Assembly: GCA_021739765.1 (NCBI GenBank)
Contig: JAIPBD010000004.1
Location: 248,001-312,000, forward strand
Direction of reading: 5' to 3'
DNA from: Melioribacteraceae bacterium
GTDB lineage: Bacteria > Bacteroidota > Ignavibacteria > Ignavibacteriales > Melioribacteraceae
DNA: 64,000 bases
The notes under the pieces were generated by a model. It did not search any database and was not told where the DNA came from. It was given only the letters and a program-made list of their open reading frames with translations. How positions within the stretch are numbered: the first letter of the stretch is position 1; the number at the start of each line of letters is the position of its first letter. The position numbers were made by a program, and so were the translations under genes. Shown here piece by piece: positions 1 to 64,000 of the stretch.

Positions 1-540
1 TATGTAGAAAGTGTAATTTCAGACAGAAAAGTGAAAATCGCGGTTGGCGGTTATGCTGAAAATCGGGTTATTTATGATAAAAGCGCTGTTTTTGAAGGCA
101 TTGAAAGGCGAACAATCCATCTCGGAGTAGATATCTGGAGTAAGGCTTATACGCCGATCTATGCTCCCTTAGAAGGTAAAATCCATAGTTTTAAAAATAA
201 TACGGCGATTGGTGATTATGGCCCTACAATAATATTGGAGCACGACCTGAAAAAAAGAAAATTTTATACGCTTTATGGTCATTTGTCGGAAGATTCAATA
301 AATGGGTTAAATGTTGGTCGGAAAATCTCAAAGGGAGAACAATTCGCAAAAATTGGGAATTATCCCTCTAATGGAAATTGGCCCCCGCACCTGCATTTCC
401 AGATCATCAACGATTTGGAAGGTAATTCCGGAGACTATCCGGGAGTTTGTGCCGCATCACAGGCGGAAAAATATTTGCAAAATTGTCCCGATCCTCAAAT
501 AATGATGCCGTTTTTAAATAAATCAAGTATAATAAAATAA
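1..540 (+). CDS. M23-family peptidase domain protein, 5' end outside window
   Basis: The frame is open from base 1, so the GTG at 31 is probably internal and the gene starts upstream of the window. The visible 179 residues are one LytM/M23 zinc peptidase-type module: the HLGVD motif gives the first His and Asp ligands, YGHLS follows, and PPHLHF gives the HxH pair. The wording of the domain (GDYGPTIILEH, GNWPPHLHFQ, then a CPDP tail) is what I recall from the M23 module lying between an APH-type kinase and a class III aminotransferase in some fused proteins. Here the frame stops just after that tail, so no aminotransferase follows. Substrate is unproven; a muropeptide-type peptide is a guess from the racemases and amidohydrolase downstream. 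Next gene starts 10 bases later. Confidence 0.8.
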   Translation, partial: YVESVISDRKVKIAVGGYAENRVIYDKSAVFEGIERRTIHLGVDIWSKAYTPIYAPLEGKIHSFKNNTAIGDYGPTIILEHDLKKRKFYTLYGHLSEDSINGLNVGRKISKGEQFAKIGNYPSNGNWPPHLHFQIINDLEGNSGDYPGVCAASQAEKYLQNCPDPQIMMPFLNKSSIIK

Positions 541-550
541 ATAGGTTAGA

Positions 551-994
551 ATGTTACAGTTAAAGAAGATTGTAAAAGAATCAGATTTTGATGAAAAATT
601 AACAAGAGAGTCCTTCGTGGATTTCCTTTTCACACACCTGGATAAGTTTGGTGATCCAAAGCAAGCAATTAACAAATGTATTGATTACGCCTTTGGCAAG
701 GAAAATGCCAAGGGTGGATTTTGTATCGCTGCTTTTTACGATGGGAAATTGGTTGGAGCACTAATTATGAACGAAACCGGAATGGGTGGGTACATCCCTG
801 AAAACGTTTTAGTATATGTCGCTGTCGATGCAAGTTACCGAGGGAAAGGATTCGGAAGAGAAATAGTTGAAAAATCTATTGCGATGACAAATGGCGATGT
901 AAAATTGCACGTCGAATATGACAATCCGGCAAAACGTCTTTATGAACGAATTGGATTTACTACAAAATACGCTGAAATGCGTTTCAATAAATAA
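551..994 (+). CDS. GNAT-family N-acetyltransferase
   Basis: A 147-residue single-domain acetyltransferase of the GNAT fold, which moves an acetyl group from acetyl-CoA to an amine. The acetyl-CoA loop is the RGKGFG segment at about residues 98-103, preceded by a beta strand (VLVYVAVDASY). The C-terminal part (DNPAKRLYERIGF) is the usual GNAT helix followed by the 'YxxxGF' end. Substrate cannot be read from the sequence. It lies 10 bases after the M23 gene and 8 before the racemase, so it is most likely co-transcribed. With an M20 amidohydrolase in the same operon, acetylation and deacetylation of an amino acid or peptide is a reasonable inference. Confidence 0.85.
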   Translation: MLQLKKIVKESDFDEKLTRESFVDFLFTHLDKFGDPKQAINKCIDYAFGKENAKGGFCIAAFYDGKLVGALIMNETGMGGYIPENVLVYVAVDASYRGKGFGREIVEKSIAMTNGDVKLHVEYDNPAKRLYERIGFTTKYAEMRFNK

Positions 995-1002
995 CGGATA
1001 AA

Positions 1003-2088
1003 ATGGCAACTCTAAAAGTATATTCTGAAAGAATATTAAATAACATTAGAAAATTAAACAGTTATTTGGGATCAAGAGACGCGCAATGGTCCATGGTTAC
1101 AAAAATGCTCGGTGGAAATCGGAAAGTCCTTGAAAGTTTTTTGCACGATGATTCAATGAAACAAATTCATTCGCTCGCCGATTCGAGAATTTCAAATCTA
1201 AAAACCATAAAAAGCATTCGACCGGATTTAGTGACGATGTACATTAAACCCCCTGCGCCTACAATAGCAAAAAGTATTGTAAATTACGCTGATATATCTA
1301 CTAACTCCTCTCTTCGGACAATCGAAGCACTTAATGCAGCTGCCAAAGCCGAAGGGAAAATACACCGGGTAGTTGTGATGATAGAAATGGGAGAATTGAG
1401 AGAAGGTGTGCTCCGCGAAAATATTCTAAAATTCTACGATAGGATTTTCAATCTTTCAAATATTGGCGTGATTGGTATCGGTACCAATCTTGGCTGCATG
1501 TACGGTATAGAACCAACTTATGATAAGTTGATTCAACTCAATTTATTCAAGCAGCTTATTGACGCTAAATTTGATCAAAATTTAGAGTTGGTTTCAGCGG
1601 GCAGTTCTATCACTTTACCTTTGATTCCTAAAGGGAAAATTCCTAAAGGAATAAACCATTACAGAATTGGGGAATCGGTTTTTCTCGGGGTCTCCCCTCT
1701 TGACAACAAAAGATTCAACGGATTATCAACTACAGCGTTTGAATTTTGCGCCGAGGTCTTGGAACTTGAAAAGAAAAGTAATGTGCCGGACGGCAGGCTC
1801 AGTGAAGCGAGCATTGGACATACAGCTTTAGATGAATTTGAAGATACCGAACACGAAGAGTCGTACCGCGCAATAGTCGATTTTGGCGTTCTTGATGTTG
1901 ATGTCAACAACCTTACCCCGAAGGATAAAGATGTGGAATTTTTTGGAACCACATCGGACATGACGGTATACGACCTTGGACAGAAAAAAAACCTCTCAAG
2001 AGTTGGAGGGCAGCTTAAATTTGTACCAAATTATATGGCCGCTGCGCGCCTTCTAAACTCAAAATATGTCTCAATTGAAGTTATCTAA
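1003..2088 (+). CDS. Alanine/ornithine racemase-family PLP enzyme
   Basis: A 361-residue fold-type III PLP protein related to ornithine racemase (Orr) and YhfX rather than to classical Alr. The PLP lysine is most likely K34 in MVTKMLGGN, at the end of the first barrel strand. The segment IEMGELREGV (about residue 126) and GIGTNLGC (about 158) match conserved barrel strands of this family. It lacks the classical Alr C-terminal catalytic tyrosine motif seen in the other racemase of this operon at 4721. The substrate is unknown: ornithine, alanine or another amino acid. Neighbours are a GNAT enzyme 8 bases upstream and a symporter 23 bases downstream. Confidence 0.82.
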   Translation: MATLKVYSERILNNIRKLNSYLGSRDAQWSMVTKMLGGNRKVLESFLHDDSMKQIHSLADSRISNLKTIKSIRPDLVTMYIKPPAPTIAKSIVNYADISTNSSLRTIEALNAAAKAEGKIHRVVVMIEMGELREGVLRENILKFYDRIFNLSNIGVIGIGTNLGCMYGIEPTYDKLIQLNLFKQLIDAKFDQNLELVSAGSSITLPLIPKGKIPKGINHYRIGESVFLGVSPLDNKRFNGLSTTAFEFCAEVLELEKKSNVPDGRLSEASIGHTALDEFEDTEHEESYRAIVDFGVLDVDVNNLTPKDKDVEFFGTTSDMTVYDLGQKKNLSRVGGQLKFVPNYMAAARLLNSKYVSIEVI

Positions 2089-2111
2089 AATACTTAAAAG
2101 AAAGACTTTAT

Positions 2112-3578
2112 ATGCATTGGATTGATCTATCTATTTTTGCTTTATACATGACCGCCATGGTCGGGATCGGATATTATTTTCTCAGAAGTAACAAAGACGC
2201 CGAAGATTATTACGTTGGAGGCAGGTCCATGGGAAGTATTCACGTCGGCCTTTCAGTCGTAGCGACTGATGTTGGCGGCGGATTCTCAATTGGACTCGGA
2301 GGACTCGGATTTGTAATGGGAATATCGGGATCATGGATGCTCTTTACGGGATTGATTGGAGCATGGCTGTCTGCCGCATTATTAATTCCGAAGCTTCATA
2401 AAATGGAGAGTTTCAAACGGTTATTTACATTTCCTCAAATATTACAAGCATTTTACGACAGCAAAGTGGCAATTGCTGCCGGGGTAATCTCCGGTATCGG
2501 TTACATCGGATTTACAAGTTCGCAAATATTGGCGGGGGCAAAATTAGCTTCAGCTTCTTTTGTTGATCTCGACTTAAACACCGCTTTAATAATAATGGGC
2601 ACAATAGTTATTTTTTATACTGTTCTGGGCGGCATAAAAGCTGTCATTTATACCGACACAGTGCAATGGATTATTTTGATGGCCGGTCTGATTTTAATAG
2701 GTATTCCGGTAACTTATTTCGCAATCGGTGAATATGACGCGATTGCAAAAGCACTGCCTTCAGAATTTCTGACATTAACGAACGTAAAATGGCAAACATT
2801 GGTTAATTGGGCTGTTACAATTATTCCAATTTGGTTTGTCGGAATGACACTTTATCAAAGGATTTATTCATGTAAAACTGAAAAAGAAGCTAAAAAGGCA
2901 TGGTTTGTGGCCGGACTTTTTGAATGGCCGTTGATGGCGTTTATGGGTGTTGTGTTAGGAATGTTTTCGAGAGTCGGAGCGGAAAACGGAATGTTTGCTT
3001 ATTTGGGATTTGCGGATATCGCGAGCATCGATGCGGAAATGGGATTACCGATGTTATTACGAACAGTGCTCCCGGTCGGTTTAATGGGACTTATGATGTC
3101 CGCCTATTTTTCAGCCATCATGTCAACAGCCGATAGCTGTTTGATGGCCGCATCCGGTAATTTTTTAACCGACATTCTTCAGCGAGCATTTAATATTGGA
3201 ACGAACGACAAATCTTTATTAAGGACATCCCAATTTTTGACATTGATATTAGGTAGTCTCGCTCTTTTATTGGCAACAACAATGCAAAATGTTTTGGAAC
3301 TGATGCTCTATTCATACGCTTTTATGGTTTCCGGTCTATTTGTCCCTGTTATTGGAGCGCTATATTGGAAAAAGGCCAGTTCATTAGCTGCGTTTTTATC
3401 GATGATTGTGGGGGGATTTACAACCATTTTTCTAATTATAACCGATTTCGATCTTCCATTAGGTCTTGATCCGAATATATACGGTATTTCAGCTTCAGCC
3501 CTAATATTTGTAGTGACGAGTTTCATTTATCCCGGCGATGGAGGTTATGAAAGATCAACTTTTAAAGTCTCAAGATAA
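2112..3578 (+). CDS. Sodium:solute symporter (SSS family)
   Basis: A 488-residue inner-membrane transporter of the solute:sodium symporter family (LeuT-like fold). The first helix (LSIFALYMTAMVGIGYYF) and the following DAEDYYVGGRSM stretch are the family's opening signature. About 12-13 hydrophobic helices can be counted, with LMMSAYFSAIMSTADS as the conserved helix with the sodium-site serines. Length is normal for the family. The solute is not readable. Placement between two PLP racemases and an M20 amidohydrolase suggests uptake of an amino acid or small peptide derivative. Its last 41 bases overlap the longest frame of the next gene, which points to translational coupling. Confidence 0.9.
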   Translation: MHWIDLSIFALYMTAMVGIGYYFLRSNKDAEDYYVGGRSMGSIHVGLSVVATDVGGGFSIGLGGLGFVMGISGSWMLFTGLIGAWLSAALLIPKLHKMESFKRLFTFPQILQAFYDSKVAIAAGVISGIGYIGFTSSQILAGAKLASASFVDLDLNTALIIMGTIVIFYTVLGGIKAVIYTDTVQWIILMAGLILIGIPVTYFAIGEYDAIAKALPSEFLTLTNVKWQTLVNWAVTIIPIWFVGMTLYQRIYSCKTEKEAKKAWFVAGLFEWPLMAFMGVVLGMFSRVGAENGMFAYLGFADIASIDAEMGLPMLLRTVLPVGLMGLMMSAYFSAIMSTADSCLMAASGNFLTDILQRAFNIGTNDKSLLRTSQFLTLILGSLALLLATTMQNVLELMLYSYAFMVSGLFVPVIGALYWKKASSLAAFLSMIVGGFTTIFLIITDFDLPLGLDPNIYGISASALIFVVTSFIYPGDGGYERSTFKVSR

Positions 3579-4719
3579 ATCAAAACTGGTTTCTCTTAGA
3601 AAAGAGCTCCATCGAAATCCGGAATTGGCTCATAATGAAGCGGAAACAGCAAAATTAATAATTGATTTTATCTCTAAGAATTCTAACCCGGATGAAATAA
3701 TCACTGAAATTGCCGGAAATGGCATCCTTTTCATTTTTAAAGGAGAAAATCCGGCTAAAGGTAGAACCCTTCTTTTTCGTGCGGAATTAGACGCTTTACC
3801 GATTAAAGAATTAAATCAATTCGAATACATGTCGAGAAATTCGAATATTTCGCATAAATGCGGACATGATGGTCATATGACTATTTTATCCGCTCTTGCA
3901 ATACTATTAAAACAAAGACCCAAAACCGGAAAAGTTCTTCTTCTTTTCCAGCCTGCTGAAGAAATAGGTGAAGGCGCTGAGCTTGTTCTAAATGATTCCA
4001 AATTCAAAAACCATGCTCCCGATTATGTATTTGCTTTGCACAATTTACCTGGATATAAGATTGGTACGGTGATTCTGAGAACCGACGTTTTTGCTTGCGC
4101 CTCAACCGGCATGAAAATTTCACTTACCGGAAAAACGAGTCATGCTGCAGAACCCGAAAACGGAGTTAATCCGGCTTACGCGGTTTCAGAAATTCTTGAC
4201 TTTACGAGAAATTATGCTACACCAACCGATCTAAGCAGAGTAAACTTAATTACTCCAATATTTCTGAATCTTGGAAATGAAAACGCATTTGGTACCAACG
4301 CGGGTGATGCACGAATATATTTCACAATCAGATCGACTACGACGAAGGATTTTTCTGATTTAAAATTGAAATTCACGGAATACATTAGAAATAAAGCATC
4401 AGATTATAATTTACGCTGCGAGATCGATTGGACTGAAGAATTCCCGAATACGCTCAATGACGCTGACTGTGTTTCCACTATCGAAGCCGCCATATCAAAA
4501 ATTGGATTGAATCAATTCCACTCTCCTTTTCCATTTCGCTGGTCGGAAGATTTTGGTCATTTTACACACAAGTTTCCCGGAGCACTTTTCGGATTAGGTT
4601 CAGGGGAAGATTTCCCGAACCTTCACAATCCGGATTATGATTTTCCTGATGAATTAATTGAGATCGGAGCAAGAATTTTTGCTCAAATTGTAAATGAATA
4701 TCTAAACCAATCGAGTTAA
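3538..4719 (+). CDS. M20-family amidohydrolase (aminoacylase/N-acyl amino acid deacylase type)
   Basis: A 393-residue zinc hydrolase of the M20D amidohydrolase group (hippurate hydrolase, IAA-amino acid hydrolase, N-acetyl-diaminopimelate deacetylase). Visible metal and catalytic motifs are ELHRNPEL near the N terminus, CGHDGH at about residues 105-110, the EE pair in PAEEIGEGAE, and FALHN at about 170. A dimerisation lid domain occupies roughly 185-300. Two starts are possible: ATG 3538 with no visible ribosome site, or ATG 3547 with GGAGG only two bases away. The gene overlaps the symporter and ends one base before alr. It probably removes an acyl group from an amino acid or peptide delivered by the symporter. 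Confidence 0.87.
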   Translation: MEVMKDQLLKSQDKSKLVSLRKELHRNPELAHNEAETAKLIIDFISKNSNPDEIITEIAGNGILFIFKGENPAKGRTLLFRAELDALPIKELNQFEYMSRNSNISHKCGHDGHMTILSALAILLKQRPKTGKVLLLFQPAEEIGEGAELVLNDSKFKNHAPDYVFALHNLPGYKIGTVILRTDVFACASTGMKISLTGKTSHAAEPENGVNPAYAVSEILDFTRNYATPTDLSRVNLITPIFLNLGNENAFGTNAGDARIYFTIRSTTTKDFSDLKLKFTEYIRNKASDYNLRCEIDWTEEFPNTLNDADCVSTIEAAISKIGLNQFHSPFPFRWSEDFGHFTHKFPGALFGLGSGEDFPNLHNPDYDFPDELIEIGARIFAQIVNEYLNQSS

Positions 4720-4720
4720 A

Positions 4721-5872
4721 ATGTTTCATTCATCCAGAATTGAGATAAGCAAATCTGCCTTACAAAGTAATATTTCATACATCAAAAATTTGATCGGGGA
4801 AAATGTAATTCTTTCTTCGGTTGTGAAAGGTAATGCTTATGGGCATGGAATTGAGCAGTTTGTTCAGACAGCGAAAATTTGCGGCATAAATCATTTTTCG
4901 GTTTACAGCGCTGATGAAGCGTACAGAGTTTATAAGGCTCTCGACGGAAAATCTGAAATAATGATTATGGGATGGATTGATAAATCCGTTATTGAATGGG
5001 CTATTCGGAAAGATGTGCAATTTTATGTTTTCAATTTTTTTAGACTTGAAGAAACAATAAATCTATCGAAAATTTTGAAGAAAAAAGCTCGAATCCATAT
5101 TGAGCTAGAGACCGGTATGAATCGATCCGGTTTTATCAAAAAAGATTTCAATAAGCTTTTTGAAATTCTGAATACGAATGCTGAGCATTTGATTATTGAA
5201 GGATTGTGCACACATTATGCCGGCGCCGAAAGTGTCGCTAATTATGTACGAATTAACAGTCAGTACAAAAAGTTTTTACAATACAACAAATGGTTTTCAC
5301 AAAAAGGACTAAACTATAAAGCGATACATTCTGCAAGTTCGGCGGCAACTATGAGCTACCCCAAAATGAGAATGGATATGGTGCGCGTCGGAATTTTGCT
5401 GTATGGATTTTGGCCGAGTCAGGAAACTTTTATTGAACATATTTCAAAACAAAAACTGCATCATGATCCGCTGAAAAGGATAATTTCCTGGAAAAGTAAA
5501 ATTATGGGCCTTAAAACTGTAAAAAGAGGCGAATTTATAGGCTATGGAAATTATTATATTGCTTTACGCGAAATGTTGATAGCACTTGTTCCGGTCGGCT
5601 ATTCTCATGGATTCAGTCGTTCAATGACCAACACCGGACGGGTTTTAATCCATGGCAAAAGATCAAATGTTGTTGGTGCCGTAAATATGAACATGATTAT
5701 TGTTGATGTTACAGATATAGCATTTGTAAAAATCGGTGATGAGGTAGTTTTAATCGGGACTCAATTGGATGGTGAAATTACTGTTCATTCATTTACCGAG
5801 ATGTCGGAGCAAATGAATTATGAACTTCTTACGAGACTTCCGACAAATATCCCCCGGAAAATTGTCGCATAA
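4721..5872 (+). CDS. alr: Alanine racemase
   Basis: A 383-residue PLP-dependent alanine racemase making D-alanine for peptidoglycan, or the reverse in D-alanine catabolism. The PLP lysine is K36 in VVKGNAYGHG, the classical Alr motif. The C-terminal beta domain carries VPVGYSHGFSR, where the tyrosine is the second catalytic base; most Alr proteins have Asp where this one has His after the serine, a small departure. MRMDMVRVGILLYG matches the conserved barrel strand before the domain boundary. Start ATG is one base after the M20 stop, so translation is coupled. It is last in the operon; a hairpin follows. Confidence 0.93.
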   Translation: MFHSSRIEISKSALQSNISYIKNLIGENVILSSVVKGNAYGHGIEQFVQTAKICGINHFSVYSADEAYRVYKALDGKSEIMIMGWIDKSVIEWAIRKDVQFYVFNFFRLEETINLSKILKKKARIHIELETGMNRSGFIKKDFNKLFEILNTNAEHLIIEGLCTHYAGAESVANYVRINSQYKKFLQYNKWFSQKGLNYKAIHSASSAATMSYPKMRMDMVRVGILLYGFWPSQETFIEHISKQKLHHDPLKRIISWKSKIMGLKTVKRGEFIGYGNYYIALREMLIALVPVGYSHGFSRSMTNTGRVLIHGKRSNVVGAVNMNMIIVDVTDIAFVKIGDEVVLIGTQLDGEITVHSFTEMSEQMNYELLTRLPTNIPRKIVA

Positions 5873-5894
5873 AAGTTTTATGATTCTAAAATAT

Positions 5895-5932
5895 TGATCC
5901 CGGCTAAATAGGTCATAAAATTGCCGGGATCA
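5895..5932 (+). terminator. Candidate terminator hairpin between convergent genes
   Basis: A perfect inverted repeat, GATCCCGGC at 5896-5904 and GCCGGGATC at 5923-5931, extended by one T-A pair. The loop is 18 bases. It lies between the alr stop (plus strand) and the alcohol dehydrogenase stop (minus strand), where a two-way terminator would be expected. No clear T-run follows on either strand, so intrinsic termination is unproven; it may simply protect 3' ends. Confidence 0.45.
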
Positions 5933-5958
5933 CAAATCGATTAACTTAGTATTGTTAA

Positions 5959-6963
5959 TTATTTCTTCAGTACTAATCTAAAGCGCGCTTTTCCCTCTTC
6001 GAGATGAGTAATCGCTTTATTCACTTCTTCCATAGGAAATTCTTCCACCGTCGGATAAATATCATGACGAACACAAAAATCAAGCATTGTTTTGGTTAAT
6101 GCCGGGCTTCCCAACGGGCTGCCGCTGACTGATTTTTCACCACCGATTAAACTAAATGCGGGAATCGCCATCGGTTCTAAAACTGCCCCGACAGTATGAA
6201 GTTTACCTTTTGGGGCTAATGTGCTGATGTAAGAATTCCAATCCAAGCTTACGTTCGTTGTATTTAGAACAAAATTCAACTTTCCGGCAATTGAGGCTAA
6301 TTCTTCTGGATCTCTCGAATTAATTACTTTTGTCGCTCCCATCTTTAGAATTTCATTTTTTTTTGCCGGATTTGAACTAAAAGCAATCACTTCGCAGCCC
6401 CAGTGTTTCAGAAATTTAAGGGCCATATGTCCTAATCCGCCAATTCCAATTACTCCTACTGAGTCGGTTGGTTTTACACCGGCCAGAATTATCGGATTGA
6501 AAACAGTAATTCCGCCGCAAAGAAGCGGTCCGGCTTTACTCATATCAATTGCATCAGGTAGTGGAATTGCCCAAGTCCAATGTCCTCGAACATAATCTGC
6601 AAATCCACCATGTCTTCCTACAATTGTAGATTCAGCTTTTGAACAAAGGTGATGATTTCCGCTCATACATTCTTGACAGCTTGTACAAGATGCTGAAAAC
6701 CATCCTAATCCGACTTTATCGCCTACTTTTACATTTTTAACCGAAGAACCTGCAGATACAACTTCGCCGACAATTTCATGACCTGGCACGAGCGGATATT
6801 GAGTCATTCCCCAGTCATTATTTATCATGCTTAAATCAGAATGACAAATTCCGCAATAAGATACTTTAATATCAACTTCTTCCGATCCGATTTCACCCAG
6901 TTCGTAGGAATAAGCTTCCAATTTGCCCTTTGGTTCCATTGCTGCATACGCGTTAATTTTCAT
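5959..6963 (-). CDS. Zinc-dependent NAD(P)-alcohol dehydrogenase (YahK/cinnamyl-alcohol type)
   Basis: A 334-residue medium-chain alcohol/aldehyde reductase. Catalytic zinc ligands are in CGICHSD (about residue 37) and VPGHE (about 59). The structural zinc site is the four-cysteine stretch CTSCQECMSGNHHLC (about 92-106). The Rossmann motif is GIGGLGHMAL (about 173), and SSNPAKK after the second strand suggests preference for NADPH over NADH, as in the YahK/CAD group. Likely role is reduction of small aldehydes. Monocistronic: an SDR gene lies 175 bases upstream on the same strand. Confidence 0.9.
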   Translation of the reverse strand: MKINAYAAMEPKGKLEAYSYELGEIGSEEVDIKVSYCGICHSDLSMINNDWGMTQYPLVPGHEIVGEVVSAGSSVKNVKVGDKVGLGWFSASCTSCQECMSGNHHLCSKAESTIVGRHGGFADYVRGHWTWAIPLPDAIDMSKAGPLLCGGITVFNPIILAGVKPTDSVGVIGIGGLGHMALKFLKHWGCEVIAFSSNPAKKNEILKMGATKVINSRDPEELASIAGKLNFVLNTTNVSLDWNSYISTLAPKGKLHTVGAVLEPMAIPAFSLIGGEKSVSGSPLGSPALTKTMLDFCVRHDIYPTVEEFPMEEVNKAITHLEEGKARFRLVLKK

Positions 6964-7137
6964 ATTTCTCCATATTAAATGATTCTTAATAACAATTACT
7001 AAAAAGGTGAGGGTTTCAATATAACTTGTAAATTTATCAAAATGAAATAATGATCATGAATTACTTGATTAACCTTAGATCAATTTTGTAAATATTTCGG
7101 GTGAGCACAGAATTTATTCAGTTCAGCCGAATTACAT

Positions 7138-7962
7138 TCAAATTCTGCCCTTCCAAGAGTTCATGCTCTTTGGTATTCCAAGTAATCTTAGGATTGCTTG
7201 AAAACCTTTATCTGGTAAGATTCCTCGCATCATTACGGCGAGATTAACTGTTCTCGGTCGTTTCGGAGAATTTCTTCCCTTTTTGAGGCAAGAATTCACA
7301 ATTGCTTTGGCAATTACATCATGATTTTTTACCTGGGGAGTTATTAAATTTCCCAGCATGCCAAGTTTAGCTCCTTCGAACATTCCTGTTCTTATATAAC
7401 TCGGATGAACAGTAGACCATTTTACACCCTTTTTGCCAAGATTTTCCGATTCAAAACGCATCGATTCGGTAAATCCCCAAACAGCCCATTTTGTGGCAGA
7501 ATAGACCGATAATCCACCAACTCCTAAAACCGAAGATGCGGATGAAATGTTGACAATATGCCCGCTGTTTCTTTTATACATACCCGGTAAAACTGCTCTG
7601 CACGTGTAAATCAGCGCGGTTAAATTCACATCTATTGTCTTTTGCCAAACTTCATTCGGTTGATCATTTAAGTTCCCTCCCATCACATATCCGGCGTTGT
7701 TAATGAGTATATCTACTTGACCCATTTCCTGTTCCGCAATTTTTGTTAATTCCGTTACTTGTTCATTTGAAGTTACATCACATTTGTGGAAGTAAACTTT
7801 TCCAAAATTTGATAATTCCGGTTTGATACTTTCGATTTCATTCTCATTTAAATCCCAAATTGTAACTTTTACATCCTCCTTCAGCAACCTTCTTACCGTT
7901 TCAAGTCCGATTCCCATAGCGCCACCGGTTACGATAGCGGATTTACCTGCTAGTTTCATCAC
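7138..7962 (-). CDS. Short-chain dehydrogenase/reductase (SDR)
   Basis: A 274-residue classical SDR. The cofactor motif TGGAMGIG is at about residues 11-18, NNAG at about 88-91, the catalytic serine in NISSASS (about 138) and the YSATK catalytic Tyr/Lys at about 153-157. The acidic residue after the second strand (WDLNENE) favours NAD(H). The C-terminal 50 residues are basic and less conserved. Substrate unknown; lipid or sugar alcohols are common for this subgroup. It is divergent from the glycosyltransferase at 8058, with a 95-base shared upstream region. Confidence 0.88.
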   Translation of the reverse strand: MMKLAGKSAIVTGGAMGIGLETVRRLLKEDVKVTIWDLNENEIESIKPELSNFGKVYFHKCDVTSNEQVTELTKIAEQEMGQVDILINNAGYVMGGNLNDQPNEVWQKTIDVNLTALIYTCRAVLPGMYKRNSGHIVNISSASSVLGVGGLSVYSATKWAVWGFTESMRFESENLGKKGVKWSTVHPSYIRTGMFEGAKLGMLGNLITPQVKNHDVIAKAIVNSCLKKGRNSPKRPRTVNLAVMMRGILPDKGFQAILRLLGIPKSMNSWKGRI

Positions 7963-8021
7963 GAAATCTCCTAAATAAGGATTAATAATCCGGCAAATTA
8001 CGATAATATTAAGAAATCGTG

Positions 8022-8029
8022 TATCTTTG
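8022..8029 (+). promoter_or_regulatory. Candidate -7 promoter element (TAnnTTTG) for the GT9 pair
   Basis: TATCTTTG fits the TAnnTTTG element used by the primary sigma factor of Bacteroidetes. It lies 28 bases before the TTG start of the glycosyltransferase gene. No good TTTG partner was seen about 20 bases upstream, so support is one-sided. Confidence 0.35.
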
Positions 8030-8057
8030 AAATTATTTTTATGGAAAATTTAACACT

Positions 8058-9092
8058 TTGAAAATAGACCCGGCATCGATCAAAAAAATACTTTTAATTA
8101 AACTTCGCGGAATCGGAGATGTTGTATTATCCACGATAATCTTTGACTCTCTTCAAACCGCATTCCCAGAAGCGCAAGTAGATTTTCTGACTGAAAAAGC
8201 GAGTAAAGATTTTTTGCTTCCACTTGATGAGATTTCTAATGTTTATATTTTTAATAGAGGGAGCACGAAAGACAGACTTAAATTAATACCAAAAATCAGA
8301 AAACAAAAATATGATTTAGTTATCGATCTTTTCTCTAATCCCGCAACAGCACAATTAACAAGACTTAGTGGAGCACGTTATCGGCTTGGTTTTCCTTATC
8401 GTGGAAGAAAATACGCCTACAATCTATTTGGACAGGAAGCACGCGCTAAAGTTCACTCTGCTGACTTACACCTTGAGTTGATCTCAGCCCTTGGAATAAA
8501 ACCCGAGAATAATGGATTTAAATTTGGTTTAACAGAAGATGCTAAGTTATTTGCAAATAACTATTTAAGCGAATTAAATTCCACAAATGATTTAATATGT
8601 GCTATCGTTCCGGGCGGAGGTTGGCAATCAAAAAGATGCGACCCTTCCGTTTTTGCGAATATCGCTGATTCTGTGATTGAAAAATTTGGAGCCAAAGTTT
8701 TAATTTTATGGGGCCCTGAAGACAAAAATGAAGCTGAGCAAATTAAATTAAAAATGATCAATAATTGTTTATTTGCTCCGCCAACTTCATTGTTGGAGAT
8801 GGGAGCACTGTTGAAGAATGTTGATTTCACAATTGCCAATGACAGCGGGCCGATGCACATATCTGTTGCAGTTGAAACTCCGACTTTGTCACTTCATGGA
8901 CCAACTTCCCCATTTCTTCAAGGTGCGTTCGGCGCTAAAAACGAAACGGTACGATATGATGAGTTAAGCTGTATTGAATGTAACCTGCTTGAATGTAACA
9001 GAAAGCACGAATGTTTTCTTGAATTACCGATCGAAAGGGTCCTTGAATCCGTTAGAAGGTTGCTTGATAAAAATGGCATAAGGAAGAATTAA
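8058..9092 (+). CDS. Glycosyltransferase family 9 (heptosyltransferase-like)
   Basis: A 344-residue GT-B glycosyltransferase of family 9, whose known members add ADP-heptose to the lipopolysaccharide core. The N-terminal KKILLIKLRGIGDVVLS is the family signature for the acceptor domain. The C-terminal donor domain has NDSGPMHISVAVETPTLSLHGPTSP (about 265-290), the conserved nucleotide-sugar site. The C-terminal cysteines (CIECNLLECNRKHEC) also fit family members. Start is TTG at 8058; an out-of-frame six-codon ORF (ATG 8041) ends in TGA overlapping this TTG, so translation may be coupled. A second GT9 gene follows after 3 bases. Confidence 0.86.
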   Translation: MKIDPASIKKILLIKLRGIGDVVLSTIIFDSLQTAFPEAQVDFLTEKASKDFLLPLDEISNVYIFNRGSTKDRLKLIPKIRKQKYDLVIDLFSNPATAQLTRLSGARYRLGFPYRGRKYAYNLFGQEARAKVHSADLHLELISALGIKPENNGFKFGLTEDAKLFANNYLSELNSTNDLICAIVPGGGWQSKRCDPSVFANIADSVIEKFGAKVLILWGPEDKNEAEQIKLKMINNCLFAPPTSLLEMGALLKNVDFTIANDSGPMHISVAVETPTLSLHGPTSPFLQGAFGAKNETVRYDELSCIECNLLECNRKHECFLELPIERVLESVRRLLDKNGIRKN

Positions 9093-9095
9093 TAG

Positions 9096-10148
9096 ATGAA
9101 AATGATTGAAATATGGATTCGTAAATTATTACTTAATTCGTTTCTCTTTTTTAGATCCAATTCAAAGAATAAAAATGCCGGAGCCAAAATACCTGTATAT
9201 GGAAATGTTTTAGTTATTCGATTAAATAGAATTGGTGACGCATTAGTTACCACTCCACTAATCCGACTACTCAAAAACGTAAATGAATACAAAGTATTTG
9301 TTCTCGCTGACCGTAAAAACTCTTTCATTTTTAACGGAAATAAGGACATATCAAAAGTTATTGTCTTTGAGAAAGGTATTGGTGGTTTCAAACAAATTAA
9401 TAGAATTATTAGGGAGAATAATATTAAAATTGTCGTTGACTCTCACGATGACGTTTCAACTACCGTAAGTTTTTTGGTTGCACTTGCGAAAGTTTCGGTA
9501 AAAGTAGGCTTTGCCAAAGGTAACGATAAAATTTACACTCATCTTGTTGAAAAACCAGATCCAAAAAATGTTCATGTAATTGAAAGAGTGGCAAGTCTTA
9601 TCTCCCCATTCGATAAAAATAAACCGCAAAATTTGAAGGTAATTTATAATCTCACAGATAATTCAGATAACATTGCCGAAAAATTTCTTCACGAACACAA
9701 TTTAAAATCTTCATTTCTGATTGGTATAAATATATCTGCCGGCTCGGATGCGCGTTTTTGGGGTGTATCAAATTATCAGCGGATAATTATGGATATGGAG
9801 CATTCCGGAGCAAATGTATTTTTGTTGGCGCATGAAAAAGATAGAGAAAAAGCCGAAAATATTTCTGGCGGGAAATTGCAGATATTTTGCCATCCGGATT
9901 TGAATGTTTTCGCCGCGATAGTTTCTAAACTGGATTTGTTGTTTTCACCCGATACATCAATTGTTCACATCGCCGCTGCTTACAGAATACCGGTTTTTGG
10001 GCTCTATGTTCAATTTAACACGGACAATTTACCTTGGTTTCCATATAATTCTTTGCATGAGTATGTGTTAACAAAAGAACCAACACTTGAAAATGTCGGT
10101 TACGAAATCGTTGCCCAAAAGTTTTTCGAATTTATGGGGAAAATCTAA
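9096..10148 (+). CDS. Glycosyltransferase family 9
   Basis: A 350-residue second GT9 protein. VLVIRLNRIGDALVTTPLIRLL (about residues 38-59) is the family's N-terminal motif, and SPDTSIVHIAAAYRIPVFGLY (about 289-309) the donor-site motif. About 30 extra basic and hydrophobic residues precede the first motif, which may help membrane attachment. It begins 3 bases after the first GT9 gene, so the two probably work in the same glycan pathway, presumably lipopolysaccharide core assembly at the cytoplasmic face. Donor sugar cannot be told from sequence. Confidence 0.84.
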   Translation: MKMIEIWIRKLLLNSFLFFRSNSKNKNAGAKIPVYGNVLVIRLNRIGDALVTTPLIRLLKNVNEYKVFVLADRKNSFIFNGNKDISKVIVFEKGIGGFKQINRIIRENNIKIVVDSHDDVSTTVSFLVALAKVSVKVGFAKGNDKIYTHLVEKPDPKNVHVIERVASLISPFDKNKPQNLKVIYNLTDNSDNIAEKFLHEHNLKSSFLIGINISAGSDARFWGVSNYQRIIMDMEHSGANVFLLAHEKDREKAENISGGKLQIFCHPDLNVFAAIVSKLDLLFSPDTSIVHIAAAYRIPVFGLYVQFNTDNLPWFPYNSLHEYVLTKEPTLENVGYEIVAQKFFEFMGKI

Positions 10149-10211
10149 ATCCGGGAGGGATTCCTCTTCCAAATTTGCCGACCGCTGAGAATTTAATACG
10201 AAAATTATAAT

Positions 10212-10589
10212 CTATTGATAATCCTCATATTGCTTTTCGTTGATAATTAACGAACCGGATTCAACATCAATCGCTCTTTTCAGCATTGCACGTTTATCGT
10301 TTGTGAAGTAGACACTTCTGGCGAGTTCAATAAACTCTTGATCGAATTCCTTGTTTTTCTCTTTAATCCTAATTTTATCTTCAATATCCCACAACGCTTG
10401 GTTTATTTCTTTTAAATCGACGTATAACTTATGTGTGTCGTTAATCGGGATATTTTCCAATCCTTTTTTAAGGATATCAAGTTCTGTTTTTACATTTTTT
10501 ATTTTTTCCGCATCAGTCACATTCTTCAACTTTATTTCTAAAATTGTTATTTTATCAACTAATTCACCGATAGATACTTCTATTTTCAT
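10212..10589 (-). CDS. DUF6165-family small protein
   Basis: A 125-residue soluble protein with the opening IEVSIGELVDKITILEIKL, which I recognise as the DUF6165 family. Such proteins often sit near cell-surface sugar genes, as this one does beside two GT9 genes. It is mostly helical and highly charged, with a coiled-coil-like first half and a C-terminal LARSVYFTNDKRAMLKRAI segment. No catalytic residues can be named, and function is unknown. It converges with the GT9 pair across about 63 bases. Confidence 0.75.
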   Translation of the reverse strand: MKIEVSIGELVDKITILEIKLKNVTDAEKIKNVKTELDILKKGLENIPINDTHKLYVDLKEINQALWDIEDKIRIKEKNKEFDQEFIELARSVYFTNDKRAMLKRAIDVESGSLIINEKQYEDYQ

Positions 10590-10707
10590 ATATAACTCAA
10601 ATTTTATTATTCAACAAACTATATTGCAAAATATAATAATTATTTCTTAGTAGTCAGGATTATAGATCGATAATATCGCAAAAATATTTTCCGAAAGGGA
10701 GACTCCG

Positions 10708-11541
10708 TTGATTCTCGATGGTGCGATGGGGAGTTCCCTGGAAATGTTGGGAGAAGAATTACATCCTAAACTTTGGGCTTCGTATTTAAATTTTACAAAA
10801 CCCGAAATTGTATCCGAGCTTCATAATTCGTATTTAAATGCCGGGGCGGATATAATTACAACCAATACATTCCGAACTAATCCGGTTGCGGTGGATTCAT
10901 CCGGACTTACAATTGATAAAGTTAAATTCGTTGAATCAAGTGTTGAATTGGCGAAAAGGAACATTTACGATGGAAAAGTATTGATAGCGGGCTCAAATGC
11001 TCCGGCTGAGGATTGTTATCAAAAGAAACGGACGATTTCCCGGCAAGAATTAATCGATAATCACCAAACCCATATATCGTTGTTATATGAGTTTGGAAGC
11101 GATTTTATACTGAATGAAACTCAAAGTCATTTTGATGAAATTGAAATAATCTGCGAGTTCTGCGCGAAGGAAAATTTTCCATTTGTGATTTCTATTTATT
11201 TTACAAATGATGGTCGAATACTAAGCGGTGAAAAACTGGATGTTCTATTAGATTTTGTTGTAAAATATTCGCCGATCGCTGTCGGATTAAATTGTATTTC
11301 ATTCCAAACCCTTCAAAAGATTCTTCCCGAATTAAAAATGAATTATAACTTTGGCTTTTATTGTAACGTCTGCAAACCAGCTTCTGTCAGCAAAAAAATG
11401 TCCGTCGATTTATCCCCACAAAATTATCTGGAACAAATTAAACCCAATATTACCGAAAAAACAAAATTTATAGGTTCTTGCTGCGGTTCGTCCCCTGCTT
11501 ACACAAAAGTTCTCAAGGATTATTTTAATGCAAAAAATTGA
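10708..11541 (+). CDS. Homocysteine S-methyltransferase-family protein
   Basis: A 277-residue (beta/alpha)8 barrel of the homocysteine/selenocysteine methyltransferase family (Pfam S-methyl_trans). It moves a methyl group, usually from S-methylmethionine, betaine or a corrinoid, to homocysteine. The opening ILDGAMGSSLE is the family signature. Zinc-thiolate cysteines are in GLNC (about residue 196) and GSCCGS (258, 259). TTG 10708 has AAGGGAG 6-7 bases upstream. The in-frame sequence further up still reads like family N-terminus (KIFSERETPLILDG) but has no ATG, GTG or TTG before a TAG at 10663. No corrinoid domain is present. ispE overlaps its end by 14 bases. Confidence 0.85.
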   Translation: MILDGAMGSSLEMLGEELHPKLWASYLNFTKPEIVSELHNSYLNAGADIITTNTFRTNPVAVDSSGLTIDKVKFVESSVELAKRNIYDGKVLIAGSNAPAEDCYQKKRTISRQELIDNHQTHISLLYEFGSDFILNETQSHFDEIEIICEFCAKENFPFVISIYFTNDGRILSGEKLDVLLDFVVKYSPIAVGLNCISFQTLQKILPELKMNYNFGFYCNVCKPASVSKKMSVDLSPQNYLEQIKPNITEKTKFIGSCCGSSPAYTKVLKDYFNAKN

Positions 11542-12364
11542 ATTAAAATCGATTGCTAAAATCAATGTCGGACTGAAAGTATTGAGGAAAAGAGATGACG
11601 GCTTCCATGATTTACAGACACTTTTTTATCCCGTTAAATCGCTTTATGATGATATTCTAATTGCTAAGAGTAAGAAATTCCAATTCCGGACAAATATTGC
11701 GGAGCTGAATACCGAAGAGAATTTAATTGTAAAAGCAGTAAAAATGATAGAGTCACAGCTAAACATAAAATTTGATGTGGAAATTTCTTGTAAGAAATCG
11801 ATTCCTCAAGGAGCCGGACTTGCGGGTGGAAGTTCAAACGCGGCAACTGTTTTACTGGGTTTGATTAAGTTATTTGATCTCGAATTGCCAAATAAAAGAT
11901 TATCAAAAATTGCGCTGGAGTTGGGTTCAGATGTTCCCTATTTTCTGAATCCGGTTCCGTCATTTGGCACATCGCGCGGGGAAGTTTTGGAGCAAATCAA
12001 TTTTCCGTTGAAAGGATATTTGCTGATTGTTAATCCCGGAATACATATTTCAACTAAAGAAGCGTTTCAGAATGTGAAAAAAGATCCTTCGCTGATTAAT
12101 TACAATAGACTGATAGTTGATGGTGAATTTGACTTCAATGAGATAAAACGTACTGTACAAAATGATTTTGAAGAGTATGTTTTTGAGAAATATCCTCAAA
12201 TCGCTAAAATAAAAACTGATCTTTATGAATTCGGAGCAAGGTTTGCACTAATGACCGGAACCGGTTCAACAGTTTATGGGATATTTGATGATCTGTTAAA
12301 AGCTGAATATGCTGCTTCCCAACTAAATTCTTCATTTATGAAATTAGTATCTAACCTTGGTTAG
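11528..12364 (+). CDS. ispE: 4-diphosphocytidyl-2-C-methyl-D-erythritol kinase
   Basis: A 278-residue GHMP kinase that phosphorylates CDP-methylerythritol in the non-mevalonate isoprenoid pathway. The ATP loop is PQGAGLAGGSSNAA (about residues 94-107). The N-terminal AKINVGLKVLRKRDDGFHDLQTLF is diagnostic for IspE. The C-terminal GTGSTVYGIF matches GHMP motif 3. Length is normal. It starts inside the methyltransferase gene (14-base overlap) and ends overlapping the convergent acyltransferase gene by 14 bases. Confidence 0.95.
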   Translation: MQKIELKSIAKINVGLKVLRKRDDGFHDLQTLFYPVKSLYDDILIAKSKKFQFRTNIAELNTEENLIVKAVKMIESQLNIKFDVEISCKKSIPQGAGLAGGSSNAATVLLGLIKLFDLELPNKRLSKIALELGSDVPYFLNPVPSFGTSRGEVLEQINFPLKGYLLIVNPGIHISTKEAFQNVKKDPSLINYNRLIVDGEFDFNEIKRTVQNDFEEYVFEKYPQIAKIKTDLYEFGARFALMTGTGSTVYGIFDDLLKAEYAASQLNSSFMKLVSNLG

Positions 12365-13085
12365 AACCATCGCTCAATGTTCTAAAAAACTTTATCGCAT
12401 CCATCCCATCGATAATATCATGATCAACGCAAATTGTTAATTTCATCTTGACCGTTTCATCTTGATCCTTAAATATACCTCCGAGACCTATAGTGGTTGT
12501 GTATGGAGTTCTCGGAATAAAATTAAATTTTGAAAAACCCTTGCTGTGCAAAGCTGAGACCGCTACCGTCCCCAACTTCTCCTTAAACATAAACGGATTT
12601 CTTATCAGAATTTTCCAAAATATAACTCTAAGCAGTTTTGGTAGGGCCAGATATATTCTCATGTCTTTATGTAAATAAAGCGCCTCTAATTCACCCGTTC
12701 TTGCTAATTTTAATTCTTCATCAATTGCCGGTAAAGATTTTGTATTCGCACTCCGAAGAACGTACGGAAGCGGAATTCTTTCGGATTCAACAACCCTCTC
12801 AACCATAATTGAGATATCCACTTCATCAAAATGAACTAAATTTTTACCCTTCCTGTATGAATTGAATTTAGGATGTTTTTCGATCGCTCTTGAAATATTA
12901 AAAATAATGGTCGACATAAAAGTAACATTGTTAGCCTTACTGACTTGCCGGATTTTCGATACATTTAATTCAAAAACCCCGCTTACAAAATTTTTACTTT
13001 TTGAGGCATTTAGCGGGTCGGTAATTAACGTCCGAATTTTCGGAAATGTTTTTATAGTAAATTTTCCCCTTTTTGGATCCATCAT
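12351..13085 (-). CDS. Stand-alone 2-oxoacid dehydrogenase E2-type acyltransferase domain
   Basis: A 244-residue protein with only the chloramphenicol-acetyltransferase-like catalytic fold of dihydrolipoamide acyltransferases. The active-site signature is HDIIDG near residues 225-230 (HxxxDG: His as base, Asp for structure). There is no lipoyl domain and no E1/E3 binding domain, and no E1 or E3 gene is nearby, so a normal dehydrogenase-complex role is unlikely. It shares a 4-base ATGA overlap with the P450 gene upstream, so the two are translated together. It probably acylates something, perhaps a P450 product; this is inference. Confidence 0.75.
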   Translation of the reverse strand: MMDPKRGKFTIKTFPKIRTLITDPLNASKSKNFVSGVFELNVSKIRQVSKANNVTFMSTIIFNISRAIEKHPKFNSYRKGKNLVHFDEVDISIMVERVVESERIPLPYVLRSANTKSLPAIDEELKLARTGELEALYLHKDMRIYLALPKLLRVIFWKILIRNPFMFKEKLGTVAVSALHSKGFSKFNFIPRTPYTTTIGLGGIFKDQDETVKMKLTICVDHDIIDGMDAIKFFRTLSDGSNQG

Positions 13086-14446
13086 TTTTCCTCGAGTATC
13101 ATAGTCATACCGTATTTTGGCTTTAGTAGCATTGAAGATGAAATCTCAACCTTTTGTTTAGGATGCAGTTTAAAATCAAATTTTTGCAAAATTGCCGAAA
13201 GAATTATTACTAAATGAAACATCGCGAATGATTCTCCGATACAGTATCTTGGCCCGGCGCCGAAAGGAACAAAACTTAATCTCGGTCTTTTTTTGCGTTC
13301 TTCGTCCGTCCATCTTTCCGGTATAAAACTCTCCGGATTGGCGTAATATCTTTCATCTTTTTGAAAAAATAAGGGAACCATAAAAATCGAAGAATCTTTT
13401 TTAATGAGGTAATCATCCAGGAAAAAATCATTGATTGGAGTTCTGGTTATCATCCAAAGCGGTGGATATAACCTCATTGTTTCATTTATGCACATTCTGA
13501 TGTACTTTAATTCTTGGTAATCATTATATTCGGGAAATTTACCATCAAGAGCAGTATTTATTTCAGACAAACATTTTGCCTTTGCATCCGGATTCTGGGA
13601 TAGATTGTATAATGCCCAAGTTAAAACTTTAGCACTGGTGTCGTTCGCAGCCACGAATAATGTTCGAACTTCATCGAATAATTCATCATCCGACATTCTT
13701 TTACCCTCATTGCTTTCGGCGTGCATCAGCATATTTAAAATATCCAAATCCACGAAAGTATCTTCTTTTTTCCTTTTCTTAATTAATTCACGAAGTTTAA
13801 AATCAAGTTCGTTTTTGGTCTTCATAAATTTTTTGACTGATGGAAGCGGAAGTTTAATTGCCCTTTGCGGATCAAGTAAAAGGAACGGATTTGCGCTATT
13901 AAAAAGTTCGGTATAGTAAGCTCCAAGATCAATCAACTCTTCGCTTGAATCCGATGAAAACATTGAATTGAAAATAATTGCGATAAATAATCGTGTGATT
14001 TCAGTTTGAACATCAATATTGGGATTTTCCGCAACCATATTTCCCCATTTTGTAAGGAAATCGTTAGTGCAAAACGCCACTGTTTTGTAATATTCTTCAA
14101 TTCTACTTTTATGAAAAGCAGGATTTATTAGTTTCCGCTGAGAGTCGTGAAACTCACCATCACTTGTAAAAATTCCATTTCCGAGTATTACTCGGCTTCT
14201 TTGATAACCCGTGCCTTTTGTAAAATTTTTGCTCTCTTTAACTAAAATTTGTTCAACGTATTCCAAGTTATTTATTAAATAAATGGGATGATTTGTGGCT
14301 TTTAGAAGCACAAAATCGCCATATTGCTTCTGTTTGTCTTTAAGGTAGCCGGCGATATTGGTATAAAATTTTAATGAAGCATTCGCACCCAGAAATCTGT
14401 GCTTAGGCCCCGGAGGGATTTTGTCTTGAGATGTAACAGTTTTCAA
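13082..14446 (-). CDS. Cytochrome P450
   Basis: A 454-residue soluble cytochrome P450, a haem-thiolate monooxygenase. The haem loop is FGAGPRYCIG with the axial cysteine at about residue 404. The ExxR pair of the K helix is in ETMRLYPPLW (about 313). The I-helix oxygen motif reads AANDTS (about 262), a slight variant of AGxDT. No reductase domain is fused and no ferredoxin partner gene is next to it. It resembles fatty-acid or terpenoid hydroxylating bacterial families, but substrate is open. Only the E2-like gene follows it. Confidence 0.93.
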   Translation of the reverse strand: MKTVTSQDKIPPGPKHRFLGANASLKFYTNIAGYLKDKQKQYGDFVLLKATNHPIYLINNLEYVEQILVKESKNFTKGTGYQRSRVILGNGIFTSDGEFHDSQRKLINPAFHKSRIEEYYKTVAFCTNDFLTKWGNMVAENPNIDVQTEITRLFIAIIFNSMFSSDSSEELIDLGAYYTELFNSANPFLLLDPQRAIKLPLPSVKKFMKTKNELDFKLRELIKKRKKEDTFVDLDILNMLMHAESNEGKRMSDDELFDEVRTLFVAANDTSAKVLTWALYNLSQNPDAKAKCLSEINTALDGKFPEYNDYQELKYIRMCINETMRLYPPLWMITRTPINDFFLDDYLIKKDSSIFMVPLFFQKDERYYANPESFIPERWTDEERKKRPRLSFVPFGAGPRYCIGESFAMFHLVIILSAILQKFDFKLHPKQKVEISSSMLLKPKYGMTMILEEK

Positions 14447-14598
14447 TATTTGCCTTTATGGTTCAAAAACATTCTTGGTTTATATCTTAAAGAATCGAAA
14501 TAGAAAATAATAGATCTGATGACGAAATATGAAATAAAATCAACAGTTACGCCAATACTAAAAGTAGTTTTTTGAAGAAATAAAAGCATCGATGTTTT

Positions 14599-16029
14599 TT
14601 AGATTTCCCGACCCATAAACACCTTATCATCTTTATGGGGAATTAGTGTTTCGTCACCAAAATTCAATCTAATTTTAAATTCGGTACCGGGAAATTGATC
14701 ATCTCCGATTCTTGAAGGACTTTCAAAATCTATTTCCCCTCCCAATCGATCGAGAATTTCTTTAACCACTGAGAGCCCAAGTCCGGTGCCTTCGACACCA
14801 TACGAACTGCCGGATTTTGATCTGAAAAACTGTTTGAAGATTTTGCTTTGATCATCTTTTGGGATTCCAATTCCATCATCCATAATTGATAAAAAGTAAG
14901 CGCCTTTCTCTTCGGAGGATTCAATTATAACCCGCCCGCCGTTTTTACCGTATTTTATGGCATTATTCAAAAGATTAGAAATCACCAATTCTATCAAAAC
15001 ATAATCACCGGATACAAGCCGATCAGAATCGCGCTTTTCGGAAAAACTAACTTTAATTTTCTTTGCGCTTGCGCTGTCTTCCTGCTTTGAAATTTGATTT
15101 TCGATTATTTCGTTCATATTAACAAATTCATTGGAAGTTGAACTTAGTAGGCGGATTTTCGAAATTCTAAGAACATTATTAATCATTTGAATGGATTCTT
15201 CGGTTCTGACTTTCGCGCGCTCAATTTTTTTCCTCATTTCGGGATCGATTTTACCGACATACCCGCCAAGTATCAAATCTAAAAGTGACTGTACCGCCGA
15301 AATCGGTGATTTTAATTCATGCACAACTCCCATAATATATTTTTGCTTTGCGACTTCTGTTTCGTTTAGTTTGGAAAGTGTTTCTTTTAATTCTTTTTCT
15401 CGTTGATATAATCTGCGGGCAATTGTATTTGTAAGTAATACACTTACAAAATTTATGAACGAGAGTGTAATTGCCGTCATCAATGTGAAGTTAAATGTGG
15501 GTGAAATGCCCTCTTCATAGATTCCTCTTATAATGTGGCTTTCAACTTCACCATAATGCTGCATAAATAGAAGAGAAATAATTATCACATTTAAAATAAA
15601 AGCGATGGAGATTATTACCCTTCCCGGTAGAATTAAACTGCCGATTATAAGCTGAAAAATTACAAATGTCAGAAATGGCGAATAAATTATTCCGGTGAAA
15701 TATATTAGGAAGATAACACTTACAAGGTCTAGAATTGTTTGTATAAAAGAGAGATGAAGCGAATTAAAACTTCCGGGAACTGTTCCGACATATCCCCGGA
15801 AGTAATGAATTAATACGTTGTATAAAAGAATAATTCCTGCGGTAAAATAGATGCCTTCAATCTGTTTTATATCTAAAGTGAATTCGATAAAATAATCACT
15901 AAATGAAAAAAACAATATCAGCATCAAAACCGCGAGATAACGAAGCTGAATAAACCAAAGATTTCTTCTTCGGATCGAAATCCAAAACTCGTCGTAGTTT
16001 TCAACCCAAGATGGTACTAGTCTGATCAT
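14599..16029 (-). CDS. Membrane-bound sensor histidine kinase
   Basis: A 476-residue histidine kinase. The first 200 residues hold about six hydrophobic helices with no recognised sensor domain, so the signal may be sensed in the membrane. The dimerisation box is GVVHELKSPISAVQSLL (phospho-accepting His near residue 238). The ATP domain follows with NNAIKYG (N box), DDGIGIP (G1) and GTGLGLSVVKEI (G2). It has no receiver domain. It lies 47 bases after hydrogenase gene hydA1 on the same strand and may be the last gene of the hydrogenase operon, though a promoter candidate sits in that gap and inside the hydA1 end. Confidence 0.88.
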   Translation of the reverse strand: MIRLVPSWVENYDEFWISIRRRNLWFIQLRYLAVLMLILFFSFSDYFIEFTLDIKQIEGIYFTAGIILLYNVLIHYFRGYVGTVPGSFNSLHLSFIQTILDLVSVIFLIYFTGIIYSPFLTFVIFQLIIGSLILPGRVIISIAFILNVIIISLLFMQHYGEVESHIIRGIYEEGISPTFNFTLMTAITLSFINFVSVLLTNTIARRLYQREKELKETLSKLNETEVAKQKYIMGVVHELKSPISAVQSLLDLILGGYVGKIDPEMRKKIERAKVRTEESIQMINNVLRISKIRLLSSTSNEFVNMNEIIENQISKQEDSASAKKIKVSFSEKRDSDRLVSGDYVLIELVISNLLNNAIKYGKNGGRVIIESSEEKGAYFLSIMDDGIGIPKDDQSKIFKQFFRSKSGSSYGVEGTGLGLSVVKEILDRLGGEIDFESPSRIGDDQFPGTEFKIRLNFGDETLIPHKDDKVFMGREI

Positions 16030-16046
16030 TACAATTTTGGCTGTTT

Positions 16047-16054
16047 CAAAAATA
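16047..16054 (-). promoter_or_regulatory. Candidate -7 promoter element (TAnnTTTG) for the histidine kinase
   Basis: On the minus strand TATTTTTG lies 18 bases before the kinase start. This fits the Bacteroidetes -7 element, but no TTTG was found at the expected distance upstream. It would give the kinase a transcript separate from the hydrogenase operon. Confidence 0.3.
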
Positions 16055-16076
16055 TATGTTCAGCCGTTCTCCAGAT

Positions 16077-17993
16077 TTAGTCAATAAATTTACCCCGTTT
16101 AGTGTAATGAGTGTGCAGCAATTTGTGCGATAATTCACCACACGGCCCATCCAAAAGGAAATTTGCGTAAATGTGGTTAACATAAGGATTCTCATGAGAT
16201 TTCCTAAGTGTTAATCCTTCTTCTTCAGCATAAATCGCTTCTGCTCTTTTTTCTCTTATTTTTGCATTTGTTGGAATCGGTTGACCGCCACCGCCAAGAC
16301 AACCGCCCGGGCATCCCATAAATTCTATAAAGTGGCATTCACTCAACTTTCCACCCGATTTAATATTTTCCATAACCTTTTTGGCATTGGCTGTTCCATG
16401 CGCGACGGCAACTTTTAAAGTAACTCCTTCCAACCATTTCCAATCCGGAATCAGCGGTTTCAAAATTGCCGGTACTTCCGCTACACCTTCAATAGGAAAT
16501 TCAACATATTTGATGCCTTCAAATCCTCTTACCGGAATAATTTTAGCGTTTTGGAATACGTTTTCAACTTTATTTCCGGTAACCAATTCGATAATTGATC
16601 GAAGAGCAGCTTCCATTACTCCACCGGTCGCACCGAAAATTAATCCCGCTCCCGATGCTTCCCCAAAGGGATCATCAAAATCAGATTTAGGCATTTCCGG
16701 AAGATGAATTCCGGCCTCGCGAATCATTTGAGCCAATTCCCTTGTGGTTAATCCGTAATCCACGTCTTTAAATCCCGAATCACGCATTTCAGGCCGTTCG
16801 CATTCAAATTTCTTGGCGGAGCATGGCATTACCGCAACTGTTACAATATCAGCCGGATCAATTCCCTGGAGTTTGGCATAATAGGTTTTTATCAATGCTC
16901 CGAACATTTGCTGCGGTGATTTGGCACTGCTTAAATTATCGATAAACTCCGGATAGAAGTGTTCGAGATATTTAACCCAACCGGGAGAACATGATGTAAA
17001 TTGAGGTACTTTCACTTCCGCATTGCCTTCGACAAGAGCATTGTAAAGTCGAAGTATCAGTTCCGTTCCCTCTTCCATAATTGTTAAATCTGCCGTAAAA
17101 TTAGTATCAAATATCTTATCAAATCCGATTCTTCTTAAAGCTGTATTTAATTCCCTAGTAAGCGAAGTTCCGGGTTCCATCCCAAATTCTTCACAAATTG
17201 CGGCTCTTGGCGATGGAGCGGTTTGTATAATAACATGTTTTGTGGGATTATCGATCGCTTCCCAAATCTTGTCGGAAGGGTCATTCGCGTGTAATGCTCC
17301 CGTCGGGCACCGGTTGATACACTGTCCGCAATTAATACAAACTACATCGGCAAGTGGTTTATCCAAAAAAGTGCTTATTGTAGTATCAATTCCGCGATTA
17401 ACAGCTTCGAGAACTCCGACTTCCTGTAAATCGATGCAGGTTCTTACACATCTTTTACAAAGAATACATTTATCCATATCTCTGATTACAGAAAATGAAG
17501 ATTTATCGACATCGTATTTAGATTTTTGAATATGACCGAAATTATATCGGTCTACGCCATATTCCTTGGCTAATTTTTGCAGTTCACAATTATTATTTCT
17601 AACGCAAGAGTAACACTCGCCAAAATGTTCACTCAACATCAAATCGATAATGTGCCTTCTTGCCTTGCGAACCATCGGGGTTGTTGTTTTAATTTTTATG
17701 GGAGCAGTGATCGGGAAAGTGCAAGATGATTGCAGAGTTTTCATTCCTTCAACATCAACAACACAAATTCTGCAAACACCGGCAATACACAAATCATCGT
17801 GGTGACAGAGGGTTGGAATATGAATATTGTTGTTTTTGCATGCCTCCAAAATCGTTGTTCCGAAAGGAACGGTAACTTTCTCACCATTTATTTCAATTGT
17901 AACATTACTCCCAATTCCTTCTTTTTCAGCGGGAAGTTCCAACTTATTTGGTTTTTGGCTTACCGGAGCACGGCTTTCATCATTAATTAACAT
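16077..17993 (-). CDS. hydA: [FeFe]-hydrogenase catalytic subunit, first of two (HydA/HndD type)
   Basis: A 638-residue catalytic subunit of an NAD(P)-linked [FeFe] hydrogenase. Order: about 45 extra residues; a plant-type [2Fe-2S] domain (TLCHHDDLCIAGVCRIC); a His/Cys [4Fe-4S] site (HFGECYSC..NNNC); two ferredoxin clusters (CILCKRCVRTC and CINCGQCINRCP); the H-cluster domain with MPCSAKKFE and EFMGCPGGCLGGGGQP. The first H-cluster motif reads TSCSPGW, with Ser336 where the other catalytic subunit in this window has Cys. The longest frame reaches 18113, but ATG 17993 has GGAGG five bases upstream; it overlaps the NuoF gene by 11 bases. No extra C-terminal cluster. Confidence 0.93.
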   Translation of the reverse strand: MLINDESRAPVSQKPNKLELPAEKEGIGSNVTIEINGEKVTVPFGTTILEACKNNNIHIPTLCHHDDLCIAGVCRICVVDVEGMKTLQSSCTFPITAPIKIKTTTPMVRKARRHIIDLMLSEHFGECYSCVRNNNCELQKLAKEYGVDRYNFGHIQKSKYDVDKSSFSVIRDMDKCILCKRCVRTCIDLQEVGVLEAVNRGIDTTISTFLDKPLADVVCINCGQCINRCPTGALHANDPSDKIWEAIDNPTKHVIIQTAPSPRAAICEEFGMEPGTSLTRELNTALRRIGFDKIFDTNFTADLTIMEEGTELILRLYNALVEGNAEVKVPQFTSCSPGWVKYLEHFYPEFIDNLSSAKSPQQMFGALIKTYYAKLQGIDPADIVTVAVMPCSAKKFECERPEMRDSGFKDVDYGLTTRELAQMIREAGIHLPEMPKSDFDDPFGEASGAGLIFGATGGVMEAALRSIIELVTGNKVENVFQNAKIIPVRGFEGIKYVEFPIEGVAEVPAILKPLIPDWKWLEGVTLKVAVAHGTANAKKVMENIKSGGKLSECHFIEFMGCPGGCLGGGGQPIPTNAKIREKRAEAIYAEEEGLTLRKSHENPYVNHIYANFLLDGPCGELSHKLLHTHYTKRGKFID

Positions 17994-19188
17994 TTCGACC
18001 TCCACTGGATTTCGCGAATATCTCTTCACGGAAATTTTCGAGAATTGAAATAAAAGAATTAGGGCTTGTTTGTCCCAATCCGCATTTTGATGCAACTTGC
18101 ATTGATCTGCCAAGATCTATCAATTGATTGATATACTTGAACGTGTATTCACCCTTTTCTAATTTTTCAATTCCATCCAATAGTTTTGCGTTCCCGATTC
18201 GGCAAGGTGTGCACTGGCCGCAAGATTCTTCAACAAAAAATTCCATAAAATTTTTGAGAATTTTAAGCATACTTCTCGATTCATTAAAGATCATTATCGA
18301 TCCACCGGTTCCGGCGTCTTCGTATGCTAATTTTCGGTCAAATTGAGTTTTGGGATAACAATACCCTGAAGCGCCGCCAACTTGAACCGCCTTTGTATTA
18401 CTTGCGCCCGCCAAATCAAGTATTTCCGAAATAGTTGTTCCCCAAGGCAGTTCATAAACACCTGGTTTTTCACAATCACCAGAGACGGAAAAGAGTTTAA
18501 TTCCGGTTGATTTATCAGTTCCATAATTTCTGAACCATTCCCCTCCTTTTGTAATGATGTGTGAAACTGCGGCAAAAGTTTCAACATTATTAACTGTGGT
18601 CGGGAAACCCATAAATCCGGTATTTACAGGATATGGAGGCCTGTTTCTAGCTTCGCCTCGGTGACCTTCGAGTGATTCGATCAAAGCGGTTTCTTCACCG
18701 CAAACATACGCACCCGAACCGAGTCTTATTTCAATATCAAAATTGTATTTGGATTGGAGAATATTCTCACCGAGCAGGTTGTCCTTCTTCATTTGTTGAA
18801 GGTAATCTTCCAAAGATTTTAGCATGTATTCATATTCAGCACGCAAATAGACAAATCCTTTTTGTGCTCCAACCGTAATTCCGCCTACAACCATACCATC
18901 AAAGACCAATTCGGGATGTTCGAGAAGTAAAAATCGATCCTTGAACGTACCCGGTTCACCTTCGTCGGCATTACAAACAACATATTTTTTATCGGCTTTT
19001 GCGGCGGCCGTTAACATCCATTTTGTGGCAGTGGGAAATCCGGCGCCGCCCCTCCCCTTAATTTTTGATTCTTTTAATTCAAACAACACGTCTTGTCGAC
19101 TGATCCCTACGGCTTTTCTTATCGCCTCACCGGGTGAATAGTCGGCAAAAATAACGGGTTGAAATTTTACAGTTTCTAAATCTTCCAT
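17983..19188 (-). CDS. hydB: NuoF-like flavoprotein subunit of [FeFe] hydrogenase, short form (HydB/HndC)
   Basis: A 401-residue NADH/FMN subunit. GRGGAGFPTATKW holds the NADH/FMN loop, and NADEGEPGTFKDR and GAYVCGEETALIESLEG are further flavin and NADH contacts. A [4Fe-4S] cluster is bound by CGQCTPCR plus the later KCGLGQ cysteine. This is the core only: the N-terminal thioredoxin-like [2Fe-2S] domain and C-terminal ferredoxin domain of full-length HydB are both missing, unlike the copy at 25761. The frame can start at GTG 19194, but ATG 19188 has GGGGTG at better spacing. Two genes of one complex: starts just after the NuoE gene, overlaps hydA. Confidence 0.92.
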   Translation of the reverse strand: MEDLETVKFQPVIFADYSPGEAIRKAVGISRQDVLFELKESKIKGRGGAGFPTATKWMLTAAAKADKKYVVCNADEGEPGTFKDRFLLLEHPELVFDGMVVGGITVGAQKGFVYLRAEYEYMLKSLEDYLQQMKKDNLLGENILQSKYNFDIEIRLGSGAYVCGEETALIESLEGHRGEARNRPPYPVNTGFMGFPTTVNNVETFAAVSHIITKGGEWFRNYGTDKSTGIKLFSVSGDCEKPGVYELPWGTTISEILDLAGASNTKAVQVGGASGYCYPKTQFDRKLAYEDAGTGGSIMIFNESRSMLKILKNFMEFFVEESCGQCTPCRIGNAKLLDGIEKLEKGEYTFKYINQLIDLGRSMQVASKCGLGQTSPNSFISILENFREEIFAKSSGGRNVN

Positions 19189-19196
19189 TTTCACCC

Positions 19197-19670
19197 CTAA
19201 TTAATTCCGTTTAGAATTTCAATCACTTTTTGTGGTGTAACTTTTGTATAAACTCTTTCGTTTACAATTAACGCAGGACCTTGATCGCACATCCCCAAAC
19301 AATTCGCGTATTCCAGTGTTATGTTTTTATCATTTGTCGTTTCCCCGAATTTGATTCCGAGTTCCCGTTCCAATGCTTCTTCTATTTCATTTTTCCCGAG
19401 TAAATCGCAAATTATTGTTTTGCACAAGCGGATCGTATTTCTTCCCTTTGGCTTGGAGTGTAGAAATGAATAAAACGATATAACGCTGTAAACTTCAACC
19501 GGGTGAATATCTAATAAACGAGCGATCTCCTGCTGCGCGAAATCTGATATATGTTGATGCTTTCTTTGCACGCCTTGAAGAACAGGAAGTAAGCTTGATC
19601 TGTCTCTACCGAATTGTTCAATCAAACCGGTAATTTCTTCTGTTATTGAATTTTTCTCTAAAACGTCCAT
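19197..19670 (-). CDS. hydC: NuoE-like [2Fe-2S] subunit of [FeFe] hydrogenase (HydC/HndA)
   Basis: A 157-residue thioredoxin-fold protein carrying one [2Fe-2S] cluster and passing electrons in the NADH-linked hydrogenase complex. The four cysteines are in CKTIIC (C-x4-C) and CLGMC (C-x3-C), the NuoE spacing. The N-terminal helical part (SSLLPVLQGVQRKHQHIS) is also typical. It ends a few bases before the NuoF start and begins 2 bases after the small response-regulator gene, so the signalling block and this hydrogenase set are on one transcript. Confidence 0.92.
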   Translation of the reverse strand: MDVLEKNSITEEITGLIEQFGRDRSSLLPVLQGVQRKHQHISDFAQQEIARLLDIHPVEVYSVISFYSFLHSKPKGRNTIRLCKTIICDLLGKNEIEEALERELGIKFGETTNDKNITLEYANCLGMCDQGPALIVNERVYTKVTPQKVIEILNGIN

Positions 19671-19672
19671 AA

Positions 19673-20056
19673 TTAGTTACTCCTTACCTCTTTTGAAAGA
19701 AGCAGTTCGACTTTTTCAACTAACATATCCGGTGATATAGGTTTTTCGACGAAATCATCCACCGGAACCATTTCTCCGGCACCATATTCAAATCCTATAG
19801 TTTTTGTTACGGATGTGTACATTAAAATCGGTGTTTCCACACCGTGTTTTCTAAATTTTTGTGCAAGGAAGAATCCATCATCAGGTTCATCCATCATCAC
19901 ATCAAGGATTATCAAATCTGGTTTGTTGTCAACCACAATCGTAAATCCATCATCCGGATTGGAAGCCACAATAATTTCGTGCCCTTTTGATTCGAGAACG
20001 AGTGTACTTGCTTCAATGATATCCGGGTCGTCATCAATTAATGCTATTAGAGCCAT
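19673..20056 (-). CDS. Single-domain response regulator (REC only)
   Basis: A 127-residue receiver domain with no output domain. The acidic pocket is DDDPD (about residues 7-11), the phospho-acceptor Asp is in DLIILDVMMDEPDDG (about 54), MYTSVTK gives the Thr/Ser switch, and VEKPIS the lysine. The frame allows ATG 20062, but ATG 20056 has GGGAG six bases upstream, so it is preferred. The start lies inside the preceding REC-PAS-kinase gene (23-base overlap). It must act by protein contact or phosphotransfer; partner kinases are encoded upstream and at 14599. Confidence 0.88.
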   Translation of the reverse strand: MALIALIDDDPDIIEASTLVLESKGHEIIVASNPDDGFTIVVDNKPDLIILDVMMDEPDDGFFLAQKFRKHGVETPILMYTSVTKTIGFEYGAGEMVPVDDFVEKPISPDMLVEKVELLLSKEVRSN

Positions 20057-21554
20057 TTCCATCTCCCGTTATTTGTTTTGATATTTTATAGTTTGGCAAA
20101 TATATTTTGAAATTAGAACCCTTTTCGTACTCGCTTTCAACCTCTATTTTTCCATGATAATTTTCAACGATTCTTTTTACAATTGTTAATCCCAATCCCG
20201 TACCCGGAATTCCTCGCGTAGATGAATTCTTCGCTCGAAAAAATTCTTCAAATAATTGTTTCCGCTCTTTCTCTCTTAATCCAATGCCAGAATCAATTAT
20301 TTCGATGATATAAAAATTACCGGAGTCAGAGATATTGACTAATATCGAGCCGCCAACTTTATTGTACTTAATCGCATTTGAGATAAGGTTAGTAAATAGC
20401 CTATTTATTTCATTTTCATCGGCAAAAAACAATACTCTATCGGTAGAGTAGTTGAACCGGATATTCAATTTACGGGCTTTAAAATCAACTTCGAATGAAT
20501 TTATGATGGATTGGATGAGTGGAATTAGATCAATATCGTTCTTGATTCTAAACTTATTCTTTAACTCCATTCTTGAAATATCCAACAGATCATTTACCAG
20601 AGTAATCATTGATGATAATCGGGAAACGGATCGTTTTAAAAATTCGGTCTTTTTAGATTCATCCAACTTAATCGATTTATCCAAAATTATTCTGATGAAC
20701 CCATCAACGGCAACAATAGGTGTTTTTAATTCATGCGCTACCATCGACACAAATTGATTTTTTATTCGTTCTATTTTTTTTAATTCGCTGATGTCATTTA
20801 CGACAAATATTGCCCCGACTGTAAAACCATGTGGATCTTTAACGTGATTAATCGCGACTTCTACAAAAAGTTCGCCCGCTTTCATTTCAATCTGTTTTGT
20901 AAATGACTTATCACTTTTTAAATCACTTTGTATTAATTTCTCAGCGGTTTCAAATAGGTCGGCGGGTAATTTCTCAGTAACAACGTCACTCACTCTCAAC
21001 TCATTTATGTTGAACAATCTTAACAATGCTGAATTGAAATAAACCACCTCATATTTAGAATTAATGATTAAAATTCCTTCGTTAATTGACTGTACAATTG
21101 TATTCAGCCGACTTTTTTCAAAGGCTAATTCAAACAAGTTTTTTTCACGTTCTTTTTTTAGGTTTTTTGATTCGAGCAGCAGTTTTCTTCGATTATAGCC
21201 TTGACGCAATTGTTGCAGAAGTTCTTCAGGTGTGAAAGGTTTCGGGATATACGCAAACGAACCAAGGTGTGCCGACTCAACCGCGGAATCGTAACTCGCG
21301 AATGCCGTGGAGATAAAGCAGACGGTCTCAGGTTTATTTTTTCGAAAAGCTGTTAGAACATCCAGACCATCAACATCCGGCATTCGAAGATCGATCAACG
21401 CCAGATCATAATCATTGGTTATTCCCTTCTGAATACCTTCCGTTCCATTTTCGGCGGTATCAACGGAATAGCCTTCGTTTTCGAGGAGTCTTTTCGTCCC
21501 GTTGCGAAGCCCTTTTTCATCATCAACAATCAATATTGAAGGTTGATAATTCAT
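20034..21554 (-). CDS. REC-PAS-histidine kinase hybrid protein
   Basis: A 506-residue cytoplasmic signalling protein. Order: receiver domain (about 5-120; acceptor Asp in ALIDLRMPDVDG near residue 56), a coiled linker, a PAS domain (about 150-260, RLNTIVQSINEGILIINSKYE onward), dimerisation box SMVAHELKTPIVAVDGFI (about 265-282) and ATP domain with NLISNAIKYN, DSGIGLREKE and GTGLGLTIVKRI. No membrane segments. The N-terminal receiver suggests the kinase is controlled by another kinase, most likely the hydrogenase-like sensor encoded two genes upstream. PAS ligand is not known. Confidence 0.9.
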   Translation of the reverse strand: MNYQPSILIVDDEKGLRNGTKRLLENEGYSVDTAENGTEGIQKGITNDYDLALIDLRMPDVDGLDVLTAFRKNKPETVCFISTAFASYDSAVESAHLGSFAYIPKPFTPEELLQQLRQGYNRRKLLLESKNLKKEREKNLFELAFEKSRLNTIVQSINEGILIINSKYEVVYFNSALLRLFNINELRVSDVVTEKLPADLFETAEKLIQSDLKSDKSFTKQIEMKAGELFVEVAINHVKDPHGFTVGAIFVVNDISELKKIERIKNQFVSMVAHELKTPIVAVDGFIRIILDKSIKLDESKKTEFLKRSVSRLSSMITLVNDLLDISRMELKNKFRIKNDIDLIPLIQSIINSFEVDFKARKLNIRFNYSTDRVLFFADENEINRLFTNLISNAIKYNKVGGSILVNISDSGNFYIIEIIDSGIGLREKERKQLFEEFFRAKNSSTRGIPGTGLGLTIVKRIVENYHGKIEVESEYEKGSNFKIYLPNYKISKQITGDGNGSNSIN

Positions 21555-21602
21555 AATTTATACTCTATTAAATAATTAATTCTTTCATTTGAAAGAATAT
21601 AA

Positions 21603-22010
21603 CTAAGATTCGAAAAAATTCTCGAGCTTAGTTAACAATTCGCTTACAGCTACAGGTTTGTTTATTATCCCGTCACAGTGAATCCATTCTTTTTCTTCAT
21701 CTGTAGCCGTACTGAATTTAAATCCGGTATCGTAAGTTGCTGAAGTGAGAATAAACACCGGAATAGGTTTATCCTTTGTATGTTTTTTTATTCTGTGTGA
21801 TAAAACAAATCCTGAGTCATGGTGTTCCATTATTAAATCGACAATTGCCGCATCGGGCTGCTGTTTTTTAAATACCCTCCATCCCTCTTCACCGGATTCT
21901 GCTGTAATCACTTCAAATCCTTTAGTCTCTAATAATAATTTATTCTGTTCAAGTAAGTCGATATCGTCATCAACTAACAGAATCGTTTTAATTTTTTCTT
22001 TGATTTCCAT
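21603..22010 (-). CDS. Single-domain response regulator (REC only)
   Basis: A 135-residue receiver domain with no output domain. DDDID (about residues 15-19) forms the acidic pocket, the acceptor Asp is in AAIVDLIMEHHDSG (about 57), ILTSATYD gives the Thr/Ser switch and NKPVAV the conserved lysine. It starts 8 bases after the hydrogenase-like sensor kinase stop, with AGGAAAG as ribosome site. The likely phosphodonor is that kinase. It resembles the other REC protein at 19673; both have a DSGF or DDGF stretch after the acceptor Asp. Confidence 0.9.
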   Translation of the reverse strand: MEIKEKIKTILLVDDDIDLLEQNKLLLETKGFEVITAESGEEGWRVFKKQQPDAAIVDLIMEHHDSGFVLSHRIKKHTKDKPIPVFILTSATYDTGFKFSTATDEEKEWIHCDGIINKPVAVSELLTKLENFFES

Positions 22011-22018
22011 TTTCTTTC

Positions 22019-24007
22019 CTAATTGAGCGAATATGAATGTTTCGGTATTCGGGGCAGAGAAATCCTAACTTTCGTTCCAACATTCATTTTACTATCTATT
22101 TGAATTTTACCTTTATGCATTTTAATTATGCCATACGCAATCGCCAAGCCAAGTCCGGTACCTTTTCCGATCTTTTTAGTCGTAAAAAACGGTGTGAACA
22201 GACTCTTCATATTCTCGTCGGCAATTCCGCATCCATTGTCCTCAATTATCGTTATCAAATCGTGATTTAGAGTTTCCAATTTTACTTTAATTTTTCCGGG
22301 CTCTTTTTCAATTAACGCTTCACCGGCATTATTAAGAATATTTAGAAAGACTTGTAATAATTGATCCTCATCTGCTTCAATCCATTCTTCGTTCGAATTA
22401 TCTACCAATTCAATATTAATCGGCATTTTATCATTTATAGATTTAAGTTCAATTGCTTTTTGGATTATAAGTTTTGGACAAACTCTTTTCAAATTTAGTT
22501 TTCCGTGCCGGGCAAAATTGAGGAGATTCTTCACAATACTTGAGCATCTTTGAGTTTCTTCAATAATTAAATTTAAGTCTTCAACTTCTGTGTTAAACTT
22601 TTCATTTTTGGTCAGAGCATTTTTTACCAGATTCGAATATATCATTATCGTGCTCAGCGGATTATTAATCTCATGCGCTATTCCGGCAGCCAATTGACCA
22701 ATTGATGCTAATTTTTCCGCGTTGTAGAGTTGATCTTTTGCTTCTTCCAATTTCCTGTTAGTTTCCTCAAGATTGCTGATAAGATTTGGAAGACACATAT
22801 CATCTTCAGCTAAATTTTTTGCTATCGAAATCGCATATTCCCTGCATGTTTTATAGCCGCATGCACCGCAGTTTAGCTCATCAGATTTTGTAAATTTGTT
22901 GGATCTTCTCAGAATTTCGCTAATAATTTTTTCCGATGGTTGTTCCCTTCGCTGCGGAAAGGGATTGAACTTCCGTTTAAGATCGATTTCCCTTGAGTTG
23001 AAAATTTCACTTTGCCAAACGTTTTTATCGGTTTTATGGATTGTCCCGTCCACATATTCAATCAACCGCTCCCTTCTTGAATAGTAGTTGAGATCAGAGT
23101 CAATCGCGGGACCATTTATACAGCCTTCACAGAAAAGAATGTCAATAAATTTACCTTTAATTTTGTTTTCACTAACATCTTTAATGATTGATTCTACATT
23201 TGATTTGCCTTCAACCGAAATTGTACGTTTAGCTAAAATATCATTCGTAATATCTGAGGTTTTTAAAAGACCTCCCAGCAAAGCGTAGGATTTCCCCATT
23301 CGCGAGCTCGGTTCATCAAATTGGGAAATAGAGGAGTTATCAATGTTGATTCCAAAATCAACAAATAATTGTTTTATCTCAGCGAAAGTCAGTACTGCAT
23401 CTATCAGATTATTAACTTCATTATCTACCGCTTCACTTTTTTTCGCAATGCAAGGACCGATAAATACAACTTTCACATGACTACCGTATTTCGATTTTAA
23501 ATACCTCGCGGTTGCAATCATCGGCGAGATTATCTCCGCAAGATTCGATACCAATTCGGGGTAATATTTCTCTATAAAATTATATACAGCAGGACACGCT
23601 GACGAAATAATTGTTTTTTCCTCTATCGTTTCGAAAACATTTTTATATTGTTGACTAATGAGATCGGCACCAAATGAAGTCTCAATAACTTGTTTAAATC
23701 CTGCGGCTTTTAAGGCGTTAGGCAGGTTGTAAAAATTTGTCGGAAATGAAGCGGGAAAAGACGGCGCGACAATCGCGTAAGTGCTGTTATATCTTAAGAA
23801 TTCGCTTTCGACTACAAGTAAATCGCTTTTAATTTTTTTTGCGTTTTGTGAACATACCTTAACACAATGACCACAAGCAATGCACCTTTCTTCAATTACA
23901 AAAGCCTGTCCATCAATCACTTTTATAGCGTTTGCCGGACACTCCCTTATGCAGGAATAGCATCTTTTACATTTTTGCCCGATTGTGCTTACAATTCCCT
24001 TTTCCAA
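22019..24007 (-). CDS. Hydrogenase-like sensor fused to a histidine kinase (HydS type)
   Basis: A 662-residue soluble fusion. Residues 11-55 bind two [4Fe-4S] clusters (CKRCYSCIRECP and CIACGHCVKVC). Residues about 75-330 are an H-cluster-type domain with all four cluster cysteines kept (C138, C186, C293, C296) but changed surroundings: SACPAVY for TSCCPGW, with Ala137 replacing the proton-relay Cys, PCIAKKSE, and CEGCINGP with one residue fewer between cysteines. About 378-403 is a third Fe-S motif (CGACGYKTC...C). Then the kinase: His445 in GIAHEINNP, NNAGEAL, EDNGCGI, GTGLGLAIAYGI. Likely senses H2 or redox rather than making H2. Start is TTG, in frame four codons after the hydA2 stop, without a clear ribosome site. 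Confidence 0.9.
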   Translation of the reverse strand: MEKGIVSTIGQKCKRCYSCIRECPANAIKVIDGQAFVIEERCIACGHCVKVCSQNAKKIKSDLLVVESEFLRYNSTYAIVAPSFPASFPTNFYNLPNALKAAGFKQVIETSFGADLISQQYKNVFETIEEKTIISSACPAVYNFIEKYYPELVSNLAEIISPMIATARYLKSKYGSHVKVVFIGPCIAKKSEAVDNEVNNLIDAVLTFAEIKQLFVDFGINIDNSSISQFDEPSSRMGKSYALLGGLLKTSDITNDILAKRTISVEGKSNVESIIKDVSENKIKGKFIDILFCEGCINGPAIDSDLNYYSRRERLIEYVDGTIHKTDKNVWQSEIFNSREIDLKRKFNPFPQRREQPSEKIISEILRRSNKFTKSDELNCGACGYKTCREYAISIAKNLAEDDMCLPNLISNLEETNRKLEEAKDQLYNAEKLASIGQLAAGIAHEINNPLSTIMIYSNLVKNALTKNEKFNTEVEDLNLIIEETQRCSSIVKNLLNFARHGKLNLKRVCPKLIIQKAIELKSINDKMPINIELVDNSNEEWIEADEDQLLQVFLNILNNAGEALIEKEPGKIKVKLETLNHDLITIIEDNGCGIADENMKSLFTPFFTTKKIGKGTGLGLAIAYGIIKMHKGKIQIDSKMNVGTKVRISLPRIPKHSYSLN

Positions 24008-24019
24008 TTGATACTCGAA

Positions 24020-25747
24020 TTATTGTTCAAGAATCTTTTTACGGTTAAAATAATTTGTATGCAAGATTTCGTGAGATTTAGAACTATTCGGTTCAGTCAG
24101 GAAATCCTCATAGAGTTTTTTCACAAATAAATTATCATGAGAGAACCTGGAAACTGAATTTTTATCAATCTCATATAACGTTTCAATTCTTTTCAAAATC
24201 TTTTCTCGTTGTTGATGTATCGGTTGCCCGCCTCCATTTACGCATCCGCCGGGGCACGCCATCACTTCTATAAAATGATATTTTGAATTTCCGTTTTGGA
24301 TTTCATCAAGTATCGGATCAATATTACCGATGCCGTTTACCACAGCGACATTGATTTTATTTCCATTTATTTCAAAACTTGCTTCCTTTAATCCGTTATT
24401 TCCTCGTACTTCCGATAATTCGACTGATTGCAGATTATTTCCAGTAAGTTTGAAATATGCGGTTCTTAAAGCAGCTTCCATCACACCACCTGAAGTTCCG
24501 AATATAGCGGCCGCACCGGTTGATTCTCCGAGAGGATTATCGAATTCATCTTCGGGTAAATCGTCAAATTCAATTCCCGCCATTTTGAAAAACCGAACAA
24601 GCTCGCGAGTTGTCAGAACAGCGTCAACATCGGGATGGTGCTCCGTTGCTAATTCCGGTCTCTCAGATTCAAACTTTTTAACGGTACAAGGCATGATTGA
24701 AACAACGAAAATATCTTTTGGATTAATACCCATCTTTTTGGCATAGTAAGATTTTAATATTGCGCCCTCCATTTCGTGGGGCGATTTACACGTAGAAACA
24801 TGTTTTAATAGCTCAGGCCGATTTTGCTCAATGTATTTAACCCATCCCGGACAACAACTTGTAAACATCGGTAGATTATTTGATTTCGTGAATCTATCGA
24901 TGAATTCGGCCGATTCTTCCATAATAGTTAGATCCGCCGCAAAATTGGTATCAAAAACATTATCGAATCCCAATCGCCTTAAACCGGAAATCAACTGTCC
25001 CGTCACATTTGTGCCGATCGGTAAATTGTATTCTTCACCGAGTGACGCGCGCACAGCTGGCGCAATTTGTACAACGGTGTATTTCGTTTTATCATTTATG
25101 GCCGCGGTAACAACTTTCAGACTACTTTTTTCCCTCAAAGCAGCTGTTGGGCATACTAAAATGCATTGTCCGCAGAGAATGCAATCGCTGATGTTTAATC
25201 CCTTATTAAATGGTGTTGTTACGTTGCTTCGAAAACCACGATTTGTAAAATCGATTGCACCCACATTTTGAATTTCGTTGCATGTTCGTACACATCTTCC
25301 GCACAAAATGCATTTAGCCGGATCTCGTTCCATTGATGCGCTTGAAATATCTATTGCGTGTTGTTTTTTCTCACCGACATACCGATGTTCACGCATTCCG
25401 TATTTTTCACTTAAATCCTGAAGCTCACAGTTTTTATTTCGAACACAAATGAGACAATCCTCGGGGTGATTTTCGACCAGCAGCTCAACAATTGTTTTTC
25501 TCGCTCTGCGAACCCTCTGTGAGTTCGTTTCAACCCTGAGCCCTTCACCGACAGGATAGGCGCAACTCGGTACAAGTCCTCTAAAACCCGAAACCTCACA
25601 AACACAAATTCGGCAAGAGCCGGTTGGGAAAAGCTCCTTGAGGTGACATAGAGTAGGAATGTGCACTCCAACCGAATTTGCGGCTTCGAGTATTGTCATC
25701 CCTTCTTCTGCTTTAACTTGGATATTATTTATTGTTAAATTAATCAT
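24020..25747 (-). CDS. hydA: [FeFe]-hydrogenase catalytic subunit, second of two (HydA)
   Basis: A 575-residue catalytic [FeFe] hydrogenase. N-terminal [2Fe-2S] domain (TLCHLKELFPTGSCRICVC), His/Cys [4Fe-4S] site (HPEDCLICVRNKNC), two ferredoxin clusters (CILCGRCVRTC, CILCGQCILVCP), then an H-cluster domain with fully canonical motifs TSCCPGW, MPCTVKKFE and EVMACPGGCVNGGGQP. It should therefore be active. The frame extends to 25771, but ATG 25747 follows GAGGAAAG and clears the upstream gene by 13 bases. The other HydA (16077) has about 45 extra N-terminal residues and a changed first motif. Maturases HydEFG are needed but not in this window. Confidence 0.94.
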   Translation of the reverse strand: MINLTINNIQVKAEEGMTILEAANSVGVHIPTLCHLKELFPTGSCRICVCEVSGFRGLVPSCAYPVGEGLRVETNSQRVRRARKTIVELLVENHPEDCLICVRNKNCELQDLSEKYGMREHRYVGEKKQHAIDISSASMERDPAKCILCGRCVRTCNEIQNVGAIDFTNRGFRSNVTTPFNKGLNISDCILCGQCILVCPTAALREKSSLKVVTAAINDKTKYTVVQIAPAVRASLGEEYNLPIGTNVTGQLISGLRRLGFDNVFDTNFAADLTIMEESAEFIDRFTKSNNLPMFTSCCPGWVKYIEQNRPELLKHVSTCKSPHEMEGAILKSYYAKKMGINPKDIFVVSIMPCTVKKFESERPELATEHHPDVDAVLTTRELVRFFKMAGIEFDDLPEDEFDNPLGESTGAAAIFGTSGGVMEAALRTAYFKLTGNNLQSVELSEVRGNNGLKEASFEINGNKINVAVVNGIGNIDPILDEIQNGNSKYHFIEVMACPGGCVNGGGQPIHQQREKILKRIETLYEIDKNSVSRFSHDNLFVKKLYEDFLTEPNSSKSHEILHTNYFNRKKILEQ

Positions 25748-25760
25748 TACTTTCCTCAAC

Positions 25761-27731
25761 CTAATTAACAATTATCGCATCAAATCTGCACGAATCCACA
25801 CACATTCCACATTTTATACATTTGCCTTCCAAAATGTAGTGTGGTTGCTTCTTCTCACCCAAGATAGCTCCGGCAGAACATTTCCGGATGCAAAGACCAC
25901 AGCCGCTGCACACATTTGAGTCAATTGTAAATGTTAAAAGCTCTTTACAAACGTGAGCCGGGCAGTTTCTTTCGTAGATATGTTCTTCCCACTCTTCTTT
26001 GAAATAATGTAAACTTGAGAGCACAGGATTTGGTGCACTCTGTCCTAATCCGCATAATGAAGTATCTTTTATAACTTCAGATAATCTTTTCAAGTGGATA
26101 ATACCTTTGAACCTGTAAAGCTCTTCAATTGGCTCTTTGATATTCCTATAATCTTGTCCGATGCGTTCAATTATCTCAAGCATTCTTTTTGTCCCTTCAC
26201 GACAAGGAACACATTTACCGCAGGATTCGCTTTGAATAAATGAGATGAAGAATTTCGCCACATCAACCATACAAGTATCTTCATCCATTACGACAAATCC
26301 TCCGCTGCCCATCATCGCACCGATTGATTTTAGGGATTCGTAATCCACTTGAGTATCAATCACAGATTCAGGCAGACATCCCCCCGAAGGCCCGCCAATT
26401 TGAACCGCTTTAAATTTTTTATCATCAGGTATTCCGCCTCCGACACTAAAAACTATATCACGTAATGTTACACCCATAGGAACTTCAACCAATCCGCTAT
26501 TGGTGATTTTACCACTTAGCGCAAATACTTTTGTTCCTTTGCTGTTCTCGGTGCCTATTGATGAAAACCAGTGAGAGCCTCGTTGGATGATTGTCGCAAT
26601 GTTTGCGAGAGTTTCTACATTATTTATTACTGTTGGTTTGCCCCATAATCCTGCCGTAGTCGGAAATGGCGGTCTTGGTCGCGGCATTCCTCGTTTACCT
26701 TCGATAGAATTAATTAAAGCCGTTTCCTCACCACAAACAAACGCTCCCGCACCTTTTTTTATTTTGAGATTAAAACCGAAACCGGAATTAAGAATATTAT
26801 CACCCAACAGACCATACCCCTTGCACAGTTTAATCGAAATCTCCAATCTTTGAATCGCCAACGGATATTCTGCCCTGCAATATATATAGCCATAATTTGC
26901 GCCTATTGCATAGGCAGCTATCAGCATTCCTTCAATTAATTGGAATGGATCCCCTTCCAATATAGATCGATCCATAAATGCGCCCGGATCACCTTCATCA
27001 GCGTTGCAAATAATAAATTTTTCAGACTCAGATTGCGCGTTTGCCAATTCCCATTTTTTACCAGTCAGGAAACCGCCGCCGCCTCTTCCCCTAAGTCCGC
27101 TCTTTACAACTTCATCAATTACGTTCGTGGGAGACATTCTCCTCAGCACCTTATCAAGTGAGCGAAAACCTCCGGAACTTATATACTCATCGATTGAGAC
27201 CGGATTAATAATTCCACAATTCCTGAGGACAATTCTTTTCTGATTTTTGAAGAACTGAGTTTCATTTATATTTTGGATTTTACTCGTAGAATTACCATGA
27301 GTAGCAAACAGTTTTTTGGTGTAAATTTCTTTCTGAATAATTGTTTTTTCTATGAAATCGGATATCTCTTTGCGGTGGATATTTCTGTAAATAATTCTAT
27401 CTTCTCCGGGATGTTTAATTTCAACAACCGGTTCAATAGCCCCAAATCCAAGGCCGCCATTTTTTTTCAGAATTACTTTTAGATCCTTTTTTTGTATTTC
27501 TTCTTCAATCAGTTTGAAAATTATATCAGCTCCCGAAGCTAATCCGCTGGTATCAATTCCAACAAAAATTATCGGTAAATCATGAATTTCGCATCTTAAC
27601 ATCTGATTATAATTTGCAATTGTTTCTTCTAAGGAGGGTGTAATTTCCGGTTCAGTACATCTGGCTATAAACTCTTCCTCCGGAATTCCATCTTCAATTA
27701 ACTTATTTTTGAGTTCAAGAAAGCTTTTCAT
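25761..27731 (-). CDS. hydB: NuoF-like flavoprotein subunit of [FeFe] hydrogenase, long form (HydB)
   Basis: A 656-residue full-length HydB. The N-terminal thioredoxin-like domain (about 50-130) has lost all four [2Fe-2S] cysteines: GIDTSG (58-63) and NGGLGFGAIEP (91-101) stand where family members have C-x4-C and C-x3-C. The NuoF core is intact: GRGGGGFLTGKKW, NADEGDPGAFMDRS, GAFVCGEETALINSIEG, and the [4Fe-4S] site CGKCVPCR plus LCGLGQ. The C terminus carries a CPAHVC motif and two ferredoxin clusters (CSGCGLCIRKC and CIKCGMCVDSC). It overlaps the NuoE gene by 17 bases. Like Thermotoga HydB in layout, so electron bifurcation is a fair inference. Confidence 0.93.
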   Translation of the reverse strand: MKSFLELKNKLIEDGIPEEEFIARCTEPEITPSLEETIANYNQMLRCEIHDLPIIFVGIDTSGLASGADIIFKLIEEEIQKKDLKVILKKNGGLGFGAIEPVVEIKHPGEDRIIYRNIHRKEISDFIEKTIIQKEIYTKKLFATHGNSTSKIQNINETQFFKNQKRIVLRNCGIINPVSIDEYISSGGFRSLDKVLRRMSPTNVIDEVVKSGLRGRGGGGFLTGKKWELANAQSESEKFIICNADEGDPGAFMDRSILEGDPFQLIEGMLIAAYAIGANYGYIYCRAEYPLAIQRLEISIKLCKGYGLLGDNILNSGFGFNLKIKKGAGAFVCGEETALINSIEGKRGMPRPRPPFPTTAGLWGKPTVINNVETLANIATIIQRGSHWFSSIGTENSKGTKVFALSGKITNSGLVEVPMGVTLRDIVFSVGGGIPDDKKFKAVQIGGPSGGCLPESVIDTQVDYESLKSIGAMMGSGGFVVMDEDTCMVDVAKFFISFIQSESCGKCVPCREGTKRMLEIIERIGQDYRNIKEPIEELYRFKGIIHLKRLSEVIKDTSLCGLGQSAPNPVLSSLHYFKEEWEEHIYERNCPAHVCKELLTFTIDSNVCSGCGLCIRKCSAGAILGEKKQPHYILEGKCIKCGMCVDSCRFDAIIVN

Positions 27732-28212
27732 GTAATTCCTTTTTATCGGTTTCTTTCTCTTCTTTTTTGAATTTTGATATTATTTTAGGAATTTCTTTGA
27801 TTGAAACTCCACCGAAATATTCATCATTAACATTTATAACCGGAGCGATACTGCAAGCTCCGATACAAGCGACGGTTTCCAACGTAAACATTTTATCTCT
27901 GGTTGTTTCGCCTGCCGAAATCTTCAACTCATTTTCGAGCGCATAAAGTATGTTAGCCGAATTCTTTACATGGCAAGCGGTTCCCCTGCAAACTCGAATA
28001 ATATTTTTTCCGAGTGGCTTTAGTCTGAACTGATTATAGAATGTTGCGACGCCATAAATAGTGCTCATTGCGAGACCTAAATGCTCCGCTGTTTTCTTCA
28101 GCATTGTTTCGGGGAGATAATTGTATTCTTCTTGTATATCTTGTAGAATACCAATTAAATTTGATCTATCGTTTTTTGTGTATTTGGTAAATATTTTATC
28201 GCTATTTATCAT
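27715..28212 (-). CDS. hydC: NuoE-like [2Fe-2S] subunit of [FeFe] hydrogenase (HydC)
   Basis: A 165-residue thioredoxin-fold [2Fe-2S] protein and the first gene of the hydrogenase operon. Cysteines are CRGTAC (C-x4-C) and CIGAC (C-x3-C). The helical N-terminus (NDRSNLIGILQDIQEEYNYLPE) is typical NuoE. The frame can start at TTG 28245, but ATG 28212 matches where family members begin; neither has a strong ribosome site. A lysine/glutamate-rich tail of about 15 residues follows the fold. With the HydB partner's [2Fe-2S] site lost, this protein may be the main entry [2Fe-2S] centre of the set. Confidence 0.9.
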   Translation of the reverse strand: MINSDKIFTKYTKNDRSNLIGILQDIQEEYNYLPETMLKKTAEHLGLAMSTIYGVATFYNQFRLKPLGKNIIRVCRGTACHVKNSANILYALENELKISAGETTRDKMFTLETVACIGACSIAPVINVNDEYFGGVSIKEIPKIISKFKKEEKETDKKELHEKLS

Positions 28213-28359
28213 GAAAACACCAGATTGTTTATTATTGACTTCCAATTAACATGCCAAATGATTTTAATTTAATTAATCGTTTAATGGGTTATTTAATTCC
28301 ATTTTTTACGATAAATCACGGGAGCTTTTCTAAAAGTTAAGAATCCAGAATAAGTTTTC

Positions 28360-28367
28360 TATATTTG
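28360..28367 (+). promoter_or_regulatory. Candidate -7 promoter element (TAnnTTTG) for the CDF transporter gene
   Basis: TATATTTG lies 29 bases before the transporter start, in the 184-base region between it and the divergent hydrogenase operon. No clear TTTG was seen 19-21 bases upstream. No matching element was found on the other strand for the hydrogenase operon. Confidence 0.35.
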
Positions 28368-28396
28368 TAGAGAAAAATTTATCCAAAATATTAAGA

Positions 28397-29386
28397 ATGA
28401 ATAAAAGAGACAAGAACTCTCAAAAACGATTTGCGGCAACTGTATCACTCATGGTAGGACTGGGTATGTTTGCGGCTAAAATGAGCGCTTACTTGATAAC
28501 AGGATCAAGCGCAATATTTTCGGACGCGGCTGAATCGGTTGTGCACATTATCGCCACAAGTATGGCCTTATACAGTATTATTCTTAGTTCAAAACCGGCT
28601 GATCGTTCTCATTTGTATGGACACGGAAATATTGAATACTTTTCAGCAGGAATGGAAGGTTTATTAATTATAATTGCCGCCCTTGCAATAATTTATACAT
28701 CCGTTAAAGATATTATTATTGGAGCAATTCCCCAGCAGTTAAATACCGGAACAATAATAGTAGGTATCGCGGGAGTTATAAATTTTATTCTCGGTTACTA
28801 TCTGATACGAGAAGGAAAGAAAAACAACAGTATTGTTTTAATCGCGGATGGGAAACATGTTTTAACCGACTCGTTTACAAGCATTGGAGTTGTAGTGGGC
28901 TTGGTGCTTGTGTTGTTCACGGATATCTACATTTTAGATCCCATTTTTGCGCTTTTAGTGGCTTTTAATATCATATTCTCAGGGATCAAATTGATGCGCG
29001 AATCTATCGGCGGATTAATGAACGAAACTGATGAAAATGTGCTGAACAGATTAATTGAATTGATGAGTAAAAACAAAGAGGATTATTGGATAGATATTCA
29101 CAATCTAAGGTTTTGGACTTCAGCCGAGAAACTATTTGTTGATTTTCACCTTATCCTTCCTCATTATTTTACCATTAAACGAACGCATGAAGAGGATGAT
29201 AAAATTACCGCTATCATCGAAAAGGTAAATCCGGATTCAGAAGTTAGAATCCACCTTGATTATTGCAACAGTTCGTTGTGCAAATATTGTAAATATGCCG
29301 ATTGCAGAGTGAGAATGGAGGAATTTTCAAAAAATACAATTTGGGACGAAAACAAGTTGATCGGTACAGCGATCGGCAGTCATTAA
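28397..29386 (+). CDS. Cation diffusion facilitator (CDF) family transporter
   Basis: A 329-residue inner-membrane metal-cation/proton antiporter. About six helices fill residues 12-205. The helix II metal site is [14 protein letters not shown] (about 37-50) with an [14 protein letters not shown] loop, and the helix V site is [13 protein letters not shown] (about 151-163, HxxxD). The C-terminal cytoplasmic domain follows. It ends with an unusual four-cysteine cluster, [15 protein letters not shown] (about 294-308), not standard for the family, which may bind metal. Exported ion (Zn, Fe, Mn, Co) is not determined. It converges with purE, overlapping it by 4 bases. Confidence 0.9.
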
Positions 29387-29877
29387 TACTCTTTTATTTT
29401 TTCATTTTTGCGCATTGATTCCAATGCCATTTCCGATTTATACTCAAGAAACTTTTTGCTCAAATCTTCATCTGAAGTTGCAAGGATTTGAACGGCTAAC
29501 AAACCCGCGTTTTTTGCCTGATTAATCGCCACCGTAGCTACGGGAACACCACCGGGCATTTGGACAATTGAGAGCAATGAATCTAGACCGTCTAAAGATT
29601 TACTTTTAACCGGCACTCCAATCACCGGAAGCACTGTATAAGAGGCTGTCATTCCGGGAAGATGAGCCGCTCCTCCCGCACCCGCAATAATGACTTTTAA
29701 TCCACGCGATTTTGCAGCTCTTCCATATTCAGCCATTCGATCCGGCGTTCTATGAGCAGAAACTACTTGAATTTCGTAGGGAATATCAAATTGTTTACAA
29801 ATTAAAGCGGCATCGTTCATTATATGCAGATCAGAGTCGCTTCCCATTATAATTCCAACAAGAGGTGTTGTGTTCAA
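29383..29877 (-). CDS. purE: N5-carboxyaminoimidazole ribonucleotide mutase
   Basis: A 164-residue class I PurE that converts N5-CAIR to CAIR in purine synthesis. [10 protein letters not shown] (about residues 8-17), SAHRTPDRM with the catalytic histidine (about 40-48), and [14 protein letters not shown] (about 66-79) are the family signatures. It lies 10 bases after purK, which makes its substrate, so the pair forms an operon. The C-terminal 12 residues are charged and lie at the convergent end with the CDF transporter gene. Confidence 0.95.
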
Positions 29878-29887
29878 AATTATTCTC

Positions 29888-31021
29888 CTAAACTAAAATT
29901 AAATCTTCAATTTCTGATTTTTGTTTAAACAAATCGTCTAAATTATTTCCCAAAATTGTAACATGACCCATTTTTCTACCGATTCTCGAATCATGTTTGC
30001 CGTATAAATGTAACTTCAAATTTTTGTAATCCAGAATTGGACCGTAATTTCGCAGAATCCCCGAACCATTTTTCTTCCCAAGAATGTTAATCATAATTGC
30101 GTATCGGGAAACCATTTGAGGTGATCCGAGAGGTAAATTCATTACTGCACGAATGTGATTTTCGAACTGAGAAGTTAAACACGCATCGATTGTATAATGA
30201 CCGGAATTATGAGGACGCGGTGCCATTTCATTTACTAAAATTTTTCCTTTCGTGTCGAGGAAAAATTCGATTCCATAGATTCCGTATCCATTTACTGCTT
30301 TAACGCAATTAATGGCGACCGCTTCAAGTTCTCGAGCAAGATTGTCTTCAATTTGTGCTGGAGCAATAACTGTATGGCAAATATGGTTTTTCTGTATAGT
30401 TTCAACGACCGGATAAGCAATAATTTCTTTTTCCGTCCTGACAATCATAATTGCCAGCTCTTTACTAAATGAAATCAATTCTTCCGCCATTACCTGAGAA
30501 TGACGTTCGTTTAATTGAATTAATGCAGTACGGAAATCATCTTCATTTTTGACAAATGCATTGCCATAACCATCATATCCCATTTTACGGGATTTAAGGA
30601 TAAATGCTTCACCAAGAAGTTTAGAAATATCGTTGTACTCAGAATTCGAATGAATTTCCACAAATTTCGGGACTGGGATTTTATTTAATTCGAGCGTTGT
30701 TTTTTGAACAAATTTATCTTGAATTAATCGAATTGTTTCCGGTCCTGGCACTACTTTTTTGCCGAATGATTCAATCAACTTTAAACGATCAGAATCAACA
30801 AATTCATTTTCGAGTGTTACGATATCACAATTTTTGACAAAATCCTCCAGGATTTCATCGTCTTCGATCCAACCGACAAACTCATTGGTCGCAATTTGTC
30901 CGGCAGGTGAAGTTTCAATTTTCTCGAGGATCGTTATATCAAAGCCGAGTCTTTGTGCGGGAAATGCAGACATTCTGGCCAATTGTCCGCCGCCGAGGAT
31001 TCCAATGTTAAAACGATTCAT
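29888..31021 (-). CDS. purK: N5-carboxyaminoimidazole ribonucleotide synthetase
   Basis: A 377-residue ATP-grasp enzyme making N5-CAIR from AIR, bicarbonate and ATP. The N-terminal [11 protein letters not shown] (about residues 7-17) is diagnostic. The ATP-grasp core includes [16 protein letters not shown] (about 146-161), [29 protein letters not shown] (metal-binding Glu/Asn, about 249-277). Length is normal. First gene of purKE; the region upstream to the GIN-domain lipoprotein gene holds that gene's terminator. Confidence 0.95.
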
Positions 31022-31099
31022 TCAATTCTGTGTTATTAACGAATTGCCAAATTTAAGATTAATTGCTGAGTTAATAAAACTTGACGGGTATCTTTTTAC

Positions 31100-31129
31100 A
31101 AATAAAAAGGCAGTTTTCGACTGCCTTTT
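31100..31129 (-). terminator. Rho-independent terminator of the GIN-domain lipoprotein gene
   Basis: Inverted repeat AAAAGGCAG at 31105-31113 and CTGCCTTTT at 31121-31129 with a 7-base loop. Read on the minus strand the hairpin is followed by a T-rich tail, as expected for an intrinsic terminator. It sits a few bases after the stop codon at 31134. Confidence 0.8.
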
Positions 31130-31133
31130 AAAA

Positions 31134-31787
31134 TTATTTTCTATCGATAGAACCGACACCGGAAATATCTGTTTTAACCTTTTCGGGATCGCCATAGTAA
31201 TCAATGCTTCCAACCCCCGAAACGCCGGCTTTTAAATATTTCGAAGCATAAACATCGGCATTACTGGCTCCACTGGATTCGATACGTACATCTTCGCACT
31301 TAAAATCACGAGCTTTGAGAGTACAGGCTCCTGAAATATCAATATTGAAGACCTCTGCCTTTCCATCAAGCCCCAAAGTTCCCGCGCCGCTAAAATCAAC
31401 ATTGAACTCTCTGGAATTGATTTCTTCGATATAAATATTGCTCGCACCCGAGGCATCCAAATCATCTAAATTTTCAGTAGTTACATATATTTTTATTTCT
31501 TCGCGGGGTCTTATATTTTTTCGAGGTTGAATTATTAATTTACTCCCCCGGTTTTTTGTAATAATATCATCCATTAAATTTTCTTCCGCATAAATCTCCA
31601 AACTTGTGGATTCGCCCAATCGCACACGAACTTCAAATGCGCCCGAAATTTCCAAGCTGCTAAAACTTTCAATTTCTCTTGTTTCGTTCACAACATTACC
31701 ATTTCCCCTTTCTCCCCAGTTTCTACATCCGATTAAGGTTAGCGAAAAAAGAAAAACGACAACTGAATATTTAATATTGGATTTCAT
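31134..31787 (-). CDS. GIN-domain (DUF2807) lipoprotein
   Basis: A 217-residue predicted lipoprotein. The signal peptide ends in the lipobox LIGC with Cys21. The rest is a DUF2807/GIN 'autotransporter adhesin head' beta-helix: FSSLEISGAFEVRVRLGES opens the domain, and short repeats such as DLDASGASNIYIEEI, NVDFSGAGTLGLDG, NIDISGACTLKARD and VGSIDYYGDP form successive turns. Common in Bacteroidetes, function unknown. GGAGG lies five bases before ATG 31787. Own terminator downstream. It is divergent from the AAA+ giant gene. Confidence 0.85.
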   Translation of the reverse strand: MKSNIKYSVVVFLFSLTLIGCRNWGERGNGNVVNETREIESFSSLEISGAFEVRVRLGESTSLEIYAEENLMDDIITKNRGSKLIIQPRKNIRPREEIKIYVTTENLDDLDASGASNIYIEEINSREFNVDFSGAGTLGLDGKAEVFNIDISGACTLKARDFKCEDVRIESSGASNADVYASKYLKAGVSGVGSIDYYGDPEKVKTDISGVGSIDRK

Positions 31788-31921
31788 TTTACCTCCACAG
31801 TTTGAGATTTAGACGCGTAACAGATATTATTGTTTTTAGAAAATCAAATGTTTTTAATAGAGCATTAATATCGATTTTTGTTATTTTTCAACATGCTCAA
31901 ACTGAAAAACTAAACGCAATT

Positions 31922-34900
31922 TTGAACAAAGAAAAAATCAACAAACTTCAGGCAGAATCTTTCGACCATCTTTGGAACGGAAGATATAGACTCGCTTTAC
32001 AAACTGCCGAAAAAGTTTATGAATTAGACCCCGATGATTGCGATTCCGCGATCTGCCTCGCATGGGCGCTTTTAGAGAATGGTAACCCTTCCAAAGCTAT
32101 GGATTATGCAAATCTTGCGGTCGAATTAAAAGCGGATTCGGTTAAAGCCAAAATGTACCGTGGTTTTTTGCTTCAGAGAATGAGCATTTTCGAAGGGGCA
32201 ATATCTGATTTCGATTATACGATTTCGAAAGAAATGAATTCCCTCTCGTGGACTTGCCTAAATAAAGCAAGAGCACTTGGCGGATTGAAACAGTTCGATT
32301 CAGCTATCGAAGCAATTGAATTCGCGGCTAAATATTCCGAGCAAGACGGCTCTAAATGGAAATATTTAATCAATTATTATAAAAAAGCAAAGGATCTGGC
32401 AAGAGGAAAAGAGTTAATTACTAAGGACAATTTAGACAATTACGTCAAACTTGGATGGAATTCTATTGAAGATAAAGAAAATTGGTTTGCGCTTTATGTC
32501 TCGCGATTAATTATTCAAGATTCTTCACTCTTAAGAAAATCGCCCAACGTTCGACTGATGGAATTAGAAGCGATGTATAACATGTTTCAATTCCGTCCTG
32601 CTCTTGAAAAAGCTGACCAAATTTCGGATGAATACGCGGATAACGAAAAATTCACAAAAATTTATAACTCGCTTATCAGATTCAGTCGTTCCGATTCGTT
32701 CAAACAGAAAAATTCATTTTTCAAACGGAAAAAAACTACTCCTCCTTCATTTAATATGACGCTCTCCGGAAACTTAAAATCCGAAACAAATTTTTTGCCG
32801 AATGAGTTTATGGACATATTCTCAATCAAAATATTTGATGCACATGAAGAAGCCTCGAGCGGTACCAGAAAATATTATAAAAAACTCAAAGCTGCTGATT
32901 TGTCGGAAATTGGTATCGAAGTAATTCTGAACAACCCCTTCTATCAAAAGGAAGATAAAATTTATTCGTGCCGTGTTGTTTGGATCGTAAGTGATTTTGA
33001 AGCGGGACGGAATGAATTTTCGCTCGCACTAAATAAGGATTGGGATTCAATTATATTTGTCCAATCCTCCAAAGCCGAAAAAGCCGGCAGATGGAATGAA
33101 GGTCAGGCGAGGGCTGAATTCTTTGTCGAGAATTTCAAAGTCGCCGAAAGATGGTTCATTCTGGGAGGAAGTTCGGAAGCTGAAAAATCTACCATCGTGG
33201 AAGAACCGGTTAAGGATAATACCAAAACCAATCAAGATGATTTGGATGATAAACTCACGAATGATCAAAAAACCGACCAACCGACCGCAAATTCCGAAAA
33301 TGAAAAGACGGATAAATCAGAGGAGAAGAATCAGCACGAGAAAAGTAATGATTCTGATGAAGACTTAGATGATGAAATTAAGCAAGAAGAGGAAGTACCT
33401 CAAAAAACACTTGAAGAACTAATTGCTGAACTTGATGAATTTATCGGATTAGAAAGTGTAAAATTCGCTATTAGAGATTTTATTGATTATTTAAAATTCC
33501 AGGAAGATCGTAAAAAATCCGGTTTTAAATCGAAAGACGGAATTTCGATTAACGCTGTATTTACTGGTAATCCGGGAACGGGCAAAACTACTATTGCAAG
33601 ATTATTGGGTGGAATATTTCGCGCAATGGGAATACTGCCCAAAGGTCATGTAATAGAAGTAGACCGTGCCGCGCTTGTGGGTCAGTATATCGGCGAAACA
33701 GCACAGAAAACTGAAAAAATTATTGAAGACGCATTGGGCGGAGTTTTATTTATTGACGAAGCTTACACGCTCGTAAAGGAAGGTGGAAAGGGTCAGGATT
33801 TTGGTCAAGAGGCTATTGATATCCTACTGAAACGGATGGAAGATAAAAAGGGTGAATTTGTGGTAATTGTAGCCGGTTATCCAAATGAAATGAATACGTT
33901 CTTAAACTCCAATCCGGGAATGCGTTCACGATTTACACATACTTTTGATTTCGAAGATTATAATCCTACCGAATTAATGAAAATCTTTGCTCTTCTTTTA
34001 AAAAAGGAAGAATACAAAATAGAATCCGAAGCAAAAGTGTTTCTTGAAAAACAACTGATCGAATTATACCGAAAGAGAGATCAAAATTTTGGTAATGCAA
34101 GATTGGTTCGAAAACTTTTTGAAGATGCCAGAATGAATTTGAGTAAAAGATACATTGCTCTTGAAGATGGTAAGAAGAATGAAGAAGCTATGACAACCGT
34201 TATATCAGCTGATATTGAAAAGTTGTTTGCTTCCAAAGAGGAAAAGAAAATTAAACTTCCGATTAATGAGGAGGAACTCTCCTCTGCTCTTTCAGAACTG
34301 GATAATCTGGTTGGATTACATTCCGTTCGTAAAGAAATACGTGATATGATAAAAATAGCAAGATATTATATTGAGCAAGGCGAAGATATTAAAACAAATT
34401 TCTCTTCACATATAATGTTTCTCGGAAATCCAGGAACCGGTAAGACAACTGTCGCAAGGCTATTTTCACGAATTTACTCCTCTCTCGGCATTTTACCGAA
34501 AGGTCAACTGATTGAGACGGATAAACAAGGACTTGTTGCCGGATACGTTGGGCAAACAGCTCAAAAAACGAATGAGCTAATCGAAAAAGCAATGGGCGGA
34601 ACTCTTTTTATTGATGAAGCCTACTCTTTGGTTACGAGCAGCGGTAGTAATGATTTTGGGAAGGAAGCTATTGATACTCTCTTAAAAAGAATGGAAGATG
34701 ACAAGGGAAAATTTATTGTTATCGCTGCAGGATATACCGAAGAAATGAAACAGTTCGTCAACAGTAATCCCGGAATGCAGTCCCGCTTTACGAAGTCATT
34801 CACTTTCGAAGATTACACACCTGATGAATTAATGATTATTACGACCCGGATTCTAAAATCCAAATCTGTAAGTTTGAATGAAGATACAGCTAAAGAGCTG

Positions 34901-35956
34901 CTTAAATACTACAGCGAAATATACCGAAAGCGTGATAAGAATTTCGGCAACGCTCGAATCGTTAGAAATATACTGGATTCAGCTTTCCAAAAACAACTTT
35001 TACGTATTGCTTCCCTGCCAACAGAAGAAAGATCCGAAGACCTAAAAAATGAATTGTTGTTTGGCGATTTTTCAGACACGCTTGGGAAGAAGAAGTCCAA
35101 AAAGCATTTTGAAATCAAAATTGATCAAAAGAAGTTGGATAAAGATTTAGAAGAATTGCACAGCTTAACCGGATTAGATTCTGTCAAGAAAAGTGTTGAT
35201 AAATTGATTGGAAGTTTAAAGGTTAGTCAATTAAGAAAAGATCGTGGTTTAAAGGTAATGGATCGATCTCTTCATGCTGTATTTACCGGAAATCCTGGAA
35301 CTGGAAAAACTACCGTCGCGAGAATATTAAGCAGTATTTACCGCGAATTGGGTCTTATTGAAAAGGGTCATTTGGTAGAAGTTGACCGAGCATCCTTAGT
35401 TGCCGGTTATCAAGGCCAAACAGCAATAAAATCAGATAAAGTTATAAGTGAAGCACTCGGCGGAACATTATTTATTGATGAAGCATACACTCTCGCGCGT
35501 GGTGCGAACGATTTTGGACAGGAAGCGATAGATACGTTGCTAAAAAGAATGGAAGATCATCGCGGTGAGTTTATCGTAATTGTAGCGGGTTATCCTGAAG
35601 AAATGAGGCACTTTCTTGAATCCAACCCGGGATTAAAATCGCGGTTTACAAACTTTTTTGATTTTGAGGATTATACACCGAGACAGTTATTAGAAATCGC
35701 GGTTGAAATATCCGGCAAATCGGGGTATAAGTTGGATGAAGGCGCACTTCAACTTTTATTGGAAATCTTCAATGAAATATTCGATCAAAGAGATAAAAAC
35801 TTCGGAAATGCAAGGACGGCAAGGAATGTGCTCTATCAAGCAATAAGTTTTCAGGAAGAAAGAATCGCAAACGCACTGAACCACACTGATGAGGATTTAG
35901 TTACGCTCTCCTTCGAAGATTTTGATAAAGTTAAACCGGAAGATTTTGTGAATTAA
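31922..35956 (+). CDS. TPR-like protein with three tandem CbbX/EccA-type AAA+ ATPase modules
   Basis: A very large ATPase, 1344 residues from TTG 31922. Order: TPR-like helical repeats (about 10-220), an uncharacterised beta-rich domain (about 270-411), an acidic, Asp/Glu/Lys-rich linker (about 415-495), then three AAA+ modules. Walker A (GNPGTGKTT) occurs at about 549, 835 and 1123; Walker B reads VLFIDEAY, TLFIDEAY, TLFIDEAY. All three have the SRFT and FGNAR motifs of the CbbX/SpoVK/EccA group, so all may bind and hydrolyse ATP. The frame is open up to TTG 31802, but that start would leave 14 bases for two divergent promoters; neither start has a good ribosome site. No Rubisco or type VII secretion genes nearby. 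Likely a protein-remodelling machine; client unknown. Confidence 0.85.
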   Translation: MNKEKINKLQAESFDHLWNGRYRLALQTAEKVYELDPDDCDSAICLAWALLENGNPSKAMDYANLAVELKADSVKAKMYRGFLLQRMSIFEGAISDFDYTISKEMNSLSWTCLNKARALGGLKQFDSAIEAIEFAAKYSEQDGSKWKYLINYYKKAKDLARGKELITKDNLDNYVKLGWNSIEDKENWFALYVSRLIIQDSSLLRKSPNVRLMELEAMYNMFQFRPALEKADQISDEYADNEKFTKIYNSLIRFSRSDSFKQKNSFFKRKKTTPPSFNMTLSGNLKSETNFLPNEFMDIFSIKIFDAHEEASSGTRKYYKKLKAADLSEIGIEVILNNPFYQKEDKIYSCRVVWIVSDFEAGRNEFSLALNKDWDSIIFVQSSKAEKAGRWNEGQARAEFFVENFKVAERWFILGGSSEAEKSTIVEEPVKDNTKTNQDDLDDKLTNDQKTDQPTANSENEKTDKSEEKNQHEKSNDSDEDLDDEIKQEEEVPQKTLEELIAELDEFIGLESVKFAIRDFIDYLKFQEDRKKSGFKSKDGISINAVFTGNPGTGKTTIARLLGGIFRAMGILPKGHVIEVDRAALVGQYIGETAQKTEKIIEDALGGVLFIDEAYTLVKEGGKGQDFGQEAIDILLKRMEDKKGEFVVIVAGYPNEMNTFLNSNPGMRSRFTHTFDFEDYNPTELMKIFALLLKKEEYKIESEAKVFLEKQLIELYRKRDQNFGNARLVRKLFEDARMNLSKRYIALEDGKKNEEAMTTVISADIEKLFASKEEKKIKLPINEEELSSALSELDNLVGLHSVRKEIRDMIKIARYYIEQGEDIKTNFSSHIMFLGNPGTGKTTVARLFSRIYSSLGILPKGQLIETDKQGLVAGYVGQTAQKTNELIEKAMGGTLFIDEAYSLVTSSGSNDFGKEAIDTLLKRMEDDKGKFIVIAAGYTEEMKQFVNSNPGMQSRFTKSFTFEDYTPDELMIITTRILKSKSVSLNEDTAKELLKYYSEIYRKRDKNFGNARIVRNILDSAFQKQLLRIASLPTEERSEDLKNELLFGDFSDTLGKKKSKKHFEIKIDQKKLDKDLEELHSLTGLDSVKKSVDKLIGSLKVSQLRKDRGLKVMDRSLHAVFTGNPGTGKTTVARILSSIYRELGLIEKGHLVEVDRASLVAGYQGQTAIKSDKVISEALGGTLFIDEAYTLARGANDFGQEAIDTLLKRMEDHRGEFIVIVAGYPEEMRHFLESNPGLKSRFTNFFDFEDYTPRQLLEIAVEISGKSGYKLDEGALQLLLEIFNEIFDQRDKNFGNARTARNVLYQAISFQEERIANALNHTDEDLVTLSFEDFDKVKPEDFVN

Positions 35957-36083
35957 TTCGATAAATTGAATGCAAATTTCACGGATAACATTCGTCAGCT
36001 CACACTAATATTTTTAGCAAGAACCTATATCTTCCCTTCAGTAACTTTAATTTTACGGTAATAAATCTTCAGTTATCTCATTT

Positions 36084-36932
36084 TTAGTATTTATAAAATC
36101 CTTCTCCGGATTTTCGACCTAATTTGCCTGCGGCTACCATCTTTTTGAGCAAAGGACACGCACGGTATTTGGAGTCGTTAAATCCTTCATAAAGAACATT
36201 CATAATGCTAAGGCAAACATCAAGACCAATAAAATCCGCTAAAGTTAACGGGCCCATCGGATGGTTCATTCCTAATTTCATTACCGTGTCGATATCCTTA
36301 ATTGATGCCACACCTTCGTAGAGGCAAAATATGGCTTCATTTATCATTGGCATCAAAACACGATTGGAAATAAAACCGGGGTAATCATGAACTTGTACGG
36401 GTACTTTATTTATAATTTCCGTCAGACTTTTAATAGTTTCAAAAGTTTTGAGTGAGGTTGAGTATCCTCTAATAATTTCGACAAGTTTCATTACCGGAAC
36501 TGGGTTCATAAAATGCATGCCGATAAATTTCTCCGGACGAGTTCCAGAAGCGAGTTCTGTAATTGAAATACTTGAAGTGTTCGATGCGAATATTGCTTCC
36601 GCATTTATTACCGATTGTAGAGTTTCCCAAACCTTCCTTTTAATCTGATAGTTTTCAGAAACTGCTTCGATAACAAGATTTGTGTCCGGTGGAGTATTCT
36701 CAACGCCAACAACACCAGTTATATTATCTAACGCAAAATTTTTCTGCTCGTCATCAATTATCTCTTTTTTTACTTGACGATCCAAATTTTTACTAATTGT
36801 TTGAACAGCTTTCTCAACATATTCTTTTTTTATATCAACCAGATTAACACTAAATCCGTTTTGGGCAAAAACATGAGCGATTCCATTGCCCATAGTCCCT
36901 GCTCCAATTACACTTATTTTTTTGATTTCCAT
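36084..36932 (-). CDS. hbd: 3-hydroxybutyryl-CoA dehydrogenase
   Basis: A 282-residue 3-hydroxyacyl-CoA dehydrogenase that interconverts acetoacetyl-CoA and 3-hydroxybutyryl-CoA with NAD(P)H. NAD motif VIGAGTMGNGIAHVFAQ (about residues 6-22); catalytic HFMNPVPVMKLVEI with His at about 140; and PGFISNRVLMPMINEAI with NHPMGPLTLADFIGLD in the C-terminal dimerisation domain. A GTG start at 36938 is possible, but ATG 36932 has GGAGG five bases upstream. It follows the thiolase by under 20 bases. Together they form the first two steps from acetyl-CoA towards crotonyl-CoA or polyhydroxybutyrate; crotonase is not in the window. Confidence 0.93.
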   Translation of the reverse strand: MEIKKISVIGAGTMGNGIAHVFAQNGFSVNLVDIKKEYVEKAVQTISKNLDRQVKKEIIDDEQKNFALDNITGVVGVENTPPDTNLVIEAVSENYQIKRKVWETLQSVINAEAIFASNTSSISITELASGTRPEKFIGMHFMNPVPVMKLVEIIRGYSTSLKTFETIKSLTEIINKVPVQVHDYPGFISNRVLMPMINEAIFCLYEGVASIKDIDTVMKLGMNHPMGPLTLADFIGLDVCLSIMNVLYEGFNDSKYRACPLLKKMVAAGKLGRKSGEGFYKY

Positions 36933-36949
36933 ATCCACCTCCGGATTTA

Positions 36950-38128
36950 TTAATCAATATTTTTAACAATCATTGCAGACGCTTCCCCACCACCGATACA
37001 AAGCGAGGCCAAACCTAATTTTGATTTTTGCTTTTTCATTTCATGGATTAATGTAGTTAATATTCTGGCACCACTCGCTCCGATCGGATGACCAAGTGCA
37101 ATTGCTCCACCATTAACATTCACGTTCTCAGCTGATAACCCAAGTAATTTATTTACAGCAAGACCAACAACCGCGAATGCTTCATTTATTTCATAAAGAT
37201 CTATATCATCTGTTTTCAATTTTGCTTTGCTTAATACATTTTTAATTGCGTCCGCCGGAGCGGTTGTAAACTCGATTGATGCTTTGGCGGCTGATGCATG
37301 CGATACAATTTCGACTAACGATGTAAAACCGAGTTCTTTAGCCTTTTCCTCACTCATAATTAGGAGCGCTGAGGCACCGTCATTCAACTTTGACGCGTTG
37401 GCAGCGGTTGTGACTCCATCATTTTCAAAAACCGGTCTTAGATGTGGTATTTTGTCGTATCTGACATTTCCCGGTTCCTCATCCCGATTAACTATAATTT
37501 CCCCTTTTCGTGATTTAATAATAACCGGAACTATTTCTGAATCAAACTTCCCTTCATTCAAAGCTTTTTCTGCTCTTTTATATGAATTCACCGCAAAATC
37601 ATCTACGAGTTCCCTTTCAAACTTAAAATCTTTGGCGCATGAATCAGCACAACTTCCCATATGAATGTTATTATAAACATCCCATAATCCGTCTGTAATC
37701 ATAGAGTCAATCATTTTTCCATGACCCAGCCTGTATCCTGATCTTGCATTGGGTAACAAATACGGGGCATTACTCATGCTTTCCATTCCACCGGCAATAA
37801 TAATATCAGCATCACCAAGAGCGATTGCTTGCTGCGCCAGCATTACCGCTTTTAACCCAGAACCGCACATTTTATTTATCGTCAAACATTCCGTTCTGTC
37901 GGATAGTCCGGCTCCCAAAGCTGCTTGCCTTGCGGGTGCCTGACCTAAACCTGCGCTTAAAACATTGCCCATTATTACTTCATCAACTGAATCCTGAGAA
38001 ATTCCGGTTGAGTCTACCAGTTCTTTGATAACAATTCTGCCAAGTTGCGTAGCGGTTAGTGATGAAAGAGTACCCTGAAAAGCTCCTATTGGTGTTCTTT
38101 TTGCTGCAATAATTACAGATTTGCGCAT
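36950..38128 (-). CDS. atoB: Acetyl-CoA C-acetyltransferase (thiolase)
   Basis: A 392-residue biosynthetic-type thiolase that condenses two acetyl-CoA to acetoacetyl-CoA or cleaves it. The nucleophile is the Cys of NKMCGSGLKAVMLA (about residue 88). The second active-site elements are GGAIALGHPIGASGARI (His about 348) and ASLCIGGGEA (Cys about 378). Length is normal. First gene of an operon with hbd. A promoter with both -33 and -7 elements is visible 39 bases upstream. Confidence 0.93.
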   Translation of the reverse strand: MRKSVIIAAKRTPIGAFQGTLSSLTATQLGRIVIKELVDSTGISQDSVDEVIMGNVLSAGLGQAPARQAALGAGLSDRTECLTINKMCGSGLKAVMLAQQAIALGDADIIIAGGMESMSNAPYLLPNARSGYRLGHGKMIDSMITDGLWDVYNNIHMGSCADSCAKDFKFERELVDDFAVNSYKRAEKALNEGKFDSEIVPVIIKSRKGEIIVNRDEEPGNVRYDKIPHLRPVFENDGVTTAANASKLNDGASALLIMSEEKAKELGFTSLVEIVSHASAAKASIEFTTAPADAIKNVLSKAKLKTDDIDLYEINEAFAVVGLAVNKLLGLSAENVNVNGGAIALGHPIGASGARILTTLIHEMKKQKSKLGLASLCIGGGEASAMIVKNID

Positions 38129-38166
38129 GTGTGCACTCCTATTAGTTTGAATTTATGTGGGACAAA

Positions 38167-38198
38167 CAAAAGTAAGAAGTTAACAGAACCGAATCAAA
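38167..38198 (-). promoter_or_regulatory. Bacteroidetes-type promoter for thiolase-hbd
   Basis: On the minus strand TTTG, 20 bases, then TACTTTTG, matching the TTTG-N19-21-TAnnTTTG pattern of Bacteroidetes primary promoters on both elements. The -7 element ends 39 bases before the thiolase ATG. The -33 element overlaps the last codons of the upstream ricT gene. This is the best promoter match seen in the window. Confidence 0.55.
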
Positions 38199-39042
38199 AT
38201 ATTTCGTAACTCAAACAACATTTTAATTTGCCACAGGGTCCGCTTAATTTGGACATGCTTGAGGATACGTTTTGATCATTAGCGATCTGAGTGGTGATTC
38301 TTTTAAAAGTATTAAGATGTGTTGCACAGCAAAATTCGCGTCCGCAGGTTCCCATTCCGCCAATTCTTTTCGCTTCGTCTCTTACTCCGATCTGTCTAAG
38401 TTCGATTCGAGTTCTGAATTTTGAGGCGAGTGATTTCGCTAATTCTCTGAAATCAACTCTGCCATCGGCTGTATAAAAGAAAAATAGTTTTTTACGGTCA
38501 AACTGAAAATGAACATCAACTAATTTCATTTCAAGGCTTAGTCGCTCAATTTCCTCATGGAAAACTTTTTTTGCTTTAAGTTCATCATCACGGTTGAGAT
38601 TTAAGTCCATTTTATCGTGTTCGATCAACTTTCTAATAACTATGGGAATATTTTCTTCATAAAGTCCAAGCCGTTTTCGTCTCACTTTAACGATTTCACC
38701 GGTCTCAACTACGCGTGCAATTTCGATTGACTCATCTTCGTTGCATCTGATCAAAATATAATCCCCCTTCTCCACAGCAATCGAATTTGAGGATTTGATT
38801 TCACAAAAATGTCTTCCTAATAAACCTTCACATTCCGCTTCAATAATATTGCGATAATCTGTTGTCGTCACATAAGAATAATCAGCGGAACAGGTCAAAC
38901 AACCCGTGTGTTTTTCACCTCGGCAAGACAAATCTTCCGCAATTAGGTTTTTAAATTTTATATCCGAAATAAGATCACCGGATTCTTTTTTCTTATATTC
39001 GCTCAGTTCGCCTTTTAGAAAGGATGTGCATATATCGTACAA
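38194..39042 (-). CDS. ricT: PSP1-domain protein (RicT/YaaT-like)
   Basis: A 282-residue PSP1-domain protein related to RicT of Bacillus subtilis, which with RicA and RicF binds Fe-S clusters and affects RNA processing. The PSP1 core is about residues 100-200, and the C terminus has the conserved cysteines TCGREFCC and GPCGKLKCCLSYE. An extra N-terminal cluster CRGEKHTGCLTC may also bind metal. Start is TTG 39042, with AAGGAAA seven bases upstream overlapping the holB stop. Order holB-ricT is the same as holB-yaaT in Firmicutes, supporting the call. Confidence 0.85.
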   Translation of the reverse strand: MYDICTSFLKGELSEYKKKESGDLISDIKFKNLIAEDLSCRGEKHTGCLTCSADYSYVTTTDYRNIIEAECEGLLGRHFCEIKSSNSIAVEKGDYILIRCNEDESIEIARVVETGEIVKVRRKRLGLYEENIPIVIRKLIEHDKMDLNLNRDDELKAKKVFHEEIERLSLEMKLVDVHFQFDRKKLFFFYTADGRVDFRELAKSLASKFRTRIELRQIGVRDEAKRIGGMGTCGREFCCATHLNTFKRITTQIANDQNVSSSMSKLSGPCGKLKCCLSYEIF

Positions 39043-39046
39043 AGTA

Positions 39047-40159
39047 TTATTTCCTTATTGCAATAGTAGCTAATTCAAAAATAACGTTTGCGCTTATGAC
39101 ATTCAAGTGGACATTGTTATCCATTGAAGAAATGTATTTTTCTATATTTATTGAGATTTGTTGAAGATCGGCTTTCGGAAAGTTTTTGTTAAACTTAATC
39201 AGTGTCTCTGAATGATTGCTAAAATAATAGTTATTATTGGCAATTTTATTCCTAATCACATCATTAAGCCATTTAAGAATCATCAAAAGTATAAATCTAA
39301 AAGTCACCTTACCATTATTTTCCAGTATTTCATTTAACTTATTTAGAGCCGTATTATATCGCCGCCCTAAAGAATATCTCAGAATCGTAATTGCGGAATC
39401 AATCATATATTCAAAATCATTTTCTATTAAGTTGATTGCTTGCGTTACGGATCCATCGGAAAAATGTGAAACTTTGTCAGCGATTTGTTTGTCAATTTCA
39501 AATCTGTTCACGAGAATATCACTAACATCTTTTTCACTCAACGGACTAAAATCAATTTGCCAGCATCGTGATTTTATGGTCGGCAGAAGATAATTTTTAT
39601 GGTGTGTGATTAGAATAAAAATATTACCGGGCGGAGGCTCTTCTAAATTTTTTAACAATGCGTTTTGAGATTCCGCGTTCATAAGATGAGCATCGTTGAT
39701 GATTACGAATCTCGTTTCAATATCATCATAATTATTCGCCAAAAATTTACGTATTTCTCGAATGCTTGTTACTTTTATGTTATTTGCCTTCTCGATTTGC
39801 ATTTGATAATACGGATTGGCAATTTTTTTATTCAACTCTTCCCTAATGTTCTCAATCTGCTCATTGGATAATTTGGCAAACGGCAAATCATCGGATAGTT
39901 CCCCTTTGCCTCTCGGTAATTGGAAAATAAATTTGACAAATGGTTCTTCCAACCGAGTTAGTTTTGCCTGTACAGAAGGATTCTTCAAAATCGACTTTTG
40001 GTTTGCCAGTAAAGCGAACTCCATAGCAACGGCAAATTTACCGCAACCGTGCAATCCGGAAAAAAGAATTGCATGTGGTACTTTATTCGAATTGTAAATC
40101 TTTTGGAGAGTCTCTAATTGGGTTTTATTTCCGGAAATTCCTTTCCCGAAAGAATTCAT
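39047..40159 (-). CDS. holB: DNA polymerase III delta' subunit
   Basis: A 370-residue clamp-loader subunit of the DnaX/HolB AAA+ type. N-terminal HAILFSGLHGCGKFAVAMEFA carries the Walker-like motif (GLHGCGK), which delta' proteins do not need for ATP hydrolysis. The Walker B position reads FVIINDAHLMN, then SQNALLKNLEEPPPGNIFILIT, the 'SRC' sensor region being KSRCWQIDFSPL. The C-terminal part is a helical collar domain. No zinc-binding cysteines as in DnaX. Good ribosome site (GGAG) before ATG. ricT follows at once. Confidence 0.9.
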   Translation of the reverse strand: MNSFGKGISGNKTQLETLQKIYNSNKVPHAILFSGLHGCGKFAVAMEFALLANQKSILKNPSVQAKLTRLEEPFVKFIFQLPRGKGELSDDLPFAKLSNEQIENIREELNKKIANPYYQMQIEKANNIKVTSIREIRKFLANNYDDIETRFVIINDAHLMNAESQNALLKNLEEPPPGNIFILITHHKNYLLPTIKSRCWQIDFSPLSEKDVSDILVNRFEIDKQIADKVSHFSDGSVTQAINLIENDFEYMIDSAITILRYSLGRRYNTALNKLNEILENNGKVTFRFILLMILKWLNDVIRNKIANNNYYFSNHSETLIKFNKNFPKADLQQISINIEKYISSMDNNVHLNVISANVIFELATIAIRK

Positions 40160-40183
40160 TCCAATTCTCCGGGAAAGTAAAAG

Positions 40184-40411
40184 TTAGCTGTATTCATCTT
40201 CATCGCCGAAGTAGAAATCTTCGTCGCTTGGATAGTCAGGCCAGATGTCCTCTATAGTTTCATAAGGTTCCTCAGCTTCATCAAGTTCTTTAAGATTCTC
40301 GATAACCTCAAGCGGTGCTCCGATTCTATCAGCGTAATCTATAAGTTCTTCTTTTGATGCCGGCCAAGGAGCGTCGTCAAGATAAGAGGCAAGTTCAACA
40401 GTCCATATCAT
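40184..40411 (-). CDS. DUF2795-family small acidic protein
   Basis: A 75-residue, strongly acidic protein (many Asp/Glu, ending in DEDEYS). VELASYLDDAPWPASKEELIDYADRIGAPLEVIENL is the DUF2795 helical fold. The function of the family is not known. It begins 19 bases after the M23 gene upstream and ends 25 bases before holB, so it may be co-expressed with both. No cysteines or metal motifs. Confidence 0.8.
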   Translation of the reverse strand: MIWTVELASYLDDAPWPASKEELIDYADRIGAPLEVIENLKELDEAEEPYETIEDIWPDYPSDEDFYFGDEDEYS

Positions 40412-40429
40412 TTAGGTAATCCCCCGAGA

Positions 40430-41365
40430 TTAATTTTCCTGTACATTTTGAATTTCGAAAATACTTACATCGTCGTAGATAAAATTACGAGGGTTCAGTG
40501 CAATTCCATTATGTCTTACTTCATAGTGTAGGTGTGGTCCGGTAGAAAGCCTACCAGAATTTCCGGATAAGGCAATAAGGTCACCACGTTTAATGGTTGT
40601 TCCTTTCTTCACCATTGCTTTAGAAAGATGACCATAAATAGATTTATAACCAAATCCGTGATCAATCTCTACGGTAATCCCAAGTCCGCCTTTTCTTCCG
40701 GCGAATACAACTTTACCGTTACCGGATGACCAAATTTTGGTGCCGGTATTAACAAGAAAATCAATTCCGTTATGCATTCTTCTTATTTTGAGAATCGGAT
40801 GATTTCTCATTCCGAATTCATCACCGTATGGCCCGGCTGTTGGTTTAACGGCAGGAATCGATTCAAAAAGTTCAATATTTTCATTTAATCTGTTTTCAAT
40901 CTCAAGATAGTTCTCTAATTCAAAATCCAGCTTTGAATTAATCCTGCCGACATATAGATCGATTTCATTCACCAAATCATTAATTTCTGATGAATTGGAA
41001 GGATTTACCTCTTCGAAAATACTACCGCCGATTCCAAGTTCACGTTCTTCGCCAACTATTGGTTCAAGGTTTGCACGTATCCGGAGATGATTATTTAGTT
41101 CGTTTAATTCGTCAATCTGGTTATCAAATTCTTGGTAATTTACCAGGAGATCTTCAAGCTTTTTGCCGAGTCTGTGATTTTCAGCCTGGAGAGCTTTTAC
41201 TTCCGCATCAGGATTAAGAACTTCCTTAATAGCGAAATACGCTCCAAATACAAAAAAAGACAATAAAAATGAAAAAAATACGGTTAAGAATACAAACTTC
41301 TTATAGAAGTTATGCACCTCAACGAATTTTAGTTTATTTGTAGAGAAATAGTAAAAATTTTTCAT
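40430..41365 (-). CDS. Membrane-anchored M23 peptidase with coiled coil
   Basis: A 311-residue M23 peptidoglycan endopeptidase. A single membrane segment at about residues 26-48 (FVFLTVFFSFLLSFFVFGAYF) anchors it, followed by coiled-coil helices (about 55-185) and the LytM domain (about 190-295). Zinc ligands: MHNGIDF (His, Asp) and HLHYEV. YGHLS is also present. All active-site residues are kept, so it is probably catalytic, cutting cross-links in the periplasm. Lies 61 bases after hprK on the same strand. Confidence 0.9.
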   Translation of the reverse strand: MKNFYYFSTNKLKFVEVHNFYKKFVFLTVFFSFLLSFFVFGAYFAIKEVLNPDAEVKALQAENHRLGKKLEDLLVNYQEFDNQIDELNELNNHLRIRANLEPIVGEERELGIGGSIFEEVNPSNSSEINDLVNEIDLYVGRINSKLDFELENYLEIENRLNENIELFESIPAVKPTAGPYGDEFGMRNHPILKIRRMHNGIDFLVNTGTKIWSSGNGKVVFAGRKGGLGITVEIDHGFGYKSIYGHLSKAMVKKGTTIKRGDLIALSGNSGRLSTGPHLHYEVRHNGIALNPRNFIYDDVSIFEIQNVQEN

Positions 41366-41426
41366 ATTAATCGGAGCGAAGTTAAGAAAAGCTCACCTCT
41401 ATGTCAAGATGACAGTGATATCTTTT

Positions 41427-42437
41427 TTATTCAAAATCATGTTCGAAATATTTGACACTTCGATCACTTTTCGATTTTCGCTTTATTTCATCCGTCAGTT
41501 TGTTTTGAAATACTTTTGCTGCGTCGTATCCGTAATGTTTCAATAAATAATTAAGTGCGATTATTTCTGAAATTACGGTAATATTTTTACCGGGAACTAT
41601 AGGAACTCGAACGTAAGGAACTTCAATATCCATCACGTTAATAGTTGTATCGTCAAGTCCGGTTCTTGTATATTCCTTGTTTTTGTCCCAAATTTCCAAT
41701 TCAATTACTACCTCGAGTCGTTTTTGGAATCGTATTGCACGAATACCAAACATACTTCTGATATCAATAATTCCAATCCCGCGAATTTCCATAAAATGTT
41801 CGGAAATATTTGTCCCTGCCCCGATTAGAATCCCCTCGCCTTTTTTTGTGATAAGAACAACATCATCGGCAACTAACCGATGACCTCTTTCAATTAAATC
41901 CAAGGCAACTTCACTTTTACCAATTCCGGATTTCCCTACAAAAAGCATTCCGGCTCCGTAGACATCAACAAATGAGCCGTGAATAGATATTCCCGGAGCA
42001 AATTGATCGTCCAGGAAGTCACTCATAAAATATGATATCTTTGTAGTAGAAAATTTTGATGTAAAAATCGGGATTCTGCTACTTTTTGCGCACTCTATCA
42101 TATCAGGAGTCGGAGTATTATTATCAGTAACAACTATACATGGAATATCATATTCGAATATTCTATTTATCGCGTTTTTCCTTTGTTCATCGGATAAATT
42201 TCTCAAATATCTGTATTCGGTATTACCAAAAATCTGAACTCTGTTTTCGGGAAATAATTCTAAAAATCCGGTTAAAGCAATTCCCGTTCTGTTCAGATTC
42301 TGATCTTTTATTTCACGGGTTAAATTTGAGTCCGGATTAAATAGTTCTAATCCAAAACTATTCTTAGCAAAATTAAAAAAGTATTCAACTGAAATTGAAC
42401 TTTTCCTTGTAATATGTTTTGGATTATAAATACTCAC
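41427..42437 (-). CDS. hprK: HPr kinase/phosphorylase
   Basis: A 336-residue bifunctional HPr(Ser) kinase/phosphorylase. The N-terminal domain (about 1-130) is the HprK_N fold, followed by the P-loop GKSGIGKSEVALDLIERGH (about 167-185), LVADDVV, and the signature EIRGIGIIDIRSMFG. The C terminus VPIVPGKNITVISEIIALNYLLKHYGY is the family's K3/loop region. In Bacteroidetes-like organisms lacking PTS sugars HprK has an unclear role. The ATG overlaps the hpf stop by 4 bases, so the two are coupled. Confidence 0.95.
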   Translation of the reverse strand: MSIYNPKHITRKSSISVEYFFNFAKNSFGLELFNPDSNLTREIKDQNLNRTGIALTGFLELFPENRVQIFGNTEYRYLRNLSDEQRKNAINRIFEYDIPCIVVTDNNTPTPDMIECAKSSRIPIFTSKFSTTKISYFMSDFLDDQFAPGISIHGSFVDVYGAGMLFVGKSGIGKSEVALDLIERGHRLVADDVVLITKKGEGILIGAGTNISEHFMEIRGIGIIDIRSMFGIRAIRFQKRLEVVIELEIWDKNKEYTRTGLDDTTINVMDIEVPYVRVPIVPGKNITVISEIIALNYLLKHYGYDAAKVFQNKLTDEIKRKSKSDRSVKYFEHDFE

Positions 42438-42736
42438 CGTTTTTTATCGATCTGCTTGGTTTTGATTTTTTTCAATTGTCTTTCCATTTTACTCACAGCA
42501 CTTGAAATAGATTTGCTAAAATCATCACTATCACTTGATACGGTTAAAGTTTTACCGGGAACTTTCATAATTATTTCAGCGGTTTTGATGCTATCCTTCA
42601 AATGAGTAAAACTCAATACAATATTTGCTTCCATTATTTCGTCATTAAATCTTTGCAATCCCGTAACTTCATCGGTTATAAATTCTTTCAAACTATCTTT
42701 TGCAGTAAATTTTCGAGATGTGATGTTGATATTCAT
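42434..42736 (-). CDS. hpf: Ribosome hibernation-promoting factor (HPF/RaiA)
   Basis: A 100-residue short-type HPF/RaiA protein that binds the 30S decoding site and helps form inactive ribosomes on starvation. ITSRKFTAKDSLKEFITDEVTGLQRF (about 5-30) and the strand region EIIMKVPGKTLTVSSDSDDFSKSI (about 55-78) match the family. A basic C-terminal tail (KKIKTKQIDKKR) fits ribosome binding. No long-form dimerisation domain. It starts 11 bases after the recombinase stop and overlaps hprK by 4 bases. Confidence 0.92.
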   Translation of the reverse strand: MNINITSRKFTAKDSLKEFITDEVTGLQRFNDEIMEANIVLSFTHLKDSIKTAEIIMKVPGKTLTVSSDSDDFSKSISSAVSKMERQLKKIKTKQIDKKR

Positions 42737-42747
42737 ATTTAACCTCT

Positions 42748-43632
42748 CTATGATTTAGGGTGAGCTTTTTTATAAGTAGATTTAAGTCTTTCAACACTAA
42801 CATGAGTGTAAATTTGTGTAGTTGAAAGATTTTCATGTCCTAACAATTCCGACACGGAAAGTAAATCGGCCCCTCTATCAAGCATATGTGTTGCCGCACT
42901 ATGCCGCAATACATGAGGCGATTTTTTCCATATATCAGTAACTCTCTCAAGATTTTCTTTCACTTTACGTTGGATAAATCTTGGGTAAATTCTTTTACCG
43001 GAAGGTGTGATAAATAGTGGTGATGTTTTGTGGCTCTCCTTTCTTGTGAGTATGTATTGCTTAACTGACTCAATGGGTTTCGAACCAATTGGTACGATTC
43101 TTTCTTTATTCCCTTTACCAAGCACACGAATCGTATTGTTTTCGAGATCAATATCCTTAAAATCGAGTTGACAAATTTCTGAAATCCGCAGAGCCGAACC
43201 ATAAAGAACTTCAAAAACTGCACGTATCAATAAACTACTCCCGGATTTGTCTTCACCCAACAATGTATGAATTTTTAAATAAGAGTCAACACTTAAAACT
43301 TCCGGAAGTTTCCTCTTTATTTTCGGATTTTTAATTCTACTTGCGGGGTTCGATTCTATATAACCGTTCCGTTGAGCATAATTTAGCAATCCACGAATCG
43401 CTGAAAGTTTTCTGGATATTGATGTAACACTTAGTTCCTGTTCGTTCAAAAACAATAAGTAGTTGCGTAAAGTTTTTTCTGTTATCAATTTAATTGATTC
43501 GATTTCCCTATCATTTAAAAAATTGTAGAATTGGTTCAAATCAATTTGATAGGAAGAGACTGTATTAATAGAACTTCGCTTGAGACTTTCAAGCTCTGTG
43601 AGGTAGTTAGTAATTATCCCGTCTATGAGCAT
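42748..43632 (-). CDS. xerC: Tyrosine recombinase (XerC/XerD family)
   Basis: A 294-residue tyrosine recombinase of the Xer type, expected to resolve chromosome dimers at dif. N-terminal SAM-like DNA-binding domain (about 1-100). Catalytic residues: Arg in LYGSALRISEICQLDF (about 149), Lys in GKGNKERIVP (about 175), HxxR in PHVLRHSAATHM (about 241-244), His in LGHENLSTTQ (about 265) and Tyr in IYTHVS (about 274). Length fits XerC/D. Which of XerC or XerD is not resolved. It sits with hpf and hprK on one strand, not with integrative elements, supporting a housekeeping role. Confidence 0.9.
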   Translation of the reverse strand: MLIDGIITNYLTELESLKRSSINTVSSYQIDLNQFYNFLNDREIESIKLITEKTLRNYLLFLNEQELSVTSISRKLSAIRGLLNYAQRNGYIESNPASRIKNPKIKRKLPEVLSVDSYLKIHTLLGEDKSGSSLLIRAVFEVLYGSALRISEICQLDFKDIDLENNTIRVLGKGNKERIVPIGSKPIESVKQYILTRKESHKTSPLFITPSGKRIYPRFIQRKVKENLERVTDIWKKSPHVLRHSAATHMLDRGADLLSVSELLGHENLSTTQIYTHVSVERLKSTYKKAHPKS

Positions 43633-43667
43633 ATTTCTATTTTAATTGCGACGTGATTAAATAAATA

Positions 43668-44123
43668 CTAATTAATTGTATCGGTTGAGAATAATAAAAT
43701 TCGGCTTCCCGGCATAATATCAACTTCAAGATCGACAAGAGATATTAATATAATCCAATTAATATCATCCTTGGTAAGAATTTCGTTTGGGTACATCATG
43801 ATCTGATCAACAAACAGCTCGAAATCAACTGAATCCATTAAACCAATATTTTGAAGATGAAGCACATAATTATAATTCTCAACTCCAATTACTTCTTTTT
43901 CATCTTCAGTTAAAAATCGGCAGGAAGATTTTTTGTCGGATTCAATTTTCCGTTTGCTACGATCATTTAACACCTTGTCAAAAACTAAACTGAACGCGGC
44001 ACTGACGGTCTGTTTATCGTATTGATGATTATTATTAATTGATTCCGTGACCTCTTCCATTGGGATTTTTTTGTTTAGTCCATCCAAAATAATTGCAATA
44101 ACTTCAACAATTTTACCTGTCAT
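43668..44123 (-). CDS. smg: Smg/DUF494-family protein
   Basis: A 151-residue helical acidic protein resembling Smg (DUF494), which has unknown function. The start MTGKIVEVIAIILDGLN and the middle NYVLHLQNIGLMDSVDFELFVDQIM fit the family's pattern (GxLD...E...A). It overlaps the end of ybeY by 11 bases, so it is co-translated with it. Recognition is by general pattern only. Confidence 0.65.
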   Translation of the reverse strand: MTGKIVEVIAIILDGLNKKIPMEEVTESINNNHQYDKQTVSAAFSLVFDKVLNDRSKRKIESDKKSSCRFLTEDEKEVIGVENYNYVLHLQNIGLMDSVDFELFVDQIMMYPNEILTKDDINWIILISLVDLEVDIMPGSRILLFSTDTIN

Positions 44124-44565
44124 CCTTCACCAAATTAAAATTAACAATATTACCAAGTTTATTTACAAGATGATTTTCTTTTAGTTTCATTTCCTTTTTG
44201 TCGTCTTCATCCTGATCATCATATCCTAACAAATGTAAAATACCATGAATAATTAATCTCGCAATTTCGGTATGAATTTCGCAACCAAATCTTACTGAAT
44301 TTTCACGAGCATCATCGTATGAAATATAAAGTTGACCTTCAAGGCATGAATCAGACCCCGAATAATTAAGCGTTACAATGTCCGTGGAATAGTTATGATT
44401 TAGAAAATCACCATTAATTTTTATGATACTTTGCGAAGATACTATATTAATCTGTAATGAAAAAACGGAAAAATCCAGTTCTTTTGAAAGGTTTTCAACC
44501 AAATTATGAACCTGCGGTTCATCAACTCTGAATAAATCTTCTGATATAACTTCTAAGAATTTCAA
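44113..44565 (-). CDS. ybeY: Endoribonuclease YbeY (rRNA maturation)
   Basis: A 150-residue YbeY metalloprotein, needed for 16S rRNA 3' end maturation and ribosome quality control. The family metal motif H-x3-H-x5-H is HGILHLLGYDD here: the first two histidines are kept but the third is Asp. I recall Bacteroidetes YbeY often lacking this third His, so it may be a lineage trait. The end DDKKEMKLKENHLV is also typical. Upstream of smg; the MBL-fold gene lies 37 bases downstream of its start region. Confidence 0.88.
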   Translation of the reverse strand: MKFLEVISEDLFRVDEPQVHNLVENLSKELDFSVFSLQINIVSSQSIIKINGDFLNHNYSTDIVTLNYSGSDSCLEGQLYISYDDARENSVRFGCEIHTEIARLIIHGILHLLGYDDQDEDDKKEMKLKENHLVNKLGNIVNFNLVKDDR

Positions 44566-44602
44566 TATTACTATGATTTGTTTGGTGAAAGAAAATAAAA
44601 AA

Positions 44603-45466
44603 TTAGATGACTAATTTTTCTGAGGCCGCGATTACTTTGATGCTTGAGTCATGATTAATAACAAAATTTTGGGTTTCTTCGACAAGCTCTATTATGTCTT
44701 TATCCGAATATGTTGGTTCATAATGGAACAATATTAAATTTTTCACATCCGCAAGAATTGCCAGATGCGCTGCCGCGATGTTATTCGAATGACCCCAACC
44801 CAGCTTGTTAGGAAAATCTTGAAGTTTGTACATTGAATCATGAATCAGATAATCAGCATTGTATGCAAATTCGATCAGATCTGAATTTCTCTCTTTAATT
44901 GATTTGAAATCCGGGTTAGCATCAGAATCTCTGTAATAGATTTCATTATCAGTCATGTACACAATAGTTTTATTTGCAGATTGAATCTTGTATGAAAGAG
45001 TTCCTTGTGAATGGTGTGTTTCGATCGCGTTAATTCTTATATCTCCAAAATTCAAAATGCAATCTTTATCAATCCGCAGGAAATTAATATCCGCACTAAA
45101 AACATCTTTTTTAACAGGAAAAAACGGGGGTTGCATTTGAGAATCTAAAATCTGCTCTAATGTACTTCCCCCATTAATATTAGTGTGGATGTTAATCTTA
45201 AATTTGTTCGAAAAGAAAGGCGCAAAAAAAGGGAGTCCTTGGATATGATCCCAATGTGTGTGCGTCAGAAGAATATCAATATTTTTTGTACTATGATTGT
45301 TAGCAATTATTCTGCCGAGCGTTCGAATTCCGGTTCCCGCATCAATAATTATTTTATTTTCATTATCATCAATTATCTCAAGGCAAGGTGTATTCCCTCC
45401 AAATTGAATTGTATCTTCACCCGGAACCGGTAACGATCCTCTTGTGCCCCAAAATTTAATTTTCAT
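44603..45466 (-). CDS. MBL-fold metallohydrolase
   Basis: A 287-residue metallo-beta-lactamase-fold protein. MKIKFWGTRGSLPVPGEDTI opens the domain and THTHWDHIQGLPFF (about residues 69-82) is the HxHxDH zinc motif; further ligands are His in NAIETHHSQGTLSY, Asp in IHDSMY, and FHYEP near the end. It resembles the ribonuclease Z/PhnP-like group sometimes fused to cyclic-nucleotide phosphodiesterases, but the substrate is not known. It overlaps the gamma-carbonic-anhydrase gene by 11 bases. Confidence 0.87.
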   Translation of the reverse strand: MKIKFWGTRGSLPVPGEDTIQFGGNTPCLEIIDDNENKIIIDAGTGIRTLGRIIANNHSTKNIDILLTHTHWDHIQGLPFFAPFFSNKFKINIHTNINGGSTLEQILDSQMQPPFFPVKKDVFSADINFLRIDKDCILNFGDIRINAIETHHSQGTLSYKIQSANKTIVYMTDNEIYYRDSDANPDFKSIKERNSDLIEFAYNADYLIHDSMYKLQDFPNKLGWGHSNNIAAAHLAILADVKNLILFHYEPTYSDKDIIELVEETQNFVINHDSSIKVIAASEKLVI

Positions 45467-46034
45467 TTAAATTCATATAGTTATTTAATGATTCAATTGT
45501 ATCCTCTGTATATTTTTTATAACGTAAAGCCGACGCTTCAAAATCTTCCATTTCTTCCCGGCTAAGATCACGCACGATTTTTGCGGGTACACCGGCAACT
45601 AATTTTCCGGTTGGGACAACAAATCCAGGTTTTATAACAGCTCCCGCAGCAACCATCGAAAATGATTCAACCAATGCACCATCCAGAACTACCGCTCCCA
45701 TTCCAATTAAACATAAATCCTTCAATGTACATCCATGCAGAGTTGCGCTATGTCCGATTGTAACTTTACTGCCAATTATAGTTGGAAATGTTTTATTCGT
45801 AACATGAATCATGGAAGAATCTTGGACATTTGTGTATGCTCCAATTCTGATGAAATTTACGTCGCCCCGAATTACTGTGTTGTACCAAATGCTTGAAAAT
45901 TCACCGATTTCAACATCACCGATAATTTTTGACCCCGAGGCCATAAATACAGAATTGTTGATATTCGGAAATTTGTTATTAAATGGAAATAGATGTGTTT
46001 CATTAGTAAATAAATTTTTATAGGTAGACGTCAT
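45456..46034 (-). CDS. Gamma-carbonic-anhydrase-family hexapeptide-repeat protein
   Basis: A 192-residue left-handed beta-helix protein of the gamma-class carbonic anhydrase/YrdA group. Hexapeptide repeats run from about residue 30 to 145 (VFMASGSKIIGDVEIGEFSSIWYNTVIRGDVNFIRIG). Metal histidines would be in MIHVTN (about 77), IGHSATLHGC (about 94 and 99). The WYNTVIRGD motif with its Arg/Asp is typical. It may be a true carbonic anhydrase or an acyltransferase-like relative; sequence alone does not decide. Confidence 0.85.
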   Translation of the reverse strand: MTSTYKNLFTNETHLFPFNNKFPNINNSVFMASGSKIIGDVEIGEFSSIWYNTVIRGDVNFIRIGAYTNVQDSSMIHVTNKTFPTIIGSKVTIGHSATLHGCTLKDLCLIGMGAVVLDGALVESFSMVAAGAVIKPGFVVPTGKLVAGVPAKIVRDLSREEMEDFEASALRYKKYTEDTIESLNNYMNLNEN

Positions 46035-46123
46035 TATACTTTAATATCCATAATAGATCGGAAAATAATATTTTACTCCTTTCCATCTGATGATTTATAT
46101 CACAGAAGAATCAAATCTTCTCT

Positions 46124-47599
46124 TTAAAAATTTTTAACCGCCTCACTGATATCCTTATCATCATCAAGCATAACCGAATACCAACCGGGATCCTTATAAA
46201 GTTCTCGGGCAAGAAAAGCCTTCAAGTATTTATTTGTGTAATGTTCGTAAGTGTTTTGGTTATAACCTTTTACACCTTTAGACTCAACAAACTTATTGAA
46301 CTCATTTGAAATACTCCGATCTATCATATATTGTTTAACAAAATCAGTTAGCGACTTAACGCCAATTTTTTCAATATTTAAGATGTTTTTATCAATTGCA
46401 TATCGCACAAAGTAGTAGTATAAATTTTGCCTGATTACATCCAATACAGGAATTGGCAAGGAATCATTTTGAACGATTACATCCGGAATAATCCCTCCGA
46501 GCAAGGAATCGGGAGCATGACTATCATAGTATAATTCCCGATCAGAATAATCCTTTTGAATTGATTTTCCGGAAGGTGTAAAATATTCGGCAATTGTGAG
46601 TCTGAACGATGAACCATCCTTCATCAAAAATGTTCTTTGAACCAGACCTTTGCCAAATGACCTTCTACCAACCAAAATTGCCCTGTCATTATCTTTTAGC
46701 GCTCCGGCAACAATTTCACTTGCTGAGGCGCTTCCTTCATTTATTAAGATGATCACGGGTAAATCTTCGAATTCCGACTTAATATCTGAAAAATATTCTT
46801 CATTAAAATCATCAATTTTGCCTTTCGTTGAAACAATAATTTGATCATCAGCCAGGAATAAATCAGAGATTTTAATTGATTGATCCAGATAACCACCGGG
46901 ATTATTTCGCAGGTCCAGAATCAATTTTTCCATGCCTGAAGATTTCAAATCATAGAGTGAATTCTTAATTTCATCATAAGAGGTGGCAGCAAATTTAGAT
47001 AATTTTATATAGCCTATATTTTTCTCAAGTATTAAACTTACATCAACCGTTTCGAGTTTAATTTCCTCCCTCTCAAGTGTAAAATTGATTAACTCCGAAT
47101 TAAATCCCCTTTTTATTGTAATCGATACCTTTGATCCTTTGTCGCCCCTCAACAGATTTACCACATCGCCAATATTCAATCCGACGGCAATAGAATCTTC
47201 GATTCGGATTATTTTATCTCCCGCTAATATTCCGACTCTTTCACTCGGACCATTGGAAATTGGCGAAACAACCGTTATTGTATCCTCAAGAATTTGAAAC
47301 TCAATACCAATCCCAACGAAAGAACCATCAAATTGTTCTTGCTCCGATTTCTGAACGGACGGGGAAAGATATATCGAGTGTGGGTCTAATTCGCTCAGAA
47401 CGGATTCAATCGCGTTTTCGGTCAGTATATTTTCATCGACATCGTAGTAATAGTAATCAGATACAAGTTCGAGTAAAGTATCATATTTCAAAGAAGCAGA
47501 ATTAGATGACTTCTCCAAAAAGACGAAGATATAATAACCTAAAAATGCTCCGATGATCAGAACAAGCAAATAGTTTGTTATCTTATTTAGATTTTTCAT
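46124..47599 (-). CDS. ctpA: C-terminal-processing peptidase, S41 family
   Basis: A 491-residue periplasmic serine protease. A signal anchor (LLVLIIGAFLGYYIFVFL, about 12-29) is followed by a helical region, a PDZ domain (about 85-165; SPISNGPSERVGILAGDKIIRI) and the S41 catalytic domain. The catalytic dyad is Ser in NEGSASASEIVAGAL (about 289) and Lys in GRRSFGKGLVQ (about 317). About 110 C-terminal residues are extra helices. It ends before a GT2 gene (stop 2 bases from it) and is likely co-transcribed. Confidence 0.93.
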   Translation of the reverse strand: MKNLNKITNYLLVLIIGAFLGYYIFVFLEKSSNSASLKYDTLLELVSDYYYYDVDENILTENAIESVLSELDPHSIYLSPSVQKSEQEQFDGSFVGIGIEFQILEDTITVVSPISNGPSERVGILAGDKIIRIEDSIAVGLNIGDVVNLLRGDKGSKVSITIKRGFNSELINFTLEREEIKLETVDVSLILEKNIGYIKLSKFAATSYDEIKNSLYDLKSSGMEKLILDLRNNPGGYLDQSIKISDLFLADDQIIVSTKGKIDDFNEEYFSDIKSEFEDLPVIILINEGSASASEIVAGALKDNDRAILVGRRSFGKGLVQRTFLMKDGSSFRLTIAEYFTPSGKSIQKDYSDRELYYDSHAPDSLLGGIIPDVIVQNDSLPIPVLDVIRQNLYYYFVRYAIDKNILNIEKIGVKSLTDFVKQYMIDRSISNEFNKFVESKGVKGYNQNTYEHYTNKYLKAFLARELYKDPGWYSVMLDDDKDISEAVKNF

Positions 47600-47600
47600 T

Positions 47601-48356
47601 TTACCTGATAGTTTCCCATTCCTTTGATATAGACTTTTTAACCAACAACATTGAGATACTGTTTCCCAACCACGAAAAAAATATTTTTAAATGGCCAAAT
47701 TTTCTGAATCTCCTTGGAGATTCATAAATTTCGATATCTCTGATAAAATGAACTTTCCCTATTTTTCGAATTCTCCTGTAAAGATCAAAATCCTCACCGG
47801 CAATCAAGTTTTCATTGTTCCCGCCAACCAATTCAAAAATGGATTTTGAAATGAGCTGGCATTCTCCCCTTCCCATCCCAACTCCAATTATATTAAGAAA
47901 ATGGAAGTAAATATTGTAGAACCCAAGGAATAATCGATCGCTTGCTATTTCTTCTTCAGGAAAAATTTTAACGGGAAAAGTGGCCGCAACAAATTCGCCG
48001 CTTTTTATGTGTGATTTAATGATTTCGAAAAGTTTCAATACTGAGGATATTTTAATATCCGCATTGATAAAAAGGAGAAAATCCCCTTTTGCTTTTTTAG
48101 CACCTCTATTTCGTCCTTTTGCGATATTGTCAATTTCACCCGATATTTCGTTTCTGACAATCACAAGGGAATTGGATTTTGCTATTTTGAGGGAGTCATC
48201 AACACTGCCGCCATCCGATATTATAATTTCAAATTCGAGGATTTTCTTTAATCGTTCATCCTCAAATTGATTTAATAAATTGGGAAGCAATTTTTCCTCA
48301 TTTAATGTCGGGATAACAATACTTAAATCCAAAAATTCCTCAAAAAACAAATTCAA
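47601..48356 (-). CDS. Glycosyltransferase family 2
   Basis: A 251-residue GT-A glycosyltransferase. LSIVIPTLNEEKLLPNLLNQ (about residues 11-30) is the family opening, SDGGSVDDSLKIA the nucleotide site, FLLFINADIKI the DxD-like metal site (NAD), and GAGEDFD-like AGEDFDLYRRIRKIG the catalytic 'ED' motif (about 183). A short hydrophobic C-terminal part (FSWLGNSISMLLVKK) may attach it to the membrane. The acceptor is unknown; cell-surface or carotenoid-like targets are usual. Overlaps the upstream gene by 17 bases. Confidence 0.87.
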   Translation of the reverse strand: MNLFFEEFLDLSIVIPTLNEEKLLPNLLNQFEDERLKKILEFEIIISDGGSVDDSLKIAKSNSLVIVRNEISGEIDNIAKGRNRGAKKAKGDFLLFINADIKISSVLKLFEIIKSHIKSGEFVAATFPVKIFPEEEIASDRLFLGFYNIYFHFLNIIGVGMGRGECQLISKSIFELVGGNNENLIAGEDFDLYRRIRKIGKVHFIRDIEIYESPRRFRKFGHLKIFFSWLGNSISMLLVKKSISKEWETIR

Positions 48357-49290
48357 AAAAGGTTGATTCTGGAGTTATCCGAATACCCGGCATTGGGAAA
48401 TGAAAATAATTGAGAGTGTTTTTAACGAATACCCAAAACCCGCCATACAATGGAATCTTTTCCGCATCAATATCGAATGCAATATAATATTCTCGATGCT
48501 TAAAAGTTTTTTCTTGAGTACCGCTAATACCGGTTCCGACGGAAACCATCAAAAAATCCGGCCAAAATTCCGATAAGGAATTGGGTAAATATTCTTCTAC
48601 ACGAAACGCCAACCAGTATTTTTGATTGTAATAATCATTAAAAATACTTTTTGGTGAATTGGGATTGTTTTTATAACTGAATCTCGGTTGAATGTGTTTT
48701 GTGAAGGGATAATAATATTGAATTACATAGAATGAAAACGCAAATAAATCGACAGTGAAATCATCTCTGCTGAATCCATTATTCTGAGTATAACCATCGT
48801 TAATTTCGATAAGAGCATTAACAAACAGCGCAGTGCTCGCGGAATACCAAGTTGAACTGATTGCGTTAAATCCGGATGCTTCAAAACCTCCCGAAAATCC
48901 ATGAGCCATCAGATTAAACGAATAAAATCGCCCGAGTTTATCCATTCCGTAATAACTATCTGCAGAATTCCGAAGATTAAAATCTTGTGATCTGTTTTCC
49001 CACCAAAGATTGTTAAATTCGTTAAAAACAAAATATCCGGCGGTTAAATCAACAATTCCGGCAGCAACCAATTTTTTGTAATCTATATCGTCTTCAATGG
49101 TTTCGATTAATATTTCAGAATTAACCGGAGTTATTAATTCAGCTTCATTCAAGAAACTTGTTTTTATTGATAATGTGTCTAAGTCTGATTTTTCGGTTTG
49201 AGAATAAAGATTGGGATGAGTCGTCGTAATAAGAATTAATAAAAAACGGAGGCAAAATATTCCTCCGCTTTTTATCCATTTTTTAATCAT
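48340..49290 (-). CDS. DUF2279-family exported protein
   Basis: A 316-residue exported protein. The signal peptide is MIKKWIKSGGIFCLRFLLILI (1-21) ending near YSQ. The mature part has the DUF2279/YfiM features GMDKLGRFYSFNLMAHG and ISSTWYSASTALFVNALIEINDGYT, with FSRDDFTVDLFAFSFY, and many aromatic residues, so it is probably an outer-membrane or periplasmic protein of unknown function. The frame reaches 49320, but ATG 49290 lies in the ATGATTAA overlap with the lysS stop and gives a clean signal peptide, so it is preferred. Confidence 0.8.
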   Translation of the reverse strand: MIKKWIKSGGIFCLRFLLILITTTHPNLYSQTEKSDLDTLSIKTSFLNEAELITPVNSEILIETIEDDIDYKKLVAAGIVDLTAGYFVFNEFNNLWWENRSQDFNLRNSADSYYGMDKLGRFYSFNLMAHGFSGGFEASGFNAISSTWYSASTALFVNALIEINDGYTQNNGFSRDDFTVDLFAFSFYVIQYYYPFTKHIQPRFSYKNNPNSPKSIFNDYYNQKYWLAFRVEEYLPNSLSEFWPDFLMVSVGTGISGTQEKTFKHREYYIAFDIDAEKIPLYGGFWVFVKNTLNYFHFPMPGIRITPESTFFEFVF

Positions 49291-50806
49291 TTGGTCGCAT
49301 ATGTGGGAAAAGTATAACATCTCTTATCGATGATTGATTTGTGAGAAGCATAACTAGTCTGTCGATGCCAACACCTAATCCCGCTGTTGGCGGCATACCA
49401 TACTCAAGCGCTCTGACATAATCGTCATCAATTTGATGAGCTTCGTCATCTCCTTCTTCTCTCATTTTGGATTGATCCACGAATCTCTGTTTTTGGTCAA
49501 TCGGATCATTTAACTCACTGAATGCATTGCACAATTCTCTTCCGACAACGAAAGCTTCGAATCTCTCTACCAAACCATCCTTTTCACGATGCTTTTTCGC
49601 AAGTGGTGATAATTCAACCGGATAATCGACAACGAAAGTTGGCTGGACTAATTTATGCTGAATCGTGACTTCAAAAAGTTCATCGATTATTTTACCTTTA
49701 CTCTCACCACCTTTTAACTCGACATGGTGTTGTTTAGCGGATTTTGCTAAATCATCTTTTGTGGTTTTCAAGATATCATATCCAAGAATTTTGTTTAGCT
49801 CATCAACCATTGATACTCGATTCCACTTCCCATCAAAATTTACTTTGTTACCTTCGATTTCAAATTCTGTTGTGGAGAATACATCTTTACAGATATATTG
49901 AACCATTTTCTCAACATATTCCATCATCCAGTTATAGTCTTTATAAGAAACATATAGTTCCATCATCGTAAATTCGGGGTTGTGCGTTCTATCGATACCC
50001 TCATTTCTAAAATCTTTAGAGATCTCGTAAACACCATTGAATCCGCCTACAATTAAACGTTTCAGATATAACTCATCTGCTATCCTCATGTATAGTTTCA
50101 TATCTAATGCATTATGATGAGTAATAAACGGGCGAGCCGCGGCGCCGCCGTACAACGATTGCAAAACGGGTGTTTCTACTTCTAAATATCCGCTGTCATC
50201 AAGAAATTTTCTCATTGATGAAATAATTTTCGATCTTTTAATAAAAACTTCTTTCACTTTGGGATTGACAATAAGGTCAACATATCTTTGTCTGTATCTT
50301 AGTTCCTTATCAACAAATTGATCATGAATAACTTTATTCCCTTTTTCGTCGGTTGTTTCCTTCGCGATCGGAATGGGCCGTATTGATTTTGATAATAGCT
50401 TAACTTCATCGGCATGAACGGATGTTTCACCAGTTTTGGTTTTAAAAACATAACCTCTGATTCCGATTATATCTCCAATATCAAGCAGTTTGAAAGTCGC
50501 GTAGGAATCTTCGCCCACATCGTCTTTTCTGATATAAGCTTGAATCCTTCCATGATCGTCCTGAATGTGTGTAAAGGATGCCTTGCCCATCCTTCGAATC
50601 GCCATAATTCGACCGGCTACACTGACAACTTTACCATCATATTTCTCGAAATCGGCTTTTATTTCTTGAGAAAATGAATCGACATCGTAACTGTATTCAA
50701 ACGCATTAATTGATCGGTTATTTAATTCCGCCAACTCTTCCAGTCTTCTCTCTATTAACGCATTTGTGTCATTAGATTGCGTTTCGTTCAAATTATCCTC
50801 CAACAA
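49283..50806 (-). CDS. lysS: Lysyl-tRNA synthetase, class II
   Basis: A 507-residue class II lysyl-tRNA synthetase. The N-terminal OB-fold anticodon domain (about 40-160; GRIMAIRRMGKASFTHIQDDHGRIQ) precedes the catalytic domain with motif 2 FRNEGIDRTHNPEFTMMELY (about 268-287) and motif 3 GMPPTAGLGVGIDRLVMLL (about 470-488). Length is standard. Overlaps rluB (14 bases) and the DUF2279 gene (8 bases), so it is part of a tightly packed operon scpA-scpB-rluB-lysS. Confidence 0.97.
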   Translation of the reverse strand: MLEDNLNETQSNDTNALIERRLEELAELNNRSINAFEYSYDVDSFSQEIKADFEKYDGKVVSVAGRIMAIRRMGKASFTHIQDDHGRIQAYIRKDDVGEDSYATFKLLDIGDIIGIRGYVFKTKTGETSVHADEVKLLSKSIRPIPIAKETTDEKGNKVIHDQFVDKELRYRQRYVDLIVNPKVKEVFIKRSKIISSMRKFLDDSGYLEVETPVLQSLYGGAAARPFITHHNALDMKLYMRIADELYLKRLIVGGFNGVYEISKDFRNEGIDRTHNPEFTMMELYVSYKDYNWMMEYVEKMVQYICKDVFSTTEFEIEGNKVNFDGKWNRVSMVDELNKILGYDILKTTKDDLAKSAKQHHVELKGGESKGKIIDELFEVTIQHKLVQPTFVVDYPVELSPLAKKHREKDGLVERFEAFVVGRELCNAFSELNDPIDQKQRFVDQSKMREEGDDEAHQIDDDYVRALEYGMPPTAGLGVGIDRLVMLLTNQSSIRDVILFPHMRPND

Positions 50807-51506
50807 TTTTTTTTCTTTTTATTTGCTCAATTACTGTTCTATCCAATTTTTGATATTTCCCCAGCGGAATTTTATCAATTCTGAAACCCGCAAATTCCTC
50901 CCGGTGCAAATTAACAACTTGATAACCAAGAGTAGAAAACATTCGTTTTACGAAATGGTTGCGGCCTTCGGAAGTGGATACTCTTACCAATTTAAATAGG
51001 TTTCGCTTCGGATACTCCATCGAGAGGAAACGACTTCTCCTTCGTTCCATGATGATCCCTTTTGTAAGCATTGCTTTGTGTGCAGCATCCAAATCACGAT
51101 CAAGTGTAACTAAATAAATTCTTTCAAAATTATGCCGTGGATGAGTAAGAAAATTGGAAAAATCACCATCGTTCGTTAGAAGCAACGCTCCCGTGGTGTT
51201 ATAATCCAATCTGCCGACAGGGAATATCTGCAAATTTGTTGGGATTAGTTCAATCACGGTTTTGCGGTGTTTATCATCCTTGGTAGTTGTAATAACACCT
51301 TTTGGTTTATTGAGCAAGTAATAAACCTTTGATTCGGTTTTGAGTTTCTCACCGTCAAACTGTACAACATCATTCTCCACATCAACTTGGGTGGAAAAAT
51401 CCATTATAGTTTTCCCATTTACTTGAATACGTCCTTGTTCAATCAATTCTTCAACATTTCTTCTTGATCCGAGTCCGCATTCCGCGAGATATTTATTCAG
51501 TCTCAT
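50793..51506 (-). CDS. rluB: 23S rRNA pseudouridine synthase RluB
   Basis: A 237-residue RsuA/RluB-type pseudouridine synthase. The S4 RNA-binding domain opens the protein (MRLNKYLAECGLGSRRNVEELI). The catalytic Asp is in VGRLDYNTTGALLLTNDG (about residue 101). RNHFVKRMF and GYQVVNLHRE follow, typical for the family. RluB modifies 23S U2605 in E. coli; the exact target here is assumed. It starts inside scpB (14-base overlap), the usual scpA-scpB-rluB arrangement. Confidence 0.93.
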   Translation of the reverse strand: MRLNKYLAECGLGSRRNVEELIEQGRIQVNGKTIMDFSTQVDVENDVVQFDGEKLKTESKVYYLLNKPKGVITTTKDDKHRKTVIELIPTNLQIFPVGRLDYNTTGALLLTNDGDFSNFLTHPRHNFERIYLVTLDRDLDAAHKAMLTKGIIMERRRSRFLSMEYPKRNLFKLVRVSTSEGRNHFVKRMFSTLGYQVVNLHREEFAGFRIDKIPLGKYQKLDRTVIEQIKRKKIVGG

Positions 51507-52146
51507 CTAATCCTTCATTATTAGCATTACCTTCATTTTCAGCAATTTCTTCCATTTGATTCATCATAATTTTTCTTTTTTGTTCAAGAAAATCGTCATC
51601 CTGCATTATTTCCTCAATTTCTCTCGGTTTTGGAAGTTCATTAATTGTATTCAAACCAAAGTATTTTAGAAATTCAGTCGTTGTATCATATAAAAGAGGT
51701 CTTCCAACCGTATCCGCGCGTCCTTTTATTGCTATAAGTTTTTTTTCGAGCAATGTATTCAGAATGTAATCGCAATTAACTCCCCGGATTGTTTCGACTT
51801 CGGGTTTTGTAATCGGCTGCTTGTATGCAATAATCGCAAGAGTTTCCAGTGCAGCCGGACTTAATCTCCTTTTACTTTTTTCTGTTGAGAGAAATCCGAG
51901 ATAGTTCGCGAACGCCTGTCTTGTTGAAAAGACATAACCGTTGGCAATACGATTTATTTTAAATGATCTTCCGGTTTGTTCGTATTGTTCATTAAGTAAA
52001 TCAACCGTAGCTTCAATATCCTTAGGCACAATTTCTGTTTCTTCCCCATCCATACCCTTAATAACTTTTACGATTTCGTTATTAGTTAAAGGCTCGTCGG
52101 ATGCGAAAATAAGTGCTTCAATGATCGACTGATATATATTATCCAT
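51493..52146 (-). CDS. scpB: Segregation and condensation protein B
   Basis: A 217-residue ScpB, partner of ScpA and SMC in chromosome condensation. Two winged-helix domains: IYQSIIEALIFASDEPLT opens the first and LSPAALETLAIIAYKQPITKPEVETIRGVNCDYILNTLLEKKLI (about 117-160) is the diagnostic second domain, followed by GRPLLYDTT. The acidic C-terminal tail (about 180-217) is less conserved. Overlaps scpA by 8 bases. Confidence 0.95.
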   Translation of the reverse strand: MDNIYQSIIEALIFASDEPLTNNEIVKVIKGMDGEETEIVPKDIEATVDLLNEQYEQTGRSFKINRIANGYVFSTRQAFANYLGFLSTEKSKRRLSPAALETLAIIAYKQPITKPEVETIRGVNCDYILNTLLEKKLIAIKGRADTVGRPLLYDTTTEFLKYFGLNTINELPKPREIEEIMQDDDFLEQKRKIMMNQMEEIAENEGNANNEGLDETE

Positions 52147-52858
52147 TCTCTATCTCGTACAAAACAAAATCATTAAATTGTTGTGTTTCATGAAGACCAA
52201 TTCTACCCATTTTTACCATTTCAAGTAGTGCAATAAAAGTAACAATAATCCTAATTTTCTCTTTCATACCAAAAACCAAATCTTTGAAAGCTAATTGTTT
52301 GTTTTCGGTAATTTTCCTTTGCAGAAAATCAATTTGTTCATCGATGGTAACATTAACCCTTTTTACTTGGTGAACAGCTTCTTTCGGCATTTCCATCATT
52401 GCTTTTTTAAATGCCTTTATCAAATCATATAACGTGACATCTCTAAGCAAAGTCTCTATTTCAGGTGGATTTTCCTTCTCATCATTTTCGAAATTTCCCC
52501 GAAAAAATAATTTACGAGATTCTGATTCATTAATTGAAAGCTCTTCAGCCATTTCTTTGTATCTTTTGTACTCAAGCAATGCTTGAACCAATTCATCCCG
52601 AGGATCAATTTCTTCCCCTTTATGATCTTTTTCCTTAGGAAGTAACATTCTGACTTTAATCTGCATTAAAGTCGCGGCCATTAAGATAAACTCACCCGCA
52701 ATTTCCAAATCAAGTTTTTCAAGGAGATGAAGGTAATCCATAAATTCTTTAGTTATGCGAGAGATCGGAATATCGTAGATATCCAATTCATCTCTTTTTA
52801 TAAAGAATAACAGCAAATCTAAAGGTCCCTCGAAGTCATTTAATTTGATTCTATACAT
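52139..52858 (-). CDS. scpA: Segregation and condensation protein A
   Basis: A 239-residue ScpA kleisin linking SMC heads. LNDFEGPLDLLLFFIKRDELDIYDIPISRITKEFMDYL (about 5-42) is the N-terminal signature for SMC neck binding, AGEFILMAATLMQIKVRMLLP (about 54-74) follows, and the C-terminal winged helix (VTFIALLEMVKMGRIGLHETQQFNDF) binds the SMC head. It begins one base after trpS, so trpS-scpA-scpB-rluB-lysS may be one transcript. Confidence 0.95.
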   Translation of the reverse strand: MYRIKLNDFEGPLDLLLFFIKRDELDIYDIPISRITKEFMDYLHLLEKLDLEIAGEFILMAATLMQIKVRMLLPKEKDHKGEEIDPRDELVQALLEYKRYKEMAEELSINESESRKLFFRGNFENDEKENPPEIETLLRDVTLYDLIKAFKKAMMEMPKEAVHQVKRVNVTIDEQIDFLQRKITENKQLAFKDLVFGMKEKIRIIVTFIALLEMVKMGRIGLHETQQFNDFVLYEIENG

Positions 52859-52859
52859 A

Positions 52860-53840
52860 TCAACCGAATTTCATCACGGCGTGAACTTCTTCCATCGTAG
52901 CCATTGCGATGGCCTTTCCTCTATTTTCACCATCCGCGATTATTTCTTCAACCTCAGCAATATGATTTTCGAAATAGTTTCTTTTTTCGATTAATGGAGA
53001 TAAAAATTCGTTTATTTTAGCGGAACATTGCATCTTACAATCAACACAACCTAAAGCACCGGAACGGCATCCTTCTGCAATTTCAGCTGTATTCTCTTCA
53101 TTAAATTTTTCATGAAAAGTATAAACCAAACAAATTTCAGGCCTTCCGGGATCATTCCTTCTTACTTTTTGCGGATCGGTTTTAGCTTTCTTCATTTTCT
53201 TAATTACGGTATCGGGGTCATCAGATAAAAGCAAAGTATTGTTTAATGATTTACTCATTTTTGCATTTCCATCCAATCCGGATAACCGTGCAAATTTTGT
53301 CAGTTTTGGTGATGGTTCAGGGAATACTTCACCAAATTGTTGATTAAATTTACGCGCAACTTCCCTTGTTATTTCAACATGAGGAACTTGGTCCTCGCCA
53401 ACCGGAACCAAATCACCTTTATAAAGAAGAATATCAGCTGATTGTAGAACCGGATATCCAAGATGACCGTAAGTAACTTGTTCAATATTTAATTCTCGAA
53501 TTTGGTCTTTTATGGTTGGATTTCGTTCAAGTCTGGATTTTGTAATTAACATTGAAAGGATTAAGTATAATTCGGTATGTTCTTTTATCTGAGATTGTCT
53601 GAAGAATGGACTTTTTACCGGATCTAAACCGCATGAAAGCCAATCGATCACCATCTCAATCGTATTTTGATAAACGGATGAAGTATCAAGATTAGTTGTT
53701 AAAACATGATAATCAGCAATTAAATGAAAACTTTGATATTCATCTTCCAATTTAATCCAGTTTTCAAGAGCTCCAACATAATGTCCGATATGCAATTTCC
53801 CGGTCGGACGCATTCCACTCAGTATTCGTTTTTTAGTCAT
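52860..53840 (-). CDS. trpS: Tryptophanyl-tRNA synthetase
   Basis: A 326-residue class I tryptophanyl-tRNA synthetase. RILSGMRPTGKLHIGHYVGAL has the HIGH motif (about 16-19). GEDQVPHVEITREVARKFN (about 147-165) and KMSKSL (the KMSKS loop, about 195-200) complete the active site. The C terminus contains four cysteines (CRSGALGCVDCKMQC, about 262-276), an Fe-S or zinc-like site seen in some bacterial TrpRS. Length is standard. Confidence 0.96.
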   Translation of the reverse strand: MTKKRILSGMRPTGKLHIGHYVGALENWIKLEDEYQSFHLIADYHVLTTNLDTSSVYQNTIEMVIDWLSCGLDPVKSPFFRQSQIKEHTELYLILSMLITKSRLERNPTIKDQIRELNIEQVTYGHLGYPVLQSADILLYKGDLVPVGEDQVPHVEITREVARKFNQQFGEVFPEPSPKLTKFARLSGLDGNAKMSKSLNNTLLLSDDPDTVIKKMKKAKTDPQKVRRNDPGRPEICLVYTFHEKFNEENTAEIAEGCRSGALGCVDCKMQCSAKINEFLSPLIEKRNYFENHIAEVEEIIADGENRGKAIAMATMEEVHAVMKFG

Positions 53841-53918
53841 TTTGTCTGTTGTTTGTTAAATAAAACATAAGCGTGAAAGATAATGAAATTAAGGAATTTT
53901 ATTGGAGATAATTGCTAA

Positions 53919-54422
53919 TTAATGTTGGAAAAGAAATGGCTTCCATCTTTCATCAATTCGACCAACAATATTTTTAATAAACATTATATGATTCGGAACA
54001 TAAACAGATGATCTCATTCTCATACCGGCTTCAGAAGGGGTTCTATCCCCTTTTCGGTTATTACATGGCATACAGGCTGCCGCTAAATTTTCCCAGGAAT
54101 CAACTCCACCTTTTGATCTTGGAATGATATGATCAATTGTTAGAGGCAAATCACCTCTGCCGCAATAGACACATTTATGTTTGTCCCTTTTTAAGATGTT
54201 TTTTCTGGATAGAATGATTTTTTTATAAGGAACATTAACATAGGTTTTAAGTCGGATAACTGAAGGCCAAGGGAGTGTCTTTGATACTGATCTTACCGCA
54301 TAATCTTTTTTTGTTTCGACGATTTCCGCTTTCGCCAGGAAGATCAGTATAATTGCTTTTTTTACACTGCAGACTGTAAGTGGTTCATAACTTTGATTTA
54401 GTAAGAGTACTTTAGCGTTTAG
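53919..54422 (-). CDS. HNH endonuclease-family protein without a canonical start codon
   Basis: The open frame runs from a stop at 54465-54467 down to 53919. The family N-terminus NAKVLLLNQSYEPLTVCSVKKA lies in it directly, and the HNH zinc site follows (CVYCGRGDLPLTIDH, then CMPCNNRKGDRTPSEA), ending NHIMFIKNIVGRIDERWKPFLFQH. Relatives I recall begin with Met-Asn-Gly/Ala-Lys-Val; here the Met position is CTA (54422-54420). No in-frame ATG, GTG or TTG occurs before TTG 54149, which would cut off half the conserved protein. So CTA is used for the coordinates only as the likely position. No frameshift or stop is present over 168 codons. Function probably restriction-like or DNA repair nuclease, not proven. 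Either a rare start, a mutated start or a sequence error. Confidence 0.75.
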   Translation of the reverse strand, partial: LNAKVLLLNQSYEPLTVCSVKKAIILIFLAKAEIVETKKDYAVRSVSKTLPWPSVIRLKTYVNVPYKKIILSRKNILKRDKHKCVYCGRGDLPLTIDHIIPRSKGGVDSWENLAAACMPCNNRKGDRTPSEAGMRMRSSVYVPNHIMFIKNIVGRIDERWKPFLFQH

Positions 54423-54527
54423 TGCTCCATTACTTCGATAACTATGTTCGAACTCAGACCCCTTTTAGAAAAACAAGAAATTCATCAAAGAAATTAGTAT
54501 TTATCTAAACAAAAGAAAATGTTAAAA

Positions 54528-55637
54528 CTAATTACTGATCTCTTGTTTAGAGATTACACCACCCGCTAGAACCAAGCCATTCTCATCATACAATACAATT
54601 GATTGACCCGGACTCACAGCACTTTTTGGTTCGAAAAATCGAACAATAAAGCCGGATTCATCAGCTTTGATCATTTCTGCTCTACTAGCTGTATCCAGAT
54701 AGCGAATTTTACCAAATACCGTTTCATTTTCTTCAAAATATCTTTGGGCAAGATAGTTCACTTCCTCGGCATAAACATATTGTTCAAAAAGATCTTCCTT
54801 GTCTCCGAGTTCAATTACATTCGTTTTATGGTCAATATTTGAGACATAAACCGGTTTTCCTAATGCGATACCTAATCCTTTTCTTTGACCGACAGTGTAG
54901 AAAGGGATTCCTTTGTGTTCACCGACCTTCTCACCTTTATAAACTAAATCCCCCTTTTCAACATTATTGATAACATCAGGAATTCTTTCTCGCAAAAATC
55001 TTTCGTAATTGTTATCCGCGACAAAGCAAATCTCTTGGCTGTCCGGTTTATTTGCGGTTTTTAATTCAAATCGTTCAGCCAGCTCTCTAATTTCGGGTTT
55101 GGTGAATTTCCCCAAAGGAAGTAAAGTTCTGCTCAAAGATTCTTGCGTTAATCCCCAAAGCGCGTATGATTGGTCTTTTTTGGCATCCGATGAAGTTTGA
55201 ACTGAAAATCTATCGGTTTCTTCGTTATGATAAATGGAAGCATAATGACCGGTGGCAACATATTTTGCATCCAATGAATTAGCTTTATCGAGCAATTCTT
55301 CCCATTTAATCTTACGATTGCAGACAACGCACGGATTCGGAGTCCGACCACTGAGGTATTCATCAACAAAATTATCAATTACGGCACTTTCAAACGCTTT
55401 TGTAAAATCGACGGTGTAGTGAGGAAACCCCAGTTTTGTAGCAACATTCTTCGCATCGTAGATTGCGTCTAACGAACAACATCCGGATTCATGTTTTGGA
55501 GCGCCTCCAACTTCCATAAATCCCCATGTTTTCATGGTAACGCCAATAACATCATAACCTTGTTCAACCAATAAGGCGGCCGCCACTGATGAATCAACTC
55601 CACCGCTCATTGCAACTATTACTCTATTTTCATTCAT
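54528..55637 (-). CDS. mnmA: tRNA-specific 2-thiouridylase MnmA
   Basis: A 369-residue enzyme that thiolates U34 of Lys, Glu and Gln tRNAs. MSGGVDSSVAAALL (about 10-23) is the PP-loop for ATP. The catalytic cysteines are in NPCVVCNRKIKW (about 101-112) and QEICFV (about 198-203), with the target tRNA domain TVGQRKGLG. Length is standard. Monocistronic in appearance; acpS lies upstream across 75 bases with an inverted repeat. Confidence 0.95.
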   Translation of the reverse strand: MNENRVIVAMSGGVDSSVAAALLVEQGYDVIGVTMKTWGFMEVGGAPKHESGCCSLDAIYDAKNVATKLGFPHYTVDFTKAFESAVIDNFVDEYLSGRTPNPCVVCNRKIKWEELLDKANSLDAKYVATGHYASIYHNEETDRFSVQTSSDAKKDQSYALWGLTQESLSRTLLPLGKFTKPEIRELAERFELKTANKPDSQEICFVADNNYERFLRERIPDVINNVEKGDLVYKGEKVGEHKGIPFYTVGQRKGLGIALGKPVYVSNIDHKTNVIELGDKEDLFEQYVYAEEVNYLAQRYFEENETVFGKIRYLDTASRAEMIKADESGFIVRFFEPKSAVSPGQSIVLYDENGLVLAGGVISKQEISN

Positions 55638-55649
55638 TTAATAAGATCG

Positions 55650-55682
55650 CTTATCTTTTATTTTCTCAACAGTAAAGATAAG
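55650..55682 (-). repeat. Inverted repeat between acpS and mnmA
   Basis: CTTATCTTT at 55650-55658 and AAAGATAAG at 55674-55682, perfect 9-base arms with a 15-base loop. It lies after the acpS stop and just before the mnmA start. There is no T-run after the second arm on the minus strand, so a terminator is not clear; it may be a leader hairpin of mnmA or chance. Confidence 0.3.
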
Positions 55683-55712
55683 AATGAAGTTCTATAAAAT
55701 CTAAGGCGAAAG

Positions 55713-56099
55713 TCAGTTATTTTGAAGTTTGGTGTAAAGTATGGCAAAACAAGTTACATAATGCTCGGAATGACTCATTGTAATTTTCAAATGTTTCCCC
55801 ATTCCAACAAATTCATCAAGTTTCCCGAATAACCTCACGCTTGGCATTCCATTTATTTCGTTGAAAATTTCGATGTCTTTCCAATTAAATCCTTTACTCC
55901 AACCTGTTGCAAGGGCTTTTGCTATAGCTTCTTTAGCTGCAAACCTCGCGGCAAGATGCTGATATTTATTTTTCTTACTTAGTGAATATTCCAGTTCCAC
56001 TTGTGTGAATACTTTATTGAGGAAATGATCTCCAAAACGTTCAACACTTTTTTGAATTCGTCCTATTTCGATAATATCTATTCCAATACCTACAACCAT
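55713..56099 (-). CDS. acpS: Holo-[acyl-carrier-protein] synthase
   Basis: A 128-residue AcpS that moves 4'-phosphopantetheine from CoA to ACP. GIGIDIIEIGRIQ (about 4-16) with the magnesium-binding Asp, and LAARFAAKEAIAKAL (about 49-63) with the metal Glu, are the family signatures. The C-terminal ITMSHSEHYVTCFAIL strand fits. Length is standard. It starts one base after the ggt stop (56101), so the two are in one operon. Confidence 0.96.
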   Translation of the reverse strand: MVVGIGIDIIEIGRIQKSVERFGDHFLNKVFTQVELEYSLSKKNKYQHLAARFAAKEAIAKALATGWSKGFNWKDIEIFNEINGMPSVRLFGKLDEFVGMGKHLKITMSHSEHYVTCFAILYTKLQNN

Positions 56100-56100
56100 A

Positions 56101-57795
56101 TTAGTATCCTACCGCCATACCAAAACCCCGGGGATCGCTTGCTCCCCAGAACACATTGGCTTCTTGATCAAATAATATTGCGTTCACTCTTCCGATAATC
56201 GTGATTTCTCCAATCGAATGTCCACGCCTAATGAGATTTTGTTTAACATCTGAACTCAGACCATATGCTTCATAATCAATTCTATCTGGAAACCATTGAT
56301 GATGAATTCTTGGCGCATCAACCGCATCCTGGAGATTCATTTCAAAATCGATTACGTTCAAAATAACTTGAAAAACTGAAGTGATGATTTTAGATCCGCC
56401 GGGAGCGCCAATAATTAAGAAAGGTTTGTTATCCTTTAAAATAATAGTTGGTGACATTGAACTGAGCATTCGTTTTCCCGGAGCAATTGAATTTGCTTCG
56501 CTGCCGATTAATCCAAACTGGTTTGGTTCTCCTGGTTTTGCGCTGAAATCATCCATCTCGTTATTTAACAAAAATCCAGCTCCTTCAACCACGATCTTAT
56601 TCCCAAAGCTCGAGTTTAGTGTCGTCGTAACACTAACCGCATTTCCATTTATATCAAGGATGCTATAGTGCGTTGTTTCTTCTGATTCCTGAAAAGAAAA
56701 TTCAGTTGGAAGTATCTCCGATGCAGGGATTGCATCAGGTGTTATTTTAGAAAATATTTCTTTCGCATAATCTTTTGAGATCAATTCATTAACAGGCACA
56801 TCATAATAATCCATGTCTCCAATGTGTTTCGAACGGTCGGCATAAAAATATTTGAATGTTTCGGATAAGGTATGAATATAGTCGCTGCTCGCATAAATTG
56901 ATGAATCAAACTTTGCGTTCTCAAGCACATTTAACATCTGAATAATCCCGATTCCTCCAGAAGAAGGGGGAGGCATTGCGATTACAGTATTATTCCGATA
57001 GCTGCCAATTAACGGCTCCCTTTCTTTAACTTCATAATCTTTCAAATCCTGATGTGTAATAATTCCACCAGAAGAAAGCATCTGCTCAACCAACAAATCA
57101 GCCACCATCCCTTCGTAAAATCCCTCAAGACCGAACTCAGAAATAGTTTTTAATGATTTCGCCAGGTCTTCCTGAACGAAAAGCTGTCCCTCAACCAAAG
57201 GATACCCATCATTGGTAAATATTTTACGGGATGACTCGTATTTAGTGAAATATTCATTATAAGCATTTATAAAATCAGCTAATCGGTAATTTAATAAAAA
57301 ACCATTTTCTGCAAGTGCAATCGCCGGTTTTAGAACTTCGGATAAATCCAATGTTCCATATTTTTCAAGCGCGTAAATAAGTCCGGCCACCGTTCCCGGA
57401 ACACCTACAGATAAAGATCCTTGAGTGCTTTTATCGATCGCGAATTCGCCTTCCGAATTCAAAAACATGTCTCGAAATGATTTGTTTGGAGCGCGTTCCC
57501 GAAAATCTAATGTAGTAGAAAAACCATCTTGAAGATGAATCACCATTAATCCACCGCCGCCTAAATTTCCAGCGGAGGGATGAACAACCGCTAAAGCGAA
57601 TCCGACAGCGACTGCAGCGTCGATTGCGTTCCCGCCGGATTTTAATATTTCCACCCCAATTTCAGAGGCAATCTGATTGGCGCTGACAACCATGCCATTC
57701 TTAGCTCTAACGGGATCTCTTGAGTGAGTCGTGGAAATTAAAAGAAGCTGTATAAAAACGATGAGTATTAATTTAGAAGATATTCGCATCAACAT
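56101..57795 (-). CDS. ggt: Gamma-glutamyltransferase
   Basis: A 564-residue periplasmic gamma-glutamyl transpeptidase/hydrolase precursor that acts on glutathione and gamma-glutamyl amides. A signal peptide (LILIVFIQLLLISTTHS, to about 24) leads in. Autoprocessing should occur before Thr in EETTHYSILDINGNAVSVTTT (about 370). The small subunit contains NNEMDDF and SMSPTIILKDNKP (about 451-463). Length fits. It overlaps the MCE gene by 23 bases. Confidence 0.93.
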   Translation of the reverse strand: MLMRISSKLILIVFIQLLLISTTHSRDPVRAKNGMVVSANQIASEIGVEILKSGGNAIDAAVAVGFALAVVHPSAGNLGGGGLMVIHLQDGFSTTLDFRERAPNKSFRDMFLNSEGEFAIDKSTQGSLSVGVPGTVAGLIYALEKYGTLDLSEVLKPAIALAENGFLLNYRLADFINAYNEYFTKYESSRKIFTNDGYPLVEGQLFVQEDLAKSLKTISEFGLEGFYEGMVADLLVEQMLSSGGIITHQDLKDYEVKEREPLIGSYRNNTVIAMPPPSSGGIGIIQMLNVLENAKFDSSIYASSDYIHTLSETFKYFYADRSKHIGDMDYYDVPVNELISKDYAKEIFSKITPDAIPASEILPTEFSFQESEETTHYSILDINGNAVSVTTTLNSSFGNKIVVEGAGFLLNNEMDDFSAKPGEPNQFGLIGSEANSIAPGKRMLSSMSPTIILKDNKPFLIIGAPGGSKIITSVFQVILNVIDFEMNLQDAVDAPRIHHQWFPDRIDYEAYGLSSDVKQNLIRRGHSIGEITIIGRVNAILFDQEANVFWGASDPRGFGMAVGY

Positions 57796-58681
57796 TTATT
57801 CCGTCATCACGGATTTGTTCGTTTAATATTTCTAAGAATGAATTTAACTTATCCATTGTTATTTTGATATTTTCCAACATTCCGTCATCATAAAGAAATC
57901 TGCCCAAATTGTTCTTTTTATCAGAAACTTCAGAACTGAACTTATTAATACTGCTCAAAAGAATTTTAGTGGAATCGAGGGTGGATGACATATTATCCAA
58001 AGTAGAAGCAAACCTGCCTTCATTTTCAGAAAGTATTTTTTCTGTTGTTTTGATCAGTTTGTTCGAACTATTAAGTGTGGAAGTGATCAAAGTGTCGTTT
58101 TTGTCTATAACAGACGAAATTTTTAGTGTCATATCCTCTAACGATGCCATTGATTCTTTTACATCTGAAAAGAATTGGTCATCACTCAACATTTCATTTA
58201 CTTTGGAAAGAGTGATTCGCAGATCACGAATTGTTGAGACCAAGTCACCTTCAACTCTACTAAAAACAGCCATTACAGTTGCGATATCGCCGTTAAACTT
58301 TCCGATCTGAATTTCAGAATAATCCAATTCTGTACTTGAATTACCGGGTGCGATTTCAAGTTTTTTGCCCCCCATCAGATCAAGCATATAAATGCCGAAT
58401 TTAGCGTTTGAACGAAGATCGGTATCAAAATCTAAAACACCTTCAACAAGTACATAATCCTCTTTTAAATTAATCGATTTGATATATCCTTTTCTGACTC
58501 CGTTAACCTGAATTTGATCACCGAGTTCCAAACCTGCCACGCTGTCAAATTTCATCAACAAAACTTTTTCGTCAGAAATAACATTTACATTTTTCGCCCA
58601 TGCGAGAATCCACAACATCAAAATAAGCGCCGCGAAAGTAGTTACCCCAACTTTTATATTTGTTTTACGTTCATTTTTCAT
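57773..58681 (-). CDS. MlaD/MCE-domain protein
   Basis: A 302-residue membrane-anchored MCE protein of the kind that moves lipid through the periplasm with an Mla-type ABC transporter. One N-terminal membrane segment (VGVTTFAALILMLWILAWA, about 11-29), the MCE domain (about 38-115; FDSVAGLELGDQIQVNGVRKGYI) and a long helical C-terminal half (about 130-300) with coiled-coil heptads. No MlaE permease or MlaF ATPase is nearby. Overlaps its upstream neighbour by 11 bases and ggt by 23. Confidence 0.88.
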   Translation of the reverse strand: MKNERKTNIKVGVTTFAALILMLWILAWAKNVNVISDEKVLLMKFDSVAGLELGDQIQVNGVRKGYIKSINLKEDYVLVEGVLDFDTDLRSNAKFGIYMLDLMGGKKLEIAPGNSSTELDYSEIQIGKFNGDIATVMAVFSRVEGDLVSTIRDLRITLSKVNEMLSDDQFFSDVKESMASLEDMTLKISSVIDKNDTLITSTLNSSNKLIKTTEKILSENEGRFASTLDNMSSTLDSTKILLSSINKFSSEVSDKKNNLGRFLYDDGMLENIKITMDKLNSFLEILNEQIRDDGINVDANIF

Positions 58682-59027
58682 ATGCGTTCAATAAATTTAT
58701 TAAATCTTGAGTTTTTGCGGGTTCAAAATCTGATTTTTCTAAAAACACTTCCACTTGCCTGTAAATTGATACGACATTGTCTATATCAAAATTCGTATCA
58801 GAAAAATCAACCTTGTTAACGAAGTTAAGTATTTCGTCTTTTATTTGTGGATTTAAATCATCACCTTTTTCACCTAACAAAGAAATTATATTTTCCGACA
58901 AATTCTCGGCAATCCGTTCCTTACTTTTGTCAATTATTTCGTCGCCATAATTTTCATAAACATAATATGCTATTCCAATAATTGTAACAACCAAAAAAAA
59001 GGATTTTATGATACACCCTAATTTCAT
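58671..59027 (-). CDS. Small membrane-anchored protein of unknown function
   Basis: A 118-residue protein I do not recognise. An N-terminal hydrophobic helix (SFFLVVTIIGIAYYVYENYG, about 9-28) would anchor it, with an acidic helical rest on the other side of the membrane. No cysteine motifs, no catalytic residues. It starts inside the CorC-type gene end (4-base overlap) and its end overlaps the MCE gene by 11 bases, so it is surely a translated gene of the same operon. A role with the MCE protein is a guess from position. Confidence 0.7.
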   Translation of the reverse strand: MKLGCIIKSFFLVVTIIGIAYYVYENYGDEIIDKSKERIAENLSENIISLLGEKGDDLNPQIKDEILNFVNKVDFSDTNFDIDNVVSIYRQVEVFLEKSDFEPAKTQDLINLLNAYEK

Positions 59028-60322
59028 TTAGTTTTTTTATTGATTGATTCGGATCTGCTAACTTCTACTTTATTGATTCTATTATTTTCAATCTCAATTA
59101 CAGTAAAGGAGAAGTTCTCATATTCGAAGGAGAAACCGCGCTCAGGAATACTTCCGGAATGATTAAAAATAAATCCGCCCACAGTATCATATTCATCATC
59201 CTCATCCGAGAAATTAGCGTCAAACAATTCATTTAATTCATCGATTGGCAGTTTACCTAGTACAACATATTTATCTTCAGATACTTTGGTTACTTCATTC
59301 TCTTCCATATCATATTCATCTCTAATTTCGCCCACAATTTCTTCTAATACATCTTCAAGGGAAACCAATCCCGCGGTTCCGCCGTATTCATCAACAACAA
59401 CACCTAAATGTGTGTTTTTTTCCTGGAACTCATGAAGAAGTTCGCTAATAAATTTAGTTTCGGGAACAAAGATAGCGGGGCGAGCAATTTTTCTTAAATC
59501 CAACGGTGTTTCTGATTTTTGGTTGGAAAGAAATGGCAAAAGATCCTTGGCGAATAAAATTCCTATTATGTTATCCAGATTTGATTCAAACAAAGGAATT
59601 CTGCTATGACCGGAATCTGTGATAATTTTCATTAAATCGTTAAAAGTCGTTTCGGTTGAAACAGATGTTATATCAACTCGGGGAGTCATAACTTCGCGGG
59701 CGCTAATTGATTTGAAATTGACCAATCCGTGAATTAAGTCGTGTTCTTCTTCTTCTATTGTTCCCTTTTCAACCCCAATTTCCACCAAATCTGAAATTTC
59801 TGTTGAGAGTATTGCGGTTTTGGATTTATCAAAATTGAATTTGCCTACAATAGTTCTTATTGAATCCGTAATAATTTTTGATACCGGATAAATAAGAATA
59901 CTGAACCAATAAAGTGGAATGGCTATAATTTTAGCAAATTTGGTCGGATATTTTGATGCCCAAACCTTTGGAGTGACTTCCCCAAAAAACAAGACCAAAA
60001 TAGTTAATAGGACTATTTGCGCAATCAATACATAATCGATATTGAGCGAAAAGTGCTGCGCAAAATTTAAGGACAGTTTCACGGATAGAATAGAAGCACC
60101 AACATTAAACAAAGTATTACCGATCAAAATTGTGACCAATAATCGGCGTGGTGAATCCATCAGGGTAGTCAGATACTTCCTGAAAACTCCTCCAAATTCA
60201 TCCTCGTTTTTTAGCTTGTTACGGTCAAGAGAAAATAATGCAACCTCTGAACCGGAAAAAAGAGCAGAAAACAGAAGGAAAATTACTAAAAGGATTAAAC
60301 TTAATGACCAGTCAAATTCCAA
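59024..60322 (-). CDS. CNNM/CorC-family membrane protein with CBS pair (hemolysin-like)
   Basis: A 432-residue inner-membrane protein of the CNNM/CorC/HlyC type, connected with magnesium or cobalt efflux. The DUF21 membrane domain is residues 1-190 (LSGSEVALFSLDRNKLKN near the start, four helices). A CBS pair covers about 210-325 (REVMTPRVDITSVS opens it) and the CorC/HlyC C-terminal domain about 345-425 (VVLGKLPIDELNELFDANF). Length is standard for the family. It lies 38 bases downstream of ssb. Confidence 0.9.
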   Translation of the reverse strand: MEFDWSLSLILLVIFLLFSALFSGSEVALFSLDRNKLKNEDEFGGVFRKYLTTLMDSPRRLLVTILIGNTLFNVGASILSVKLSLNFAQHFSLNIDYVLIAQIVLLTILVLFFGEVTPKVWASKYPTKFAKIIAIPLYWFSILIYPVSKIITDSIRTIVGKFNFDKSKTAILSTEISDLVEIGVEKGTIEEEEHDLIHGLVNFKSISAREVMTPRVDITSVSTETTFNDLMKIITDSGHSRIPLFESNLDNIIGILFAKDLLPFLSNQKSETPLDLRKIARPAIFVPETKFISELLHEFQEKNTHLGVVVDEYGGTAGLVSLEDVLEEIVGEIRDEYDMEENEVTKVSEDKYVVLGKLPIDELNELFDANFSDEDDEYDTVGGFIFNHSGSIPERGFSFEYENFSFTVIEIENNRINKVEVSRSESINKKTK

Positions 60323-60360
60323 AAGCTATTATCTAAACCTCATTTTGTGGAACACAACAT

Positions 60361-60795
60361 TTAGAATGGGAGATCATCATCGGCCACTGAAGGAGGCTCT
60401 TGTTGGCTTTCTTGATTATAATTCGAAGAACCCGAATCGTAAGATGAAGAACTTCCACCGCCTGTTGATGAATCCAAAGGAATTATTTTTTCAGAAATTA
60501 CTTCGGTAACGTACTTTTTAACACCTTCTTTGTCCGTATAATCTCTTTTAGAAAGGCGTCCTTCAATATAAACCTTTTTCCCTTTTTTCAAAACATCCTT
60601 GAAATAATCTGATAAGCTCCAGGAAACAATATTGTGCCAGGTCGTTTCTTCCACCCAATTCCCGTCTTTGCCTTTGTAGCTATGTGTTGTTGCAATTGAA
60701 TATGTTGAAACAGAAGTGTTGTTTTGTGTGAATCTTGTTTCTGCGTCTCGACCAAGATTGCCAATCAACATAATTTTGTTTAATGAAAAAGCCAT
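60361..60795 (-). CDS. ssb: Single-stranded DNA-binding protein
   Basis: A 144-residue SSB with one OB fold (about 1-105; MLIGNLGRDAETRFTQNNTSVSTYSIATTHSYK) and a flexible Ser/Gly-rich linker, ending in the acidic DDLPF tip that recruits partner proteins (SSB-Ct). This length and tail are standard. Preceded by an AT-rich 200-base region with no gene. Confidence 0.96.
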   Translation of the reverse strand: MAFSLNKIMLIGNLGRDAETRFTQNNTSVSTYSIATTHSYKGKDGNWVEETTWHNIVSWSLSDYFKDVLKKGKKVYIEGRLSKRDYTDKEGVKKYVTEVISEKIIPLDSSTGGGSSSSYDSGSSNYNQESQQEPPSVADDDLPF

Positions 60796-60998
60796 TTTTC
60801 CTCCAAATCTTTCTAATAATACTATTGCAATTCTATTAATTGAAAATGCAAATTACGGAAAAATATTTTAAAATAACCAAACTGATATTGAGTTTCTTCT
60901 TTATAAATGTGAAATACTCAGATGGGACTAAATCGATTTTGACAATCCTTATTTTCAAAAACCATAATAAAACAATGTGACGTTCGTTAAATAAGCGA

Positions 60999-61466
60999 CT
61001 ACTCTGATGTAATTATGAATGCGTCGCCGAAATTACCCGATTGCCAAAGTTCATTTCGTACTTTTTCAGCCTCGGCTCTCGTTGAAAATTTTGGTAACTG
61101 AACAACCCAAAGTCCAACCTCTTCACTAAATGCTATCACAAGGTTATAAGTTAATTTTGATTGATTCTCACCAACATAAAGCTCTGCTCTTTTTTTTGTT
61201 GTAAAAGCACCAACTTGAACAATGAATTGAACATCATTCGCATTTAAGTTAACTGGAGGTGCATCAAGCGGAGATTCAGGTTCTTCTGATATTTGGTTAT
61301 CATTATTTGCGCTTGAATCTGACTCGGTCGAAATATCATCAAAAATGTAAATCTCTGGTTCAGCTGAGGTTTCATCTTGAGTTTGTTCTTCCGATTTAGT
61401 TGTTTGTTGAACTGTTGAGCATGCAGCAAAAAACGACAGAAAAAATATAACGGATAGTAATTTCAT
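60999..61466 (-). CDS. SPOR-domain lipoprotein
   Basis: A 155-residue predicted lipoprotein: signal peptide and lipobox FFAAC (Cys16), an acidic low-complexity linker (about 20-75) and a C-terminal SPOR domain (about 78-155; VQFIVQVGAFTTKKRAELYV and VQLPKFSTRAEAEKVRNELW). SPOR domains bind glycan strands lacking stem peptides at the division site. Isolated on its own, downstream of the GDSL gene's terminator, with about 200 empty bases after it. Confidence 0.88.
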   Translation of the reverse strand: MKLLSVIFFLSFFAACSTVQQTTKSEEQTQDETSAEPEIYIFDDISTESDSSANNDNQISEEPESPLDAPPVNLNANDVQFIVQVGAFTTKKRAELYVGENQSKLTYNLVIAFSEEVGLWVVQLPKFSTRAEAEKVRNELWQSGNFGDAFIITSE

Positions 61467-61482
61467 AATTATAGTATTTAAT

Positions 61483-61512
61483 TAAAAAAAAGGGTGACTA
61501 AAAGTCACCCTT
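61483..61512 (-). terminator. Rho-independent terminator of the GDSL hydrolase gene
   Basis: Inverted repeat AAGGGTGAC at 61490-61498 and GTCACCCTT at 61504-61512 with a 5-base loop. Read on the minus strand it is followed by a run of eight T. It lies 16 bases after the hydrolase stop at 61528 and before the SPOR gene start, so it separates the two transcripts. Confidence 0.88.
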
Positions 61513-61527
61513 AAATATAACAATTAA

Positions 61528-62865
61528 TTAGAATAGCAAATTGTCTAATGAACCTTCTGGTATTCGTGGAATTCCAAATTTATCAAAAATTACATTTTTC
61601 TTTGCTAAATCAATACTACCCGGAATTTTTGTGATATCTACGTGAGCAATATTTGCACTATATTTCGAGTTAATGACATCTATAAAAGCATTTGCAATTA
61701 ATACAGCACCATGATTCGTAGGATGCACACCATCAAGGCTAAATAAACCACCGGAAACAAAAGCTGTGGTATAAAGTTTTCCCTCGAGCATTACACCCCC
61801 GTTAGAAGCTATTGAACCGAATATTCCATTTACATCTACAAGTCCAAATCCATTAGCTGAAGCCACAGTTTGAATGCTTGAATTATAAGAATCGATCACA
61901 GAATTAATATTGCTTAATTCATCAGGATCAACAACAAACGCGTCAGGCCATGGGTTAGTCGGACTAAATCCGAATGGGTCAGCGCCTGAGCCAAGTGAAC
62001 CGGCACTCGATGAACCTGTGAGTGTGATTAAAACATTTCCACTTATCAAATCAGCGACGGAAGCTACCGCTACATCACCTGGAGTGCTGCTTTTTGCATA
62101 CACAAGTCCGGGTATCGGAAGCCCTGCTGCCTGCAATTGTTGAATAGCCAATCCTACTCCCGGTCCGACTGTCGTGAAGAAAGGAATTGCTGTGACAGGC
62201 GGAATATTAGCAACCACTACTTTAGCACCGGTAGCCGCAAGAGCTTGTCCAAGCTGTGTATAAACTGCATTAAATGTAGCCGTTGGAACGAATGGAAGAG
62301 TTCCGCCACTTGTTGCATGACCAAGAATATCATTATTCCCGATCCAGCATGTCAGGAATGAAGGCGCGGCGCTTGTGGCTAATCCAACCATAGTACCTTG
62401 ACCACGAAGCACGACATCGAAAAGTGGGTTAACTGCTCCGGATTGTGTACTTGAACCTGAAGTTGTTAGTAAAACATCCGCTAAAATTGCACCCGGTACA
62501 CCAAGATTATTGTAAATACCATTGTAACTTGTATTTATTGGACTACCTTGAGCACTATTTGCAACTACAGACTGAGTGGCAAAATCGAATTCTAATCTTC
62601 CACCGGACCCCGGATCGCTAATAAGTGGCTGTACAAAATCCGCTCCGACTTGTTGAGCGATCAAATTTGGATATGAATACTCTTGCGCGCTTTGATACAA
62701 AGAACTACTTTGATATCCGGCCGTAAGACTATTTCCGATTGATACATATTTCGCAAAACTTGCGTTTCCGGTTTCAACCACCGGTTCAATTGTATCCGTT
62801 CTATCCTCACATCCGATAAAAACAAGAAAAACAATTGATGTGAGTATCATTAAATATTTTTTCAT
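61528..62865 (-). CDS. SGNH/GDSL-type hydrolase lipoprotein
   Basis: A 445-residue lipoprotein with signal peptide and lipobox FIGC (Cys19). The SGNH hydrolase fold opens with YVSIGNSLTAGYQ (catalytic Ser about 47), block III has TCWIGNNDILG, and the catalytic Asp/His are in SLDGVHPTNHGAVL (about 379-386). It is an esterase or lipase of unknown substrate on the cell surface. It follows the FadL-type porin gene by 24 bases, so the two are probably co-transcribed and may act on lipids together. Confidence 0.9.
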   Translation of the reverse strand: MKKYLMILTSIVFLVFIGCEDRTDTIEPVVETGNASFAKYVSIGNSLTAGYQSSSLYQSAQEYSYPNLIAQQVGADFVQPLISDPGSGGRLEFDFATQSVVANSAQGSPINTSYNGIYNNLGVPGAILADVLLTTSGSSTQSGAVNPLFDVVLRGQGTMVGLATSAAPSFLTCWIGNNDILGHATSGGTLPFVPTATFNAVYTQLGQALAATGAKVVVANIPPVTAIPFFTTVGPGVGLAIQQLQAAGLPIPGLVYAKSSTPGDVAVASVADLISGNVLITLTGSSSAGSLGSGADPFGFSPTNPWPDAFVVDPDELSNINSVIDSYNSSIQTVASANGFGLVDVNGIFGSIASNGGVMLEGKLYTTAFVSGGLFSLDGVHPTNHGAVLIANAFIDVINSKYSANIAHVDITKIPGSIDLAKKNVIFDKFGIPRIPEGSLDNLLF

Positions 62866-62888
62866 ATTAATCTCCTTTTACCTTCTCT

Positions 62889-64000
62889 TTATAAACCGAA
62901 TGAAAGATTAAGTCCGGCTAAATGTGCCGATGAATTATAAACTCCGTTAAAGTTAATGTCAGACGCAGAATTAGTTACTTCTCTTTCGTCAAATCTTAAG
63001 AATAAATAAGCAAAATCAACGATAATGTTGTCTGTAATTTTATAGCCAGCACCAATATTAAGACCAATTCGATCAGCATCAGGTAAGGTTGGTTCAACTA
63101 AAGCGTCATTAACAGGATTATTATCATAAAGCAAACCGCCTCTTAAAGCAAGTTTTTCGCTAAACTGATATTCAACACCACCTCTTATAATGTAGGTATC
63201 GTTGTAATCTCTAACTGCTGAGGAAACTAATGGAGTTCCATCAGAGGTTCTCATATCTAAGAATTTAACTTCAAGTTTGTCGTAACTTGACCATCCGATC
63301 CATTGAAAGTCATAGGTAACTGTCCATTGATCTGCAGGTTTAAAGGCAACACCAATTAACAAATTTGATGGTGTTGTAAGCTGGGCTTCGATACCACCTT
63401 TGGGATAAGCTGATGCTAACGCAGCAGGACCTTCTGTAACTGCATCCCCTTCAAATGTCATCACAACTTCCGATTGATAATGCATACCAAAAGAAAATTT
63501 ATCCGATTTTTTATATAACATTGATAAAGAATATCCAAATCCGGTTCCATCTCCAGACAAATCAACATTTGCTGTACCGGCAAATGGAGCAATGTAAATG
63601 TTTCTATTTATTAATACATCTCCATAAGCAAATCTAAAACTTCCACCGATAGATAACGCTTCGGTTACCTTATATGCAACTGCACCCGTGAAGAAAAAAG
63701 TACGTATTTCGGTATCTAACGCCAATGTTTCACCAGGCCATCCGCTTGTCCAAGTTGTTCCCAATCCGAACGGATTATTAACACCGAGTCCTACACTAAT
63801 TTTATCTGATAATTGATGTGAAACATAAAAGTTGATCGGAGTAAATACAGCTGACTCAACTTCATATTCATCTGTTGATGGAGACGGACCGCGAAATGCT
63901 GCTGAAGGCATAATTGCGGTTGTTCCAAACATTATTTGTGTACCATGCAATTGAGTTAATCCTGCCGGATTAAAATGAATTGCGGATGGATCATTTGCTA
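62889..64000 (-). CDS. OmpP1/FadL-family outer-membrane porin, 5' end outside window
   Basis: The C-terminal part (about 370 residues) of a FadL/OmpP1/TodX outer-membrane beta-barrel that lets long-chain fatty acids or aromatics in. The N-terminal family signature ANDPSAIHFNPAGLTQLHG lies in the last bases of the window and is continuous with the rest, so the TTG at 63950 is internal and the true start lies beyond 64000. The barrel strands (IGLNIGAGYKITDNIIVDFAYLF) end in a C-terminal LSFGL, the usual Phe/Leu barrel-assembly end. A GDSL lipase-like gene follows. Confidence 0.92.
   Translation of the reverse strand, partial: ANDPSAIHFNPAGLTQLHGTQIMFGTTAIMPSAAFRGPSPSTDEYEVESAVFTPINFYVSHQLSDKISVGLGVNNPFGLGTTWTSGWPGETLALDTEIRTFFFTGAVAYKVTEALSIGGSFRFAYGDVLINRNIYIAPFAGTANVDLSGDGTGFGYSLSMLYKKSDKFSFGMHYQSEVVMTFEGDAVTEGPAALASAYPKGGIEAQLTTPSNLLIGVAFKPADQWTVTYDFQWIGWSSYDKLEVKFLDMRTSDGTPLVSSAVRDYNDTYIIRGGVEYQFSEKLALRGGLLYDNNPVNDALVEPTLPDADRIGLNIGAGYKITDNIIVDFAYLFLRFDEREVTNSASDINFNGVYNSSAHLAGLNLSFGL

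Follow-up and report, generated by a model that had tools for sequence, protein, structure and literature searches.

A conserved two-module [FeFe]-hydrogenase operon in Ignavibacteriales and the absence of HydG and HydF from many of its hosts

The first of the two hydrogenase sets described here is most like the electron-bifurcating HydABC complexes (groups A3/A6; BfuABC; structures 7q4v, 8a6t and 7p5h), sharing their cluster domains and three-subunit make-up as well as the bifurcating signature; unlike the solved complexes, its HydB (HydB1) is without the N-terminal [2Fe-2S] cysteines, and its genome is without HydG and HydF. The second set resembles the non-bifurcating HydABC of Syntrophomonas wolfei, the HydAB of Syntrophus aciditrophicus and the sub-type II BfuABC of Hydrogenedentota, with a short NuoF-like beta subunit, no ferredoxin domain and a TFK motif; Ignavibacterium is already named as a carrier of the non-bifurcating type in the accessible text of PMC7311640. 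In contrast to those systems, set 2 here has a stand-alone REC and a membrane kinase attached to it, and in this family it follows a bifurcating set. Sensory hydrogenases substituted at CpI positions 299, 353 and 497 also adjoin HydABC in Thermotoga maritima (HydS) and in Hydrogenedentota (the group C3 'T' subunit); unlike T. maritima HydS, however, the sensor here is fused directly to a histidine kinase, has an FeS domain and lacks PAS, and it is accompanied by REC, REC-PAS-kinase and a second hydrogenase behind.

Both sets lie side by side in Melioribacter roseus (Mros2480-2488), as in our sequence; the accessible text of a 2013 paper lists them under adjacent locus tags among three [FeFe] hydrogenases. 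Subunits of both sets are reported only from fermenting cells; where the accessible passage of that work speaks of up-regulation on maltose, MROS_0634, a third hydrogenase, is the only one named. Some anaerobic eukaryotes keep an [FeFe] hydrogenase although no HydEFG was found, with activity reported (PMC9161772, accessible text); theirs is an organism-level absence, whereas here the loss is repeated within one bacterial order and concerns multi-subunit, NADH-linked complexes.

Layout and conservation of the operon

The window, a 64,000-nucleotide stretch of a Melioribacteraceae bacterium genome, carries eleven genes, all on the minus strand and running from 28212 to 14599, in the order NuoE-HydB-HydA, HydS-like kinase, REC, REC-PAS-kinase, REC, NuoE-NuoF-HydA and membrane kinase:

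27715..28212, minus strand: NuoE/HydC of set 1 (PF01257, 6e-50 on the longer TTG frame 27715-28245)
25761..27731, minus strand: HydB of set 1, 656 aa (FMN/NADH core, 4Fe-4S, SLBB, C-terminal 2x[4Fe-4S])
24020..25771, minus strand: HydA of set 1, [FeFe]-hydrogenase catalytic subunit, 583 aa, TSCCPGW (NF040763, group A6)
22019..24007, minus strand: HydS-like sensor (hydrogenase domain, PF04060 FeS, HisKA, HATPase)
21603..22010, minus strand: stand-alone REC 1, with set 1 (PF00072)
20034..21554, minus strand: REC-PAS-HisKA-HATPase kinase, with set 1 (domain profile matches)
19673..20062, minus strand: stand-alone REC 2, with set 2 (PF00072)
19197..19670, minus strand: NuoE/HydC of set 2 (PF01257, 1.4e-46)
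17983..19194, minus strand: NuoF/HydB core of set 2, 403 aa (non-bifurcating signature)
16077..17993, minus strand: HydA of set 2, [FeFe]-hydrogenase catalytic subunit, 638 aa, TSCSPGW (NF040763; closest solved chain 7q4v_A)
14599..16029, minus strand: membrane histidine kinase (usual 3' neighbour of set 2 in Ignavibacteriota)

All genes stand in the order and strand given by the initial annotation, which counted ten although its own list totals eleven. The ATG at 28212, chosen from the sequence, is the most likely start of NuoE1, and for HydA2 the ATG at 17993 is preferred over an upstream TTG. Against a cut-off of 765 bits, HydA1 scored 865 on NF040763 (group A6) and the longer HydA2 frame 801. 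Hydrophobic segments of the membrane kinase fall within residues 23-202.

The suggestion that these genes form one operon-like unit held up: junctions within the window measure -29 to +48 bases, no internal terminator is prominent (13 found against 12.8 expected), and the genome search proposed with it found the same gene order in 26 distinct operons. The order is identical in all 29 loci that run from HydB1 through HydA2 (Melioribacteraceae and one relative), which reduce to those 26 because three genomes are represented twice. Between NuoE1 and HydA2 the median junctions lie between -47 and +3 bases (NuoE1-HydB1 n=23, the others n=29), values that are lower bounds as they were taken between stop-to-stop frames; the membrane kinase is set less tightly behind HydA2, at a median distance of 124 and a maximum of 6101 (n=23). 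An ispE-like neighbour occurs at 14 of 18 compared loci, and one relative (G050, locus L135) has the same order with NuoE2 and NuoF2 fused. The operon is old and conserved. Against a first impression of rarity, the arrangement is common in the family, and both sets of M. roseus have been on record since the 2013 paper.

Two modules are joined in it. In one, the bifurcating-type set 1 is accompanied by HydS, REC and REC-PAS-kinase; in the other, a separate REC and the membrane kinase belong to a set 2 of the non-bifurcating NADH type. At many Ignavibacteriota loci the set-2 module occurs by itself, keeping REC2 and the membrane kinase, and among 21 loci whose titles name other phyla, 12 have REC2 together with NuoE2-NuoF2-HydA2.

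Redox-partner signatures and signalling genes

When the bifurcating and non-bifurcating criteria in the accessible text of Losey 2020 (PMC7311640) were mapped by motif, the two sets separated. HydB1 has the bifurcating signature (AFM in 31/33 distinct frames, GGPSG in 33/33), whereas the frames of NuoF2 are of the non-bifurcating kind (TFK in 92/94 distinct frames; GGPSG and a C-terminal ferredoxin-type 4Fe-4S motif each in 0/94). From these motifs the two sets probably use different redox partners, as first proposed. The further argument from TSCSPGW as a mark of different function fails, since this motif is also present in the solved HydA1 of 7q4v, and Ser at the variant position is described as frequent in four of the five Hydrogenedentota sub-types. 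The solved chain closest to HydA1, which has a NuoG-like N-terminus and intact H-cluster motifs, is 8a6t_A.

HydB1 had also been described as a full HydB, which is correct for its C-terminal 2x[4Fe-4S] domain and incorrect for its N-terminal domain, where the cysteines aligned with the extra [2Fe-2S] cluster are replaced (TSG/GGLGFG vs TCG/GCIGYC). The same cysteines are replaced in 7 of 28 other readable HydB1 proteins. By eye, this natural loss falls in two places on the tree. The literature disputes whether the N-terminal cluster is necessary for bifurcation, and the two losses bear on whether it takes part.

The HydS-like sensor has Ala at 299, Gly at 353, Tyr at 417 and Leu at 497 (CpI numbering), and its substitutions at 299, 353 and 497 are in line with those of sensory hydrogenases (group C). 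Pfam found its FeS, HisKA and HATPase domains and no PAS domain at E 0.001; a kinase form is known among group C3 proteins of Hydrogenedentota. The initial annotation had the relay between the sets choose which HydABC is expressed. Four signalling genes do lie between the sets with their phospho-acceptor residues mostly kept (H-box His in 31/31 HydS and 32/33 REC-PAS-kinases, with one gap; phospho-Asp in 33/33 REC1, 41/41 REC2 and 31/33 REC-PAS-kinase REC domains, the other two having Glu), as is the H-box His of the membrane kinase (34/34). However, each set has signalling genes of its own, as set 2 keeps REC2 and the membrane kinase where set 1 is absent; both sets share a single directon, in which profile searches revealed no DNA-binding output domain; HydS is missing at two loci (L124 and L136) that retain HydA1, REC1 and REC-PAS-kinase; and both sets were detected together in fermenting M. 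roseus, as far as the accessible text goes. We therefore regard such a choice as quite improbable. As none of the operon's signalling proteins shows a DNA-binding domain, they probably target regulators encoded elsewhere.

Absence of HydG and HydF

The [2Fe] part of the H-cluster is known to be made by HydEFG, and HydG is, to our knowledge, the sole source of its CO and CN ligands. An H-cluster should be required by HydA1, HydA2 and the H2 sensor alike. The window's genome (G000) is 99.8% complete, and in it we found no HydG, either by HMM or by BLAST using G050 HydG as query, and no HydF by TIGR03918 (only other GTPases, below the cut-off) or by PF18133, a profile that matched none of 18 genomes without HydG and HydF and all 12 HydG-containing controls. 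HydE, HydF and HydG are all present in G050 and absent as an intact set from G000, where HydE is represented only by a 52-bit HydE-like frame (L150, 5935-6837) lacking the CxxxCxxC radical-SAM motif. This frame is 24-25% identical to G050 HydE; the G000 HydA1 and HydA2, with pockets intact, show 76-77% identity to their G050 counterparts.

HydG is missing from 31 of 71 near-complete Ignavibacteriales genomes with HydA (both sets or one), the window's genome among them, and HydF also from 25 of these 31. Among the 39 HydA-containing genomes of the family that are at least 97% complete, 26 have HydG and HydF, 13 have neither and none has one alone. HydE also drifts where HydG is present, and 10 of 16 copies there have lost the C-terminal cysteine triad; HydE decay is therefore no evidence, except for the G000 frame. 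We found no replacement gene beside the operon or at the HydE locus. In two loci (L109 and L113) HydG adjoins HydA2, and this HydA type is therefore a HydG client elsewhere.

Possible explanations for the conserved active sites

The genomes compared are mostly metagenome bins, and the maturases might be present yet missed through assembly gaps, extrachromosomal DNA or strong divergence. Divergence does happen, HydE being fast-diverging family-wide and low-score HydF genes occurring in six genomes without HydG (G134-G138 and G147), and some less complete or fragmented genomes hold sub-cut-off fragments of HydG (G016, G056) or HydF (G039, G019). However, HydG and HydF are absent from a single-contig, 99% complete genome (G061) and from all four genomes compared in genus g31; HydG is likewise absent from a named chromosome record (L074, CP053447.1); profile, Pfam and BLAST searches agree; and at the HydG-HydE locus HydG is gone while HydE and neighbours are kept (G061, G046, G053, G011 and G029). 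We consider oversight unlikely. Very unlikely, in our judgment, are recent separate losses that left useless hydrogenases due to decay. The lineages without HydG are scattered across the tree, so many losses are needed, but within g31 HydA1 and HydA2 vary at 88 and 83 columns, none of them a key site, and dN/dS there is 0.024-0.057 for HydA1 and 0.029-0.048 for HydA2, which indicates strong purifying selection on both in a clade without HydG and HydF. Nor is the loss recent in G000, since the radical-SAM cysteines are already gone from its HydE-like frame.

A more serious contender, though still a doubtful one, is that the complexes are kept for a job without [2Fe], HydBC passing electrons among NADH, ferredoxin and the FeS chain of a HydA that ends in a plain [4Fe-4S], as in those Bfu-family relatives whose H-cluster has given way to a [4Fe-4S] cluster. 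HydG and HydF are jointly gone in all 13 near-complete family genomes lacking either, as expected if H-cluster building had stopped, and NiFe-HydABCSL shows in the accessible account that HydABC can work with [4Fe-4S] replacing the H-cluster. Other families of the order, however, lose the maturases out of step, six genomes having HydF without HydG and two (G155 and G156) HydG without HydF. H-cluster residues are intact in the window's HydA1 and HydA2, and the pocket and proton-path sites invariant in genomes with HydG are also invariant in the HydG-less rows compared (22/22 for HydA1; 23/23 for HydA2, two rows omitted); compared with other invariant sites this gives P = 0.025 and 0.032, respectively, in a weak test whose lineages are not fully independent. 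Glu279, Glu282, Cys299, Ser319, Lys358, Met353 and Met497 (CpI numbering), which we take to have no role in a plain [4Fe-4S] site, are unchanged in the HydG-less lineages read, which argues against this alternative.

The reading we favour, tentatively and with the balance just short of even, is a vertically inherited two-module operon for H2 metabolism in Ignavibacteriales, whose active sites are still used and whose [2Fe] site is supplied without HydG and HydF. Module 1 would be a ferredoxin/NAD-type bifurcating HydABC with the H2-sensing kinase HydS, REC and REC-PAS-kinase. In module 2 a separate REC and membrane kinase would accompany an NADH-only, non-bifurcating HydABC. Where a relative has retained HydEFG, H2 would be made in fermentation, set 1 re-oxidizing ferredoxin and NADH and set 2 NADH alone, a role we infer from knowledge of the family and from M. 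roseus. In HydG-less genomes the active sites are most likely still in use, and the [2Fe] site would therefore come from an alternative to HydG and HydF. That Ignavibacteriales possess an H-cluster route needing neither protein (and, in some members, no HydE), so that the known maturases became dispensable and HydG could be lost about ten times in one family with both HydABC complexes intact, seems to us possible but rather less than probable.

The surprise lies in the missing maturases, which the initial annotation could not see, and not in the two sets, and it raises the question of how, or whether, the two enzyme complexes of this bacterium handle H2. Either the H-cluster is assembled along a new route or the complexes do their work with no [2Fe] site; intact, strongly selected HydABC after the loss of HydG and HydF would mean a new way to one of biology's rarest cofactors, or a hydrogenase repurposed with its active site untouched.

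Gene content and modules of the operon

The hydrogenase genes form a single head-to-tail unit, listed here in the order of transcription.

28212 to 14599, minus strand: eleven-gene head-to-tail unit
Gene 1: NuoE1
Gene 2: HydB1 (656 aa)
Gene 3: HydA1 (583 aa)
Gene 4: HydS-like protein (hydrogenase domain, PF04060 FeS, HisKA and HATPase domains)
Gene 5: REC1
Gene 6: REC-PAS-HisKA-HATPase protein (REC-PAS-kinase)
Gene 7: REC2
Gene 8: NuoE2
Gene 9: NuoF2 (403 aa)
Gene 10: HydA2 (638 aa, counted from the ATG at 17993)
Gene 11: membrane histidine kinase

The gene order with two hydrogenase sets claimed in the initial annotation was borne out, as the eleven minus-strand genes were found here and the order was the same in 29 of 29 loci with HydB1 to HydA2 complete; these represent 26 distinct operons, three locus pairs having each come from one genome (HydB1 and NuoF2 frames are likewise counted as distinct frames). 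Identity between set 1 and set 2 is 34% for NuoE, 40% for HydB, 42% for HydA and 33% for REC, and the sets are paralogues that did not arise by recent duplication.

We compared modules by tblastn over 80 HydA2-bearing loci from named genomes, together with the ORFs of 31 further hydrogenase stretches (of 40) from genomes of the Melioribacteraceae. REC2, NuoE2, NuoF2 and HydA2, in most cases with the membrane kinase after them, make up a unit that often occurs without set 1 in Ignavibacteriota; of 21 loci whose titles name other phyla, 12 also have REC2 alongside set 2. NuoE1-HydB1-HydA1-HydS-REC1-kinase lies directly upstream of REC2 in Melioribacteraceae and some relatives. Elsewhere in the order Ignavibacteriales, HydA2 has a HydA1-like gene at a distance of ~8 kb in each of the four genomes searched from one family (f3) and in four genomes of another (f2; G126, G128, G129 and G149), the two genes being separate in most other f2 genomes. 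An ispE-like neighbor is common to 14 of 18 compared loci, five of them from genomes without HydG, and the operon is therefore vertically inherited. The gene order is real and conserved; the arrangement combines known parts in a new way, one that the Melioribacter roseus papers already implied. Scans for promoters (63 found, 47.6 expected, sd 6.9) and terminators (13 found, 12.8 expected) were uninformative for this phylum.

Several loci vary on this plan. HydS is absent at L124 and L136, where HydA1, REC1 and the kinase remain, and NuoE2 and NuoF2 are fused in G050, a relative with HydG. HydA2 occupies two overlapping frames in L157 (8530-10498; G028, a genome with HydEFG), possibly a frameshift or an assembly error. 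A tandem pair of membrane-kinase relatives follows set 2 at L040, L041, L054, L083 and L127, at L083 ~5 kb farther along. L119 (G061) and L145 (G060) hardly differ in HydS and the REC-PAS-kinase (dS 0.01 and 0.00) but are diverged in HydA1 and HydB1 (dS 0.47 and 0.65), a pattern resembling the exchange of an operon segment through recombination.

Predicted chemistry and signaling

HydB1 carries the signature of bifurcating beta subunits and NuoF2 that of non-bifurcating NADH-dependent ones, by the criteria of PMC7311640; this holds for distinct frames, the 33 for HydB1 including three distant relatives (L110, L155 and L156). The closest solved chains are 8a6t_A for HydA1 and 7q4v_A for HydA2. 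TSCSPGW had been put forward as a special first motif of set 2; the same motif is present in 7q4v_A, which we take to be an active enzyme, and as the remaining pocket residues are also kept a dead active site is rejected. Ser at this position is common in four of five Hydrogenedentota sub-types, according to PMC11406978, and because 7q4v_A also has it, TSCSPGW is no marker of an inactive enzyme. The suggestion that the two sets differ in redox partners survives through the two beta-subunit signatures, at the level of sequence, and loses this motif as a marker. A non-hydrogenase role for set 2 is less likely, as HydG adjoins set 2 at two loci of other phyla. At these loci, from Hydrogenedentota and Deltaproteobacteria bins, HydG immediately follows HydA2 (L109, 13318-14757; L113, 12019-13431), in agreement with the positions from the HydG search; at L112 a HydE-like frame, identified by reading, follows HydA2.

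The numbering of the enzyme CpI was carried over through alignments with solved chains, and the roles of single residues so numbered are in part assumed from general knowledge. Where CpI has Cys299, Met353, Phe417 and Met497, the HydS residues are Ala, Gly, Tyr and Leu, substitutions that fit sensory hydrogenases as described in PMC10055695. The cysteines of B5, the N-terminal [2Fe-2S] cluster of HydB, are missing from the HydB1 of eight of the 29 family members that could be read there, with and without HydG alike, which bears on the dispute over this cluster; the eight are HydB1 of the present genome (G000; 25761-27731) and of G010, G012, G034, G045, G046, G049 and G053.

The signaling residues are well kept: the phospho-acceptor Asp in REC1 (33/33), REC2 (41/41) and the REC-PAS-kinase (31/33, Glu in two), and the H-box His in HydS (31/31), the REC-PAS-kinase (32/33, one gap) and the membrane kinase (34/34). 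No DNA-binding domain was among the matches listed for the eleven proteins (NCBIfam only for the membrane kinase), and the signaling outputs would be encoded elsewhere or consist of direct protein contacts. A relay choosing between the sets had been proposed; this idea fared poorly, as REC2 travels with set 2 and not with set 1, and the M. roseus sets were detected together in fermenting cells. Of the three [FeFe] hydrogenases named for M. roseus, two are Mros2480-2482 and Mros2487-2488 (PMC3534657). PMC5492636 places Mros 0634, 0635, 2480-2482, 2487 and 2488 among proteins found in fermenting cells only, and reports MROS_0634 alone as up-regulated on maltose; the detection of both sets therefore points to joint use and not choice.

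Absence of HydG and HydF and the fate of HydE

HydG was not found in G000 by profile search or by BLAST with HydG of G050, and HydF was absent by two profiles. The BLAST search gave at least 808 bits in four genomes with HydG and at most 61 bits in 19 without. In the family counts, absence means a score below the curated cut-off. A hydrogenase-domain match occurs in 65 of 80 family genomes (including G035, whose match may not be a hydrogenase); HydG and HydF were both over cut-off in 36 of these, neither in 22 and one in seven. Among the 39 HydA-bearing genomes at least 97% complete, G035 not being counted here, 26 have HydG and HydF and 13 have neither. Fragments below cut-off (HydG in G016, 254 bits, and G056, 164 bits; HydF in G039 and G019) all fall outside these 39. 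Eight family genomes at least 90% complete lack HydA and have neither HydG nor HydF over cut-off; G056, one of these eight, has a HydE as well as its HydG fragment.

In the other two families HydA is present in 32 of 36 near-complete genomes and HydG in 14 of these 32; the 18 without HydG lack HydF in 12 cases and have it in six. The order thus totals 71 near-complete HydA-bearing genomes, 40 with HydG and 31 without. The six with HydF and no HydG are G134, G135, G136, G137, G138 and G147; five of their HydF scores are the lowest in the list, and in five HydF is within ~4 kb of the HydA1-like gene. G155 and G156 have HydG and no HydF match. For the named loci (43 of 80), whose genomes partly overlap with these counts, HydG is missing in 17 of 23 Ignavibacteriota genomes (assigned by title or contig), and 7 of 20 genomes from other phyla gave no HydG match over cut-off.

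In G050 the HydG-HydE locus runs from LD-carboxypeptidase through HydG and HydE to a lipoprotein gene and others (names other than HydG and HydE come from our reading of the sequences). HydG is gone and HydE and its neighbors persist in G061, G046, G053, G011 and G029. Lineages without HydG are interspersed with those having it on the operon tree, with about ten losses by eye, and the pattern is one of loss and not lack of gain. In G000 only a diverged frame is left at the HydE locus, outside the window (G000:C1:205934-206836, i.e., L150 5935-6837): 301 aa, 52 bits, no stops and no CxxxCxxC. This frame is a HydE that has diverged strongly and lacks the radical-SAM motif, either a relic or a protein of new function.

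HydE decay as a sign that H-cluster building had ended was based on eight copies and was dropped after a control with 28. All 16 copies from genomes with HydG have intact radical-SAM cysteines, as do 11 of the 12 from genomes without it, G000 being the sole exception; several lineages thus keep HydE with its radical-SAM site after HydG and HydF are gone. Identity to G050 is 38–74% (15 copies with HydG) versus 24–68% (12 without), overlapping ranges, and 6 of 16 copies (including G050) versus 0 of 12 retain the whole C-terminal cysteine triad. HydE drifts across the family, including where HydG is present, and its fate is therefore no clean mark of HydG loss. On account of this control we consider a [2Fe] site obtained without HydG and HydF slightly less probable than before, and a role without that site slightly more so. 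The 11 intact copies without HydG are at L146, L147, L148, L149, L154 and L172-L177. Another HydE paralogue, encoded away from the HydG-HydE locus (G010:C76:112780-113805, similar in G037, G042 and G067), scores above the copy beside HydG with the HydE model.

Active-site conservation and the possible source of a [2Fe] site

At 23 key positions (H-cluster pocket, ligands and proton path), parsimony gives one change in 33 HydA1 sequences, Gln for His325 in G042, which has HydG, and one in 41 HydA2 sequences, Cys/Ser300 in G073 and G078, which lack it; these sites are mostly unread in the partial HydA1 of G062 and the partial HydA2 of G060, and the variable position 498 (Ala/Gly/Thr) is outside the 23. 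Columns invariant in genomes with HydG change at 13–15% in those without, versus 0 of 22 key columns for HydA1 and 0 of 23 for HydA2 (P = 0.025 and 0.032; 14 and 17 rows without HydG, the HydA2 of G073 and G078 being excluded for Cys, not Ser, at 300). In a genus (g31) whose four members compared here all lack HydG and HydF, HydA1 has 88 and HydA2 83 variable columns, none a key site. Their dN/dS is 0.024–0.057 and 0.029–0.048 (for the two most distant members, dS approaches saturation); pairs with HydG give 0.020–0.065 and 0.034–0.057. By these sequence measures HydA shows no decay in lineages without HydG. A scan for convergent changes in Hyd proteins of these lineages gave a lowest P of 0.0004 across some thousands of columns, with no key site in the five best columns per protein.

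Canonical HydABC with intact active sites are thus kept without the known source of [2Fe] ligands. NiFe maturation (Hyp) was rejected as a substitute, HypD being in just 5 of 31 genomes (4 of 18 without HydG and HydF). G000 itself carries this NiFe-hydrogenase maturation gene (G000:C3:42846-43889), absent from most tested relatives. Within the compared flanks, of uneven length, no gene family (at least three loci) beside the operon was exclusive to the eight loci without HydG versus the ten with it.

Two readings are serious: the [2Fe] site comes from an unknown source, or HydABC has a role without it. Under the latter the complexes would be kept for a job needing no [2Fe] site, HydA holding a plain [4Fe-4S] cluster; residues useless to such a cluster nevertheless stay fixed in lineages without HydG, and we regard this explanation as doubtful. 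That fixation, indirect and modest as evidence, is why we lean toward an unknown source. The reading as a whole, a two-module operon with active sites in use and a [2Fe] site obtained by a route other than HydG and HydF, is tentative, and we would put it a little short of an even chance. An H-cluster assembly route in Ignavibacteriales needing neither HydG nor HydF, and in some members no HydE, is a conjecture we consider rather improbable as it stands. Hydrogenases have been described from eukaryotes that lack HydEFG, with reports of activity despite this lack (PMC9161772); for bacteria, we recognized no such report in the literature searched, which covered few subscription journals. The interest of this operon lies in its maturase paradox.
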